From: Mrakia gelida
Lineage: Eukaryota > Basidiomycota > Tremellomycetes > Cystofilobasidiales > Mrakiaceae
DNA length: 64,000 nt
Direction of reading: 5' to 3'
NCBI GenBank assembly: GCA_024345305.1
Contig: BRON01000003.1
Location: forward strand, 1,674,001 to 1,738,000
The position numbers and the translations under genes are program-made. This document shows, piece after piece, positions 1 to 64,000 of the stretch (position 1 is the first letter of the stretch; each line of letters opens with the position of its first letter). The notes below the pieces were generated by a model. It was not told the DNA's origin. It did no database searches and saw nothing but the letters and a program-made list of their open reading frames with translations.

Positions 1-2476
1 CGCGAGGGGAGAGGCTAGTCGGAGGACGGCTGTGACGGATTGGAACGAACGATCTTCGAGGAGTCATTCGGTTTTTAGGTGGGTCGCGTCGCTCTCCAGT
101 TCGAGGGAGGGAAGAGCGGGAAGGAGCGAGCTAACAAAACCCCATACTGACTCCTCGCTTCCTTTTCTTGCCGCCAGACTCGTAATCGAATCCCGCGAGA
201 AACCACCCGGAGGAGGAGGAGGTGAATGGGTCTCCGACGATCGCTCCCTCGGACTAGGAAGGACTCCCTCTACCAAGTCTCGCAACAACGCAGGGAAGGC
301 AACTCGAACGTCCACGCTGAGTCTGATCGATCTGGCTGGATCGGAGAAGGCGACGAGCGATAAGGCTAGGTCCGCGGAGGGGAAGTACATCAATACCTCG
401 CTTCTGGCGCTGAAGCAGGTGATTGCGACGATCGCGAAGAATGAGTCGAAGAAGGAGCAGTGAGTGTTTTGGGCTTGGGGCTGGGAGGGGAGGGGAAGAG
501 GGGGGGAGGGGGAGGGGAAGAGGGAAAGAAGAGAGATGAGCTGACCTCGTCGCGTCGTTCTTTTCGTTTTGCTCGTCGATGTTGTCAGTGCTCATGTCGT
601 ACGTCTCTCCTCGTCGTGTCGTCTGTTGAAGACGAGTCTTAGGTCACTGACCCTTGTGCTGTTTTGGTGCTCGCAGGCCTACCGAAACTCCAAACTCACT
701 CGAATGCTCCAACCCTCCCTCTCGGGAGACTCGAAAGTCTCCGTCATCTGTACTCTCAACCCTTCAGCTCAGGCGTGAGTCGATTTTCTCCTTGCTTGCT
801 GTTTCTTCCTCTCGTTTCTCGCTGACCTCCCCTCCCCTCTCTCCCTCCCTCCCTCCCACCACCCACCCACCACACCACCCCCGGCCCACCCCATCCACCC
901 ACCCCTCCAGCCTCTCCGAAACCAACTCCACCCTCAACTTCGCCACAGGCCTCAAGCTCGTGCGACTCACCGCGACCAAGAAGGAAGTCATCGAGGATCC
1001 TCATGCGCTCATCCAGCAGTACCAGGTCGAGATCGCTCAGCTCAAGCAGCAGCTCCAGGAGAAGGAGGTGCCGAAAGATTCGTCGAGGAGGTTGTCGAGG
1101 AGGGAGGTTCGTCCCATTTCTTCCCTTGCCTTTCTTCTCTTTGGCTTCCTTTTCTCAAACAAGAGACTGACGAGCTTGATTCTCAACTCTGGTCCGGTTG
1201 GTTTGGGTCTTACAGGAGCAGAACATCTCGCAGGTTCGTTCTCGTTTCGATCCCTTGTCGCGTCGTCGAAACGAAAGGAACCGAAATTGACGCGTCTTTC
1301 CTTCGCTTTCGCAGTACCGAGATCGAATTCGAGATCTCTCGAGTCTGATCTTGACGAGTCAGACCGTCGAGGAGGAGGAAGATGAGGACGGTCCTGTTCG
1401 ACCTGTTAGCCCTACCAAGGTCGATTTCGAGTCGACTGGAATCGAGGTGAGTCGCTTCACCCTTCACCTCTCGTTTGCTTTGCTCGAACGCTCGAAGACT
1501 CGAACTTCCGCTGACGCCCTCTGTCTCGTTTGGCTCGTTCGTTGTTTGGTTCACAGCTCCGACGAGAACTCTTCTCGACCAAGATGAAGGTTGACGAGCA
1601 GGCTGTTACGATCGATCGACTTGAGGTTCGTCTTCTTTCGTCTCTCTTCTCGAACGAATTCTCGCTGATTTCTGACGTGGTCTTCTCGGTTTACAGGAAG
1701 CACTCCGGAACCGACCCACGATCGGAACCGACGCTCCAGAGTCAGAGAAGGACGCTCATATCCGAACGCTCGAGTCTCAACTCGCTCTCGCCAAGATTGT
1801 TCGTCTCGTCTCTCCTCCCTCCCTCCCTCCCTCTTCTCCTTTCCTTCCTTTCCGTCTTTGCTGACTCTTTCTTCCTTATGGGTTGGTCTGCTCAGATCAA
1901 CGAAGGCTACGAATCGAACCTTGGAGAACCTCTGAGGAAGGTCGCTGAGGACGTGGCGAAGGAGTGGAGGCCGAAGGTGGAGCTGTGGAAGCAGAGGGAG
2001 GCTGAGGCGAGGAGGTTTGGGGACGAGGTGGCTGCTAAGTTGGAGAAGGAGGCTGCTGTGAGTATCCCTTCTTATCGCTCACGCGAAGCGTACGCGACGA
2101 GGGACCGCTCGCTCGATCCAAATCATATCTCGTCCCAATTCAACCCCTCCTCTCTCTTTGCCCAAGCTGACCTCTTCCCGCTTCTCTCGTACCCTTCCTT
2201 TCATCTCCCCAGGCCCACAAGAAACTTAAAGAAATCCACTCCCAACTCGTCACCCTCGCTTCAGAAACCCATCTCCTCTCCCACTCCGCTTCAACCGCGA
2301 CTCTCGCTCCTCCTCGACCTTCCTCCCCCTCCGCCTCGATCTACAGCTTAGCCATCCCCTCGGCTGGAGGGATGAGGCATGGAGGAGACGATTTGCTGGG
2401 AGTGAACATGCCTCAGACGCTGAGAGGGGAGGGGAGCTCGTGGGATTTGGGGGAGTTGAGGAGGACTGGGTACTGA
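1..2476 (+). CDS. Kinesin-7-like motor protein, 3' part (partial at left edge)
   Basis: The window opens inside the motor domain. The frame shows TDWNERSSRSHSVF (switch I, SSRSH), then LSLIDLAGSE (switch II), NTSLLALKQVI and YRNSKLTRMLQPSLSGDS, which closes the motor core. The family hydrolyses ATP to move along microtubules. The neck continues as a Lys/Glu/Gln-rich coiled coil (IQQYQVEIAQLKQQLQEKE), and more coiled coil runs through several short exons to the end RRTGY-stop. The combination QPSLSGDSKVSVICTLNP with the neck LVRLTATKKEV resembles fungal Kip2/CENP-E-type kinesin-7; subfamily is inference. At least six introns break the gene, for example after SVF (GTGGGT) and after KKEQ. The 5' end lies outside the window. 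It converges on the zinc transporter gene. Confidence 0.85.
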
Positions 2477-3054
2477 GTGAGAGGGTGGGCGATGGATGAG
2501 GTTGGGTGGGTGTGTTTGGTTCGATTTGGTTTCGTTCTCTTTTCGCTAGACGTTTTGTTCGGTTGATTGTTCTTCTTTTCTTCGTCTCTCCTCCTCCCTC
2601 TTCGTTCGCTTCGCTCTCTCCCTTTCCACACTTCGTTTCGTTCTTCTTCGTTCGCTCATCTTGCATCCGGATCTGCTTGCCTTCTTAGCTTAGACTAATA
2701 CACCTCTAGTTCCCGTCTCCTTCTCTATCTCGTTCTACGATGACGACTTTGATCGGCAGGTGCTGTTGAACGAAAGTCGAAGTGTGCTCGACGCGTCGTC
2801 GAGACGAGACGAGATCAGCTTTCGTTGGTGAGATGAAAAGGAGACGAGAGGAGCTGTGAGAGGCGAAGATATTAAAACTCTGAAGCTGTTGGTAGTCTAT
2901 GGTTTGAAAAGAAGGGGGGAGATGAAGGGATACACGTATCGAAAGAAGACCCGAGAGAAAGAAAGACGGGCGAAGGAAGAGAAGGGTGGAGGGTAGGGAA
3001 ACATAGTGAGAACCGAGAGTAGCGAAGAGCCAAGAGTGAGAAATTCGTGTTCTT
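2477..3054. other. Convergent intergenic spacer
   Basis: This 578-base stretch separates the stop codons of the kinesin gene (+) and the ZIP gene (-). It should hold both 3' UTRs. It contains one GACGCGTC palindrome near 2790. I see no gene in it. Confidence 0.6.
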
Positions 3055-4932
3055 TTACGCCCACTTTCCGAGCAAAGCCACTGGAGGAGGAGACGAGTCG
3101 CGAGACGGGGAAAGATCAGCTTGGGTTGTTCGAGGTTCGAAGAACGAGCGAGCGGAAAGAAAACGCACTGATGACGGCTCCAGCGAGGAAAGAGGTAAGA
3201 GCGAAAGCGAGTTTGGCCCAGCTGCAGTCGTGGTAGGTCTTGTTGCTGTAAAGCGAAAGGAAAAGGAGGAGGAAGGGCCGTCAGTTCGGACGGACGACGA
3301 GCGGGAAGAGACGCGTCGAGAAACGAGGACTTACAAGAGGAACTCGTGTGCCATGAGCTCGACGAGAGCGGTGAAGATGAGAACACCGGCGGAGATGGCG
3401 TCGAGGACACCTGAAGAGGGGAAGATCGATTGAACGAGCGACAAGGTCAGTACGAGTTCAAAATGAAGAACGAAGAACGAAGAGAACGCTTGACTCACCA
3501 GCAGCGATCGAGGCGTTTCCAGAGCTCATGCTGATGGTAGACCTAGCACCGAGTCCGATGGCCATACCGAGGGGGGTGATGAAGGAGTAGAGGATGGCTC
3601 CGAAGAAGGGGATCCAATTCCAGGCGGTGGGAAGTTGGAGGAACGCGAGTCGAGATCCGAGTCCGAGTCCTTCGAACATCTGATGGAAGATGATGACGAT
3701 GAAGAGGATGTTGAACTTGACAAAGAAAGCGGAGAGAAGGGAGGGGGAAGGAAGAGTCAGCATCAGCGATGAGACGAGACGAAAAGCGAAACCTGATAGC
3801 AAACGACGCGTCGAGAGGAAATGAGCTCACCTCATCAGCTCCAGTGAGAGCAAGGGTAAGACCGATGGTGATGGAGTGGAAGATGACTCCGAACTCGAGC
3901 ATGGCGACTCCGAGGATCTGAGCACCGGCGGGGAGGAGCTCGGACGAGTCTTTGAACTCGGTGTCGACACTTTCCGCGTCCTTCTCGTCCGAAGCGTTGT
4001 CCTTCGAGAAGGTAAGAGCGTCAGCTCCATCTCCAGCGTGGCCGTGAGCGTGGCCATCAGTGGCGTGACCGTGAGAGTCCGTGGAGATACCGAGCTTCTT
4101 GAGGTGGTTGTTTCCAAGTCGGAACGCGACCATCTCGACGACGAAGGTGATGAAGATGGAGGTGAGGCAGATTCCAAAGGCGAAAGGGTACTCTCCCCAT
4201 CCGTCGGATATGCATCCTCCACCCGAGATGGTGCTGGAAGGAGGGAGGGTCGAAGGAGCATCAGTAAAAGCTTCGAGTCTTGACGTCGTCCGCATCCAGA
4301 GATCGAAGTCGACTTACTTTCCCTCTCCCAAAGCATCAGTCGCAGGCTCGAGCAGATGAATGAATCCGGTAGCGAGGATGATACCCGATCCGAAGAACTT
4401 GGAGTAAACGAAGGAGAAGGTCGAGGTCAGCGAGGAAGAAACGAGGAGGAGCCGGACGACGACGAAGACGTGAAGCTCACCTTCGCGAACTCGAAAACGA
4501 CTCCAGGAACGTGTCGTCGAAGGACAGGCACTCGCTTAGCGATGACGGGGAAGAGGGTTCCGATGAGAGAGGTAACGAGGATGATGAACAAGGCTGAAAT
4601 AAAGAAAAGAGAACGAGGGGGAGGGTCAGCGAGAGCGGTCGGGAGATCCGACGCCGGAATGAGAGCGGCGAGGAACGAAGGACTGACCTCCAACCTGGAG
4701 AGAGACGAAGCAAGCAAGGGAGAGGCAGGATCAGCAAAAGGAAGAAAGGAATCCTCCAATGCAAAAGCTGCTAGGGAAGAGGGGAGGAGGTCAAACTCAC
4801 ACGGAATCCTAATCGGTCTATCTCTTGAATCCCACAGACGTCCTCTTCGACCTCGACGACCTCGGTTCCTTCACCAGTGATCTCTTGTCGTCGAAGGACT
4901 TGGGAAAGGGCAGCGTAGGCGAAGTCGGACAT
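3055..4932 (-). CDS. ZIP-family zinc/iron permease (Zrt-like)
   Basis: This is a predicted plasma-membrane divalent metal importer. Nine exons join in frame to 376 codons: 4801-4932, 4688-4694, 4481-4593, 4318-4397, 3831-4233, 3499-3715, 3335-3410, 3169-3245 and 3055-3080. Family marks are the N-terminal GALFIILVTSLIGTLFPVI helix, FGSGIILATGFIHLLEPA, a His-rich cytoplasmic loop (HGHATDGHAHGHAGDG), helix IV HSITIGLTLALTGADE and helix V HQMFEGLGLGSR with the metal-binding His residues. It ends VIMALLGKWA, the usual ZIP C terminus, which is split by the last intron (ATCA|TGGCT). The second exon is only 7 nt. The start MSDFAYAALSQ is the first ATG with an open path. I saw no clear zinc-response element upstream. 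Confidence 0.9.
4688..4694 (-). other. 7-nt micro-exon of the ZIP gene
   Basis: The exon GTTGGAG lies between acceptor CTCCAG and donor GTCAGT. It restores the frame between DRLGFR and LFIILVTS, giving FRVGALFIIL as expected for the first ZIP helix. Without it the downstream exon is out of frame. The summed exon lengths come to exactly 377 codons including stop. Confidence 0.75.
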
Positions 4933-6073
4933 GCTTGCTTGAAGATGAGGAGGTAGTGGTTGGTGGAAAAGAGACAGAAGGATTGACCCGAGCTGAAAAG
5001 TCTCGCGACTGCTGAGGAGGATCGCGAGGTCAAGCCTCAATCAAACGGTCCATGAGGTCCCGTTTACCCCAAGAGAAGGCTAGAAAGAGAGCTGGACAGT
5101 AGAACAGTATCTCAAGTGTCCAGCGAAGCCGCTGGGCATCGAAGGAATTGTCTCGCTCCGTTGGTTGAGGAGGGTAAAGAGAAAGAGGGAGGAGGAGGAC
5201 TGGTGAGCTCGTCGCGCAATCGAGAATACCAAGGCGAAGGAGATCTGCCTCTTTCTCGAGCTGCTTCACCCGCGTTCACCCCCAGGAAGAGGACCAACAG
5301 ATCTCCGGAAAATAGAAATGCGAATACTCACGAGCTTGCCGAAAGCGCCTCGAGATGTCTCGCACAAAACAGGAAGTTTCGAGTCGTCCCTCTCGCTCGA
5401 GCGAAACCTCTTCTTTTCCCCCTCTGCAGCCGACGGGAAGGCAGAGCTAACATACCCGAGACTGAGCGACGAACAAGCGAGTCAGCTTCAGTTCGAATCA
5501 AGGACGAGACGCAGACTCTCCTGCCTCGCTTCGTCTCTACATCCAACGCTCTTCGCTCTTCCCCTCCTCGCCTCCCCAGAAAAAGGAGCCGAGAACGCCG
5601 AGGAAAGACATATAGAGACTCAAACAGGGATACAGCTGATAGGCAGTATATCCCATGGCGAAATCAGCTCAGACCCAAGTGCGAGAACGAAAGTTGTTGC
5701 GACGCGTCGAGGTCGACCTCCCCCTCCTTTTTCCTCCCCCTCCTTTTCTTGAGGAAAAAGGCGACTCTGAAGCAGAGTGTGAGTGCCCAAATATTCCCTC
5801 AGCTGAAAGGTACTGTATAATCGAGGGACTCTGTCTCTACGGTGAGAACTCGCGAAGTTGTTGACGAGTTCGTTCGAGACGCGTCTCATCTTCGCTGCTT
5901 GCTTTCTTGCTAAGCCGAGACGAGCGAGTAGTTTAAGAACAGATGTTTCATTAAGGTCGTTCAAAGCAAAAGATACACTAACGAAAGCATAGAGAAGAAG
6001 AAAGGAGGGGTGTGCTTTTGAGGGAGCGAACGAAATCTAAACGAGAGCACGAGCAGAACTAGCGAGGCTAGAA
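4933..6073. other. Intergenic region upstream of the ZIP gene
   Basis: This 1.14-kb stretch lies between the ZIP start and the stop of the next gene, both on the minus strand. It should contain the ZIP promoter and the 3' UTR of the alcohol dehydrogenase. Open frames up to 234 codons exist on the plus strand but show no family motif, no splice logic and biased low-complexity composition. Two GACGCGTC palindromes lie near 5701 and 5879. Confidence 0.5.
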
Positions 6074-7997
6074 CTACTGGCAGTCAAGAACGATTCGTCC
6101 GTTAAGGGTGAGAGCCTTCATCCTCTCGAAGACCGAGGGAAGGGCCGAGAGGTCTTCGATGGTGAAGGTGGTGTGAACCTTACCGGCAGCGGCGATGTCG
6201 AGAGCCTCGATGGCGTCCTGTCGGTTTCCGACGTAGGATCCGATGATTCGGTGGGACTTGACGACGGTCCAGAAGACGTTGGCCTTGATGTCTCCGTTGG
6301 GGGGCATACCGACACAGATGAGGGCTCCGTGAGGTCGGAGGTATTGGAGAGCTGAGAGGGAAAACGGAGAAGAAGAGGGGAGGAGGTCAGGACGCGTCGC
6401 GAGAGAGATGAGGAAACGAGATCAGAAGAGGGAGAAGAGACGAACCTTGCTCGTAAGCTGAGGTGAGGAAAGAAAAGAGACGAAGAGGAAGAGAAGAGGT
6501 CAGGACGCGTCGCGCGAGACGAGAAAACGAAAAGAGAAGAGAGAAAAGAGACAAGACAAACCCTGCGCGCCGGAAGCGACAACGATCGCGGCGTGAGCTC
6601 CGTGTCCACCGGTGAGGTCGTGGACGGCCTTGACGACATCCTGTGGGAGGGAAGAGGAGGGAAGAGGAGGTGAGCTCAAACCTTCTTACGCGTGAGCTCC
6701 AAGATGAAAGAAAAGAGTTACGTACACCCTTCATGTAGTCGATGAAATCGGTGACTCCGTAGGAAGCGAGGAGCTTGACCTTATCCTCTCCGTGATCGAT
6801 AGCGATGACTCGGTATCCTGAGGAAGAGAAACGAAAGATGGTCAGCGTCGCCGAAAGATCGAGAGCGCGAAGTCGAATCGAAGAGAAGACTCACCCATGG
6901 CCTTAGCGTACTGAACAGCGAGATGTCCAAGTCCTCCTCCAGCTCCGGGGATGCTGATCGAGATCAAGGAAGAAGAGAAAGAAGGTCAGCTCGAAGCTCG
7001 ACGCGTCGCGAGGTAGAACAAGATCGAACTCACACAACGACCTCTCCCTTGAGGAGCTCGGCTTCCTTGAGGGCCTTGTAGACGGTCACTCCAGCGCAGA
7101 GAATGGGAGCGGCAGCCTCGAGAGGGAATCCAGCGGGGATGGGGGTGAGGTGCTGAAAGAGAACGAAGGAAGAACAGAGATCGAGGTCAGCTTTGGAGAC
7201 GACGACTTCGAGCGAATAGATGGAAGGATGGGAGAGCGAGAACGTACAGCGGCGTAGGAAACGGCCCACTGTTGGAAAGATCCATCGACGGAGAAACCAG
7301 AGTTCTCGGCCTTGGCGCAAGAGGACTGTAGAGAAAGAAGAGAAAAGAGAAGGAAAGAGGAAAGAGTGAGGTCAGCTCGAGCACTTGAATTGAATCGAGT
7401 GAAGGAAGATCGCGAGAAAACTCACCTCGTATCCCTTGTTGCACTCCTCGCAGTGGAGGCAGGAGTCAGCGAGCCACTTGATACCGACGGCATCTCCGAC
7501 CTTGAGGTTGGAGGGAGCGGCTCCAGGGAGAGGAGGACCGATGAAGGCGACGTATCCGGATCCTTCGTGTCCTCCAACGAGAGGAAGCTTGTTCTCAAGA
7601 GGCCAGTCTCCGAGCCAGGCGTGGAGATCGGTGTGGCAAACTCCAGTGTAGACTATAGATGTGGGAAGGGAGGAGAGTCAGAGATCGAAGCGATGCGGTG
7701 GAAGGGAAGGAAGGTGTTGGAATTCTGAAACGCAAGGAAAGGAGAAGGAGAGCTCACCGACTCGAACGAGAACCTCTCCAGGCTTGAGATCCTTGGGCTG
7801 GGTGACAGGCCAAGCGGTCTGGATGGTGTGAGGACCGTGGGTCTTAGCGAAGGTGACGGCTGAAGAAAGAAAAGTGAGATGGAAGGTCAGGATCGAGAAG
7901 GAAGATGGCGAAGGGAGGGAGAACGATTCGAGTCCAGCTCACCTTTTTGGGTGAGAGGGATGTCGTAGTGAGTCTGGGAGAAGATAGTTTGGACCAT
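6074..7997 (-). CDS. Zinc-dependent alcohol dehydrogenase, predicted cytosolic
   Basis: This medium-chain dehydrogenase interconverts alcohols and aldehydes with NAD. Exons give [19 protein letters not shown], then [18 protein letters not shown] (catalytic-zinc Cys) and [13 protein letters not shown] (zinc His). The structural-zinc loop is [14 protein letters not shown] followed by SSC, and [10 protein letters not shown] supplies the third catalytic ligand. [16 protein letters not shown] is the nucleotide-binding GxGGxG. It ends [14 protein letters not shown]. It lacks a presequence, unlike the paralogue at 11117. A 12-nt micro-exon (6446-6457) encodes most of AYEQ. Several introns carry the GACGCGTC palindrome (6391, 6504, 7000). 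Enzyme class is firm; preferred substrate and direction cannot be told from sequence. Confidence 0.93.
6446..6457 (-). other. 12-nt micro-exon in the cytosolic ADH gene
   Basis: CTTACGAGCAAG is bounded by acceptor CCTCAG and donor GTTCGT. It joins to give GAQAYEQALQYL. In the mitochondrial paralogue the same codons sit in an exon continuous with the upstream sequence (GGTCAAGCTTACGAGCAAG), so the left-hand intron is present in only one copy. Confidence 0.8.
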
Positions 7998-8986
7998 GAT
8001 GATTGATAGAAGTTGGGTTGGGTTGGGTTTGTAGTAGTTGGGTTGGGTGGGTGGGTGGTGGTTGGGATGAAGAAGAGAGGAAGGTCGATTCGAGATCGTT
8101 TTATAGTTCGAACGAAGGGGAAGGAAGATCCAGAAGCGCGGGGGAGAAGGAAGGAGGGGAGGAGGCGGAGGGCTGATTGGAACGCTACTCATCTCTTGAT
8201 GACCCGCTTGCTCAGAAGATGATGGAAAAACGTTGCGGCAAAAGTACGCTTGACCACATCTCATATTCTCAACCGGCGGGATGGGTGTGGAAGCAATCCT
8301 GCTCATATGAGGCACTGAAGAAAAGAGCGAGCGCGAGCAAGGGAGGACGCGTCGTCGCTCGAGTTGTGAGAGAGGAAGGAACGTTGTTTCGTTCTCTCCG
8401 CTTCCATCTTCCCCCATCTCTCGAAGTTTCCCCAGTTTTAGACTCTTCGCGAGATCCAGAAGGATCTCGCCCTTGCGCCGCGTCAAAAAAAGGCCTCAGC
8501 CGCTCTCCGACCTCGCGCTCTCTTCCTTTCCTTCCAGCTCATCGCTCTCCTCTCTACTTCTTCTCTTCGCTCACCCCTCCTCACTTCATTCTTATACGAA
8601 CCGTCTTTTCCCAAGCTCCGCGAGAAACCGCTTTCAACTCGTTCAAACAAACGGATAAGGGCGGACTCAGCCCTCCCCTCGGTGCAGAGAAGCGACGAGA
8701 TCTGCCGTCCGATAGCGGCTGGCCGAAAAAAAAAGAGAGATGGGAGAGGGAACGTCACCCACGAAAAGTGAGCACCTTCGAAAGGATTGGCTGAGAGCTC
8801 GCTGAGAGAGTCCGTTTCGACCCGATACAGCATGCATACAGGCGCTAAGGACGATGGTGGGTATACAGGTATCTCGGTGACGGAGAGAGTAGGAGGAAAG
8901 GAGGAGGAGACGCAAACAAGAAACCAAACAAGAACCGACTCGAGCTCGCGAGCTCTCCTTCAGCCCAGCAGCTCACGAACTGCTCC
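7998..8986. promoter_or_regulatory. Upstream region of the cytosolic ADH gene
   Basis: These 989 bases lie between the ADH start and the 3' end of the next minus-strand gene. The first 100 bases upstream of the ATG are rich in repeated GGGTTGGGT-like blocks (CCCAACC on the gene strand), as in many fungal leaders. One GACGCGTC lies near 8346. No gene was recognised; a named promoter element cannot be assigned. Confidence 0.45.
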
Positions 8987-10890
8987 TCATGAGTCGAGAT
9001 GCCTCTTCGCTTTGCGACACTCCTGCGATGCGAGAAGAAAGAGGAGGGGGAAGAAAGAAGTCAGCCTCGGACGGAGCGGAAGCGATGAAGTTCGAGCTCG
9101 CAAGCTCACCTCGAACCATCTCGCTCCCCAATTCCGACTCAGCGAACCAGTCGTGTTCTGCCAGCACCACCAAAAACGAGACCAGGTCAGCTCCTAGCTC
9201 CTCTACTAGAACGAGTTGGAGTGTACTCACCCTCTCAGGTATCAACGGATCCTCCACAAACATGAAAGCCGGTCTCCTCCCTCTCTTCTCCTCCCTCCTC
9301 CTGCTCAGACGCATCGTCCGAAAACTAAAGATCGACGTCTCCACCCTCACCTCGTAGTAGTCGCACATAAGCGCAAAGAACCTTCTCAACTCCTCCCTCA
9401 ACGTCGTCGGCTTCACAATACTCCCACTCCCGTCCTCCCACCCAACTCCAAACTCCTGACGGACGGTGAACCTCTCTCCCGTTCGAGGGACGTCGTAGCG
9501 CAACTCCTCGTTGAGCCAGATCATGCCTGATTCGCGAACGAGGAGGTGGTCGATGGTTCCGCTGGAGGCTAGGCTCGTGAGGAGGAGGAGACAGAGAGAG
9601 TAGGAGTTGATGCTTGAGGAGCGGTCGTGGTGAGGGGAGGTGGACGAGGTGGAGGACAGGTTTCGGCGACGAGACCAGAGTTTGAGGAAGTGGGCGAGAG
9701 GGAGGAAGAGCGTTGGGGAGAGACGTGCGTGAGAGGAGAGGAGGAGAGAGTTCCAGACTCCGGAGAGGCAGTTGCAGTTGATGTCGAGATCGATGTTCGT
9801 TCGAAGGTCGCGAGCGATAACTGTGAGTCGAACGAAGAAGAACGAGGTTGAGGAGGTCAGCCTGATTTCGGACTCCGCACGGTCAAGGAGACGAGGGAGC
9901 TCACTGATAGGTACGTTAGCATCTTCCACGACCTGAAGGAAGGAGAACGAAACGAAGGTCAGCTCAACGTTGTGGGGAACGAGAGGAGGAAACGCGAAAG
10001 AGCTCGAGCTCACCCTCTTCACGTCGAACCCGTTACAACTCAGAAGATCGGCGAGACCTCGAAGGTCATACGGAGAGGAGCGAGATGCGATGATCCGAGG
10101 CTTCCCTCCCAGAGCGTAATCGGAGTCCTAGAGGCAAGAGGAGGAGGAGTGGGGAAGAGGGAAACGACGACTCGTCAGGAACGCGTTCGTTGCTCTGAGC
10201 TGTTTTGGTCGAGTCGAGATGGAAACGAGCATTTACCACGATGGCGACGTCCAGATCTGTAGCGAACGAGTCCAAGCCGTAGCTCGAGGATCCAAAGAGA
10301 GTGAGAGCGAAGCGTTCGCCTGCGAAGAGATCAAACGAAAGGAAAGAGGTGAGATCGACGACTTCACGAAGGGAGGAGAGATGAGCTTGGGAGTTCGACT
10401 CATCGTAGCACCGCTGGATACAGCTCTCGAGACGGAACATGGTCTCCCAGCGTTTAGCCATCGTCTCGCGAGATGGTACACTGTTCTGTGGGTTCGACGG
10501 TGGGGAAAGGGACGAGTCAGCGAGCTTTGAACAGGACGGGGCGGAGAGGGGAAGGTCGAGCTGAGCTGACCTTGAAGAGAGTAAGGACGAAGTCCTCGTC
10601 TGACGTGAGGAGAGATCCACCAGAGGGTATACGAGTCCGAGCGTCGGTCTGGGAAGCGAGATCGAAGAGATGGGGACGACGGGTGAGATGGGAGGGAAAT
10701 CGTGGGGGGGTGGGGCAAGGGTTTGGAGGAGAGCGAAACGAAGGAGGAGGAGGACGGAGCGTTCAACCTCACTCACCCTCGTCAGGCTAGCTCGCCAACT
10801 AGGAATCCTCGTCGTGCCCTTCACGATCGACCAGCCGTCTAGCCTGGAGGGGCTAGAGTAAGGAAGCGAAGGAGCGAGGTATAGCGCCAT
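8987..10890 (-). CDS. Cid1/Trf-like non-canonical poly(A)/poly(U) polymerase
   Basis: This is a predicted ribonucleotidyl transferase that adds A or U to RNA 3' ends. The catalytic palm shows FGSSSYGLDSFATDLDVAI, the GS...DxD signature of the polymerase-beta fold. The third acidic strand is RTNIDLDIN. The central domain SSINSYSLCLLLLTSL and the PAP-associated segment LREELRRFFALMCDYYE follow, then EDPLIPER. The last exons most likely splice to WFEECRKAKRHLDS-stop, which sets the 3' end. The start MALYLAPSLPYSSPSRLDG is the most upstream ATG in a short spacer and is less certain. At least six introns are present. Whether it prefers UTP or ATP cannot be decided here. It lies head-to-head with the mitochondrial ADH. 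Confidence 0.82.
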
Positions 10891-11116
10891 TCCATTGAGG
10901 AGAGGGAGAGGAAGGGAGATGATGACCGTTGAGGTGAGCTCGACGACGAGGGTGGAACTCTCCTCTTCTCGGTCGTTCTCACTTGTTCTGAAATCTAATC
11001 TTGAACCATCTTCTCTCTTCTAACGGCCACCATCTTCAATCCCCATCCCCATAACAGCAATCGAAATCAAACCCCCCTTCGCTGCTTGTGACTCCCCCTC
11101 CTTCAGCCCTTCAACG
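10891..11116. promoter_or_regulatory. Short bidirectional promoter region
   Basis: Only 226 bases separate the start codons of the Cid1-like gene (-) and the mitochondrial ADH gene (+). The segment must hold both 5' UTRs and probably a shared promoter. No TATA-like element stands out. Confidence 0.55.
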
Positions 11117-13472
11117 ATGAAGCTCACCCCTTTCCCTCGCCTCAGCCTGAGCTCAACCTCCTGCCTCCGTCCGCCGATAGCACGACGCTGCTTCGCTACC
11201 AGACAAGCGAGCCCACACGTCGCGAGACAGACCATCTTCTCAGCCAAAAGCTACGAGATCCCTCTCACCCAAAAAGCAGTCACTTTCGATGCTAATCGTG
11301 GACCGTGAGCAACTCGTCTCGTTTCGCCTCTTCCCCTCGTCTCTTCGAACCTCGAGCTCACTCTCGTTCTCTCGGCTCTCGCTTCAACAGACTGACAGTC
11401 CAGAAAGCATGGCCTGTCACTCAACCTCAAGATCTTCTCCCTGGTCAAGTTCTCGTGCGGGTGGTGTACACAGGAGGTGAGAGAAATCGAGTCACTTCAA
11501 CCCGCGGTCTCCCCTCCCCTCCCCTCCTTCTTTCCTCTTCTTTTCTCGACTGACACGTTGACGCTTGGCATCTTCTCCTTCTCAGTCTGTCATACGGTGA
11601 GTCTCTTCTCCCTCGATCTGCTCTCCGAGCACCTCTAGTCCTTGCACTCGAGCAGGACGAACGAGCTCTCTACCCCACCTCGAAAGTCGAGCTCACCTCC
11701 CTCCCCCCCTCCTCTTGCTCGCTCGCTCGTCAGGACCTCCATGCATGGCTGGGAGACTGGCCTCTCAAGAACAAGCTTCCTCTGGTAGGAGGGCATGAAG
11801 GTGAGCTTTCCTTCTCATCCTTTCGAATGCAAAAAAAGGAGGAGGAGGAGGAAGAGGAAAGACGAATGGACCGGTGGATTTCGCGTGCTGATCCCTGTCT
11901 TCGCTCCAGGCTCGGGATACGTCGCTGCTATAGGCGCACAGTCCAACACGGACCTCAAGGTTGGAGACGCAGTAGGGATTAAGTGGCTCGCAGACTCGTG
12001 TCTTCATTGCGAGGAGTGTAGGAAGGGGTACGAGGTGAGCTCTCTCTCTCCTCGTCAAGCACCTCTCCTTTCGTTTCGTATCGAACTCGAGCTCAGCACC
12101 TTCCTCTTCGGTTTGTCAGTCCTCTTGCGCCGATGCTAAGAACTCTGGGTTCTCGGTGGATGGGTCCTTCCAGCAGTGGGCTGTCTCGTATGCCAACGTG
12201 AGCGAGCTGTTTTGGATTGGGTTCTGTTCGAACGAACGACCTCGAAGCTGCCAAGCTGACTTGCTCTTCTTCGTGCTCGTTCGATTCAGCATCTCACTCC
12301 TCTGCCCGATGGTTTCCCTCTCGAGGAAGCGGCTCCTATTCTCTGTGCGGGAGTGACGGTCTACAAGGCTTTGAAGACTGCTGCTTTGGCGACGGGCGAG
12401 GTCGTTGTGTGAGCTCGACTTCTTTCCATCGTCTTTCGACGCGTCGAGAACGAGGACTTATTCGCTCTCGTCCCCTTTCGCTTTCTTCCTCAAACAGCAT
12501 TCCTGGAGCTGGAGGAGGACTGGGTCATCTCGCTGTTCAGTACGCGACTGCTATGGGTGAGTCTTTCCTCGTCGCAAACTCGACGCGTCTTTATCGAACT
12601 GACCTCGTCCATTCCCTCCTCCTCCTTCTCCAGGCTACCGGGTCATCGCGATAGATAAGGGAGAGGACAAGAGAGCTCTTCTCGCTGGATATGGAGTCGA
12701 GGACTTCATCGACTATACCCAAGGCGTTCGTTCTTCGCCCTCGCCTCGTTCCCCTGCCACTCATCCCTCGTCGCTCGAAGCTGATCGCAGTTCCTTCCGT
12801 TTGGCTTCTTCAGGACGTCATCAAAGCCGTGCAGGACCTCACCGGAGGACACGGAGCTCATGCCTCGATCGTCGTAGCTTCTGGAGGTCAAGCTTACGAG
12901 CAAGGTTCGTTGAGCTTTCCTCGTCGTTCGTTCAAGTTCGATCTCGACGCGTCTGACCTCGCTTCTTTTCTCTCTCGCTGTTCTTTTTCAGCTCTCCAAT
13001 ACCTTCGACCTCACGGTGCTCTGATCGCTGTAGGAATGGTGAGTCTCCACCCTCGCTCGGTCATTCTCCCAGAACGTGTCGCTCGTTCGTTCGATAACTG
13101 ACTCTTCCTCCTCGCCCTCCTCCCCAGCCTCCCGACGGCGACATCAAAGCCAGCGTCTTCTGGACAGTCGTCAAATCTCACCGAATCATAGGTTCCTACG
13201 TCGGAAATCGTCAAGATGCTGTTGAGTGAGTGCCGTCTTCTTTCTCCCATCTCTCTCTTCGTCTCCTTCGGCGTCGCCCAATCCATCCTGACGCGTCCCT
13301 CCCTCCCTTCCCTCGCTTCCTTTCTTTGCCTCGTCGCAGAGCTCTCGAAATCGCTGCCGCCGGAAAGGTGCACACGACCTTCACGATCGAGAGCCTCGAT
13401 AACCTCCCTTCCGTGTTCGAGAGGATGCGAGCTGCGACGCTGAACGGGAGGGTCGTTTTGGATTGCCAGTGA
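11117..13472 (+). CDS. Zinc-dependent alcohol dehydrogenase, predicted mitochondrial
   Basis: This is a close paralogue of the gene at 6074-7997. The N terminus [20 protein letters not shown] continues with [10 protein letters not shown]. It is basic, hydroxylated and free of acidic residues, which is typical of a mitochondrial presequence, and joins the shared [17 protein letters not shown]. Conserved elements are [55 protein letters not shown] and [16 protein letters not shown]. It ends [14 protein letters not shown]. An 11-nt micro-exon carries the catalytic Cys-His. Introns near 12438, 12582, 12946 and 13290 contain GACGCGTC. By analogy with fungal mitochondrial ADHs it may shuttle ethanol/acetaldehyde redox equivalents; this role is inference. 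Confidence 0.93.
11586..11596 (+). other. 11-nt micro-exon carrying the ADH catalytic zinc ligand
   Basis: TCTGTCATACG is bounded by CTCAG and GTGAGT. Joined as GGAG|TCTGTCATACG|GAC it encodes VCHT of [10 protein letters not shown]. The Cys is a catalytic-zinc ligand in this family, so skipping the exon would both shift the frame and remove the active-site ligand. Confidence 0.82.
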
Positions 13473-14215
13473 AGCTCGTTGCGTTCATTGTTTACCCTTA
13501 GACCTTCAGAATCGACCACCTAATCCTCCAATCTGGACCTGCTTGTATTTAGATCTCTTCTTTGTTCGTTCTCTTGTATCCATGCCCTTGCCTAGTCGAG
13601 TGATTGAGTCGAACGCGATGTCGTCGACTCAACTCGTCGACGTCGCTCGAGGTCAGCGACTCGGTCTTTGGAGTTTGGAGAGCAGGGATACTGCGAGATA
13701 AACGCTTCATTAGGCTGGAAGGGCTCTCATGAGCTCGTGAGAGAAGGGAATATCCAGTTGATCACCGAGGAAAGGACAAGAAAGGGAGTCGTCGCGTCAA
13801 ATCCTCGCTCTCGCTCTTTCGAAGTCGCGCTCGAAGTCTTTTTGCAAGCAGTTTCATGTAGATAACCGGTCAAAAAAAAGGCTAGAGAACATACAATGAC
13901 AGACAGATAGATAAGCGACTGAGGAGATACCGGATTTGCCTAAGTACAAAAAAGAGAGAGAGAGAGAAATCAAAGGAGTGGACGTCAACGAGGGAAGCGA
14001 ACCGAAAGTTCCCGAGCGACCAGAAGAGATGGTAAACGAGCGTGAAGAAGGATGGCCAAAAATGATAGAGAGAAGAGAACCAGAGACGGCGAGAGAGTGA
14101 CCGAACTCTCAAGCGGGATAAAGGGAAAGAAGGAGAGAGAGATGAGTCTAGCTACATAGCGAGAAGGAAGGAAAGGAAGGAAAGAAAAGAAAGGGGGGGC
14201 CAGCCTCCGCGATCT
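13473..14215. other. Convergent spacer between ADH and WSC genes
   Basis: These 743 bases lie between the stop codons of the mitochondrial ADH (+) and the WSC gene (-). The region is purine-rich with a GAGA run near 13956-13968. I found no supported gene. Confidence 0.55.
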
Positions 14216-17200
14216 CTAGTGCCTTCGGTTGAGCATGGGAAGCAACCTTCTCCTCCTCTTTTGTCCGGGGAGAGTCCAGATGGAGAGGGCGTTGGCTGAG
14301 AAAGGGAAGAGAGGGAAGGGAAGCGAAGTCAGGATCGAGGGTTCGCGTCGACGAGCGAGAAGACGAGGATGGGAAAAATGCACTCACGTCCTCCCCCAAG
14401 CTCGCTCTGCGCTCCAGCAGCAGCCATGTTGCAGTTCGTGCTCTTGGTAGCGGTGGTGACGTCGACGGAAGCCGAGGATCCACAGTAGCACTTTGGAATG
14501 CAAAACGAAACGAGTCAGGTCGAGCTTCGAGGGAAAAGCGAACCAAGAATGAAAGTAAAACTCACCTGAGAAGCGTACTCGAGTCCGGCGATGTTGCAAC
14601 CCTTGGAGGAGCAGAAGTTGGTGCAAGACTCGACGGTCATGGCGGAGTCTTCGTACGACGCGTCCTTGAGGAGCCGAGATCCGTCGGCAGGCTCAGCGAG
14701 GCAGAGAGGAGCCGAGGTCCATCCAGTAGAGAGGGTGGTCGAGGTGTCTGTCTTGGGAGCACTGGTGAAGATCTGAAGGGCCTGGGGTCCTCCACAGGTC
14801 TGAGAGGGAGAAGGAAGGAGGGGAAGTCAGCATCGAAAGACGAAAGAGAAGATGAGGAAGAGCAGTCGAACTCACGGTAGAGGCATCTCCAGCACAGGGC
14901 ATGTAGCAGTTTCCGTTGTCGGCAAGGGTGGTAAGATCGATGCTCGAAGCACAGTCTGGAAAGGAAGAGGCGAAGGAGAGTTCAGCGAGCGTTCAAATGA
15001 GTGACGCGTCGAACTCAGGGAAATCGAACTCACAGCACTCCCTTCCGTACTCGACTCCAGCGACGGCGAATCCAGCGTTGCTGCAGAAAGTGGTGCAGAG
15101 GAGGTAGGTCATCTAGGGAAGAAGAAAAGAGGGAAGTCAGCGTGGAATTCGCGTTGTCGAGGTTCGAAGAGAATGAAACGAACAGCGTCGCTCGAGAATC
15201 CGGCTCCGGTGAGGGCACGTCCAGGAAGCTCGCTGTAGCAGTGGAGATCGGAGGAGTAGCCGTTGGAGAGAGAAACAGGCGAGGTCGAAGGGGTCGTCGA
15301 CGATGCGGCCGAGGAAGTGGCAGCGGCAGCAGCGGACGAAGTGGTGGGCGAGGCTGATCCAGACTTGAGGGTGATGACTCCGTCGGAAAGGGTAGCGAGA
15401 TCGGTGTTGTCTGTGGAGAGAAAGGGAGAGGGAAGGTAAGTCCAAGTTCACCTCGCGTCGAAGAGACATCGAACTCACAAACGACGCTCATGGCAGATCC
15501 AGCTCCACAGAACTGAGTCGCGTCCCCCGAGCAGGCCATGGGAGTGTTTCCCGAGGTGAGGGAGAGAGAGGCTCCGTTCGAGAACGAGTTTCCACAGTAG
15601 CTGGTTGAGGAGAAGAAGAGAAAAGAAAAAGTCAGCTTTGGGTTGAGTCGCGAGCTGGGAGGAGAGAAAGAAACGCGAGGGACGAACCATTCGGACGAGT
15701 ACTCGGTCGCAGAGATGGCAAACCCAGCAGCAGTGCAGTACTGAGCGCAGACGGTAGGGGTCATGGTGGCGGAGTTGGTGGACGCTCCAGTGAGGGCTCG
15801 TCCAGAAGGTCCCTCAGCGATCAACGAGGAGGAAGCCGACGCGTATCCAGAGGGGAGAGAGACAGTCGAGGGAGTGGTGGTGGATCCTCCTCCAGTCGAG
15901 CCTCCGGTGGAACCTCCAGTAGATCCTCCGGCGTTGAGGGTGATGACTCCGTTGGAAAGAGTAGCGAGAGCGGTGTTGTCTGAGAAGGAGGGAGGGCTCG
16001 AATTCAGCGCGTCGCTTTTCGTTCTTCGATACGAACGACGAAACGAGAAACTCACAAGCAATCGAGAGACCGTCTCCGGATCCACAGGTGAGAGTCTTGT
16101 CTCCAGCGCAAGGAGTGGGAGTGTTTCCGGTAGTGAGCGAGAGGGAAGCTCCGTTGGAGAAGGAGTTTCCGCAGAAGCTGATTCGAGGGAAGAGAGCGAG
16201 AAGGAAGAGGGTTAGTTCGATTCGAGTTGCGAGAACGAAGTGAGAATCGAAGACTTACCACTGCTCGGCGTACTCGGTTCCACTGATAGCGAATCCAGCG
16301 TTGGTGCAGTAGGCAGCGCAGATCGAGGGAGTCATGTTGGCGCCAGCAGTCGAGGCTCCAGTCAGGGCTCGTCCGCTCGTTCCCTCAGCGATGATCGAAG
16401 ACGAAGCCGACGCGTATCCGCTGGGAAGACCAGTGGCGGGAGCGGTAGATCCTCCTCCAGTCGAGCCACCAGTAGATCCTCCGGTGGATCCTCCAGCGTT
16501 GACGGTGATGACTCCGTTGGAAAGAGTAGCGAGAGCGGTGTTGTCTGAGAAAACGAAGGAAGGAAGGAAGGTGAGTCACTCGTCGCGTCGAAACGACTCG
16601 GTCTTCTCGTCGTCTTGAACTCACAAACGACGCTCATAGCGGATCCAGCTCCACAGAACTGAGTGGCGTCTCCCGAGCAGGCCATGGGAGTGTTTCCGGA
16701 GGTGAGGGAGAGGGAAGCTCCGTTCGAGAACGAGTTTCCACAGTAGCTAGTGGAGGAGAAGAGGAAGAAGAGGGAAAAGAGGGGAGGTCAGCGTTCGAAC
16801 AAGCTTCGAGGGTCGAGAGGGAGGAAGAAACGAACCATTCGGACGAGTACTCGGTAGCAGAGATGGCGAATCCAGCAGCAGTGCAGTACTGAGCACAGAC
16901 GGTAGGGGTCATGGTGGCGGAGTTGGTAGACGCTCCAGTGAGGGCTCGTCCAGAAGGTCCCTCAGCGATCAACGAGGAGGAAGCCGACGCGTATCCGGAA
17001 GGGAGGGTGACGGTCGAGCCTCCAGTAGATCCTCCAGTCGAGCCTCCGGTAGATCCTCCAGTAGATGCTCCAGCGTTGACGGTGATGACGCCGTTGGAGA
17101 GGGTAGCGAGAGCGGTGTTGTCTAGAAAGGAGAAGAGGAGGCGAAGAAAGATCGAAGTCAGAGCGTCGTTCTTTGATCCTTCGTTCGAGTCCAACGAGAA

Positions 17201-20200
17201 ACTCACAGGCAATCGAGAGACCGTCTCCGGATCCACAGGTGAGAGTCTTGTCTCCAGCGCAAGGAGTGGGAGTGTTTCCGGTAGTGAGCGAGAGGGAAGC
17301 TCCGTTGGAGAAGGAGTTTCCGCAGAAGCTGATTCGAGGGAAGAGAGCGAGAAGGAAGAGGGTTAGTCCGATTCGAGTTGCGAGAACGAAGTGAGAATCG
17401 AAGACTTACCACTGCTCGGCGTACTCGGTTCCACTGATAGCGAATCCAGCGTTGGTGCAGTAGGCAGCGCAGATCGAGGGAGTCATGTTGGCGCCGGCAG
17501 TCGAGGCTCCAGTCAGGGCTCGTCCGCTCGTTCCCTCAGCGATGATCGAAGACGAAGCCGACGCGTATCCGCTGGGAAGACCAGTGGCGGGAGCGGTAGA
17601 TCCTCCTCCAGTCGAGCCACCAGTAGATCCTCCGGTGGATCCTCCAGCGTTGACGGTGATGACTCCGTTGGAAAGAGCAGCGAGAGCGGTGTTGTCTGAG
17701 AAAACGAAGGAAGGAAGGAAGGTGAGTCACTCGTCGCGTCGAAACGACTCGGTCTTCTCGTCGTCTTGAACTCACAAACGACGCTCATAGCGGATCCAGC
17801 TCCACAGAACTGAGTGGCGTCTCCCGAGCAGGCCATGGGGGTGTTTCCGGAGGTGAGGGAGAGAGAGGCTCCGTTCGAGAACGAGTTTCCACAGTAGCTG
17901 GTGGAAGAGAAGGAGAGGGAGGGGAAGGAGAGGAAAGGTCAGGTCAGCTTCGAGCTGAGTCGCGAGCTGGGAGGAGAGAAAGAACTGCGAGGGACGAACC
18001 ATTCGGACGAATACTCGGTCGCAGAGATGGCAAACCCAGCAGCAGTGCAGTACTGAGCGCAGACGGTAGGAGTCATGGTGGCCGAGTTGGTAGACGCTCC
18101 AGTGAGGGCTCGTCCAGAAGGTCCCTCAGCGATCAACGAGGACGAGGCCGACGCGTATCCAGCGGGGAGGGTGACGGTCGAGCCTCCAGTTGATCCTCCA
18201 GTCGAGCCTCCGGTGGATCCTCCAGTAGATCCTCCAGCTTTGACGGTGATGACGCCGTTGGAAAGAGTAGCGAGAGCGGTGTTGTCTAGAAAGGAGAGGA
18301 GGAGGCGAAGTCAGCGCGTCGCTTTTCGTTCTTCGATACGAACGACGAAACGAGAAACTCACAAGCAATCGAGAGACCGTCTCCGGATCCACAGGTGAGA
18401 GTCTTGTCTCCAGCGCAAGGAGTGGGAGTGTTTCCGGTAGTGAGCGAGAGGGAAGCTCCGTTGGAGAAGGAGTTTCCGCAGAAGCTGATTCGAGGGAAGA
18501 GAGCGAGAAGGAAGAGGGTTAGTTCGATTCGAGTTGCGAGAACGAAGTGAGAATCGAAGACTTACCACTGCTCGGCGTACTCGGTTCCACTGATAGCGAA
18601 TCCAGCGTTGGTGCAGTAGGCAGCGCAGATCGAGGGAGTCATGTTGGCGCCAGCAGTCGAGGCTCCAGTCAGGGCTCGTCCGCTCGTTCCCTCAGCGATG
18701 ATCGAAGACGAAGCCGACGCGTATCCGCTGGGAAGACCAGTGGCGGGAGCGGTAGATCCTCCTCCAGTCGAGCCACCAGTAGATCCTCCGGTGGATCCTC
18801 CAGCGTTGACGGTGATGACTCCGTTGGAAAGAGCAGCGAGAGCGGTGTTGTCTGAGAAAACGAAGGAAGGAAGGAAGGTGAGTCACTCGTCGCGTCGAAA
18901 CGACTCGGTCTTCTCGTCGTCTTGAACTCACAAACGACGCTCATAGCGGATCCAGCTCCACAGAACTGAGTGGCGTCTCCCGAGCAGGCCATGGGAGTGT
19001 TTCCGGAGGTGAGGGAGAGAGAGGCTCCGTTCGAGAACGAGTTTCCACAGTAACTGTTGGAGGAGGAAAAGAAGAAGAGGGAGAAGAGGGGAAGTCAGCG
19101 TTGGGAAGAGCTTCGAGAGAGGAGGAAAGAAAGGATGGCGAGGGACGAACCATTCGGACGAGTACTCGGTAGCAGAGATGGCGAATCCAGCAGCAGTGCA
19201 GTACTGAGCACAGACGGTAGGGGTCATGGTGGCGGAGTTGGTAGACGCTCCAGTGAGGGCTCGTCCAGAAGGTCCCTCAGCGATCAACGAGGACGAAGCC
19301 GACGCGTATCCAGCGGGGAGGGTGACGGTCGAGCCCCCAGTTGATCCTCCAGTCGAGCCTCCGGTAGATCCTCCAGTGGATCCGGTGACGGTGATGACTC
19401 CGTTGGAGAGAGTGGCAAGGGCAGTGTTGTCTAAGAGAGCGAAGAGAGATCAAAGTCAGCGCGTCGTTCTTCTTCCTTTCGCTCAAGTCCAACGAGAGAC
19501 TCACAAGCGACCGAAAGACCTCCGCCAGCTCCACAGGTGAGGGTGGCATCTCCAGCGCAAGCGGTAGGAGCGTTTCCGGTGGTGAGCGAGAGGGAGGCTC
19601 CGTTGGAGAAGGAGTTTCCACAGAAGCTGATTCGAGGGAAGGAAAGGGTCGAGGGTCAGTTTGAATCGAGTTCGAAGTGGGGATCGAAGACGAGAACTGA
19701 AGGCTTACCATTGCTCGGCGTACTCAGTTCCACTAATAGCGGATCCAGCGTTGGTGCAGAAGAGAGCGCAGACCGAGGGAGTCATGTTGGGACCCGAAGT
19801 CGAAGCTCCAGTCAAGGCTCGTCCTCCAGTTCCCTCAGCGACGATCGAAGATGAAGCCGACGCGTATCCGCTGGGAAGACCATTCGCAGGAGTGGTAGAG
19901 CCTCCAGTCGATCCTCCGGATCCCGAGAGGGGAGCGAGGGAAGCCGAGAGCTTGGTGGTGTCGTAGTAGAGCGAGAGAGCGGAAGCTCCACCCTGAAGAA
20001 GAAAAGGAAATCGAGGAGACGATCAGTCTCTCGTTGTCGCTTTGTTTTCTTCGGATCACAAGGACTCACACAAATCGAAGATCCTCCAGCGCAGGGAGTG
20101 GGGTTCGCGTTCGAAAGTCCAGAGAGGGAAGCACCGTTCTGTATTAGGAGGGGAGGAGAAGGGTCAGTTTTGGATCGAAGGCGAGACGCGTCCAGTTCGA

Positions 20201-23200
20201 AGTTCGTCCAACACTCACGGAGAGAACAGACCCGCAGTAGCACTCAGTGTACCACTCAGTTCCAGCGAGAGGATATCCCTTGGAACAGCAGTAGTTCGAG
20301 CAGATCTGGAGGGGAGAAGAGACATCGTAAGTCAGTCGAGACGAGACGAATCGAGCGAGAGGTCTCGAAGAAACGACGAACCAAAGGAGTCATTCCAGGG
20401 TCGGAGAGGTAGTCGGAAATCAAAGCTCGTCCGTCGGTTCCTTCGGCGATGAGGGAAGTCGAGGCGACGGCCCATCCACTGGTCAAGACGGGGGCGGCGT
20501 AGAGAGCGGCGGAGGCAGAAGCGGCGGCGCTGGAAAAGAGGACGAAAGGAGTTTCAGCGAGGGAAATTGGAAGAACGAAGAAGAGGAAAGCTTGCTCACG
20601 CGACAGATGTAGCAGATACAGACGCTTGAGAAGCTTGAGCCTGAGATTGGGCGGAGGCAGAAGCAGCGCTGGAAAAGAGGAAGGACGAAACGAAAGGGAG
20701 AGGAAATGAGGTCAGCGCGTCGTTCTTGACGAAAAAAATGGAGGAGAAGAGGATAATTACGCTTGCGATGCGACAGAAGTAGCCGATACAGAAGCTTGCG
20801 AGGCAGATCTGAGGGAAGAAGAAGGAAAGAGGAGGTCAGGGACTCGTCGTCGTGCTCGAAATCGAAAGAAGAGACGAAAGTCAACTCACCCGACGGAAGC
20901 GATGCTCTGAAGACCGAGTTGAGACTGGAAAGCCATCTCCGACTGGATAGACTGAGCAGCAACCGAGCTGGAGAAGGGGAGAGAGAGAAATTGGAATCAC
21001 CGTTGAGAGAAAAGGGGGGAGATTGGGACGGGGAAGAGGATTGATTCCAAAACTCACCTCTGGCTGGCGCTGGCTCGCGACGCTTGATCCTGAGCAGCCG
21101 AGACAGAGATAGCACTCTGGGCAGCGACGGATGCTTGAGATTGGGAAGCCAACACGGAAGTTGCTGAGACGGAAGAGACCGACGCTTGACTGTTGGACGC
21201 GCTGACTCGGCTGTTCGAAGCGCTGAAGAGGTGAAAGGGTTGGTTAGAAGGGAGTTCAGCGAGACTTTTCGATTCCTGTTCATCGAAGTCGAAAGGTACT
21301 CACGAAGCAGAGAGAGCCTGGTTGACGGAGGATTGGGAACTGGGAATCGAAAAGAGAATCGAGAAGGGGAGTCAGGATTTGGTTTCGAGATCATCACGTC
21401 GAGCGAAGACGAGATAAACTTACGCGGCCGACTGGCTGGCGACGGAAGCAGTAGACACGGCCGATGCTGAAGCTACGCTCGAAACTGAGGCTCGAGAGTT
21501 TGAGGCGCTGAAGAAGAAGAGAAGAGGAAGGGAGAAAAACGCGTCGCGGAGGTCAGATTCGTTCTTTGGATCTCGGGCGCGCGAAGAGGGGACTTGTACT
21601 CACGCGAAGACGATAGCAGAAGCCTGCGCAGCAATAGACGTAGCAGCGACACTGGCTTGGCTGTTGATAGCCTGAACGTTGAGGACTGAAGCTGCCGACT
21701 GAACCGCGACGCTGGCCAATGACTCGACCGCTTGTGCGTTGAGGGCGAGGCTGATCGAGAGCTGAGAGGCTTGCGAAGCTGAAGCCAAAGCGAGGATCGA
21801 CGTAGCGGCGACTGAAGCTTGACTGGCGATCGCTTGGGTGTGGAGGACGGAGTTGAGGGACTGGGACGCTTGGGCGAGGAGGGACGTAGCGGCGACCGAG
21901 ATTTGGGAGGCGACGGCCTGAGCGTTGGGGACGGACGCGATCGAGGCAGTAGCTTGGGCGGCGACAGATGAGAGGGAGATAGAAGCCTGGCCAGCCTGGC
22001 TAACGGAGGTGGGGATAGAAGCGAGACACGCGGTGTTTTGGGTCGCGCATTGGGAGGTGGTGTAGACGAGTCCGAAGGAGAGGGTGGCTCCGAGGTTGCA
22101 TCCGTTGAGCTGATCGGTGCAAGACTGAAGGATCGCGGGTCGAGAAAGGAGGAAAAGTCAGCATTGAGCCTTTCGTCGCGTCGAGGAGGATGTCGAAAGA
22201 ACGAGCCTGAGTGAGAGCCTCGCTCAAGGTTCCGAAGTTCAGGATGTTGATTCCGGCGAGGTAGGTCGATCCAACTTGAGTGACGGCGCTCGCGTAGGTT
22301 CCACTGAGGAGAAGGGAGGAGGAAGGGGGAAGAAGGAGAGAGTCAGCGACGAGTGAACGAAAACGAAGCAGACAAGCACGAGGACGGTTTGACGAACCCG
22401 AGGTGCCCGTAGTAGGTCTGCAATCCAAGGAAAGGAACCACAGGGACAGCCGTGGCAGCGACCGAAGCGGCGGAGCTGGAAGGGAAGAGAGGGAAGGGTC
22501 AGTCCAAGAGAGAAAGGGAGGCAGAGCGACGCGTTTGATCATCGTTTCTTTCCTCTCATGGACTCACACGGCAGAAACGGAAGCGACCGAGGAGATGCTC
22601 AGGGCGGTCGACGAGGCAGCGGCGGATGCCTGCTGTCGCGAAACCCTGAGAATAGAAGGAAAGGGAACAGGAAGAAGAAGTCAGGAGGGAGTCGCGATTG
22701 GTCGACGAGCAGAAACGAGACGACGTGAGACTCACGAAGCCAAGGAAGCAGTCGAGATCGAAGCAGCCGAGATAGCAGAGTTCGAGCTGGCAGCGATGAG
22801 GGATGTAGAAGCAACACTGGCTTGAGAGTTGGACGCGGCGGCAGCCTTCGAGATCGACGAGCTGTTCACAAAAAAGGAGACGTGAAGTCAGCTCATTCGT
22901 TCTTCTTCGTAGAAGCCAAGAATGGTATACTTACGCAGCGGCGGACGACTGGCTAGCAGCAGCAACGACGCTGGTCTGTGAGACGGAAGCGAGAGATTGA
23001 GAACCGTAGGCTGAGACCGAAGCTGGGATCGACGCGATGCACTGGGTGTTCTGAGAAGCACACTGGGAGGTGGTGTAGACGAGTCCGAACGAAAGAGTGG
23101 CTCCAAGGTTGCATCCAGTGAGCTGGTCGGTACACGACTGAACAATTACGAGGTGAAAGAAAGGAAAAGTCAGCGTTTGGCTTGCGTCGCAAGGAGAGGA

Positions 23201-24677
23201 GTTCAAAAGAGCTAACCTGAGTGAGAGCCTCGCTCAGAGTTCCGAAGTTCAGGACGTTGATTCCGGCGAGGTAGCTGTTTCCAACCTGGTTCACGGCGCT
23301 CGCGTAAGTTCCGCTGGAAGGAAGAAGGGAAGAAAAGAGTCAGCGCCGAGTCGGGGGAGGACGAAAGGGAACGAGAACGACGAGAGAGAATGGTCAACGA
23401 ACCCAAGATGTCCGTAGAAGGTCTGCAATCCAAGGTTGGGAGCGTTCGCGGGGATGGCAGTGGCAGCGACCGACGCGACCGAGCTGTAAAACGAGAGAGA
23501 AACGGTCAGTCGAACGAAAGGGAGAAGAGCACGAAGAGAACGCCTTATTTTTCGACCTCACACAGCAGAGACCGACGCAACGCTGGCGATCGACGAGGCC
23601 TGAAGTTTGGAGTACCTAATCGAACGATAAAGAGAGGGAGGAAGTCAGCGAGTATTCTTTGAACGTGACCATTCGAAAAACGACGACGCGAGTCCCAAAA
23701 CTCGAAGCTCACGAAGACAGAGAGGCGCTGGCAACGCTAGCGACAGTGATGGCTGAGAGAGAGGCGGCAGATGCTTGGGCGACGGAACTGAAGAAGAAGG
23801 GAAGATGAGAACGAAGGGCGGACGAGAAAGAAAGGAGGGGAGGGATTCTGATCAGCTCAGCGTCCAAGATCGGCACGAGCAACAGTGGAATCGTGCTCAC
23901 GTCTGGGAGACCGAGCTGACAGAGTTGACGGAGTTGACGGAGGCGACAGAACTGGATAAAGAACGCGAGAAAAGAAGGAGACGATCAGCGAAAGAAACTC
24001 GAAACTCGCGACAAGAGGAAGAACCAGATGGCGAACTCACGCCTGGGAAGCAGTGCTGAGGGGATCAACGAAGTGAAGAGGGTCGAGGTCAGTTGCGGAG
24101 ACTCGAGGAGGTCGAAAGGGAAGAAGCGAAACGACGAGGAAGGGAAGAAATCTGCTCACGTGCGGGCCGAAGCGACCGAGGCAGTACTTTGAGTCGACTG
24201 GACACTCTGAACACTACGAAAAGCGAAGACAGAGATGAGAAGTGATCAGCTCGAGTGTTTGGGTGAAGAAAAATTACCGGGAGAGGAAGGACGGGAGAGG
24301 AGAGGAGGGAGAGATCGGACGAACGACTTGGTGCTCGCGACGGACTGAGTCGACTGGGCAGAAAGCGAGGAAGAAGCATCTTGCTCGGTCGTTCCAGGAG
24401 CACAGGTGATGACGAAGGGGATCGGGATACAGAACCTGTTGATGGGGAGGGTAGGGAGAGGAGAAGGCACGAGAAGGAGAAGGAGAGACGAGGTCAGTCG
24501 ATGCGCGAAGACGCGGACGAGATGGGGAAGCTTGTTTTCCGAAGGGAAGGGATTTCGTTCGACTTACCTCTTGAAGAAACCTCCTTCAACCGACTTAGCG
24601 GTAGGCTGGGGGTCGATGGAAGCCGCCTGAGCGACTACCACGAGAGAGAGAGCGGGGACGAGGAGAGGGATTCGCAT
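14216..24677 (-). CDS. Giant secreted multi-WSC-domain protein
   Basis: A signal peptide begins the protein: MRIPLLVPALSLVVVAQA. A Cys-containing segment (FCIPIPFVITCAPGTTEQD) follows. Next comes a long Ser/Ala/Val/Gln-rich region encoded by many short exons (about 20480-24400), with two copies of a Cys-bearing module (CTDQLNGCNLGATLSFGLVY). The C-terminal half holds about eleven WSC domains, each split by introns. They include alternating types with TPTVCAQYCTAAGFAISATE and TPSICAAYCTNAGFAISGTE, followed by CGNSFSNGASLSL and a terminal Cys-Gly motif. WSC domains are proposed carbohydrate-binding modules of fungal wall sensors and secreted enzymes. The last exon ends WTLPGQKRRRRLLPMLNRRH-stop, with no membrane segment or GPI signal, so a wall-associated or secreted adhesin-like role is inferred. 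The single-gene model spans about 10.5 kb; a split into two genes is possible. Confidence 0.8.
15480..19960 (-). repeat. Tandem ~1.15-kb WSC repeat array (exons plus introns)
   Basis: Each unit carries one alpha-type and one beta-type WSC domain and a Gly-Ser-Thr linker (GGSTGGSTGG). Units start near 15480, 16628, 17778 and 18933, a spacing of about 1148-1155. The copies match closely not only in exons but also in introns; for example, the blocks around 16100-16400, 17250-17550 and 18400-18700 are nearly letter-for-letter the same. The last unit (19500-19960) is more diverged. This indicates recent tandem duplication or gene conversion. Confidence 0.9.
20480..24400 (-). repeat. Ser/Ala-rich degenerate repeat region inside the WSC gene
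   Basis: Many short exons encode variants of an AS-(Q/V)-AS-VA-(S/A)T-like motif, for example QASQLSISLALNAQAVESLA and AVQSAASVL. Two larger copies of a module occupy about 22000-22450 and 22955-23460. Each reads LQTYYGHLG or LQTFYGHLG, then YLAGINxLNFGTLSEALTQ, then CTDQL(N/T)GCNLGATLSFG. The composition suggests an O-glycosylated stalk; this is inference. Confidence 0.75.
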
Positions 24678-26051
24678 GGTAGGACGTTGGGAGGGTTGAG
24701 GGAGTGTGGGAGGAGGAGAGAGAGCGGAGGGTGAGAGATAACGGAGGTCCAAGGAGGGGGAAGGGAGGAGGGGAAAAGGGTTGTTGGGGGGGGGAGTGGT
24801 GGTTGTAGAGATGAGCGTTCAGTCGATGAGGCTCGGGGTGGGTGTCTTCGATTTGGCTGTCGAAGAGGGAGGGAGGGTTGGGTGGTGGTTGGTGGAAGGA
24901 AGGAAGGACTGAGCGAGAGGGGGCTCTTAGATCTTTTCAAGCTAGCTTGGGGGTCGGTCTAGACTGAGGTTGGGGGTCTGATCAAGATCTAGAGCCGGAT
25001 CAAGCATAGTGAACACCTGGAAGTTTCAGCTGGATGTGGTCGAGAGCTGAGCTCGCTCGAAAAGAGGTTTGAGCTGATCCCAATTTTCGGTTTGGAACGC
25101 CCCCTCTCTTTCAGCCCTGGCTTGATTAATGAGCTCCCTCCCTCCGTTCCTAACCCTTTTTGATCATGAACTCAAGAGTTACCGCGAGACAGGTCGTCCA
25201 CCTCTCGAAGAAGAAGTGCAAAGTCTACATCTCTATCTGCTCGACGACGACGACTCTCTTCTTTTTCCCTGTCTTGAACTCAACCCTCGGACGGTCGAGC
25301 TCGCTCTCTCGGTCCTTTCATTTCGAACGGCAGTTCTTCACAGGTAGGTTGATTCCAAGAACCTGTTTTCTATAACGAAATCGGCCGTCAAGCGAGACAA
25401 AGGAAGGCGCTGCTGCTTTCGTCCCAAAGGCCGACCGCTGTCGGCTGCTTTCATTTCGATCTCCCTTCGACGCGATCGCCTCTTTCAAACCTGTTTCGCG
25501 AAGGGCCTGGATCTTTCCTTTTTCCTCAGCGCTTCTTTGGTGTCTGCTTTCCCTGTTTGTGAAGAGGGGGCAGAGGTCCATCCGAGACCTGGTGGAAAGA
25601 AGGTAACAAGAAAGGAACAAAGGAAGAGAAGCAGCGAAGGTCGGATGGAACGACTCGGTTCGATCTGGGGGCTCTCGAACGCAGCTCGAAGCAAGCCGAC
25701 GAGCTCTCCCAGAAGCATCATAGGGATCTGCAAGAATCTATAGTACGAGACGAGCCCCCGAATCTGACAGGTTTCGATACGGATCGGAAAACGCGGAAGC
25801 GAGCAAGCAAAGATGAAAGAAGTCGAGGACGAGCGAGCGAACCTCCGACCTCTCGATCCGTTCGTTTCCCTTCTCGTTCTTGCCTTCGTTCTCACTCCGA
25901 GTTGATTTGAGGGAAGCCGATGCATGCATATGAAACTTCCCTCGAGATGAGCCAAGCTCTAATACTAGTCAAGAGCAAACGAATCGAACTCCTCCTCTTC
26001 TCTCTCTCGCGATCGTTCAACAAGCGCGTCGACTCGAGTCCTGGCCGTCGC
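24678..26051. promoter_or_regulatory. Upstream region of the WSC gene
   Basis: This 1.37-kb stretch lies between the WSC start and the hydrolase stop, both on the minus strand. Near the ATG there is a long G/A-rich block with a run of eight or more G. Further upstream lies a small cluster of AGATCT/GATCAAG-like words (24930-25010). Plus-strand open frames here show no recognisable family. Confidence 0.45.
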
Positions 26052-28051
26052 TCAGAGTCCCTTCGACGTCAAGAAATCCGTGATCGCCTTGTAGGCGATG
26101 GGAGCGGTTTCGTCTGTCAACCAAGGAGAGTATTTTCAGATCAGAAAGGACCAATTCGTTCGAGAAACGAGTCGAGCACGAAGTCGAAAATCAACTCACG
26201 AAAGTTGATTCCATGACCCGTCTTGGGCACGATGAAGGTCTCCAAGTCCTCCAGAGGGACTCCAGGGTAGAACCCAGCCGTAAGGTCTAGTTGAGTCTTG
26301 TTGGGTCCGAGAGAGGTGACGTAGCAGTCTCCGGAGCCTTCGAGAAAAGAAGAAATGAAGTCGCGTCGCACGTCCATCAGTCAAGACGTCGGAGCTTCGC
26401 GACGAGACGAGGGAGTTGAAGGATCTTACAGAAGGGAGCGTCGTTTTCACCAGTGACGCTGAGGAGAGGAGCCGTGTAGTTGGGTCGCTGGAGACTGAAG
26501 ACCCACTGAAGGCTTTCTGTGAATCGAAGGAGACAAGGGTCAGATGAGTCGAGCTCAAGTGAAGCTCGAGGTGAGGAGGAATCGAAGAGGACTCAACGCA
26601 TGTGACCCTGGGTGAAGATCGCCTTGATCTCTGTGAAGAGCTCGAGAGCCTTCTTGGTGTAGGAAGGGAAGTGGAAAAAAACGACCTGGTCGGCGATGGA
26701 GCTGAAAAGGCGAGGAAAGACGAACGGGGTCAGCGCGTGTTTTGTTTTCGTTTCGGTTCGCTGAAATGCGAGCAGAGACCGAGAAAGAGAGACGGGAACT
26801 CACTTGCTCGTACAGAAGTAGTCGTTAGCGAAAGACTTCCAAGTCTTGGGCTTGACGTAGGAGGCGAGAGATGTTTGGAAAGCTGAGTCGAAACGAACGA
26901 AACTAAAGATCAGTCGCGTCGTCGACCGACTCGCCCATTCGTTCAACACGACTGACTCACCAGCGATTCCCAGAGGCCCCAAAGTGAAGTTGAGAGTGAA
27001 CCCAGTCAAGACAGTCGCGTCGAAAGCAGTAGGATTTGTGGCAGCCGTCCCGACAAGGAGAGCGGATCCGTACGCTGAGGACAACGAAGTCGTCGAAACG
27101 AAATCAAAGTCAGCGACGGGCTCAACTTGAGAGCGAGTCGAAGCTTTGAAACTCACAGTGTCCAACACCGACAACCTTATCCCACTTCCCAACTCCCAAA
27201 GTGCCATCTCGAGCCTTTTTCGAGATAGCAACGGCTTGAGCTCCGTCGAAGGCGATTTGACAGATCTCAGTCCCGTCGGGTCTGTCACTTTTTCCGACGC
27301 AGAGTCGGTCGTAAGAGAGGGTGGCTGATGCGTTTGGAGGTGGAAGAAAGGTGAAGAGTCAGAGAGAGGGATTGAAAAGCTCGAGGGGAGAAGACGAGAA
27401 GAGAAACTGTGTCGAAGAAGGTCGACTCACCGTAACCTTCAGCAGCGGCAGCTTTGGCGAACGATAGTCCTCTTTTAAGAGGGACGTTCCAGTACTCGTG
27501 ATCCGCTATGAGACCGTGTACGGCTAGGAGGAGGGAAGGCTTGAGAGGAACGTAGAGGGGGTAGCAGTATTCGAGGAAGAGAGTGTCTGTTCGATGGGGA
27601 AAAGGACGAACAGTCGACGCGTCGAGCTCAAATCTCTCGTTCATCGGACCTCACAACCTCTCGAGACTACACGCGTGAAAGAGACTGGGCACTCACAAGT
27701 CTCGTTGACAGAAACGAAGGAAAGATCGCCAGCAACAGACGATTTCCTCGCCGTGAGCGAATCGACGTTGGCTTGGATCAAAGCCTGATGCGAACGAACA
27801 ACAAACAAAGTCAGCAAACGCATCTCTGTTCCCCTCTCCATCGCTTCCATTGGAAGACTCACCTGCTGACTATCCACCTTCGGAAAGAACCTCAAATCGA
27901 GGTTGGCCGCCTCAGCGTAGATGGGAGCGAAGAAAGTCCGACAGTGGACTCCATTTTCGACGGTCGTCGTGTCGTGACGAGGGAGAAGGGAGGCAGCGGC
28001 GGGAGAGAGGAGATGAAGGAGGAAGGGGAGGAGGAGGGAAGTGAAGAGCAT
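26052..28051 (-). CDS. Secreted alpha/beta hydrolase
   Basis: MLFTSLLLPFLLHLLSPAAA is a signal peptide followed by SLLPRHDTTT. Exons show PSLLLAVHGLIADHEYWNVP (oxyanion-hole HG motif), SYDRLCVGKSDRPDG, then VVGVGHSAYGSALLVGTAA with the nucleophile Ser in a GHS context. The candidate acid Asp lies in VTGENDAPF and the catalytic His in IVPKTGHGINF. It ends AITDFLTSKGL-stop. The order Ser-Asp-His and the strand-turn contexts fit the fold. A lipase or esterase activity on an extracellular substrate is likely, but the substrate is unknown. About eight introns interrupt it, and the GHS motif itself spans an exon junction. Sequons such as NFT and NYT fit secretion. Confidence 0.82.
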
Positions 28052-29196
28052 CCTGTAGGAAGGAGAGCAAGAGTGTTGGGGAATTGAGGGTTGGAGAGAG
28101 TGGTGGTTGGGAGAGCAAAGAAAGTAGGCAGAGCGAGGCTTTATGGATGACTTCTTTGGCAGCGAAATCGGAGTGACAGACGTCAAAAGCTGATCAAGCT
28201 AAGCGAAGATGTCCCCATGCCGTCCCAGGTGTTTGAACAGAAAAGGAAAAGGGAAGGGATCGCGGCCCGTCGAGCTGAACAGCCTGGCGTTCGCTTAACA
28301 AGACGCGTCAAAACGTCGGAAGGAGTGGAGTTTGAGCGTGGAGAGGACGAGAATGACGAGGGGAGAAAGCTGAGGTGTTCTGCCATCTTCTCTTCAGATA
28401 TCGTGACCTGCTGTTCTCGAGGAGGAAGAGGAAAAGCAGATGGAAGAGGTCGAGACGTCGAGTCGAGGGCTGAACACTTCGCTCGAGCCGAGGAGGAAGG
28501 AGACTTCCTCCTTCTTCATTTCCCGGATCTTCAACTCGGGCATGGAGGCAAAAGATAGACGTTTGCCTTCGATTCATCTCCGTCTGCTCTACTTCGGGGT
28601 CTGAAGAGGAGAAGAGGAAAGAAGGGAGAACGGCCATGCGAACGCGAACGCGCGCTGAGCGAAGCATCGAGGGCCTCTACTCCGTCCGTCCGGTCCTCTT
28701 GGCTGGCAAGCCTCAAATTAGAGAGCAGCTGGAAGCCAGCTTGGTTCTTGAGGGCTCGATGAAGCTCCAGCTTGCGCACGCTCTTCGACGAGAGCGAGCT
28801 CGACGGACTGATTCCCACCCACACTCGTCTTCCTCTCTTCTCGAGGTGCTGAGCAGTACTCACCGATGCTCTTTACTGCTCAGACCATCCTTTCCCGCAT
28901 CCCACAGCGAGACCAGACGTGTCCATCATATCTCCCTTCTGCTGCTCCTCGCGAAGACGCGTCGTCCTCCGTGGCCGACTCAACGCCTCTTGATCCCTCC
29001 TCCTTCCGAACACGGCTCGCTTCCCGAAGAGAACGGAGGCCAGAGAAAACCCCGAGAGATAGAGGTTGAGTCGAACGAGTTGTCGAAGAGAGAGATGATG
29101 GTTCTTCGAAGGGGGGAAGGCGAGGAGGTAAGGGAGGAGGGGTCGTTTCGTTGTTCGTTCATGTCGTTGCGTTGGTTTGGATCTTGAGCTCGAAGA
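28052..29196. promoter_or_regulatory. Upstream region of the hydrolase gene
   Basis: This 1.15-kb stretch lies between the hydrolase start and the stop of the small basic protein gene. Open frames of 110-180 codons exist on both strands but lack recognisable domains or consistent splice sites. GACGCGTC occurs near 28301 and 28957. Nothing else could be supported. Confidence 0.4.
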
Positions 29197-29606
29197 TTAC
29201 TTCTCGGCCTTCTGTGGATATCAAGAAAAGTCGACGATTGAAGAGGTCAGCTCTAGCCCCGAAACTCCAGCGACGCAGAGCTAGAACGAGGGAAGGAATG
29301 GGGACGAACAGCTCTCAAAGTCTTCCTCTTCTTAGCTCCTCCTTCCGCTTGAGCTGGAGCTTGTCGAGGAGGAGGAGCAGCTTTGACGGAGCTAGCTTGG
29401 TTGGAGACCGATTTGGAGAGTGAAGAAGCGGCTTTCTGAGCCTTGGACCTGGAGGGAAGCAAAGCGAAAGAAGGAAGGGAGCTCGTGTGAGCTCGAGGTC
29501 AACGAGCTTGAGGTTCTGCCGTCCCTCTTCCCTCAAGCGCAGATCGACGGAAGCAAAAAGACTCGGTCACTCACGGCCTCTTCATGAGCTTGGCAGATTT
29601 TCCCAT
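29197..29606 (-). CDS. Small basic protein of unknown function
   Basis: Three exons give a protein of about 60 residues: MGKSAKLMKRP, then a Ser/Ala/Lys/Gln-rich middle (SKAQKAASSLSKSVSNQ), then AKKRKTLRAKAEK-stop. Splice junctions keep the frame: AGGCC|GTCCAAG and AGAGCT|AAGGCC with CTCCAG and CCACAG acceptors. The charge pattern and the KKRK cluster suggest a nuclear or nucleolar RNA-associated protein, but I do not recognise the family. It shares a short divergent promoter with the SET-Tad3 gene. Confidence 0.6.
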
Positions 29607-29762
29607 CTTGAATCTTCTGAGATCGATGCTGGTTGTTTGAGACGTCGAGCCAACGACTTGCTCAGATTTGAAGTCCCTCGACTTTTTCGACCTCCTCTCT
29701 TGCCCCTCCTCTCCTTGCCCCCAAACCGTCAACTCTCCTCCTTTTCTCTTGATAGACTTAGA
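29607..29762. promoter_or_regulatory. Short bidirectional promoter region
   Basis: Only 156 bases separate the start codons of the small basic protein (-) and the SET-Tad3 gene (+). The segment is pyrimidine-rich on the plus strand just before the SET start. Confidence 0.5.
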
Positions 29763-32700
29763 ATGGCCGACGACGATGCCTCCCCCTTCGACCCTCCCGT
29801 CCAGCTCAACCCTCTTCAACTAGTGATCCAAACGTTCCCTCCTCCTCTGGACCGAGGCGTGTACACCTCCCCTTCTCAATCGATTCAAGCTGGCACGCTC
29901 GTCGAGGAATCACCCGTCGTCGTATTCTCCAAGGAGGAATGGTTGCTCAACGGAAGGCATACGGTCCTACAGCATTACACGTTCGTCTGGGGCAAGACGG
30001 GCAAGATGGCTATCGCTTTGGGAATGGGTGAGCTTCCCTCTCTCGTTCTTTTTCACGAGCTCGACAGTCGGACGGCTCCTACGTTCGCTGGTTCGAGCTC
30101 GGTTTCTAGCTGGAACGAGCTCAGAGTTGCTCGAAGTGGTAGCTGGGGGATAGGAGGAGGTCTCTGGCAGGTCTGTGTGGAGTGATATGGTCCTGGGAGC
30201 TCAGTGGAAGGTGGGAGGAGGAACAAGGGTGCAGAGAAGGGGGCGGAGGTCAAGCAGACCGCGTCCGAGCTCTCGAGCCTTTCTCGTCCCTCTAGAGCTC
30301 TCGCAGGCACCCTCGGAGCTCGCAAAAGAGTCCTCTACGTCACCTCTTTGCAGCCCTCTAGCTTCTCTGCGATTTAGCCGAGCTGAATCGAGTCCCTCGA
30401 GCTGAAGTACTCGAAGAACGGAGCTGACTCGACTCTCCTTCCTTCCCTCCTTTCAGGTTCCCTCTTCAACCACTCTCCAACTCCCAACATCTCCTATCTT
30501 CGCTGCCTGGATACCTCGTCCATCCGATTCGTAGCTCTCGTGAGTTTCAGCTCGGAAAATCGCTTTCAGACTCAATTTCGAGCTCACCTTTCGCCCTCCC
30601 TTCGCGCTTCCGCTCCTCCAGAAAACCATCCCTCCCAACACGGAACTCTGCATCTCCTACGGCTCCGAAGACTCTCTCTGGTTCAACCCCATCTACCCAC
30701 CCGTCCTCTCGACCTCTACCTCCGCCTTCATCCCTCATCCTCCAGGCTCCAAGGCCTCTGCCTCCATCCTCTCCTCCTCCCTCGACTCCCAAGACGCCTT
30801 CGGCAGTCTCCTCAACATGGACGAGGAACTTCTTGCTCGGGACGTGTCGGATGAGCTGAGGGAGAGGAAGCTGGCTAGGAATGCGGATCCAGAAGGAGGG
30901 AGGCGAAGGAGGTCGAGGAGGAAGCTGAAGGAGCAGAAGATGCTGCTGGACGGAGGAACCGACGCGTCGTCGTCGAAGGCTTCAGAGGGAGAGCTGCCTC
31001 TTGATGATGAGGAGGACGAGGATGAGGTTGACGATGAGGTCGAGGAAGATCGGACATCTCGCTCGACTACAACGACGACGACCACAGTTTCCTCCTCTAC
31101 GGCCTCCTCTCCACCGCTCCCTCCCTCGACGACGTACGGCGAGCTCATCCCCGACCCTTTGGACCCTCTCGCTCAACCCATCGCCTCTACCTCAACTCTC
31201 GCAACTCTTCCACCATCTCACCCAGCAGCCGATTCCCTCATCAAAACCACCTCCACCTCCTCGTCTTCCTCCTCTCGAAGCGCCTCCTCCGCCTCCTCTT
31301 CCACCACCTCCTCCTTCCACATCCACCCCTCCTCCGACCCTTCCATAACCCTCCCCACCCTCCCTCCACCTTTATGCAAACCCTCCACCACCTCCGTCCT
31401 CTCCCACCCTATTGTCCTCCCTCCCAATCTCACCGATCCAGCAGCCTACCTCCCCTCGGAAGAGATCGACCAGCTCGTCGTCTGGCAGGACCTGCCGTTC
31501 AAGCTCATTCGTGCTGAGGGCGACGAGGCCGAGCAGAGGGAGCGGGAAGAAGTGGAAGATGGGTGGGAAACGTTCGAGATGTGGGCGGTGGATGTGGAGG
31601 GAGCAGGGAAGTTGACGAGGGATGTGTTGGATTTCGTGATGGATACGAACGAGGGAGGGTTGAAGGCGTTTGATGAGAAAACGAAGCATTTGAAGAGGGT
31701 TAGGAAGAGTGAGGCTGTTGCTAGGGGTGGGTCGGTTGGAGGTGAGTCTTGGTCTCGCTTCGCTTTCGAAAATCGATACGCGACGCGACTTGCTTCCCTC
31801 GTCGTCTCCTTCTCTCGTCCTCGCTTTCTCCTCGAGCCCAAACTGACTCCACACCATCTTCACGTTATCTACCATCGTTCGCTCGCAGACAAACCCATCA
31901 ACTCCATAGCCCTCTACCCTGTCACCTCCCTCTCGGAAACTACCCTCCTCTCGATGCTCGCTGCCCACTCCCCAGCTCTCGCCACCCTCCACCCGTACAA
32001 GCAGCTCGTCCCAGCCGTCCCAGGTCGGACGCCCGAACAATGCGTCAAGAAGGCTCAGCTTTGGCCGGTGGTGTTCGTGCCGTTCCGAGGGATCCAAGGT
32101 CAGAAGGGGTGGACCAAAGGAAGGCAGGCTTGGATGACCGAGGGAGTCAAGACGGTGATGAAGATTGCTTTGGAGGCTGGTGCGAGAGGAGAGGTGAGTC
32201 CTTCGAATCTATCTCGTGATGTTGGGGGAGGGAGGGAGAGAGAAGACCAGCGGAGAGAGGGAGATACGAGATAAATGGGACGCGTCGAGGAACTCGAAAC
32301 TCGAGAGCTGATCTTTCCTCCATCTTGGTCCTCTCGCCTCGCAGCTCCCCATAGGCGTCCACGTCTCCTCCCCTCCATCCTCCATCTTCCCCTCCGACGA
32401 CTCCATGATCCCTCCAACCCCCTTAATCCGCGCCTCAGCCCACGACACCCGTCTCTCCACTTCCCACCCCCTCCGCCACGCCGCCCTCAACTGCATCGCC
32501 TCCATCGCCAAACTTCGTACCCTCCCTCCCTTCTCCTCCCAAGTCCCAACCCGAAACGGAGCAGACTACCTCCTCACCTCCCTCACCCTCTTCACCACCC
32601 ACGAACCCTGCGTGATGTGCTCGATGGCCCTGCTGCACTCGAGGGTGAGAGAGGTGGTGTACGTGCTGCCGAGTCAGTGGGGTGGGTGTGGTGGGGCGGC

Positions 32701-32818
32701 AGGGGTACATGGGAACGCGGCGCTGAATCATAAGTATGAGGTTTATCAGTTCTTGGGGGAGTTGGAGGAGGAGGGGTGGAGGGAGGGGTTGAGGATCCCG
32801 GGGGAGGTGGCTGTTTAG
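29763..32818 (+). CDS. SET-domain protein fused to Tad3-like tRNA adenosine deaminase subunit
   Basis: The N-terminal half is a SET-type methyltransferase domain: [20 protein letters not shown], then [13 protein letters not shown] and [21 protein letters not shown] low-complexity linker follows (acidic [17 protein letters not shown], then Ser/Thr/Pro). The C-terminal half resembles Tad3/ADAT3, the non-catalytic partner of Tad2 that makes inosine at tRNA position 34. It shows [11 protein letters not shown], where catalytic Glu is replaced, as in Tad3 proteins. It continues [20 protein letters not shown] (zinc PCxxC) and [10 protein letters not shown] before the end. The long exon 30622-31742 spans the linker with no ATG between KMLLDGG and the start of the deaminase-like segment, which supports one fused product. 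Introns: 30028-30456 (unusually long, 429 nt), about 30541-30621, about 31743-31890 and about 32194-32340. Confidence 0.8.
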
Positions 32819-33104
32819 ACGCGTCGTTCGCTGTTTTTCCTTTCCTCTGCTTCGCACTTTCGTTTTCGCTCTTCCTACACTGCATGCGCTAGTTCTTTAC
32901 ACACCACTTGCATATCACTTCGTTTGTCCTTATATACTGGTTCACAGGAGTTCGAATCGTTTCGAAAGTCGCGTCGAGCGAGTTCGCACTTCCCTTCCCT
33001 TCACTCCGCCTTCCTGCCGTTCTTTCTCTCCCTCCCTCTCCCTCTCACCCAGCACCAAGTTCAAAACGTAACTCTCTCATAAATCAAACCCTCTTCCTCT
33101 CCTC

Positions 33105-35722
33105 CTACTTCTCCCCAGCAACCCCTCCCCTCGCACAATCCCCCTCCCAATCCCTCGTCGTGATCTCCTCCACCACCCTCGCAAACGCCTCGAGCGTACA
33201 CACCTCCGGATGTCCCTCGAGATGATCCCCTACCGAGGCGCACGCGGGGAGAGTGACAGGTTGGGATTTATAGCGCAGGCGGACGAAGTGCTCGCTTGCC
33301 GAAGGAGGTGGGGAGGGGGTTGAGGAGGAGGAGAAGAGGGAGGAGAGGAAGGATGTGGATGGTTTGGACGGTGTGGGTGCTGAGGTGGGGGGTGAGGGTG
33401 AGGGCGATGTGGGAGTTGGGGTGATGGTGGGATTGGACGTGGAGGAGAAGAGTTCGACGGCGATGTGGGCGGTGAAATCTGGAGGGAGGGACGCGACGAG
33501 AGGAGGAAAGGAAGGGAAGAAAGGGAAGGGAGTGAACTAAGGTTCTGGAGAAGACGAGTGCGAACGAGAAAGGGAGAGAGAGAGGGTACGACGACTCACC
33601 AGGCCACCTTCCCAACCAAAGCGAACACGAGAACAAAACGAGCGAAACGAAGATCAGCACTCCCGCTCCTCCTGCCCCCTCCCTCCTCCTCCTCCCATCC
33701 CCAAACCCAAACCCACATCGCCACTCACCTATGATCAAAACAATCCAAACTCGCCAACATCCCCGCCAGCGTCGTATCATGACAACTCAGCACGCTGAAC
33801 TTCTTCAAGGTCGTCTTCGCCCGCTCCTCCACCGCTCCTTCTCCCTTCGTCGAAGCCGTCACCCACTCGCGCATGTCCCTCGAGAGACCAGAGAGTAAGG
33901 GGCCCATGGCGAGGGTACGGAATTCGTTGGAGGCGTCTGGGGTGGGGTGGGGTGGGATGGGGTGGAAACGAATGAAGAAGAAGAGAAGAGAAGGTGAGTT
34001 TGGGTTCGCGACGCGACTTCGCTGTCCTCCCCTCCCCTCTCCCTCCCTCCCCACCCACCCACTCACCCACCCCCACATTCAGGTTCAGGTTTCATACGCA
34101 CAATACGCTCCAAACCACTCATGACAAATCGCGTTCTCCAACACCTCCCTCGTCGGAGCGTCGAACTCTGGAGGGACAGGGTAGCCGTTGGATTCGGCTG
34201 CTCGGACGGTGTCCATGATCCCTGAGGCGGCTGGGGTTCCGTCCTGGGGGGTGGGTGGGTGGGAAGGGAGGGGAGGAGGTCAGATCAAGCGACGAAGAGA
34301 GGGAAAGAAAGCAGCGAAACGAACGTACCACCCGAATCTCCTTCCCTCCGATGAACTTGGAGAGTTTCTTGTCCAACGCTTCCCACCCCAAAGAACAAGC
34401 CAGAACCGAGTCAGCGGGGTTATAGACGGTTCGGTCGGAGGAAAGGAGAATTTTGCCCTCCTCTCCCGCGAAACCCGAAACGAAGATTGAGGGACGGTCG
34501 CTCGAACTCACGCGCCAAAGAAGGGTTCCAAGTCGTCGCTGCCAGTTTCGTAAACTTCCTATCGAGGTGCTTCAACCGAGCGCACGAAAAAGTGTTCGGC
34601 AGTAGGGACTCCTCAGTCATGTTTCTGCTCGCATTTCAACAGAGGCGGAAGCGAAAGCGAAGAAGGAAAACGGTTTCAGTGAGTGGTGTCGGAACAAAGC
34701 GAAACGAAAGGGATCGAGGTCGAGTCGAGGCTTGGTTTTGGGTTGGGTTTGGACGCACCTGATCCTCACATGAGGGATCCAGTTTCCGCGGACTGAAGGA
34801 GGATAGAGACCTGCTATGACTTGTTGGAGGGATTCGATGGTTCGTTCCATGTTGGTCGAGCTGAGGTGAACGGGAGGGACGCGTCGTTGGGTGAGCTTTG
34901 TGAAAGAAATCAAACCCAAGATGAAGTCCGGATCGAGCTCACCGAAAGAACAGAGCAGCGTGATCTGGTTTGGGAGGGATGAAGCCGAGTCTGTTGATGC
35001 ACGAGAAGGAGGGAGGGAAGGGAGGAGAGAAGGTCAGCTTGGACGAGAGAGTTCGAGAGGTGAGCTTCGCGCTCTCTCTCCTTCCCCTTCCCTTCGCCAA
35101 AGTAGAGAAAGGACTCAGGACTGACTCATCGACGTATAGTTTCCGTAGCGACGCTCCGAGGGCTAGAGTGGTTTTCCGTCCTGTATCTGTGAGCTCTCCG
35201 AGGAGACTGGGGGCGACGAGAAGGAGAAGGAAGGAACCAACGAAGGTCAGCTTGTGCGTTCAAAGCTCAACTTCCTTCCCTCCCTCCCCCTGCCCTGCCC
35301 CCGACCTTACCAGCATCCCAACAAGTACACCAAACGATTAGGAGATGCACTAACCATTCCCCCTCCCCTCCAGGCGTACTCTTACTCCCTCTGGGCACGT
35401 CGACTACGCGATTTACCCTTAGAATGCCTGGTCGACCTGTCTCGTCCAACACAGCAGCATCGAACGTCCGACCGATCATACATGAGTTCCAACGGGCGGG
35501 GAACGTCTCCGGCATTCGGACTCGGACGGGGGAACGCTCGCCCTGAAAGGGAGAGAAGAAGAGGGAGAGGTGAGATGGGGAAGGAACGAGCGCACGAGCG
35601 GAGGAGGGCGAGATGGGATTGGACGAAGGGCGAGCACTTACATGACGACTGTAGATGTGAACTTGTTCTAGTTTGAGATTGGGGAGAGGGTAGAATCCTT
35701 CTTTGGAGGGCGAAAACGACAT
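33105..35722 (-). CDS. Histidine acid phosphatase
   Basis: This clade-2 histidine phosphatase hydrolyses phosphomonoesters through a phospho-histidine. The start MSFSPSKEGFYPLPNLKLEQ leads to VHIYSRH, joined across an intron to GERSPVRVRMPE, giving the RHGxRxP active site. The proton-donor motif is VLSCHDTTLAGMLASLDCFD near the C terminus. LRKLYVDE and IRxNMTEESLLPNTFSCARL lie between. No signal peptide is visible, so a cytosolic or organelle form such as ACP6-like enzymes is possible; localisation is unresolved. About ten introns are present, one of which cuts exactly between catalytic His and Gly. The end VAGEK-stop precedes a 286-base convergent spacer with the SET-Tad3 gene. Confidence 0.82.
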
Positions 35723-35964
35723 GGAGGTTGGTTGGGGAGCGACGAGCTGGGCAGACGAGCTCCCTATGACTCCTCTCGCTCGAACTCAACAGGGGAGCGG
35801 ACCAAACGAACCTCGTCTCCCTCCTGGTCCCCCAACCCCAACGAGCAGTTTTTCGACTTCATTAGGATCTACTCTACCCTCTCATCTATCCATCCCACCT
35901 CTTCTCCAGCTCGAAACTTCACTTCGATCGCGCCCATCTCAACTCTCTCCAAGCTCACCTCGAC
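35723..35964. promoter_or_regulatory. Bidirectional promoter region
   Basis: 242 bases separate the starts of the acid phosphatase (-) and the first basic-region paralogue (+). No canonical element was recognised. Confidence 0.45.
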
Positions 35965-38000
35965 ATGCCTCCCTCGGCAGGAACTCGCGGCCTGACCGCG
36001 GAACAGAAGATCCTCTACCAGAAGGAACGTAACAAGCTCAAGCAGCGAACCCTCAGAGCTAGGAGGAAGGCTGCCAAAGAGTCTGGACAGACCTCAGAAG
36101 CAGCAGCAGCAGGGGACGACTCCATCCTCATTGCGAGCTCAACCTCCAACGCTAGCTCGTGTTCCACTCCTTCTTCTTCTTCAACGACGAAGCGAGTGAA
36201 GAAGTCGTTTACGTCGAGCTTGGAGCCTGGAGAGGGAGGGTTCATGATGAAGGCTAGGAGGGCGGTGGGGCTTAAGGCTGAGGAAGAGCAGGAGAGGAGG
36301 AGGTGCGAGAGGGAGGGAGGAGGAGGAGGTGGGGAGGGGAGTGGTGGGTCGTCGTCGAGTGGGAGTTCTGGGAGTGGGATGAAAGGTGAGTTGATTGCCA
36401 GGAGGCTGTTCACGAGCGTGTATAGATGCTCTGATACTGATGAGAAGTTCTTCCTCGATCCGTAGCTGCTCCAATCAGCAGCACGGCTCCGAGAGGGTCT
36501 GATTCCCTTCCGACAATATCCGTTCCGTCTTCGAAGTCCAAGTCGAAGCTCACTTCCGTTTCGCTCTTCGCTACTGTACGTTCGACTTGATATCTATCAT
36601 CAGATCCAACCCGTTCCTGACCCTCCCTCTGTGTACAGCTCCTCAACGGCGGCTCCCTCCCTCCACCCTCATCCAACGCGTCCCCTTCCCACCTCTCTCT
36701 CACTCCTGCCTTCCCACCTTCCACCTCCTCCTCTTCATCATCATCCAACCACCATCACCATCAACTCGCTCTCCAACACTCCTCCTCCGAACCCACCCTC
36801 CCCTCCTACACCTACTTCTCACCCGCCAACATCGGTTCCTTCCCGCTCTTCAACCCGCTCAACTCGATCGACTGGAAATGGAGACTCTTCCAGATCCACT
36901 CCTCCCTCTATGAGGATCGAGATCATCCCACGAAGGGGTATCTGCATAGTAGTTTTGCGGATGAGACGGTGAGTTGGCGCTTGTCTTGCGTTCTCCCTTT
37001 TCCTCACCTCATTTCTGACCCTCCTCTCCCTCCTCCCTCCCTCCCTCGCTTCTCTCCCACCACCCACCAGATCGCAACAGCCCAAACCCTCATCCTACAA
37101 CTCCTAGCAGCCACCTCCCCACCAGGTCGAAAGGAGATCCTCGACGCTCGTCGTCAACTCTCTCCCGCGGACGAGCAGTTCCTGAAGGTCACGCCGATGG
37201 ATCGCAGGATTGGGTGGATGCCGGACCCCTTGGTGAGGGTTAATGCGATGAAGGCGATCAGTTGTGGGTTGGATTTCACGGAGAAGGCTGCTGCTGGTGA
37301 GTTCGAGCCGACTTGCGTGAAACTGAATTCGGAGCGAGAGAGCGAGAGCGAGCAAGGAGCGTTCGCTGACCGCGTTTTTTTGGGGGCTCGCTTCGAGGTT
37401 AGGCATCGAAACAGCTACCATCTTCGGAGACGCTATGGATTCGGGGGTTCGTTTCATCTCCTCCCCCTCTTTGACTCGTTCGTTCCGAGCGAAACGACGC
37501 GCTGACCTCGTTCGTCTCTCCTTCTCCCTCCTTCGTTTCGCTTCGTTTCAACCAGGCCTGGATGCTCCAAAACAAAGTCGCCCTCGACACGCGGATCCTC
37601 TACCTTGTCCCCTCCGTGGACGAAGCAGGCTGTGAACGAAACCCTTCGCTCCTTCCTGGGCCTGGGAGTGGTGGGAAGAAACTTCATGGGGCGTCGGTTA
37701 GGTGCGTGCGACGCGAAACCGTCCTCACTTTCTTGCGCTCTTGATTCCTCGTTTCGTGAGCTCGAACTGACCTGATCTCCTCCTCCTCTCCCTCCCTCGC
37801 CTCTTCGCTCAACTCGCTGTCGCTCGTCGCCCGGTCGCAGAGAAATTGTCCTTGGCCTGGAACTCCCCGGTGCTCGAACGGACCAACCTCTCACTCAACC
37901 TGCTTCGATGACGGACGAGGAGCTGGCGAGGGACTGGAGTTTGGACTGGGTGATGGGGAAGAAGATGGAGGGGGTTTTGAAGACGACGTTTCAGTTCTAG
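35965..38000 (+). CDS. bZIP-like basic-region protein with unknown C-terminal domain, paralogue 1
   Basis: MPPSAGTRGLTAEQKILYQK continues with ERNKLKQRTLRARRKAA, which matches the N-x3-QR-x2-R pattern of a fungal bZIP basic region. No clear leucine heptad follows; instead there is Ser/Gly-rich sequence, then KKARRAVGLKAEEEQERR-type basic/acidic helix. After an intron comes TSVSLFAT, LLNGGSLPPPS and a His run. The conserved C-terminal domain then follows: FNPLNSIDWKWRLFQIHSSL, GYLHSS, TAQTLILQLLAATSPPG, VTPMDRRIGWMPDPLVRV, IFGDAMDSG and EIVLGLELPG. It ends VLKTTFQF-stop. I do not recognise this domain. The gene is the left member of a tandem pair with the same exon pattern. Confidence 0.78.
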
Positions 38001-38459
38001 CGGTCGGGTTGAGGGGTGAGGAGGAGAGAGAGAGACGCGTTTTCTTTCGTTCGCTTCGTCCGTCGTTTTTACCCTCGATTTCCGTCTATGGACTTTTGCG
38101 CTCGAGGTGATGTAGGTTGAACTCATCTCGACTGCTGGGAGAGAATTTTGACCCTCACAGAGTCAGGAAAATCGGGTTTTTCGAGCCGTGACCGATTGAG
38201 CTGGAGTTCTCCGCTCGAGGCCGAAACGCGGATTCGAGCTCATCCTCTTTGTCCTTCCTTCCCTCTTTCCTTCTTCTCCCCTGCCAGAACGACGCAATCC
38301 AACTCTTCATCTTCTCCTCTCCCTTTCGCACACACACCTCGCACCCATCCTCCCCTCGCCAGCTCTCAACAAGCTCTGACCGACCCCTCCCTGCCTTCCT
38401 CCAAGCCCAGCCCACTCCTCCCCTAGCTCCCTCCCCTCCTCTCCTCTCCCCTCCCTCCC
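38001..38459. other. Spacer between tandem paralogues
   Basis: 459 bases hold the 3' UTR of paralogue 1 and the promoter and leader of paralogue 2. The last 150 bases are strongly pyrimidine-rich (CCCTCC blocks), as expected for a fungal 5' leader. No gene seen. Confidence 0.55.
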
Positions 38460-40418
38460 ATGCCCCCCTCCCTAGGAACCCTCGGTCTCACCCCCTCCCA
38501 AAAGATCATCTACCAACGCGAACGCAACAAGCTCAAACAGAGAGACCTTCGCGCGAGGAGAGCCGCAGAGAAGAGAGCGGCCAAGGGAGGACTCCCCGGT
38601 GTGAGCTCGACCTCGGAAGCGTGTTCGTCGAGCTCGAGCTCGATGACTTCGGGGTTGGAGGACGTAGGAAGCTCAACGGGTAAACAGAGGGGGAGGAAGT
38701 TCATGCTTCAGGCTAGGAGGGCTTTGGATCAGGCTGCTGGGGCTGAGGGGAGAGGGGAGGGGGAAGAGGGAGGGAGGGAGATGGGTTTGATGGTGGAGCC
38801 TGAAGGGGAGGGGGAGAGGATGAGTGAGTCGACTCGGAGTGGGTGGGATGTAGTAGTGGATAAGAAAGGCTTTGCTGACGAGAAGTTTTGACTTCGCTGT
38901 TCAGGTGCTACGCCTTCTACCAGCAGTGTTCCAGCCCGAGCGTCGCCGCCGGTTCCCTCGACGTCGACGACCTCAAAGAGGAAGCAGCTTAGTTCTGTTT
39001 CGTTGTTCGCTACTGTACGTCCTATTCGCTTCTCATCTACCTGGGCTATCTTCTGACCTCGTCTCGTCATCGTTTGATCTCCTTCAGCTCCTCAACGGCG
39101 GCTCTCTCCCTCCTCCAACTCTCGCGTCCCCTCCAGCCCTCTCCCCCTCGTCGTCCACCCTCCTTCGTCTCCAACAACCGTTTCCTTCCTCCTCCTCATC
39201 CTCGTCAACAATCAGTCGCCGTTATCACCCCTCTTCACAACAGCAATCCTCCTGGCCCACTCCTCCCCCAGACGGGCAGTCTTCTCAACTCGAATCCGCC
39301 GGCGGTCGACTCCCCTCGTACACCTTTCTCTCGCCAGTCAACATCGGTCGCTCTCCCTTCTACAACCCTCTCAACGCCATCGATTGGAAGGTCCGACTCT
39401 TCCAGATCCATGCTGTGCTTCATCAGGATCGAGATGATTCCGTGAAGGGATATCTTCACAGTTCAGTCGCAGAACAAACCGTGAGTCGTTTCGTTTCTTT
39501 CACTCTCTTCTTCTCTCTCTCTCTCCTCCGTCCTTTCCCTTCCTAACCCAACCCCGTTTTCATTCGGTGTTCGAACTTCAGATCACCACAACCCAAACCC
39601 TCATCCTCAAACTCCTCGCGGCCACCTCGCCTCCGGGTCTGAAGCAGATGCTGGACGCGGAACGAATCCTCTCCGCTGAGGACGAGGAGTATCTAAGAGT
39701 GACCCCGATGGACCCTAGGATCGCGTGGATGCCGGATCCAGTGGTCAGGATGACCGCTACGAAAGCGATCAGTTTGGGGCTCGTGAATCTGACGGATCGG
39801 TTCGCGAAAGGTGAGTTGAGGCCCCTTCGGTCGTTCATGTTGACGCGTCTTCGCTTCCTCGCATCCAGCCTGACTCAACTCCCTCCTTCCCTTTTTCGCA
39901 TTGTTTATTAGGGATTGAGTTCTCCACCCTCTTCGGAGACCCCATGGACTCTGGCGTTCGTCCTCTTTTCCCTTCGCTCAAAAACGAACAAGCGAGACGC
40001 GTCCGAACCGAAGCTGACCTCGCCTCGCCCTCTTTCGTTCTCCCCTCAAAGGCCTGGAAGTACCACGACAACGCTCTCTCTCCCGTCGATCCAAGTGTCA
40101 TCTACACCGCCGCCCAATCAGCCATCATCAACTGCGACCCAAGACCAGAGCACGCCGGTTTGAATCTTCGTGGGGCGACGATCAGGTCAGTGTCGACTCC
40201 CTCGCTCATTCCTTTTTCTCGCATTTCTGCCGTCTCGAGCTGTATACTGACAGGACGGCTCGTTCGTTCGTACGTGCAGGGAAATCGTCCTCGGTCTGGA
40301 ACTCCCTGGATGGAGGACCCAGGAGATCATTCGCCCGCCTTCGACGTGGTTCGAGAATGAGAGTGATCAGTTTCTGAGAAGGGTGCACGATGCGTTGGGA
40401 CCGCCGTCTATCAGTTGA
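38460..40418 (+). CDS. bZIP-like basic-region protein with unknown C-terminal domain, paralogue 2
   Basis: MPPSLGTLGLTPSQKIIYQR continues with ERNKLKQRDLRARRAAEKRA, so the same basic region is kept. The downstream helix GRKFMLQARRALDQAAG corresponds to that of paralogue 1. The shared C-terminal domain is complete: YNPLNAIDWKVRLFQIHAVL, GYLHSSVAEQT, TTQTLILKLLAATSPPGLKQ, VTPMDPRIAWMPDPVVRM, TLFGDPMDSG and EIVLGLELPGWRTQ. It ends DALGPPSIS-stop. Intron positions match paralogue 1, including a short exon encoding IEFSTLFGDPMDSG (about 39911-39955). The pair arose by tandem duplication. The basic region predicts nuclear DNA binding; the role is unknown. Confidence 0.8.
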
Positions 40419-40429
40419 TTGATATAGCT

Positions 40430-41070
40430 GGGAATCGAAAAGAGAATCGAAGAGGGGAGTCAGGATTTGGTTTCGACGAGATCGCGTCGAAAGATCATCA
40501 CGTCGAGCGAAAACGAGATAAACTCACGCGGCCGACTGGCTGGCGACGGAAGCGGTAGACACGGCCGATGCTGAAGCTACGCTCGAAACTGAGGCTCGAG
40601 AGTTTGAGGCGCTGAAGAGAAAGAAAGAAAGGGAGGGAGGGAAACGCGTCGCGGAGGTCAGGTTCGTTCTTTTGAACTCGGTCGGCGCGAAGAAAGGGAG
40701 GTCACTCACGCGAAGACGATAGAAGAAGCCTGAGCAGCCACAGATGAAAGTGAGATGGAAGCCTGGCCAGCCTGGCTAACGGAGGTGGGGATGGAAGCGA
40801 GACACGCGGTGTTTTGGGTCGCGCATTGGGAGGTGGTGTAGACGAGTCCGAAGGATAGGGTGGCTCCGAGGTTGCATCCGTTGAGCTGATCGGTACAGGA
40901 CTGGGAGAAGGGGAAGAAAAGGTGAGGAAAATAAGGGGAAGTCAGGTTGAGTCTTCGTCGCGTTGAGCGAAAGGAGGAACAGCGACGAGACGAACCTGGG
41001 TGAGAGCCTCGCTCAGAGTCCCAAAGTTCAGGATGTTGACCCCGGGAGGTACCTTTGTCAAGCCTGGTCA
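40430..41070 (-). pseudogene. Truncated duplicate fragment of the WSC gene N-terminal region
   Basis: The sequence starting at 40430 closely matches 21337-21620 of the WSC gene, including intron sequence, then jumps to match about 21965-22260. The 335 bases in between are missing. It still encodes TSQCATQNTACLASIPTSVS and CTDQLNGCNLGATLSFG but has no start, no signal peptide and no downstream WSC domains. Similarity fades near 41070. It begins 12 bases after the stop codon of the upstream gene, so it may be transcribed as its 3' UTR. Confidence 0.85.
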
Positions 41071-41613
41071 ACCTGAGAGTGTGAAGAGTGGAATCTGGAA
41101 TGAAACAACGGGCAACGATTCGCAAGAGCGCGTCGACGACGACGAGACGCTGCTGGCCTTTCCTCCTCGGAGGTTGTTCCCTTCGGCTCCTCGGCGCCTT
41201 TCCAGGATGAGAAAGAGATACTTGAGCGATCACCTTCCCCATCTCCAACTCAAAGGTAAAAGTCCGGCGTATGGGCTCGAGAGGGAGTGGTTATGGTCGC
41301 GGCGCCCGTCGAGTGATCACTGACGGCTCTCCTGCCCTCGAAAAGCAGATTTTCGCAGATCTAAGAACTCAAGATTGAGATCTCGTAGATATTCAGCTCG
41401 CGTCGAGAAAAGCTGCTCCTTTTGGTGGAGCTGAAAGCCCGAACCGTCCGAGACTAAATCGAGCACCCTCTTTCCCTCGAAGGCTCTCGACCCTCCCGAC
41501 TCAGCGAGATCTCCCAAACCACGACGTCGCCACCCTCGCCTTTGCCTTCACCCTCTCTCTCCCCCTACTCGCCACAGCCAACTTTCCCACTACCTACCGC
41601 CAGCGACCTTGCG
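41071..41613. promoter_or_regulatory. Upstream region of PBS2
   Basis: 543 bases lie between the WSC-derived fragment and the PBS2 start. A pyrimidine-rich leader precedes the ATG at 41614. No other feature recognised. Confidence 0.45.
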
Positions 41614-44308
41614 ATGACTGCAGATCTCGTCTCTGCGGCTGAAGGACTGAGTCTCAACTCGGCAGCTTCACCTTCCTCCACTCGTGAGTCCTGGATCTTA
41701 TCCCTTCAGCTTCCTCAGGGACCCTCTGTCTCGCTTCGAGGGAAGTGAAGAGGTGGGGCTCTCAGATAGCTACTCCTCGTATATGCCTTCAGAATGGGAG
41801 AGGGGAAGTAAGAAGGGGGGAGGAGGAAAGGAAGGAAAAGAGACGTCGCTCGACCTCGTCACTCCTCCCTTCCTCCTCCTCTCCTCTCTCTTCGCCCTCC
41901 CTTCTCTCCTCCGTCCCGTCCTTGTTGTTCCCACCACGATCAGTAAACACATGCTGATCAATCCCTTCTTCGTTCTATCCTTCAGCTTCCCCTCCTACCG
42001 CTTCCACATCTACTCCTCCCCCAGCACCTCCCTCCTTGGCCCCAAGAGCCACGGCTCCTCCTTCCTCTCTCCCAACCGAAGGAGCTCTCGCAGGATCCAA
42101 CGCTACAGCCAGAGCTCCAATGGGAATGGGAGCTCGACGAGCTGGAATGGGAATGAACCTCAACGGCGCTGGAGCAGCTCTCAGAGGGCCTGTTCTCGGC
42201 GGAGGAGGAGGAGGAGCGCCTATGCCTCCTGGTCTCGCTGCTAAGATGAACGCTGTAAGTCTCCTCTCCTCCTTTTGTGAAGCACCGGAATGGGATCCGA
42301 TGGCCCTTCTCCGAGGCTCTCGAACTTCACGAGCTCAAGGTAATTCAGCTTTGGAGCTCTTCTCGTTTGCTGACCCATCTCTCCCTCCCTTCACCTCGCT
42401 TCCTTCCTTCCCTCCCTCCCATCTTTCCTTCACCTCTCCTTCAGCGAGCCGCTGGGTCCCCATCACTTCGAGGTCCCATGAACTCCAATGGACCCGTCCC
42501 ACCATCACTACAAGGTCGTACAGGAGCAGGATCAGCACCACCCATGACTCTCGGAGGATTAGGAGCTCGACGAGCAGCTCAAGCTGGAGGAGCTGGACCT
42601 CCTTCGCTCTCGAGACCTGGAGGACCGATGGGAGGAGCTCTTCCCAGTGGATCAGGGCTTCCCGGAATGGGATCGAGGAGGATGCCGCCTGGAGGAGGAA
42701 TGAAGCTCAGTTCGATCGGAGGAATGGGTCCTCCTGGTGCTGGGGCTGGAGGGAGAGGAGACGCCTTCTCGAACTTCAATCGCATAGTGTGAGTCCACTC
42801 TCAGTGTCTCGACTCGTGTAGCAGATATCGCCGTCTCTCTCCTCTCGAGCTAACGCTTTCTTCTTGTTCCCAAACCCGTCTCGCCACCTCTGCAGCGATC
42901 CCTCCGGTCGACTCAACTTCTCGTCCAAAGCCGTCCTTCACGCCGACGGAGTCGACTTCTCCTCGGGTCAGTCCTACAAGATCAACATGTCAGAACTCGA
43001 ACTCTCCGAAGAGCTTGGGAAGGGAGCGTTCGGAACTGTTCAGAGAGTGTTCCACAAGCCGACGAAGGTGGTGATGGCGATGAAGGTGCGTCTCGTCGTC
43101 TCTTCCCCTCCCTTCGTCCCTCTTTCACGACGTCCACCATTTCTTCGGTTGCGAGCTTCTCACTCATCAGGCACAGTCTGACCCTCTCTCTTTCCCTCCA
43201 CCCTCAATCTTCTTCTTTTTCTTCAGGAAATCCGCCTCAAGGTCGACGACGCGAGCTTCAACGGAATCCTCATGGAACTGGACATCCTACATCGAGCCGT
43301 CGCTCCCGAGATCGTCGAGTTCTACGGAGCCTTCTTCATCGAGTCTTGCGTCTACTACTGCATGGAGTTTATGGACGCTGGATCGCTCGACAGGGTCTAC
43401 GAGGGAGGAATCACTGACGAGAAGATCCTCGCCAGGATCACGGCGAGCATGGTTCGGGGTCTGCGTTTCCTGAAGGACGAGCTGCAAATCATGCATCGAG
43501 GTGAGTTCTCGCTCTTCTGATCTGTCTTTCTGGATGGGTGGTCGAGCTTATGAGGTGCTGGTCGACTCGAGCGTGACGAAGCTGACTCCCTCGTTCTCCC
43601 TGCTTTCTCAGACGTCAAGCCTACGAACGTTCTCGTCAACACGAAGGGACAAGTCAAGCTCTGCGACTTCGGAGTATCAGGTCAACTCGAGAAGTCGATA
43701 GCCAAGACGAACATCGGTTGCGAGACCTACATGGCTGTTCGTCGATCTCCTTCGCATCCTCCTCGACCTCTCTCGTTCTCGAATACTGACTCTATCTCTG
43801 CTCTTCTCCTCCCTGTCTCACCAGCCTGAACGATTCTCAGGAGAGTACGCCAACGATCTCGGAACCTACTCGGTCGCTGCCGACGTCTGGTCCCTCGGTC
43901 TCACCATCATCGAAATCGCCATCGGAAAGTACCCTTACCCTCCCGAGGTCTTCTCCTCGCCCATCGCTCAGCTCCAAGCCATCGTTCACGACGCACCACC
44001 AACTCTTCCGGAAACTTTCAGTCCCGAGGCTCGAGACTTCGTCGCTCAGTGGTGAGTCTTTTCGTCGCTCTCTGCTCCGTCCTCGTTCTCGTTTCGAATG
44101 AACGCTGACCGAACCTCCTCCCACCCTTCTTCCCAGCCTCAAAAAATCCCCCATGGCTCGACCAACCTACTCCGACCTCCTCAAACACCCCTTCCTCGTC
44201 GCCGACGCCGGAAGAGAAGTCGACATGGTCGCCTGGGTCGCGGGAGCTCTCACTCGTCGCGCAGAGAAGGGGGTGCCGCTTGCTCCTCTCGTTCCTGGTT
44301 CGAGCTAG
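41614..44308 (+). CDS. PBS2: MAP kinase kinase of the HOG pathway (Pbs2-like)
   Basis: This dual-specificity kinase would phosphorylate a Hog1-type MAPK in osmotic and general stress. The first in-frame ATG gives [21 protein letters not shown] Pro/Gly-rich regulatory N terminus follows ([39 protein letters not shown]). The kinase domain begins at [20 protein letters not shown] (glycine loop). VVMAMKEIRL carries the ATP Lys, and [32 protein letters not shown] and [10 protein letters not shown] follow. The catalytic loop is [12 protein letters not shown] and the metal site [10 protein letters not shown]. The activation loop [18 protein letters not shown] keeps the S-x3-T phospho-sites of Pbs2. 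It ends [14 protein letters not shown]. An intron splits HR|DVKPTN and another lies just before APE. Confidence 0.92.
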
Positions 44309-45178
44309 GCTCAGTCCTCCTCGTAGTTATCCTTTCCTTTTGTTAGATTCCTTCCTTTATCATCCCTCTCTATCTCCTCCCTTCGAAGCATCTTCTCTCT
44401 TTCGGTCTGCAGGGGTTTTCGCGCGCGCCTGGCGCTCGTTCGTTTTTTCTTCTTTCTCGTTTGCATCGCTCTCTCTTTCACCAGTCCGCCTTTTTTCTTA
44501 GTATTACGACCTTCATGTCCACCACTTCGGTTTCCTTTCCTTTGTTCTGTTCGACTGCTCGTCCGTATACACGTCTAACTCGCATGCGAACGAACGACGA
44601 CTCATGCCGACTCGAGATCGAAGGCTCGAACGGGTCGCAAGACTTTTCATTTCGCTCGGAGGTGGGGACGTGGGTGAGGCGACATCGTAGTAAGAAAGAA
44701 AGAGTAGACGATATGGTAAGGAGTCCGCGTTCGTTCTGCGAAACGAAGAAGAGGAGCGAAACACAGACGCTTCGCGAAAGAGAGGTCAGCTCGACTCGTT
44801 TCGCTCTTCACTCTCGTTCCGTCGTCTTCGAAGAGATAGGGATGTAAGGACTCACTACTGAGCATGAGCTTGCAGTGTGGGTGTTCTCGATCGTGACGGG
44901 CGGAAGCGGAGATGTTGAAGTTGGGTTGAACGTTGAAGTCGAGCCGAGGGACGAATTCGTCGTTGAAAGCGAGGAGGAAGGGACTGATTTGACTCGAGGG
45001 AGTGGTGGTGGTGGGTCGCTCGGGAGCGATGAGGTTGGAAGGGGGGAAGGGAGGAGAGGGACGCGTCGTGTTCGAGTGATGATCCTGGAAGACGCGAAGG
45101 CAAGGAAGTCAGCTGCTTGACGTTCTCGCGAAGAGTATCGAGAGGAGTTGACAGACATGCGCGTTACGGGCTTACCTT
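44309..45178. other. Convergent spacer downstream of PBS2
   Basis: 870 bases between the stop codons of PBS2 (+) and the F-box-like gene (-). A minus-strand open frame from about 45149 (MSVNSSRYSSRERQAADFLA) runs for over 100 codons. It has no recognised domain and I do not call it. One GACGCGTC lies at 45060. The first part is T/C-rich and likely 3' UTR. Confidence 0.45.
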
Positions 45179-46180
45179 TCAAACCTCCAGCTCAACGCTG
45201 TAGACCGATCTAAACCTCTCCTCCTGCCTCGCAACCACTTCCTTCGCCCCCTTCTCCTCCTCCCTCGACTTCACAACAAGCACAATCGATCCCTCCTGCA
45301 TCTTCTCGAACCCAAATATCTCCCTGCTGAACCCTCTCTGCATATGAAGCAAGAGCTGGTTGACGTTGGGATCGCACTGGGTGAGGAGGCTTGCGACGTT
45401 CAGTCGAAGAGTTCGCCGTTGACCGAGGGAAGGAGCAGGGAGTCCCGCCAGCTCCTCCTTGAAGCGATCCGTCTGGCTCCAGGGGATCACTCCTGAGAGG
45501 ACGACGACTTCCAGGCGATTCCAGTGGGGGAGACGAGGGACGTCCTTGAGGGGGAACCAGGCCGTGACACGCCCAAAGTCTGTCGTTGCGTACTCCAGGC
45601 GGGTTGGGTTGAGATTAGGGAGGAGTTGAGTATGGAGTCCACTCAAGCTGACGGCTGAGATCGTAAGTTGGAGGAGGTGAAGGGGTAGGGAATACGATCC
45701 GACGAGGCGAGAGAAGGAAAGGTAACGGACGTCGAGCCTGTCGTGTTCGTGGGGGATGGTGATTCGCAGGTTCTTGATCTGGCTGAGAGAGAGGAGGTGA
45801 TTGATTCTGGAGGTAGTCTGGGTCTGGGAACACACAAAACCCAAGAAGTCAACAAACAAGGACTCGACAAGGACGAGGGCACGAGGAAGATGGAGCTGAC
45901 CTTCCCCGCTCTCTCACAGAACAGCATCTCCAACATCCTCAGCGACCTGACTTCGACGTCCTCGTAAAGAGCCTTCGTAGTAGCGGCGAGGAAGTCTAGC
46001 GAGACTCGTCCCAGGGCAGCGAGAGTAGCGACGTCGGATTCCTCGATGACGAGTAAGAGGACCTCCCACGGCAAGCCGCGACGAGGGTGAGGTCGGGAGA
46101 TCTGTAGAAATATAACAGGACGGTTGATGAGCTTTTCGGAAGTATGATAAGCACGTTCGATGAATACTGACTGAAGTCAT
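45179..46180 (-). CDS. F-box-like protein
   Basis: Exon 1 contains only ATGACTTCA, spliced to ATCTCCCGACC, giving MTSISRPHPRRGLPWEVLLL and then VIEESDVATLAALGRVSLDF. This is the LPxEVLxxI...L..L..V F-box pattern, which binds Skp1 in SCF ubiquitin ligases. The remaining 250 or so residues have leucine-spaced strands (SQIKNLRITIPHEHDRLDVR, HLLQLTISAVSLSGLHTQLL) suggestive of irregular leucine-rich repeats, and end SVYSVELEV-stop. It is divergent from another F-box-like gene. Target substrate unknown. Confidence 0.6.
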
Positions 46181-46668
46181 GGCTGGTTGAAGGCGACTGA
46201 GGCTGAAGTTTCACACGAGAAGGGACGGAGGGAGAGGCCGGTGAGCTCGACTCGTCCTTTGTCGTCTCTCGATGATCGACGGATAGACAGAAACGTAGAC
46301 TCACGAAACGAAGCCCTAGCGAGTATATCTAAGCTCTTGGAAGGAGATTTTTGAGATGGATGGCTGCAGTTCAACGAAATTAGCAGGGGAGGAAAGTCAG
46401 CTCTCGACGAGTGGCTCCTTCTCCGCCCTTTCTTTCCCCTCCCGACCCCGCTCGCTGCCGGCTTGCATGCTTTTCTCCGGGCTCGGTACTCACTAGATGA
46501 ACTTCTGCTTGACAGCTAGACGAAAGAGAGATCCGAAAAGGCCCAGATTCGATGCTGAGCGCTGCAGGCAAAAGGCACTGAAAGTTGAGCTCGTTCTTTT
46601 CGACATCGACGGCCATCTCCTTCCCTCCTTCTCTCCTCCCTTCCTCCCTTCTCTCTCGCTCCTCATCG
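46181..46668. promoter_or_regulatory. Divergent intergenic region between two F-box-like genes
   Basis: 488 bases separate two start codons. The side towards the plus-strand gene is CTTCCCTCC-rich. No gene seen. Confidence 0.45.
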
Positions 46669-47950
46669 ATGATTCCTATCCCGACGGAGGTTCTCGAGAG
46701 GATCATACACCACTTCTTCCAACGAGACGAGCTGCTCCACCTCCCAGAGGACAACTTCACGCTCGTCACTCCTTCCCGCGGCTCAACCTCCCTCCTCCTC
46801 GTCTCCAAAGGATTCCGTCAACTCGTCCTGCCCTCTCTCTACTTCTCCATCAGCATCACCAAGCAGTCGGACTGGGAGGACCTATTCAGAGAAGGACCCG
46901 GGGCAGTTTGCAGGTGGAGGGGAAGAGGCAAGGACGAGGAGGGGATGGGTTCGCGAGCTTCGCACCGACCTTGACGTCGACGTAGGGATGGCTCTGGAAC
47001 CCAATGGAGATCTCTGCCAGAACCAATATCAGCTGGACGAGGACGCCGGCACCACCCCCTTCAATCCCACGGAAGCTTCTCCTCCCTGCCTCATCCTCGC
47101 CCCTTCCCACTCCTCCCTCTTTCCAAACCTCGACAGAATCACCCTCCTCCTCAACCCCTCCATCTTCCTCCACCGTCGTCGAACATCCATCGCCCTCCCC
47201 CGCTGGCCAGCTTCTTCCGTCGAAAAGCTCAAGGATCGCCATCTCGAGCTCTGGAGGAGGAACGGCAGTTCCAAAGAATTCCTTCACGACAAGTACCGAC
47301 TCTACGACCCCGTCGCGCTCTCCAACTTCGCCCTCATGGTCGTCGAGGAACGGCTCGCCAATCACAGCTGGGAGCAGAGGAACGAGTTCCTCTCCGTTCT
47401 GGAGCCGAAGAACGTCTGGCACTCGTTGATGACAGGGGAGGACCACGGGCTGGGAAACCTCTGCGAACTCGACTTGTTCGCCTCCCGCTCAACTCTCAAA
47501 CATCTCGTCCACCCTCCTCCTCGCTCCTCCTCCTCCTCCAACAACAACCCAAGGATCCCCTTCATCGACTTAGAGCGCGTCGCTACCAACCTCGGGTTCC
47601 ATTCGCGGAGGGAGGTCCCTCAAGGACTTCGGTTCGTCGCCGTCCCTCATGGTCAACGGAAGTCGTTTCTGGGAGAGTACCTGAAGGAGTCGATCGCTCG
47701 ATACGGGGACAGGAGCGTGCGCACAGAGGAGGAGGAGGAGGAGGAGGAGAGTGACAGTGAGGAGGAAGAGGAGTATCAGGTGGTAAAGAAGGAAGAGGAG
47801 GAGCTCTACACGACTTTCCTGGAGCTGGTCGAGAGTGAGTGGAGATGGGTCGAGGAGAATGGGACGGAGGAAGGGTTTGTGGAGGGGTTGAGGTACGATT
47901 CGGAGAGTGACATGGAGGACCACGAGGAGTGGGACGACGAGTCGGATTGA
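46669..47950 (+). CDS. F-box-like protein with apparent 1-nt frameshift
   Basis: MIPIPTEVLERIIHHFFQRD is an F-box-like start, followed by TSLLLVSKGFRQLVLPSLYF. After DWEDLFREGP the frame runs into a stop shortly after 46973. The next frame continues without a break as QFAGGGEEARTRRGWVRELR, TDLDVDVGMAL and a 320-codon tail ending EEWDDESD-stop. Removing one G from the GGGG run at about 46900-46903 would join them. No intron with usable splice sites restores the frame. The tail has leucine-rich segments and a strongly acidic stretch (TEEEEEEEESDSEEEEEYQ). This is either a sequence error or a recent frameshift mutation; the second part keeps clean coding character. Confidence 0.6.
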
Positions 47951-49517
47951 GTGAGTCATTTCGCTTCTTCTTTTCTGTGTCGTGAGCGGGAGGCTGACTT
48001 GTCGACGTCCTCTTTCTCGACCTCGCAACAGGACCGAACCCTCTCGCTCAAGCTTCGGGTCAACTTGTTGATCTCGATCTTTGTATCCCATCGAAGTCGA
48101 GTCGAGCTTGCGTCGTTGCTGCTCGGTCGGAAAGCGAAGAAAGGGGGAAGCTCGTCGCGTCAGTCTGCTCGATCTTTTTTGCTCGTTCTCTGCCCTCTCG
48201 TCTCACGCGACCTCGCTAACCGGATCTTCCCTTTGTTTCCTGCCACTCCACCGCTCATCGCACAGTCCCTCAGTCTTGGATCGCGTCACCCGGAAACTCG
48301 AGAGGGAAGATCGAATGCACGCGTCGAGGAGGGGACGAGAGTTGGGGAGTTTGGTTTTGGCTGGTTTTGGATCAGAAGAGTCTTCTCTTCGATCCTTCGC
48401 CTGACGGTCTCGTCATGCATACCTGAAAGAGGGCTCCTCCACTTCTCAGTGGGCAGCGGCTTCTCATCGGGAAGAGAAGAAGACAGAGAGCGAGAAGGGA
48501 GGACCGACGCGTCGTGCCGGGGAGTTTGGTTTGACTCCGTCCGAGCGCGTTTCTCGGAGAGCTTCCTTGCATCAGCTTCTTTCGATCCCACCCCTAGATC
48601 GTGTCGTCGCGAAAGCTTTGCTCAGTGGGGCTGGGAACATCTTGGCGAGAGGCGAGAGGAGGGAGGGCGAACTCGCCGGAGGGAGAGCAGGAAACGAAAG
48701 ATGCGTCGTGCGAGTTCGACTGAACCTCGCGAGGTGAGTTCTGCCTCAGCCAAGCCCTTCTCAGCGCCGACGACGTACTCATGTCCTCATTTCTTCTTTC
48801 TCTTTCGTCTAGCAGCTTCCAGGGCGTGCTGTTCATCGTATTCTCGGGTGGTTCTTCTTTGAGTTTGATCTCCCCTCCCGCTCTCCTGCGTAAAGGTGAC
48901 GGCTCTCCTCGTTCTCTACGGGTTTAACGGCCTTCTCGTAGCACTGATCTTCTCTTTCCGATATGTGCGACACGCTTTTTCCATAGCGGCAAAGGGAAAT
49001 TTTCCCCTCCGCCTGACAGGGAGCCAATTTAACGGAAGGGATCGTCGCTCATCTCGACGCGCAGGTTGACCGAGGCAGAGCGAGTTTTCTTTCCCCTACC
49101 TTTCCCTCGTTGTCGGTTCCCTCGCTCTTCCTCAGACGCACCCTCCTTCAGGTGAAGTTCTTCACTTCTCGGTGGTCTTCGGGAGGTCCCCAGTGCCCAG
49201 CGGCTCTGCAGGAAGGGCGAACGAGACGATCTACTTTCGACCGACCGCGTCCTTGCTATTTCGAGCACTTACAGATTGAACTCGTTCTCTCTTCCTGCTG
49301 AGATCCTTCCCTGGGCGCGCTCTTTAGCGCTGTTAGTCGGATCTTAGGGGCCATCAGCCCGACCTTCCGTACTGGGGAGACCTGAAAGTTTCTCGGGGAC
49401 CCTCGTCTTCCCTCGCTCGACCCCTCCTCGTCCTCCAACCACATCCCTCACCTTTTCTTTCCCCCACCAACACCTCCCCACCTCTCCAGCTTACCCCCCA
49501 TCAACAACAACAACAAC
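47951..49517. promoter_or_regulatory. Long intergenic region upstream of the JEN1-like gene
   Basis: This 1.57-kb stretch lies between two plus-strand genes. A plus-strand open frame of about 300 codons starts just after the F-box gene stop but has no domain and an arginine/serine-rich shadow-like composition. GACGCGTC occurs near 48506. The final 25 bases are a CAA-repeat leader (CATCAACAACAACAACAAC) directly before the start codon. A long promoter fits a gene controlled by carbon source, which is inference. Confidence 0.5.
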
Positions 49518-52500
49518 ATGGGTTTCAAGGAGTTCTTTGGAGACCTGATCCCTAAGAAGCAGGAAGATGAATACAATCACGAGGACGACAAACCTTTGTA
49601 CAACCCTTTCAAGGTGAGCGAGCGAGCCGGAGGGGAGGAGGAGGTCGAGTGGAAACGAGAGGTCCGAGTTCGTCTCTTTTTCGCTGACTCGAACACTTTC
49701 TTATTCTCGGACATGAACAGATCTTTCGGTCAGTGTTCTGTTGTTGCTGGAAGACGTGTGGAGAGACGAGGAGGGAATCGTTTCAATACTGACTCTCGCT
49801 CTCTCGTTTTGACCTTCCCAGCTTGATGACCCCTTTCGGTGAGTCTTTCTCGCGCTGATTTCGACTTCGACGACCCCTCGCTGACTTCAATTTTTTTCTT
49901 GGCTCTCTCTAGCATGGCTGATGTACGCTAGTGGATTGTGAGTCTCCTTCGTTGACTATCGTCGGATGCGGGAAGAGGACGAGAGAGGGCTGACCGTCGA
50001 CTCGTCGTTTCGAACTTCTTCAGCTTCGCCTGGACGATGGACGCCTGGGACTTCTTCTCTGTCTCGTTGACCGTCCCACTCCTGGCCGAACAGTTTGGGA
50101 AGAACACCAGCGATAGTGAGTTTTGACGCTGTCTCTCCTCGACGAGTTCTTTTCGAAGCTGACCCGTCTTCGTTTTTCAGTCGTGAGTTTTGACGCGCTC
50201 GCTCCTCGACCAGTCTCCCCGTCGCCCAAGCATACAAGACTGACCACCTTCGAACATCACACTCATCTCCTCTGATATGTAGACAACGTGAGTCCGTCTC
50301 CCTTGCTCGTTGGGAAGGACTCGAGCTCCAGAGAGCTGAACCCGTTTCCTCCCGCGTGTTTGTTTTCCTTTCTTCTTTGTAGCTCTATCACCCTGACTCT
50401 TCTCTTCCGATCCCTGGGAGCTGTTCTTTTTGGACTCGCTGGAGATAGATACGGAAGGAAGGTTCGTGCTAGACCTCTCTCTCCCCTCTCGCTCCTCTCG
50501 AAGCTGATCGTTCGTCCTCGTCTCGTTTCACAGTGGACGTTGGTTGTCAACTTGCTCATCGTCACCTGCCTTCAAATCGGTAGTGGATTCGTCGAGACCT
50601 TCCCTCAGTTCCTTGCTGTCCGATCGCTATTTGGTATTGGGATGGGAGGAATCTGGTGAGCTTCAAGTCCTTTCCTCGAGCTCTTCGCCCTCCTCGACGC
50701 GTCGTCCTGATTTTCATCTCTTTCTCCAGGGGTCAATCCGCTGCCACTGCTATGGAGAACGTTCCCGTCCGAGCTCGAGGACTCATGTCCGGTATCCTGC
50801 AGCAAGGTTACGCCATGGGATACCTTTTCTCAGCGTGTGTCAACCTCAGTGAGTTGGTCTGTCTCTCGCGTCGGCGCACGGACGCGAACTCGATCTGACG
50901 TCTCTCTTCTTCTGGTCTTCAGCCCTCGTCGAGACCTCTCCTTCGACCTGGCGAGTCCTCTTCTGGATGGGAGCAGGATTGTCGTTCGCTGCTGCTGTCT
51001 TCCGAGCCTGTCTCCCTGAGTCGTCTCAGTTCCTCCAAGCCCGAGGTACGTCCCTTCACTACCTTCTCGCTCACATACCAGTCTCGATCAGGGATGCACG
51101 CTGACGAGCTCCGATCTCGTTTCTTCTCTCGCAGCCGAGGCTCGAGAGTCAATCGCTCGTGGCGAAGTTCAAGAGGACCACAAATCCAAGGCGTTCATGA
51201 AAGAGCTGGGGATCATGCTCAAGACTAATTGGCTCCGGTGCATTCATGCCGTCTTACTCATGACTGGGTTCAACTTCCTCTCGCACGGATCCCAGGATTG
51301 TGAGTATCGTTTTCCGATCTCGACGACTGCTCGTTTTCGCTCCTCGCTCGTGCTCACCTTTTTCTCTCTCGTTCTCCTCAGTGTATCCCACCTACCTCAA
51401 GACCACGAAAGGATTCACCGCTCATCAGGCCACGGTCGCTACTAGTAAGTATTGCCTCTCTTTCCCTCTTTTCTGCGACCGCAGACTCGACCTGACAACC
51501 TCGTCGCGTCGCTCCCGTTTCCAGTCATCGGAGTGAGTCGCCTTTCCTTCCCAAACGTCCTTAGGGCACGACTCTGACTCACTTCCTATCTCTCAGAACT
51601 GTGGAGCCATCTGTGGAGGAACTATCGCTGGATATCTCTCTCAGTTCGCCGGACGTCGATTGACTATGATCTGCGTGCGTTCCTTTTCCCCCTCCCCGAC
51701 CGACGCTTCCTCCTTCCTCGACTCCCACTGAACCTCTCTCTTCCTTCTCTCACAGTTCATCCTCCTCATCGGTGCCTTCAGTGAGTCCTTGTGTCGTTCG
51801 AGGCCCGTCTTCGCTTCCGTCTTCGACGCGTCACGGTCTGACCTCCTTTCGTCTTCCCCTACTCAGTCCCCCTCTGGATCCTTCCCAACGGATTCTCGAA
51901 GCTCGCCGCCGGAGCGTTCTGCATTCAGTTCGGAGTCCAGGGCGCTTGGGGAGTCATTCCTATCTACCTCAACGGTTCGTTTCTTCACTCCTCCTCTCGC
52001 CGGTCGACTCTCGATGACCTCTCTCATTCCCTTTCCTCGCCCTCAGAGATCTCCCCTCCCGCTTTCCGAGGAACCTTCCCTGGAGTTGCCTACCAGATGG
52101 GAAACATGGTACGTCGTTGCCATCTTCAACCTTTTTCGGTTCTCTCGCACGACTCAGTCGCTGAACAAACTTCGTCGCTTGTCTTCGCAGGTTTCGAGTG
52201 CCGCCGCTCAAATCGAAGCCACTGCTGGAAAGACTCTCAAGACTCAACTGAACAAGGCTGGAGTCATCACCATCGTTCCTGATTACGCCAAGATCCAAGC
52301 CATCCTGTACGTTTCTAGTTTCTCACCAGCGAGCGAGGTGGCTCGACGCGTCGTCTCTCCTCGCCTCTTCTTCCCCTTCACTGACTCGTTTCTCTCTCGT
52401 CTCCCTTTCCCCCCTTCCCAGGATCGGAGTCGTCGCCATCTGGACCATCGCTATGATCCTCCTCGGAGGTACGTCTCGTCCTTTTCTCTTCTCTTTCTTC

Positions 52501-52747
52501 GTCTCTCTCTCTCGAACTGACCTTCCCTCCCTCCTTTCGTTCCTTTCGCCTCAAAGGGGAGAACCACGGAGCCCACTTCGAGCGAAGCAAAGTCGCCTTC
52601 GAAGGAGGAGCTGGAGCTCTCGCTCCTGCCGACGTTCGCTTCGCTGCCGGAGACTTCTCTGGAGATGGGAAGGCGGAGATGGAGCATGTCGAGGGTGGAT
52701 TGGGCTCGGACGTCGAGAAGGGTCCTGGAGCGAAGAACATCGTTTGA
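49518..52747 (+). CDS. JEN1: Jen1-type monocarboxylate/proton symporter
   Basis: This MFS transporter of the SHS family takes up lactate, pyruvate or acetate at the plasma membrane. MGFKEFFGDLIPKKQEDEYN is the cytosolic N terminus. Helix I reads LMYASGFFAWTMDAWDFFSV. TLTLLFRSLGAVLFGLAGDR and RYGRK give the MFS loop motif. FLAVRSLFGIGMGGIWGQSA and RGLMSGILQQGYAMGYLF follow. FNFLSHGSQDLYPTYL fits the Jen signature NxxS/THxS/TQDxxxT. LWILPNGFSKLAAGAFCIQF and IPIYLNEISPPAFRGTFPG lie further on. The C-terminal tail is acidic and soluble and ends GPGAKNIV-stop. The gene has an extreme exon pattern: successive small exons of 8, 17 and 25 nt near the 5' end, then 2 and 5 nt, and later 8 and 25 nt, all needed for the conserved frame. 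Confidence 0.93.
49721..49728 (+). other. 8-nt micro-exon in the JEN1-like gene
   Basis: ATCTTTCG lies between acceptor AACAG and donor GTCAGT. It joins PFK to the 17-nt exon at 49822-49838 as PFKIFRLMTPFAWL. Skipping it would put the following exons out of frame. Confidence 0.78.
50181..50182 (+). other. Apparent 2-nt micro-exon (TC) in the JEN1-like gene
   Basis: After the exon ending GATA at 50115 the conserved frame needs two bases before ACAAC. TC at 50181-50182 has a strong acceptor (TTTTTCAG) and a strong donor (GTGAGT). Using TC and ACAAC gives DITTSITLTLLFRSLGA, matching the family; omitting TC breaks the frame. The introns on both sides begin with the same GTGAGTTTTGACGC. Confidence 0.65.
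50283..50287 (+). other. 5-nt micro-exon (ACAAC) in the JEN1-like gene
   Basis: ACAAC lies between acceptor TATGTAG and donor GTGAGT. It supplies the Thr-Thr codons of SDITTSITLTLL and the phase needed by the exon starting at 50383. Confidence 0.7.
51526..51533 (+). other. Second 8-nt micro-exon in the JEN1-like gene
   Basis: TCATCGGA lies between TTTCCAG and GTGAGT. It joins as ACTA|TCATCGGA|AACTGT to give ATIIGNCGAICGG, part of a conserved membrane helix. Confidence 0.78.
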
Positions 52748-53205
52748 TCTGATCTGGTTATCTACGAGGTTACGTTACGTATACTTTAGGCTTTTTGTAT
52801 TGCGAGATTAATCCTTTTGATGAGCGATTGCTTTTTGCTTGTAGGGAGAGAGAGAGAGAGAGACGCGTCGTCGCGAGGTGTTCTGCTCGCTGATCACGAG
52901 GGAGAGGGTCGATGGTCAGAGAGAAGCCGTCAGCTCTCGACCCTTGCGCATTTTTTCGTTCTCTCTCTCTCTCTTGCCTCTGAGGATCAGAGCAAGTTCT
53001 TCAGGGCCCCCAAGAATGGAGAGTTTGTCCCAGTGAATTAAAACGCCGCTGGGGGAGCCGAGGGGGAGAAGGCACAGTTGAAACCCCAGTTCACCTTTCC
53101 TTCCTTCCTTGCTTCCTTTCTCAAACCCTCCATGCTCTAGGAGCAAGGCCTTCAAACCTCTTCTCCCCCCACCCCCTTCCTCCCCCTCCTCTCTACCTTT
53201 GTACG
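52748..53205. other. Intergenic spacer
   Basis: 458 bases hold the JEN1-like 3' UTR and the leader of the next plus-strand gene. A GAGA microsatellite at about 52845-52862 is followed at once by GACGCGTC. No gene found. Confidence 0.5.
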
Positions 53206-55003
53206 ATGCCCGCGGATCGTGCGAGTCACCCTTCGTTGTCGGCTTCGTTCCCCTTCGAACCTCGAAGGGGATCCTCGCTCTCTGCTTCCTCCTCCTCCTC
53301 CTCCTCCTCCCCTTCCCAACACCCTTCCTCCGTTCCTTCGCCTTGCTCCACACTCGAAAGCGACTACCCAGAAACGCCACCTTCCTTCCCTCAACGAATC
53401 CCCGCTCACCACGGGTTCTCTACTCAACAGCAACAGCAGCAGCAGCACCAGTTCCCCCGACCTCGCACGACGTCCTCCTTCTTCCCAGGAAACGACCAGG
53501 GACAGCAGCCCTACCAGCAGCAGCAGCAGCAACAAGGAGGACCTCAAGTTGGAGGGTCGTCGAGTCGAGTAGGAGGCGACGGCTTCTCGAGACCGAGAGA
53601 GCTTTCGGTTGGGTACGATCCAGGTGGAGGAGGAGGGGAGAGGATGGTAGAGGTCTGCCAAGGAGGAGGAGGAGGTGGTCACTTCCCTGGCTTCTCACCC
53701 CAAGATCTAGTCATCTATGTGAGTACATGAGATCTACGTTCAACCCATCAACCTTCTTCTGACTTCTTCTCTTTCGGCGTTTTCGTAGGGTCCCTCCGTC
53801 GAGTATGGCTTTAAGAGTCCGCTCCCTCTTCCCCTTCCCCTCCCTCTCTCCTCGGCTTCGAGAGCAGCACCACCAACAGCCCTCGTTCAACCCTACTTCC
53901 ACTCCCCGGTCTCGCCAGCGCCTCCCTTCTACCCAAACTACCAAGGTCCCCCGGTCTTCGAGGACCCAGAGAGGCCTACGCAGGACGAGATCCAGATGTG
54001 GGAGGCCGAGACGGAGGGAGAGTGAGTCGACCTTTCGCCTTGCCTCTCTCTTGTTTCTCTACTCGGTCGAAGGAGAGCTGATCCTCTTCTTTGCTGCCGT
54101 CCCTTCAGACAACCACCCGCTCCTGATCGTACGCTTCAAATGCCTCCTCCCGTCGTGTATCGCTCGACAGCGACGACCGACTGCAAGCGATGGTCAGCTC
54201 GATCGTTCCTTCTCTCTTTCCTTTCGCCAACTGACTCTCCTCGCTCTTGTTCTTCCTTTTATCCAGCCGAAGTCACGCTGTAGACTGCGAGTGGCCTGGA
54301 GACGAAGGCGTCGGTGCCTGCTCGAACTGCTTCTTCTCGTACTCCCTCGTGAGTCCAGACCTCCTCCCTCCTCGTCATTCATTCAGTCCTCGTCTTCGAA
54401 TTGAATCTGATCCCACCTCTTCTCGCCTCTTCCTTTCCCTTCTCTCTGAAACAGTGCGAAACCTGGACACCGCCTTCACAGAACCAACCCTCAGACAACG
54501 ACACCTCCGCCCTCTCCTCTCTCACACAACAAATCCACGACGGCGAACGAACCCCAACCCAGTCGCCTCGACTTTTCCCAACCTCTCTCTCCTCTTCCAA
54601 CTCCTCCTCAACTTCCTCCTCATCCCAGTACAAACTCCCCTCCTCTTCCAACGAACCCGTCCGACCTTCACCTCAAATCCCAATCTCCTTCCTCCTCACC
54701 GAACCCTCGTCGAGCTCGTCTCAACCCACCACCTCCGGTCGCTCGTCGTCGGCGAAAGGGAAACAGAGCGAAATGGTCGAAGGGGAGATGACGGAGCTCT
54801 TTGGGAGGGTCGTACGACTCCAGGCGGACGCCAACTCGAGTCTAGGACAGGTGGTGGAGCAGCTTCGCTCGCCTCCTCTCGCCAAAGGACCGACGCTGGT
54901 TGAGGAGAAGTGGTCGGAGGGAAGCCAGGAGACGGAGACGGATAGGCCTGAAAGGAGTGGGTCTGGGTCGTCGATGGAGGGGTTGGTGCATGAGGGGAAG
55001 TAG
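53206..55003 (+). CDS. Zn2Cys6-type transcription regulator, zinc cluster in the middle of the protein
   Basis: The N terminus MPADRASHPSLSASFPFEPR is followed by Ser-, Pro-, Gln- and Gly-rich low complexity (Gln runs near residues 70-110). Three splice junctions assemble TDCKRCRSHAVDCEWP, GDEGVGACSNCFFSYSL and CET. This spacing, C-x2-C-x6-C-x10-C-x2-C-x6-C, matches a fungal binuclear zinc cluster. The usual Lys between Cys2 and Cys3 is replaced (RSHAVD). Downstream is Ser/Thr/Pro-rich, then a Glu-rich helix (EMVEGEMTELFGRVVRLQAD), ending GLVHEGK-stop. The mid-protein position and the atypical inner loop make DNA binding likely but not certain. Target genes unknown. Confidence 0.72.
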
Positions 55004-55570
55004 GTGTAGGTGGTCTGGTGTCGTTTTCGTTTCTCTCTCGTTTCCTTTGGGCTCCCGTTTGCTCCCTTCGCTTTTCGCTTCTTCGTTTCCTTTCTCGTTC
55101 ATGCCCCCTCCCTTTTCTCTCGTCTCCCTTGTACCCTCGCTCGTAGTCTAGCATCTCTTATCTCTCTCTTTTTTTTTTCCTTTCACTCTCTGTATCCATC
55201 ACGACCTACCATATCGAACGAACGTCTCTTTCGGGCGAGCGAGCGACGACTCGTGAGAGTCTTGCTTTTTCTCGAGCTTCTTTCCGTAGCATCTTCCGTT
55301 TTGCGCATGACTCATGAGTCAGAAGGAAACACGAATAGGATCATGATTCGTTCATATCGTATCGTAGCAAGAGGGACTCCGGAGAGGGAGCGAGAAGTTC
55401 GTTCAACGACGCGTCCGTCGAAAGCGCGCGTTCCCTTGTCGATCACCAGCCCCACGTCCCAGGACCTAAGAGCACCATCATCCACGAAACAACAAGAAAG
55501 CACGACTCAGTCAGCTCTCCTCTACATCGGACCCTGGCTCAACCGTCGAGCAAAACGCGAGCCGAACGTC
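55004..55570. other. Convergent spacer
   Basis: 567 bases lie between the stop codons of the Zn2Cys6 gene (+) and the DUF427 gene (-). It includes a poly-T tract near 55170 and one GACGCGTC near 55408. No gene found. Confidence 0.55.
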
Positions 55571-56387
55571 TCACTCACCACCTTTCATCCCCCTCTTCCC
55601 CCCATCAATATCCCTCGTCTTCCACCCCCCATAGAAATCCCCTTCCTGCGGGACAACATCCTCCCCATCAACCCTGCACACCCATCTCCCCCTCGAGCCG
55701 TCCCCGTACCCGCCGTCGGAAGCGTAGAAGCTGAGGTAGGACGCGATGGGGGAGAAGGAGGGTGTGGGAGAAGCGTAGCTCCAGATTCGGGATGGGATAG
55801 AGATCGGGGTGGAGGGGATGGTGAGGGTGTGGTAGGAGGCTCGACCTTTCCACTGCGAAGCGAAGAGAAAGAGGGACGCGTGAGCAGGAGAGAGGAGAGG
55901 AGGGATGGGGGGAGGAGGAGAAGGACTGACTGACCTCGCAGAAGGACGTTTTGGGCTCGAGGGTCAGGGAGACGTTGGGTGAGAGGGAGTTGGGTGGGAG
56001 GTAGTAGGTTGGGGGGTGACTTCAGGGACGAGAACAAGACACGAGGAAGAGGACGAAGGGAGATCAGCGCTCGCTCGACCTTTCCTCCTCACCGACGTCA
56101 AAGCTCGACCAGCTCTCACAACCGAGGTTGCAGATCTTCTCACCTTGTTTCCAAAACACGATAAGCCTCGTTCGTCTTTGCTATCTCGATTTCCTCTCCC
56201 TGAGGTCGAACCCAGACGACCTGAAGCGTTCTGATGCAAAGCGGGAACAACGAACGAACGAGCTCATCAGCTTTCGGTCCCCTCTCCTCCCCTCGCCCTG
56301 GCTCGAAAGGGAAACGTACTTGGTGGTCTTCTGAAGGGCTGGGGGTCGAGGGTAGTCCCATACGTTCTCCGTTGCTTTGGTTGACAT
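55571..56387 (-). CDS. DUF427 family protein
   Basis: Four exons give MSTKATENVWDYPRPPALQK, then TLQVVWVRPQGEEIEIAKTN and EAYRVLET. TYYLPPNSLSPNVSLTLEPK leads to TSFCEWKGRASYHT. The second half of the fold is SRIWSYASPTPSFSPIASYL, followed by VCRVDGEDVVPQEGDFYGGW and the end MKGGE-stop. The paired motifs (YLPP...FCEWKG and FYGGW) are typical of DUF427, a family without a settled function. The first junction shares codon AA|A across the intron. It is probably a soluble protein; no catalytic role can be claimed. Confidence 0.85.
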
Positions 56388-56835
56388 GGTTCTTCGAGCG
56401 AGTCGAAGCAGTTTGGCGAGATGATGGCGGTCGAGGGGAGGGATCGAAAGGGAGTTCGGAGCTCGAGTCGGCTCGATCCTTCCTTCGCGAGTTTCGTCGT
56501 CTTGCCGACGAGCATTGTCCGTCTCGAGATGCTGCCTGTTCGAAGTATCGATTCGCTCAGAAGTCGGAGAAGATGAAGCTCAGCTCGCTTCGCTCTCCTC
56601 GAGACCTCTCTCGCCGAAGAAAGGAAGAGCAGGAGCGTCGTGACGTTCTCTCAACTCGAATCGAAAGAGAACGAGCAAGGTAGATCATGCATACGACGAG
56701 GTGACGAGTCAGGCTGGCGAGCGAACTAGAGAACGGAACGCGAGAGAGAAAGAGTCAACGAGGTGTCCCCACGCGAACAGACGGCGCGCGAATCAAAACG
56801 AACCTCGAAGTCCGACGCGACGAGAGATGGCCGAT
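56388..56835. other. Spacer between DUF427 and MYND genes
   Basis: 448 bases hold the DUF427 promoter and the 3' UTR of the MYND gene, both on the minus strand. No further gene recognised. Confidence 0.5.
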
Positions 56836-58092
56836 TCACCAGTTCGACTTGAAGCACATCTTCTTGTGCGCAGGCCAGTCCTTCTTTTGATGAGCTGATG
56901 TCAAAGAGGAATAGGAAGCGCGAGTCAGAAGGGAGTTCGAGTGGAGGATAGAGAAAGAGAGAGCCAAACCTCGCGAGCAGTACCTGACGGCTTTGCACTG
57001 GAGGAAGAGAAGAAGGTCAGTTCCTGATCGAGGGGACGAAGAGCAAGAGTATACACTCACCCTCGAGCACATCATCATACCCTCAGACGAAACGACGCAG
57101 CCTCCAGCGAGAGCAAGCGCGCAGGTGAGATGGAGGGCGACGCGAACTTTGTCGTCGGCTCTGTCCTCAAATCCGCTGAATAAGTCCTGGTTCTGGAGAT
57201 CGTAAGAGAAGTCCTCCCAGGATTCAATCAACCTGAGGCGATCTGATCCTAGGGAGGAAGATGGAGGCATGGTCCGAAGCTTGAGAGCGAGGCCGTCGAG
57301 GAGAGAAGGGGTGGAAGTATTCAATGGAACGGGAGAAGGAAGATCTGGGACCATTCTGGGGAGGTAGTAGAGTAATCTGCGGTGAGCGATCATCACTTGG
57401 ACCTCTCTGCAATCGGGCGTCGACGAGGTCTGAGAGAAAGAAGGAAGTCAGTGACGCGTCGAGCCTCGAGAGCGAGGATCGTCGCCGAAAGAGGAGACTC
57501 GGCTTACCCACGGTCCCTCCAGCTCCTCGGGCGTAGGAAGAATCGAAGGGAGAGAGTCGAGGAGAGTGAAGAGAAGCTCTTTCGCCCCACGATGCTCTCG
57601 AAGGAAGCGATAGAAAACGGGCGAAAAAAGAGAGGCGAGCCTGTGGGCGAGGAACCCGGCAGGGGCGGTGGTTGAAGTCTTGGGGTGCTGACTGATCTCC
57701 CACTTGTAGGCTTCAACGATGGTCGGCAGATGCCTGCTCGCTAGCTCCTCCTGTGAAGATAGGTGGCGGTCAGCGAAGAAGAGGAGAACGACGCGAGAAG
57801 CTGGCTGTGAGAAGGGACCGACGAGGAAGACGGGGACTTGGGGTTGATATTCGGCGGACATGAAGACCTCGAGAAACTGGGTAAGACTCGAGGCGTATCA
57901 GAAGGAGTAAGAGGCGTCCGAGGCATCTGGGGAAGAGAAGGAACTGACGAGGGAAGCAGCGGGCTGAGGTCGTCTGAGCCTACCGGTGTTGGGATCCACT
58001 GTCCACATATCGATGTAGTCCTCGAGAGTCCCTTGTATCCCTATGATGGCTGCAAACTCGTCGACAGTGCAGGGAAGGGGAGAGGAGGACAT
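56836..58092 (-). CDS. MYND zinc-finger protein
   Basis: MSSSPLPCTVDEFAAIIGIQ begins an N-terminal exon ending RRPQPAASL. It is spliced to FLEVFMSAEYQPQVPVFLVG. The middle (AYKWEISQHPKTSTTAPAGF, LLYYLPRMVPDLPSPVPLNT) is helical and unrecognised. The C terminus is a MYND finger assembled from three exons: CVVSSEGMMMCSR, CKAVRYCSR and AHQKKDWPAHKKMCFKSNW-stop. MYND fingers bind proline-rich partners. The first Cys pair is atypically spaced (CVVSSEGMMMC), so zinc binding may differ. An intron containing GACGCGTC lies near 57453. Divergent from NC2-alpha. Confidence 0.75.
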
Positions 58093-58378
58093 GAGGGAAG
58101 CTGGACGAAGGAGAGACGGAGGAACGGATGGAGGGTGAGCGACTAGGCTCAAACAGAGTCGATCTTCAAGGATCTTGCCCAGTTTTTGTCTCTCAATTTG
58201 GTCTAAGGGCGTACCTTGATGTCTGAACTACGAGCTAGAGTCGATTTCCGAAGGTTTTAAGAACGAGAAAGAAGGAGATGATGGCCGTTCGAATCGACCT
58301 CGTCGAAATCGCTCCAAGTGAGTTGCGAGTTTGTTGACTCGCACCCACGAAGAGCTCTCTCCCTGGCAACCATCCAAG
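58093..58378. promoter_or_regulatory. Bidirectional promoter region of MYND and NC2-alpha genes
   Basis: 286 bases separate the two start codons. No TATA-type element was recognised. Confidence 0.45.
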
Positions 58379-59376
58379 ATGAAGAAAACAAAGCAGACCA
58401 AGGTGAACATACACCCTCTCTTGACCTCCTCGCGCTATGAGACTGACATCCTTTGTTCGTCGTTCTTCTACAGTTCCCCATCGTTCGTCCTCGCTCCCTC
58501 GACCTCGAGCTCCTTCCCTCAACTTCACGAGCTCACATCCACCTTTTCTGCTACAGTCTCGTATCAAGAAGATCATGCAGACGGACGAGGACGTGGGGAA
58601 GGTTGCTATGGCTACACCAGTGCTGGTCTGTGAGTTCTGCTCGCTGTTCGGTTGAGCTCCCGAAGGGAGAGGGAAGGAAGGAACGAGAGAGCTCGTCGAG
58701 CTCGAGCTGACCCCTTCCCTTCTCTTCCTTTCATCCATCGCTCGGTCTTTGTTTGATTGTAATCATCTACAGCCAAAGCTCTGGAGCTGTTCATTGCGTC
58801 GCTAGTGAAGGCAGGTGTTGAGCAGACTCGAGCGACGGGAGGGAAGAAGATGACTGCTTACCACATGTGAGCTTCGACGTTCCCTTCCCTCCTCCCTTCT
58901 CCTCCTCTTTCTTCTCCTGGCATCCCCGCTTCGGGCGTCTCAGCTGACTCTCATTTTCGCTTTCCCCGTCTACAGGAAACGAACGATCCAAACCAACGAC
59001 ATGTTCGATTTCCTTCTCGACACCGTCGCCGTTCGTTCCTTCTTCTTTCGCTCTCTCTCCTGCCCACCTCTCTCGCGTCCCCTCCTCTCCCATCCCTGAC
59101 CTCCACTCTCGCTCTCTTTCCCCGGTCGCTCTTCAGGACATCCCCGACCCCATCGAACCCACCCCCAAAGCCAAAGCCGTCCGCGCTCCTCGCAAGAAGA
59201 AGGTCAAGGACGAGGGAGGATCCGACGACGACAACGACGAGGACGAGAAGCCCGCCAAGAAGCCTAGGAAGAAACCCACGCCCAAGTCGGCTGCTAAAGT
59301 CGAGGAAGAGGAGGACGAGGACGAGGATGCTGAGATGAAGCAGGAGGACGATGACGATGAGGAGGACGACGAGTAG
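58379..59376 (+). CDS. BUR6: Negative cofactor 2 alpha (DRAP1/Bur6), histone-fold transcription regulator
   Basis: NC2-alpha pairs with NC2-beta and binds TBP on DNA, repressing or tuning RNA polymerase II initiation. Exon 1 (24 nt) encodes MKKTKQTK, a 9-nt exon adds FPI, and SRIKKIMQTDEDVGKVAMAT then starts the histone fold. VLVSKALELFIASLVKAGVE, KKMTAYHMKRTIQTNDMFDF and LLDTVADIPDP complete it. The tail is basic (RAPRKKKVKDEGG) then strongly acidic (EEEEDEDEDAEMKQEDDDDE) to the stop. Length and order fit the family. Confidence 0.92.
58474..58482 (+). other. 9-nt micro-exon in the NC2-alpha gene
   Basis: TTCCCCATC lies between TCTACAG and donor GTTCGT. It encodes FPI, giving TKFPISRIKKIMQ, which matches the conserved FPxxRIKKIMQ start of the family histone fold. 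Because it is a multiple of three, skipping would not shift the frame but would delete the motif. Confidence 0.75.
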
Positions 59377-59762
59377 AGAGCTGGTCTCACGTATCTGTCG
59401 CGGTTTGTCTGTACGATCTCGTTTCTCTTCTCTTTCATGACTCGGTTTCGGTGGATGCGTGTGTGTTCAGATATCAAATCGAGCAAAGCTAGAGAGGGAG
59501 GAGAGAACATGAGGTAGTAGTATGAGGAAGAGGGGCCGTTATAAGTCTGTCTAGTGGTACAAAACAAGGAGAGACGACGAGTCAAGAGGACGAACGAGGC
59601 TTGAAAAGAGATGGAGGTATGAAAGCTTTGGAGGTATAGGTAATGGAGTGTAGTTATTCCGGTATGAATATGCAGGCAGTATGCTGTGAGTAAAGGCGAA
59701 GAAGAAGGAGTAGAGAGAGAAGAAAGGAAAAGAGAGGAGGAGGACGCGACGAGACGAAGAGA
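59377..59762. other. Convergent spacer
   Basis: 386 bases lie between the stop codons of NC2-alpha (+) and the PDK1-like kinase (-). Only probable 3' UTR sequence is seen. Confidence 0.6.
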
Positions 59763-62700
59763 TTAATCGAGCTGGGAGATCTTCCTCAGTTCGTTGAGCC
59801 AGCGTTGTCGAAGGGATTCGTCCTCGCACTGGTAGATGTAGGTAGCTTGGGTCTGAAGAGCGAGGAGACGAACGAGGGTCAGCGCCGAAGGAGGAAAGAG
59901 AGAGTGGAGAAGACGCAGACTCACCGAATGAATCGAGAACCCTTTGTTTCCCTTCTCCTTGATCGACTTGAGGACGTTCGAACCTCCACCGAGGGCGAAG
60001 GGTCCCATCCGACTCGATCCCGTCCCTGAGTGAAGGATGAGCGTCTCGCTCTTGACCTTAAGGATGCCCGTCTTCTGATCTTGCTTGACGCAGAGGATCC
60101 GAGGGAAGTCGGTGAGGACGAGACGTCGTTCGCGTTGCTTGCCGGGGAGGTGGAGGGATTTCGAGGAGAAGGAGAGGGTGGAGGAGGGGAGGAAGATGGC
60201 TGAGCTGAAGATGACGCCTTCGCCAGGGAGAAGAGGGAGGGATCTGAAGTCGAGGAGAGCGAGAAGTTCAAAGGTCAGTTCGAGCGCGTCGTCGCGAGAA
60301 GGAGAGAAGGGATGGGAGAACTGACCTCTGATCCTTAGCAGCAGGACTCGACCAAGGACCACTGACTATCCTCTCTCCAGCAGACCTCCCAGTAGACCCA
60401 ACGCTGCTCCCGCTCGTGTCCGTCGTCGCCGTCGACCAAGGTCGTCCGAATCCGACTCCATTCACGGGGGTCGTCGTGACGTCTGAGCTTCCCATCGTGC
60501 TCCCGCTCGAGACGCTTCCTCCATTCCCGTGATGAGCTTTCGTTCCCCAGCGGTTCTTCGGAGGCTCGAACCTCTCGGTGTCATCAAAGTCGCTGTCCTC
60601 AGCAGCGTTCTCCATCCCGTCCTCGTCGCTCCCGTCGTCTCCGTCCGACTGAACGTCTCCGAGACCGAGACCAGAGAAGAAGTCCGTTCGAATGGGTTCC
60701 GGAGGACCGACGATACCTGACTCGCGAGGTGGGACTGGGATCGAGAAGAGGGTAGCGAAGTTGACGCCGGCGAAGAAGGGATGGGACTTGATCGCGTCGA
60801 TGTGGCCGATTCCGGCGCCGAGTCGTTGTGTTGGGTCGAGGAGCTGAAAGAGGAGACGAGACGTAGCGTCAGTAAAGTCGTCGAGTGGCGAACAAGACAA
60901 GGAGGAACTCACGAGAAGCTTCTCGACGAGGTCCTTCGCGACGGGGTCGAAGCTTTCCGGGAACGAGAACTCGAGAGCCTTAATCTTCTGGAATGTGAGG
61001 TACTCCGTCCTTCCTCGGAACGGCGGGACACCAGCGAGCAGCTGAAAGAGGATGCATCCGATCGCCCACATGTCGGATCTGCGAGGTTGAGAGCGAAAGT
61101 CAGTGGCGAGTCCTCGTCGAAAGTCGAGAAGGGTAAGGTGAACTCACGACTCGGTTGTTGGCTCGTTCAAAAGCACCTCAGGACTGACGTACTCGGCCGT
61201 TCCGACGAAAGACGGCTTGGGTGCTGCTGGAGCGGGAGTGTCGCCTGCACGGGAGAAAGGGAAGGCAGTCAGAACTGAGCGAGGAAAGGGCGGACGAGGG
61301 GATTAGCTCACCTGTCGGTTTCGAAGCCTCTCCTCGGAAGACCTTGCCATCGACGACGGGGAAGACCTTCGCACTGCCGAAGTCGGTGAGCTTGATGTGG
61401 AAGTCGGCGTCGAGGAGGATGCTGCAAAGAGAGAAGAGGGTCAGGAGCTGCGACGAAGTGAAGACGCGACGAGACGAGACTCACTTTTCGGGCTTGAGGT
61501 CACTGCGAGAGGAAGCGGAAACGAGAGGTCAGCAAACTCGAAAGAAGAAGTGAGCCAGCGATGTGACTAACCGATGAAGGACTCCTCGTCCATGCATCCA
61601 ACCAACGACATCAACGAGTTCAGCGATGTAGTGTCGAGCAGAGGGAACCGAGAGCGATCCGAGCTTCGAGACCCAAGTAAATCCTAGTCAGCGAGAGCTC
61701 AAATTCGCGAGTCGTACGAGTTATGCTCACCTGTCGGATGAGGGACAGAATCTCGCCGTTCGGCGCCAAATCGAGAGCGAAGTCTGGAAGAAGGAGATGG
61801 CTGGTCAGCGTCGGCGACTCGCGTTGGGATAGGCTCCAGGGAAGGACCAAACTCACAGAGACTGCTCTCGTCTTGGAAGGCCCAGAACAACTTCACCACC
61901 CCAGGATGACCTCCTCGAGCTCTGTCCTTGCTCTTCGTAACCTCCTTAACCTTCTCCTCGGCTACCACCTCGGCTGCTCCAGCGGATCCTGCTGCTCCTC
62001 CTCCGTGTCCCAGTCTTGGTTTGATTGGAGAGGCTCGGATCGTTTGGTTGCTGAATGAAGTGGGAATCGATGCCTTCGGGAGTTCGGCGCTGGTCGGCTG
62101 AGTGGGAGTGGTAGGGATGGCTCTTGGCGTTGTTGGAGAGGGTGGTTGAGAGGAGGGAGAGGTCGAGGCGGAGAGACGCTTGAGGGCTTCGACCTCGACG
62201 GTCGCGTACTTCTCCTTCTTGTGCGTTCGAAGGTGATGCTTGTCGAGGATCTTGATAGCGTAGGCTTGAGACGTAGAGAGGTGAATCCCCTTGAGGACCT
62301 ACGAGAGGAAAAGAAAGGCGAAAGAGCGAAGGGAGGGTGAGCTTCGAGTCGACGCGCGAACCTACGACCGAAGCGAGGAGAGGTCTGGAGAAGGGGATAG
62401 CTAGGACTCACGACACTGAAGCTTCCCCTTCCGAGCTCCTCTCCAAACTTGAACGAGCTCGGTCCAATCATCTGACCTGCAGCAATCTTCTTTCCGGCGG
62501 CGTTGCCTACGCTTCCTCCTCCTGAGCCTCGTCTGCCTCCATGAACGACGAACCCAGCAGGCTTTCCTCTCGGCGCTCCTGAGGATCCCTGACCAGACGC
62601 AGTCCCTCTCATCACCATCACATCGGATCCTCCTTCTCCTTTGGTCGTCGTCGTCGATCCTCGAGTCGAAGCGTTGAGAGCGTCCCTCAGCGAGGTCGCT

Positions 62701-62981
62701 CCCCAGACCTGCTCAGGTTTGCTGGCCTTCGTCCGAGTCTCGATGGGAGGAGGTCGAATCGGCCGAGCTGGGATGGAGGCTGTCGAGGATTGAGAGGAGG
62801 TAGAGGAAGTTCGTTGGGGTGTGGAGCAGGAGGAAGACGAGGAAGAGTGAAGCGGTGTGAGGGAGAGCGAGCTCGGAGGGGAGGGAGTGAGGGAAGGGCG
62901 AAGGTGCGAGACGTGTGGGGATGCCGAGAGGGACAAGGGCATGCCAGGAGTAGCTGGTGGGAGGGGTAGAGTTGAGGTCAT
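59763..62981 (-). CDS. PDK1/Pkh-type AGC kinase with C-terminal PH-like domain
   Basis: This is the master kinase of AGC kinases (Ypk, Pkc1, Sch9 in yeast). A Ser/Pro-rich N terminus (MTSTLPLPPATPGMPLSLSA) leads to FKFGEELGRGSFSV (glycine loop). AYAIKILDKHHLRTHKKEKY carries the ATP Lys, and VEVEALKRLS helix C. An unusual insert of about 75 residues follows, then HPGVVKLFWAFQDESSL. ALDLAPNGEILSLIRQ, HGRGVLHRDLKPEN and LLDADFHIKLTDFGSAKVF follow. The activation loop SFVGTAEYVSPEVL and WAIGCILFQLLAGVPPFRGR come next. The C-terminal PH-like domain has RRLVLTDFPRILCV and YIYQCEDESLRQRWLNEL, ending RKISQLD-stop. About ten introns. The true N terminus may extend into upstream exons. Confidence 0.9.
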
Positions 62982-62994
62982 GGTGATGGTTGGG

Positions 62995-64000
62995 TGTTCG
63001 GAGCTGAAGCGAGCAACGAAAGGAAGGAAGGCAGGTCAGGAAGGGGAGTTGAGCTCGAATCGGACCGAGCGGAAAGTGTTGGGGATGAGAGCGAGTGGCT
63101 CCTGCTTTCTCGAGAGGCTGCAGAAGACCGGTGAGCCGACTTCCCGACTGCTTTGCGCCTTTCAAGCATGAAATTTCTCGCTTCAAGGCGGCGAGTCTGT
63201 TCCATGGTCGCGGCGGACTGGGATCGGCAGTCCCCTCCCTCTCCTTCTTCCTCTCCCTCCCTCCCTCCTCCCTCCAGCCTCAAACAAGGCTCCAACGGAG
63301 TGGCCACTGTAGACCACTCAGCTACTCTGACACTACAGCGAAATCAAGACTCACCTGAAAGAGCTGCAGTTGACCGAGCGAGGTAGCGGGAGCGACGGGG
63401 GAGGAGGACGACGAAGACTGCGTTGGCGAGCTCGTTAAGCTTGATCGAGCTTTGCTGAAGGCGTGAGGGCGGTCGGTTCCAGTTGTGGAAGTGAGGGAGA
63501 CCTGCTCGAGTTGGGACGAGAGTTCGAGGGATCTGGGAGGAGGAAGAGGAGAGGAAGGAAGGGGAACAAACAAGCTCAGCGGGTGTCTCCTTCGTCGTTC
63601 GATGTCGAGTATCACTCCTTCCTCTCGTATAACCTCAAGAGACCACCCTCGTACGAGAGCTCCCACAGCCCTCCTTCTCGAACAGGTCTGAACGAGTCTC
63701 TAGAGCTTCGAGGCTGCTGAGGAAAGCTCGACCACGTTCGCCTTCCGTCCCTTCCCTTGACCTCTGAACTTGAGCTTCGAACTCACCTAGAGGTTCCTCA
63801 GCAGCCTCGAGTAGATGCTCCTCGGTTAGATCTGACTCTTCCTAAGACGTTGGGAGAGAGAGAGCGAGGGTATCGTAGCTGCTGGGTTGAGTTGAGGGTC
63901 GTGGTCGTGGTTTGAGTCGCGAAGGGAGGAGGCTCGAGCTTGACCTCTTCCCTTCCCTCGCTTTCGGAGATTTGAACACGGTTTCTCGATTCGCGCACAG
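62995..64000 (-). CDS. Probable exons of a further minus-strand gene, partial at right edge
   Basis: Frames can be joined through plausible splice sites. An exon with LTEEHLLEAAEEPL (about 63785-63830) leads to ALETRSDLFEKEGCGSSRTR, then SLELSSQLEQVSLTSTTGTD and ATSLGQLQLFQ (about 63355-63536). It may continue to SAATMEQTRRLEARNFMLER near 63200. The character is helical/coiled-coil with a Ser-rich linker; no family was recognised. An acceptor at about 63005 lies just upstream of the kinase start and would put SEHPTIT in frame with its MTSTLPL. These exons could therefore be either the 3' end of a separate gene or an N-terminal extension/5' UTR of the PDK1-like gene. Confidence 0.35.

What the first reader, a model, noticed from the sequence alone, without database searches (positions are those of the whole stretch)
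50101..50400. Apparent 2-nt exon between two introns with duplicated 5' ends
The Jen1 frame across this site needs GATA | TC | ACAAC | CTCTATC to give DITTSITLTLLF. TC has a strong acceptor and donor. Both flanking introns start with GTGAGTTTTGACGC and then diverge slightly (CTGTCTCTCCTCGACGAG versus GCTCGCTCCTCGACCAG). This looks like a tandem duplication of an intron start that created a near-zero-length exon. An exon of 2 nt is at or below the reported limit for exon definition, so stepwise or recursive splicing may be at work.
Basis: partly seen in the sequence, partly recalled or inferred. Interest (0 to 1): 0.85.

Follow-up and report, generated by a model that had tools for sequence, protein, structure and literature searches.

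The report
Two-nucleotide exon in a fungal transporter
A transporter gene of a yeast related to Mrakia seems to need an exon only two letters long, probably spliced in consecutive steps; exons that small are already known in other organisms and appear again elsewhere in this genome.

Summary
The gene at 49518-52747 (+) is a Jen1-type carboxylate transporter in 21 exons (516 aa), 89% identical to a Mrakia frigida protein. Between exon 5 (ends GATA, 50115) and exon 8 lie introns of 65, 100 and 95 nt separated by exons of 2 nt (TC, 50181-50182) and 5 nt (ACAAC, 50283-50287). Of 3,055 GT-AG chains only the one using TC gives the conserved DITTSITLTLLF; a wider search of 237,621 chains agrees. Skipping TC shifts the frame to an early stop. 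Consecutive removal of the two introns is inferred, not shown. The introns share their first 32 nt (28 of 32), the closest of 16,836 intron-start pairs, but the likeness starts at the splice site and stops at nt 32: copying of an intron start is likely, whole-unit tandem duplication is not supported. It is not unique: homology supports two more 2-nt exons, two 1-nt exons and exons of 4-5 nt elsewhere in this genome, although pattern counts for exactly 1 or 2 nt show no excess. One-nucleotide exons are in print for Cryptococcus, Fusarium and plants. No transcript and no relative's DNA was available.

The parts
49518..52747 (+). Jen1-type carboxylate/H+ symporter gene, 21 exons, 516 aa; exon lengths 96,8,17,25,92,2,5,79,122,119,123,165,63,8,78,25,108,62,116,47,191
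Evidence: hand-built model, all 20 introns GT-AG; best relative 89% identical over 97% (Mrakia frigida; database names there: monocarboxylate/H+ symporter, carboxylic acid transporter); Pfam Sugar_tr and MFS_1.
50024..50115 (+). exon 5, 92 nt, ends ...AACACCAGCGATA (phase 1)
50116..50180 (+). intron 5, 65 nt: GTGAGT donor, CTGAC 22 nt from the end, T-rich tract, CAG acceptor
   Evidence: donor 10.8 and acceptor 9.5, where 17 other introns of the gene score 3.0 to 10.7 and -5.8 to 14.1 left out one by one
50181..50182 (+). exon 6, 2 nt (TC), completes the Ile codon A|TC
   Evidence: sole chain of those enumerated that gives the homologous peptide
50183..50282 (+). intron 6, 100 nt: GTGAGT donor, ACTGACC, weak TAG acceptor
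   Evidence: donor 7.6, acceptor 1.8
50283..50287 (+). exon 7, 5 nt (ACAAC)
50288..50382 (+). intron 7, 95 nt
   Evidence: donor 8.4, acceptor 10.6
50383..50461 (+). exon 8, 79 nt, CTCTATCACCC... (SITLTLLFR...)
50116..50147 (+). first copy of the shared 32-nt intron start
   Evidence: 28 of 32 identical to 50183-50214
50183..50214 (+). second copy of the shared 32-nt intron start

Best explanation
TC at 50181-50182 is a 2-nt coding exon that completes an isoleucine codon of a Jen1-type transporter. Shown by sequence: both flanking introns are complete by themselves (donor, branch-point-like CTGAC, acceptor), and the conserved peptide needs exactly TC plus ACAAC. Inferred: each short intron is recognised by intron definition, and the two are removed one after the other, because a U1 snRNP on the second donor would overlap the first acceptor. 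Either order leaves usable sites: removing intron 5 first gives GATATC|GTGAGT, removing intron 6 first gives CAG|TCACAAC. Origin, inferred: one of the two neighbouring introns arose beside the other with copying of an intron start (32 nt), in a lineage with extreme intron density, and selection on the protein keeps the two bases.
For: Exhaustive chains: 3,055 GT-AG chains (up to 3 introns of 45 nt or more), 190 open and in frame, 5 without indel, 1 gives the peptide. With GC donors, introns down to 30 nt and up to 4 introns: 237,621 chains, 14,759 open, 26 of equal length with intact upstream flank, 1 of these gives ITT. Conservation in the 120 listed homologues (of 4,892 hits): residue 80 is I 106, L 9, V 3, M 2; residue 81 T in 119; residue 82 T in 107. 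Mrakia frigida P0001 reads TTDITTSITLTLLFRSLG. Skipping TC ends the protein after 102 residues, skipping ACAAC after 101, retaining intron 5 after 82, retaining intron 6 after 110. Splice-site scores good except the intron 6 acceptor. Same kind of exon supported elsewhere in this genome: 2-nt CG (L030), 2-nt TG in an E(z)-like gene (L057), 1-nt A in a Siw14-like phosphatase gene (L059), 1-nt T in a WSC-domain gene (L058), 4-nt TATC (L039), 5-nt CGACT in a GH35-like gene (L031).
Against: No RNA data. No DNA of a relative was reachable (the genome tool holds no relatives of this genome; metagenome scans were capped at 0), so conservation of the exon structure is untested. The intron 6 acceptor (GATATGTAG) is weak (1.8). 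Pattern matches for exactly 2 nt are not in excess genome-wide (14 against 15 in the reversed control), so the case rests on the protein. A base error in the assembly cannot be checked here.
Confidence: 0.87

Rival explanations
1. Another splice path keeps the frame without a 2-nt exon, for example exon TCTCCCC (50214-50220) giving SDISPSITL, or a 20-nt exon from 50181 with a GC donor at 50201 giving SDIVSFDALTTSIT.
For: Both are open and in frame; 90 of the 109 wide-search chains that reach [ILVM]T..ITLTLLFR do so without the TC exon.
Against: The first needs donor GTCGCC (score -9.5) and breaks T81 (T in 119 of 120) and T82 (107 of 120); the second needs a GC donor and inserts 6 residues where none of the 24 homologues displayed has an insertion. 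None of the other chains keeps both length and upstream flank and gives ITT.
Confidence: 0.05
2. Sequencing or assembly error, or a pseudogene: the real genome has the two bases attached to a neighbouring exon, or the frame is not used.
For: No reads available; the two intron starts are alike, which can confuse assembly.
Against: The copies differ at 4 of 32 positions and have unrelated tails, unlike a collapse artefact; all 21 exons join in one open frame of 516 codons that matches homologues.
Confidence: 0.05
3. The 5' similarity of the two introns is convergence on common intronic words, not copying (a rival for the origin only, not for the exon).
For: GACGCG-type words are frequent in this window (GACGCGTC 34 against 1.9 expected), and GTGAGTTTTGACGC occurs at 8 places in the genome, two of them here. 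There is no significant similarity past nt 32, and a global alignment does not put this pair among the 8 best of 190.
Against: Best of 16,836 pairs of intron-like starts; the runner-up pair lies before similar coding sequence, apparently in two related genes of the window.
Confidence: 0.25
4. Stwintron or zero-nucleotide recursive splicing proper: intron 5 sits inside the donor of an outer intron.
For: Two nearly abutting introns, sequential removal likely.
Against: The two bases between the introns belong to the mature frame; intron 5 does not interrupt the GTGAGT of intron 6, and after its removal the donor lies 2 nt downstream of the junction, not at it.
Confidence: 0.03

Closest known systems
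1-nt exon of Fusarium CYP621A (PMC12940212; parts 1 and 2 of 3 of the text read)
   Same: fungal ultra-small exon inferred from frame and a conserved motif, flanked by complete short introns
   Different: theirs is 1 nt, found in 20 orthologues and backed by RNA reads in two species; this one is 2 nt, in a transporter, beside a 5-nt exon, without RNA evidence
Exons 'as small as 1 bp' in Cryptococcus neoformans var. grubii (PMC3990503; section 9 and passages read)
   Same: intron-dense basidiomycete yeast; RNA-seq based statement
   Different: no individual exon is described in the parts read
APC11 1-nt exon of Arabidopsis (PMC4674806, passages read) and conserved plant 1-nt microexons (PMC8831610, passages read)
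   Same: frame-restoring; the APC11 authors also propose intron definition combined with one-after-another removal
   Different: plants; confirmed by RNA reads or RT-PCR
Small P450 exons of Phanerochaete chrysosporium, shortest 6 bp (PMC1184071, passages read)
   Same: basidiomycete genes with many tiny exons
   Different: larger; predicted from the genome
Stwintrons (starts of abstracts in listings only)
   Same: abutting fungal introns removed consecutively; some have similar halves
   Different: a splice signal is split; here both introns keep complete signals and exonic bases lie between

Membership tests
ultra-short microexon (15 nt or less) | internal exon of that length flanked by two complete introns | tested here: met
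   (intron 6 acceptor weak)
ultra-short microexon (15 nt or less) | bases required in the mature reading frame | tested here: met
ultra-short microexon (15 nt or less) | present in the mRNA | not testable with these tools
   no transcript data held
recursive splicing (zero-nt ratchet point; definition recalled) | acceptor directly followed by a donor | tested here: not met
   TC lies between them
recursive splicing (zero-nt ratchet point; definition recalled) | introns removed in consecutive steps | not testable with these tools
   inferred from steric reasons only
stwintron | inner intron interrupts a splice signal of the outer one | tested here: not met
   donor of intron 6 is intact GTGAGT
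introner-like element | many near-identical intron copies across the genome | tested here: not met
   only the self match for 182 nt of this region

The most novel reading that the evidence does not exclude
The site is a snapshot of intron birth: a 32-nt intron start was copied from one intron to its neighbour, beginning exactly at the splice site, which gave three introns within 7 coding bases and made a 2-nt exon, in a genome where exons of 1-5 nt recur in several genes.
Probability: 0.35. Interest if true: 0.6.

Novelty: new member of a known kind. Interest (0 to 1): 0.42.

Why it matters
It suggests that genes of this intron-dense lineage carry exons of 1-5 nt that gene finders may miss, so annotations may be wrong at such places. 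It also offers natural substrates, pairs of short introns 1-2 nt apart, for testing how a spliceosome handles an acceptor and a donor that can hardly both be occupied. The shared intron start gives a testable case of local intron gain.

Tried and rejected
Rejected: introner-like element (self match only). Rejected: whole-intron or 67-nt-unit tandem duplication (at lag 67, 35 of 67 match overall; tails rank 161 of 190, upstream 3 of 20). Rejected as evidence: genome-wide pattern counts for exactly 2 nt (14 against 15 control) and 1 nt (19 against 16). For 0-10 nt there is an excess (224 against 43), but the control is the pattern read backwards, which does not keep the enrichment of donors, and of the 99 places printed 67 have exons of 6-10 nt.

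Other candidates: of 14 two-nt matches I read the context of six including this one. L030, L057 and this one are supported; L048 looks untranslated; L056 is unresolved; L060 looks like plain coding sequence; eight were not read. Of 19 one-nt matches I read three: L058 and L059 supported, L049 ambiguous (another acceptor also keeps the frame); 16 not read. L058 and L059 each have one alternative single-intron path, which deletes 4 and 2 residues. For L057, 3 of 716 chains kept the cysteine spacing asked for; the other two insert residues and use non-consensus sites; its alignment to EZH1/2 has a 4-residue gap at the joint, and Pfam found only the CXC domain, which ends at the joint. L036 (3 nt) can be skipped in frame and 51 of 13,929 chains matched a loose pattern; its support is that 115 of 118 BLAST rows are ungapped over the first 30 columns. 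L050 (3 nt) was left open. L051 (5 nt) was aligned to phytases but its chains were not enumerated.

Literature: 10 searches. 'microexon' with Phaffia and with Mrakia gave 0 papers each; the library is incomplete. Not scanned: the virus and prokaryote contig collections, as unsuited to a fungal gene. No structure was predicted.

Full report
What the gene is. The window lies in a genome of 34.9 Mb in 25 contigs. The gene at 49518-52747 encodes a 516-aa Jen1-type carboxylate transporter in 21 exons; all 20 introns are GT-AG and 64-115 nt long. Its best protein match is from Mrakia frigida (89% over 97%), the next from Phaffia rhodozyma (64%), so the organism is very likely a Mrakia-like yeast of the Cystofilobasidiales (inference). 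Phaffia and Mrakia are said to have among the highest numbers of introns per gene in fungi (PMC5103461, passages read). Seven of the 21 exons have 25 nt or less: 2, 5, 8, 8, 17, 25 and 25.

The site. GATA | intron 5 (65 nt) | TC | intron 6 (100 nt) | ACAAC | intron 7 (95 nt) | CTCTATC gives SDITTSITLTLLFR. Introns 5 and 6 hold CTGAC 22 and 43 nt from their ends. The donors of introns 5-7 score 10.8, 7.6 and 8.4 on a matrix from the gene's 17 other introns (those score 3.0-10.7 when left out one by one); the acceptors score 9.5, 1.8 and 10.6 (others -5.8 to 14.1). The intron 6 acceptor is thus weak.

Is TC needed? I listed every GT-AG chain of up to three introns of 45 nt or more: 3,055 chains, 190 open and in frame, 5 without indel, one with the homologous peptide. 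With GC donors, introns from 30 nt and up to four introns: 237,621 chains, 14,759 open, 26 of equal length with the upstream flank intact, and of these only this one gives ITT. In that wider search 109 chains reach [ILVM]T..ITLTLLFR, 90 of them without the TC exon, but with inserted, deleted or changed residues upstream. Among the 120 listed homologues (of 4,892 hits) residue 80 is I, L, V or M in all 120 and residue 81 is T in 119. Mrakia frigida P0001 has the same peptide; how its DNA is arranged could not be seen. Omitting TC gives a stop after 102 residues.

Chance. A YAG-T[A/C/T]-GTRAG arose in 35 of 20,000 shuffles of the interval, and with an upstream CTRAY in 7 of 20,000. On both strands of the real window the pattern occurs twice, once with the branch-point-like site, which is this place.

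The duplicated starts. The first 32 nt of introns 5 and 6 match at 28 positions. Among 184 intron-like GTGAGT starts from the window and fetched loci (16,836 pairs) this pair is the closest, 22 of 26 after GTGAGT; next is 19, a pair on the window's minus strand followed by similar coding sequence, apparently two related genes. So common descent is likely. But the likeness begins at the donor (3 of 20 match upstream) and ends at nt 32 (tail rank 161 of 190). Copying of an intron start fits; a simple tandem duplication of the whole unit does not. The direction of copying is unknown. GACGCG-rich words are common in this window, which leaves room for convergence.

Not alone. A pattern of CTGAC, acceptor, 0-10 nt, GTGAGT occurs 224 times in the genome against 43 for the reversed pattern; for exactly 2 or 1 nt there is no excess (14 against 15, 19 against 16). 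Reading context and testing homology nevertheless supported further cases. CG in an SGNH-like gene (L030): 16 of 20 homologue rows keep the H[FY]xxG[PQ] spacing, one has a residue more, three lack the stretch, and one of 102 chains fits. TG in an E(z)-like gene (L057), aligned with EZH1/2 chains on both sides of the joint, with a 4-residue gap there. A in a Siw14-like phosphatase gene (L059), ungapped over 66 residues with At1g05000. T in a WSC domain (L058): 75.8 bits with, 36.2 without; the alternative acceptor gives 44.0 against 56.5. TATC in an MFS transporter gene (L039): 1 of 289 chains and homologues. CGACT in a GH35-like gene (L031): 1 of 136 chains and solved relatives. ATGAT in a phytase-like gene (L051).

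How it probably works. The introns are short, which favours intron definition (established knowledge, recalled). Only two bases separate the acceptor of intron 5 from the donor of intron 6, so both introns can hardly be committed at once; removal one after the other, in either order, leaves proper sites. The same view was put forward for the 1-nt exon of Arabidopsis APC11 (passages read). This step is inferred.

What is known. One-nucleotide exons are in print for plants, Fusarium CYP621A and, without named examples in the section read, Cryptococcus neoformans. The present exon is therefore a new member of a known kind. Its extras are a 5-nt neighbour, three introns within 7 coding bases, and the shared intron starts.

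Noticed in passing
L058 (C1:2338905-2338943), L059 (C9:1376580-1376624): Two candidate 1-nt exons (T in a WSC-domain gene, A in a Siw14-like phosphatase gene) supported by homology.
   Followed up: partly
L030 (C1:1696084-1696126), L057 (C2:2270725-2270764): Two further candidate 2-nt exons (CG in an SGNH-like gene, TG in an E(z)-like methyltransferase gene).
   Followed up: partly
L031, L036, L039, L051: Candidate exons of 5, 3, 4 and 5 nt in a GH35-like gene, two MFS transporter genes and a phytase-like gene.
   Followed up: partly
window, both strands: GACGCGTC is strongly over-represented (34 against 1.9 expected); it also stands inside some introns of the gene studied.
   Followed up: no
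window about 17206 and 19504, minus strand: Two introns with similar starts followed by similar coding sequence, apparently in related neighbouring genes.
   Followed up: no
P0122 (Mrakia frigida), aligned to L039: This deposited protein shows a 7-column gap just after the residues encoded around the 4-nt exon of L039, as might come from a missed microexon.
   Followed up: no
P0250, P0253, P0254, P0255, aligned to L030: Four homologues of the SGNH-like protein stop at LFGE or IFGE in the alignment, perhaps truncated gene models.
   Followed up: no
L039 protein: After two Mrakia frigida proteins, many of the best named matches of this MFS transporter look like Ascomycota at about 55-59% identity (grouping recalled); horizontal transfer is possible.
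   Followed up: no
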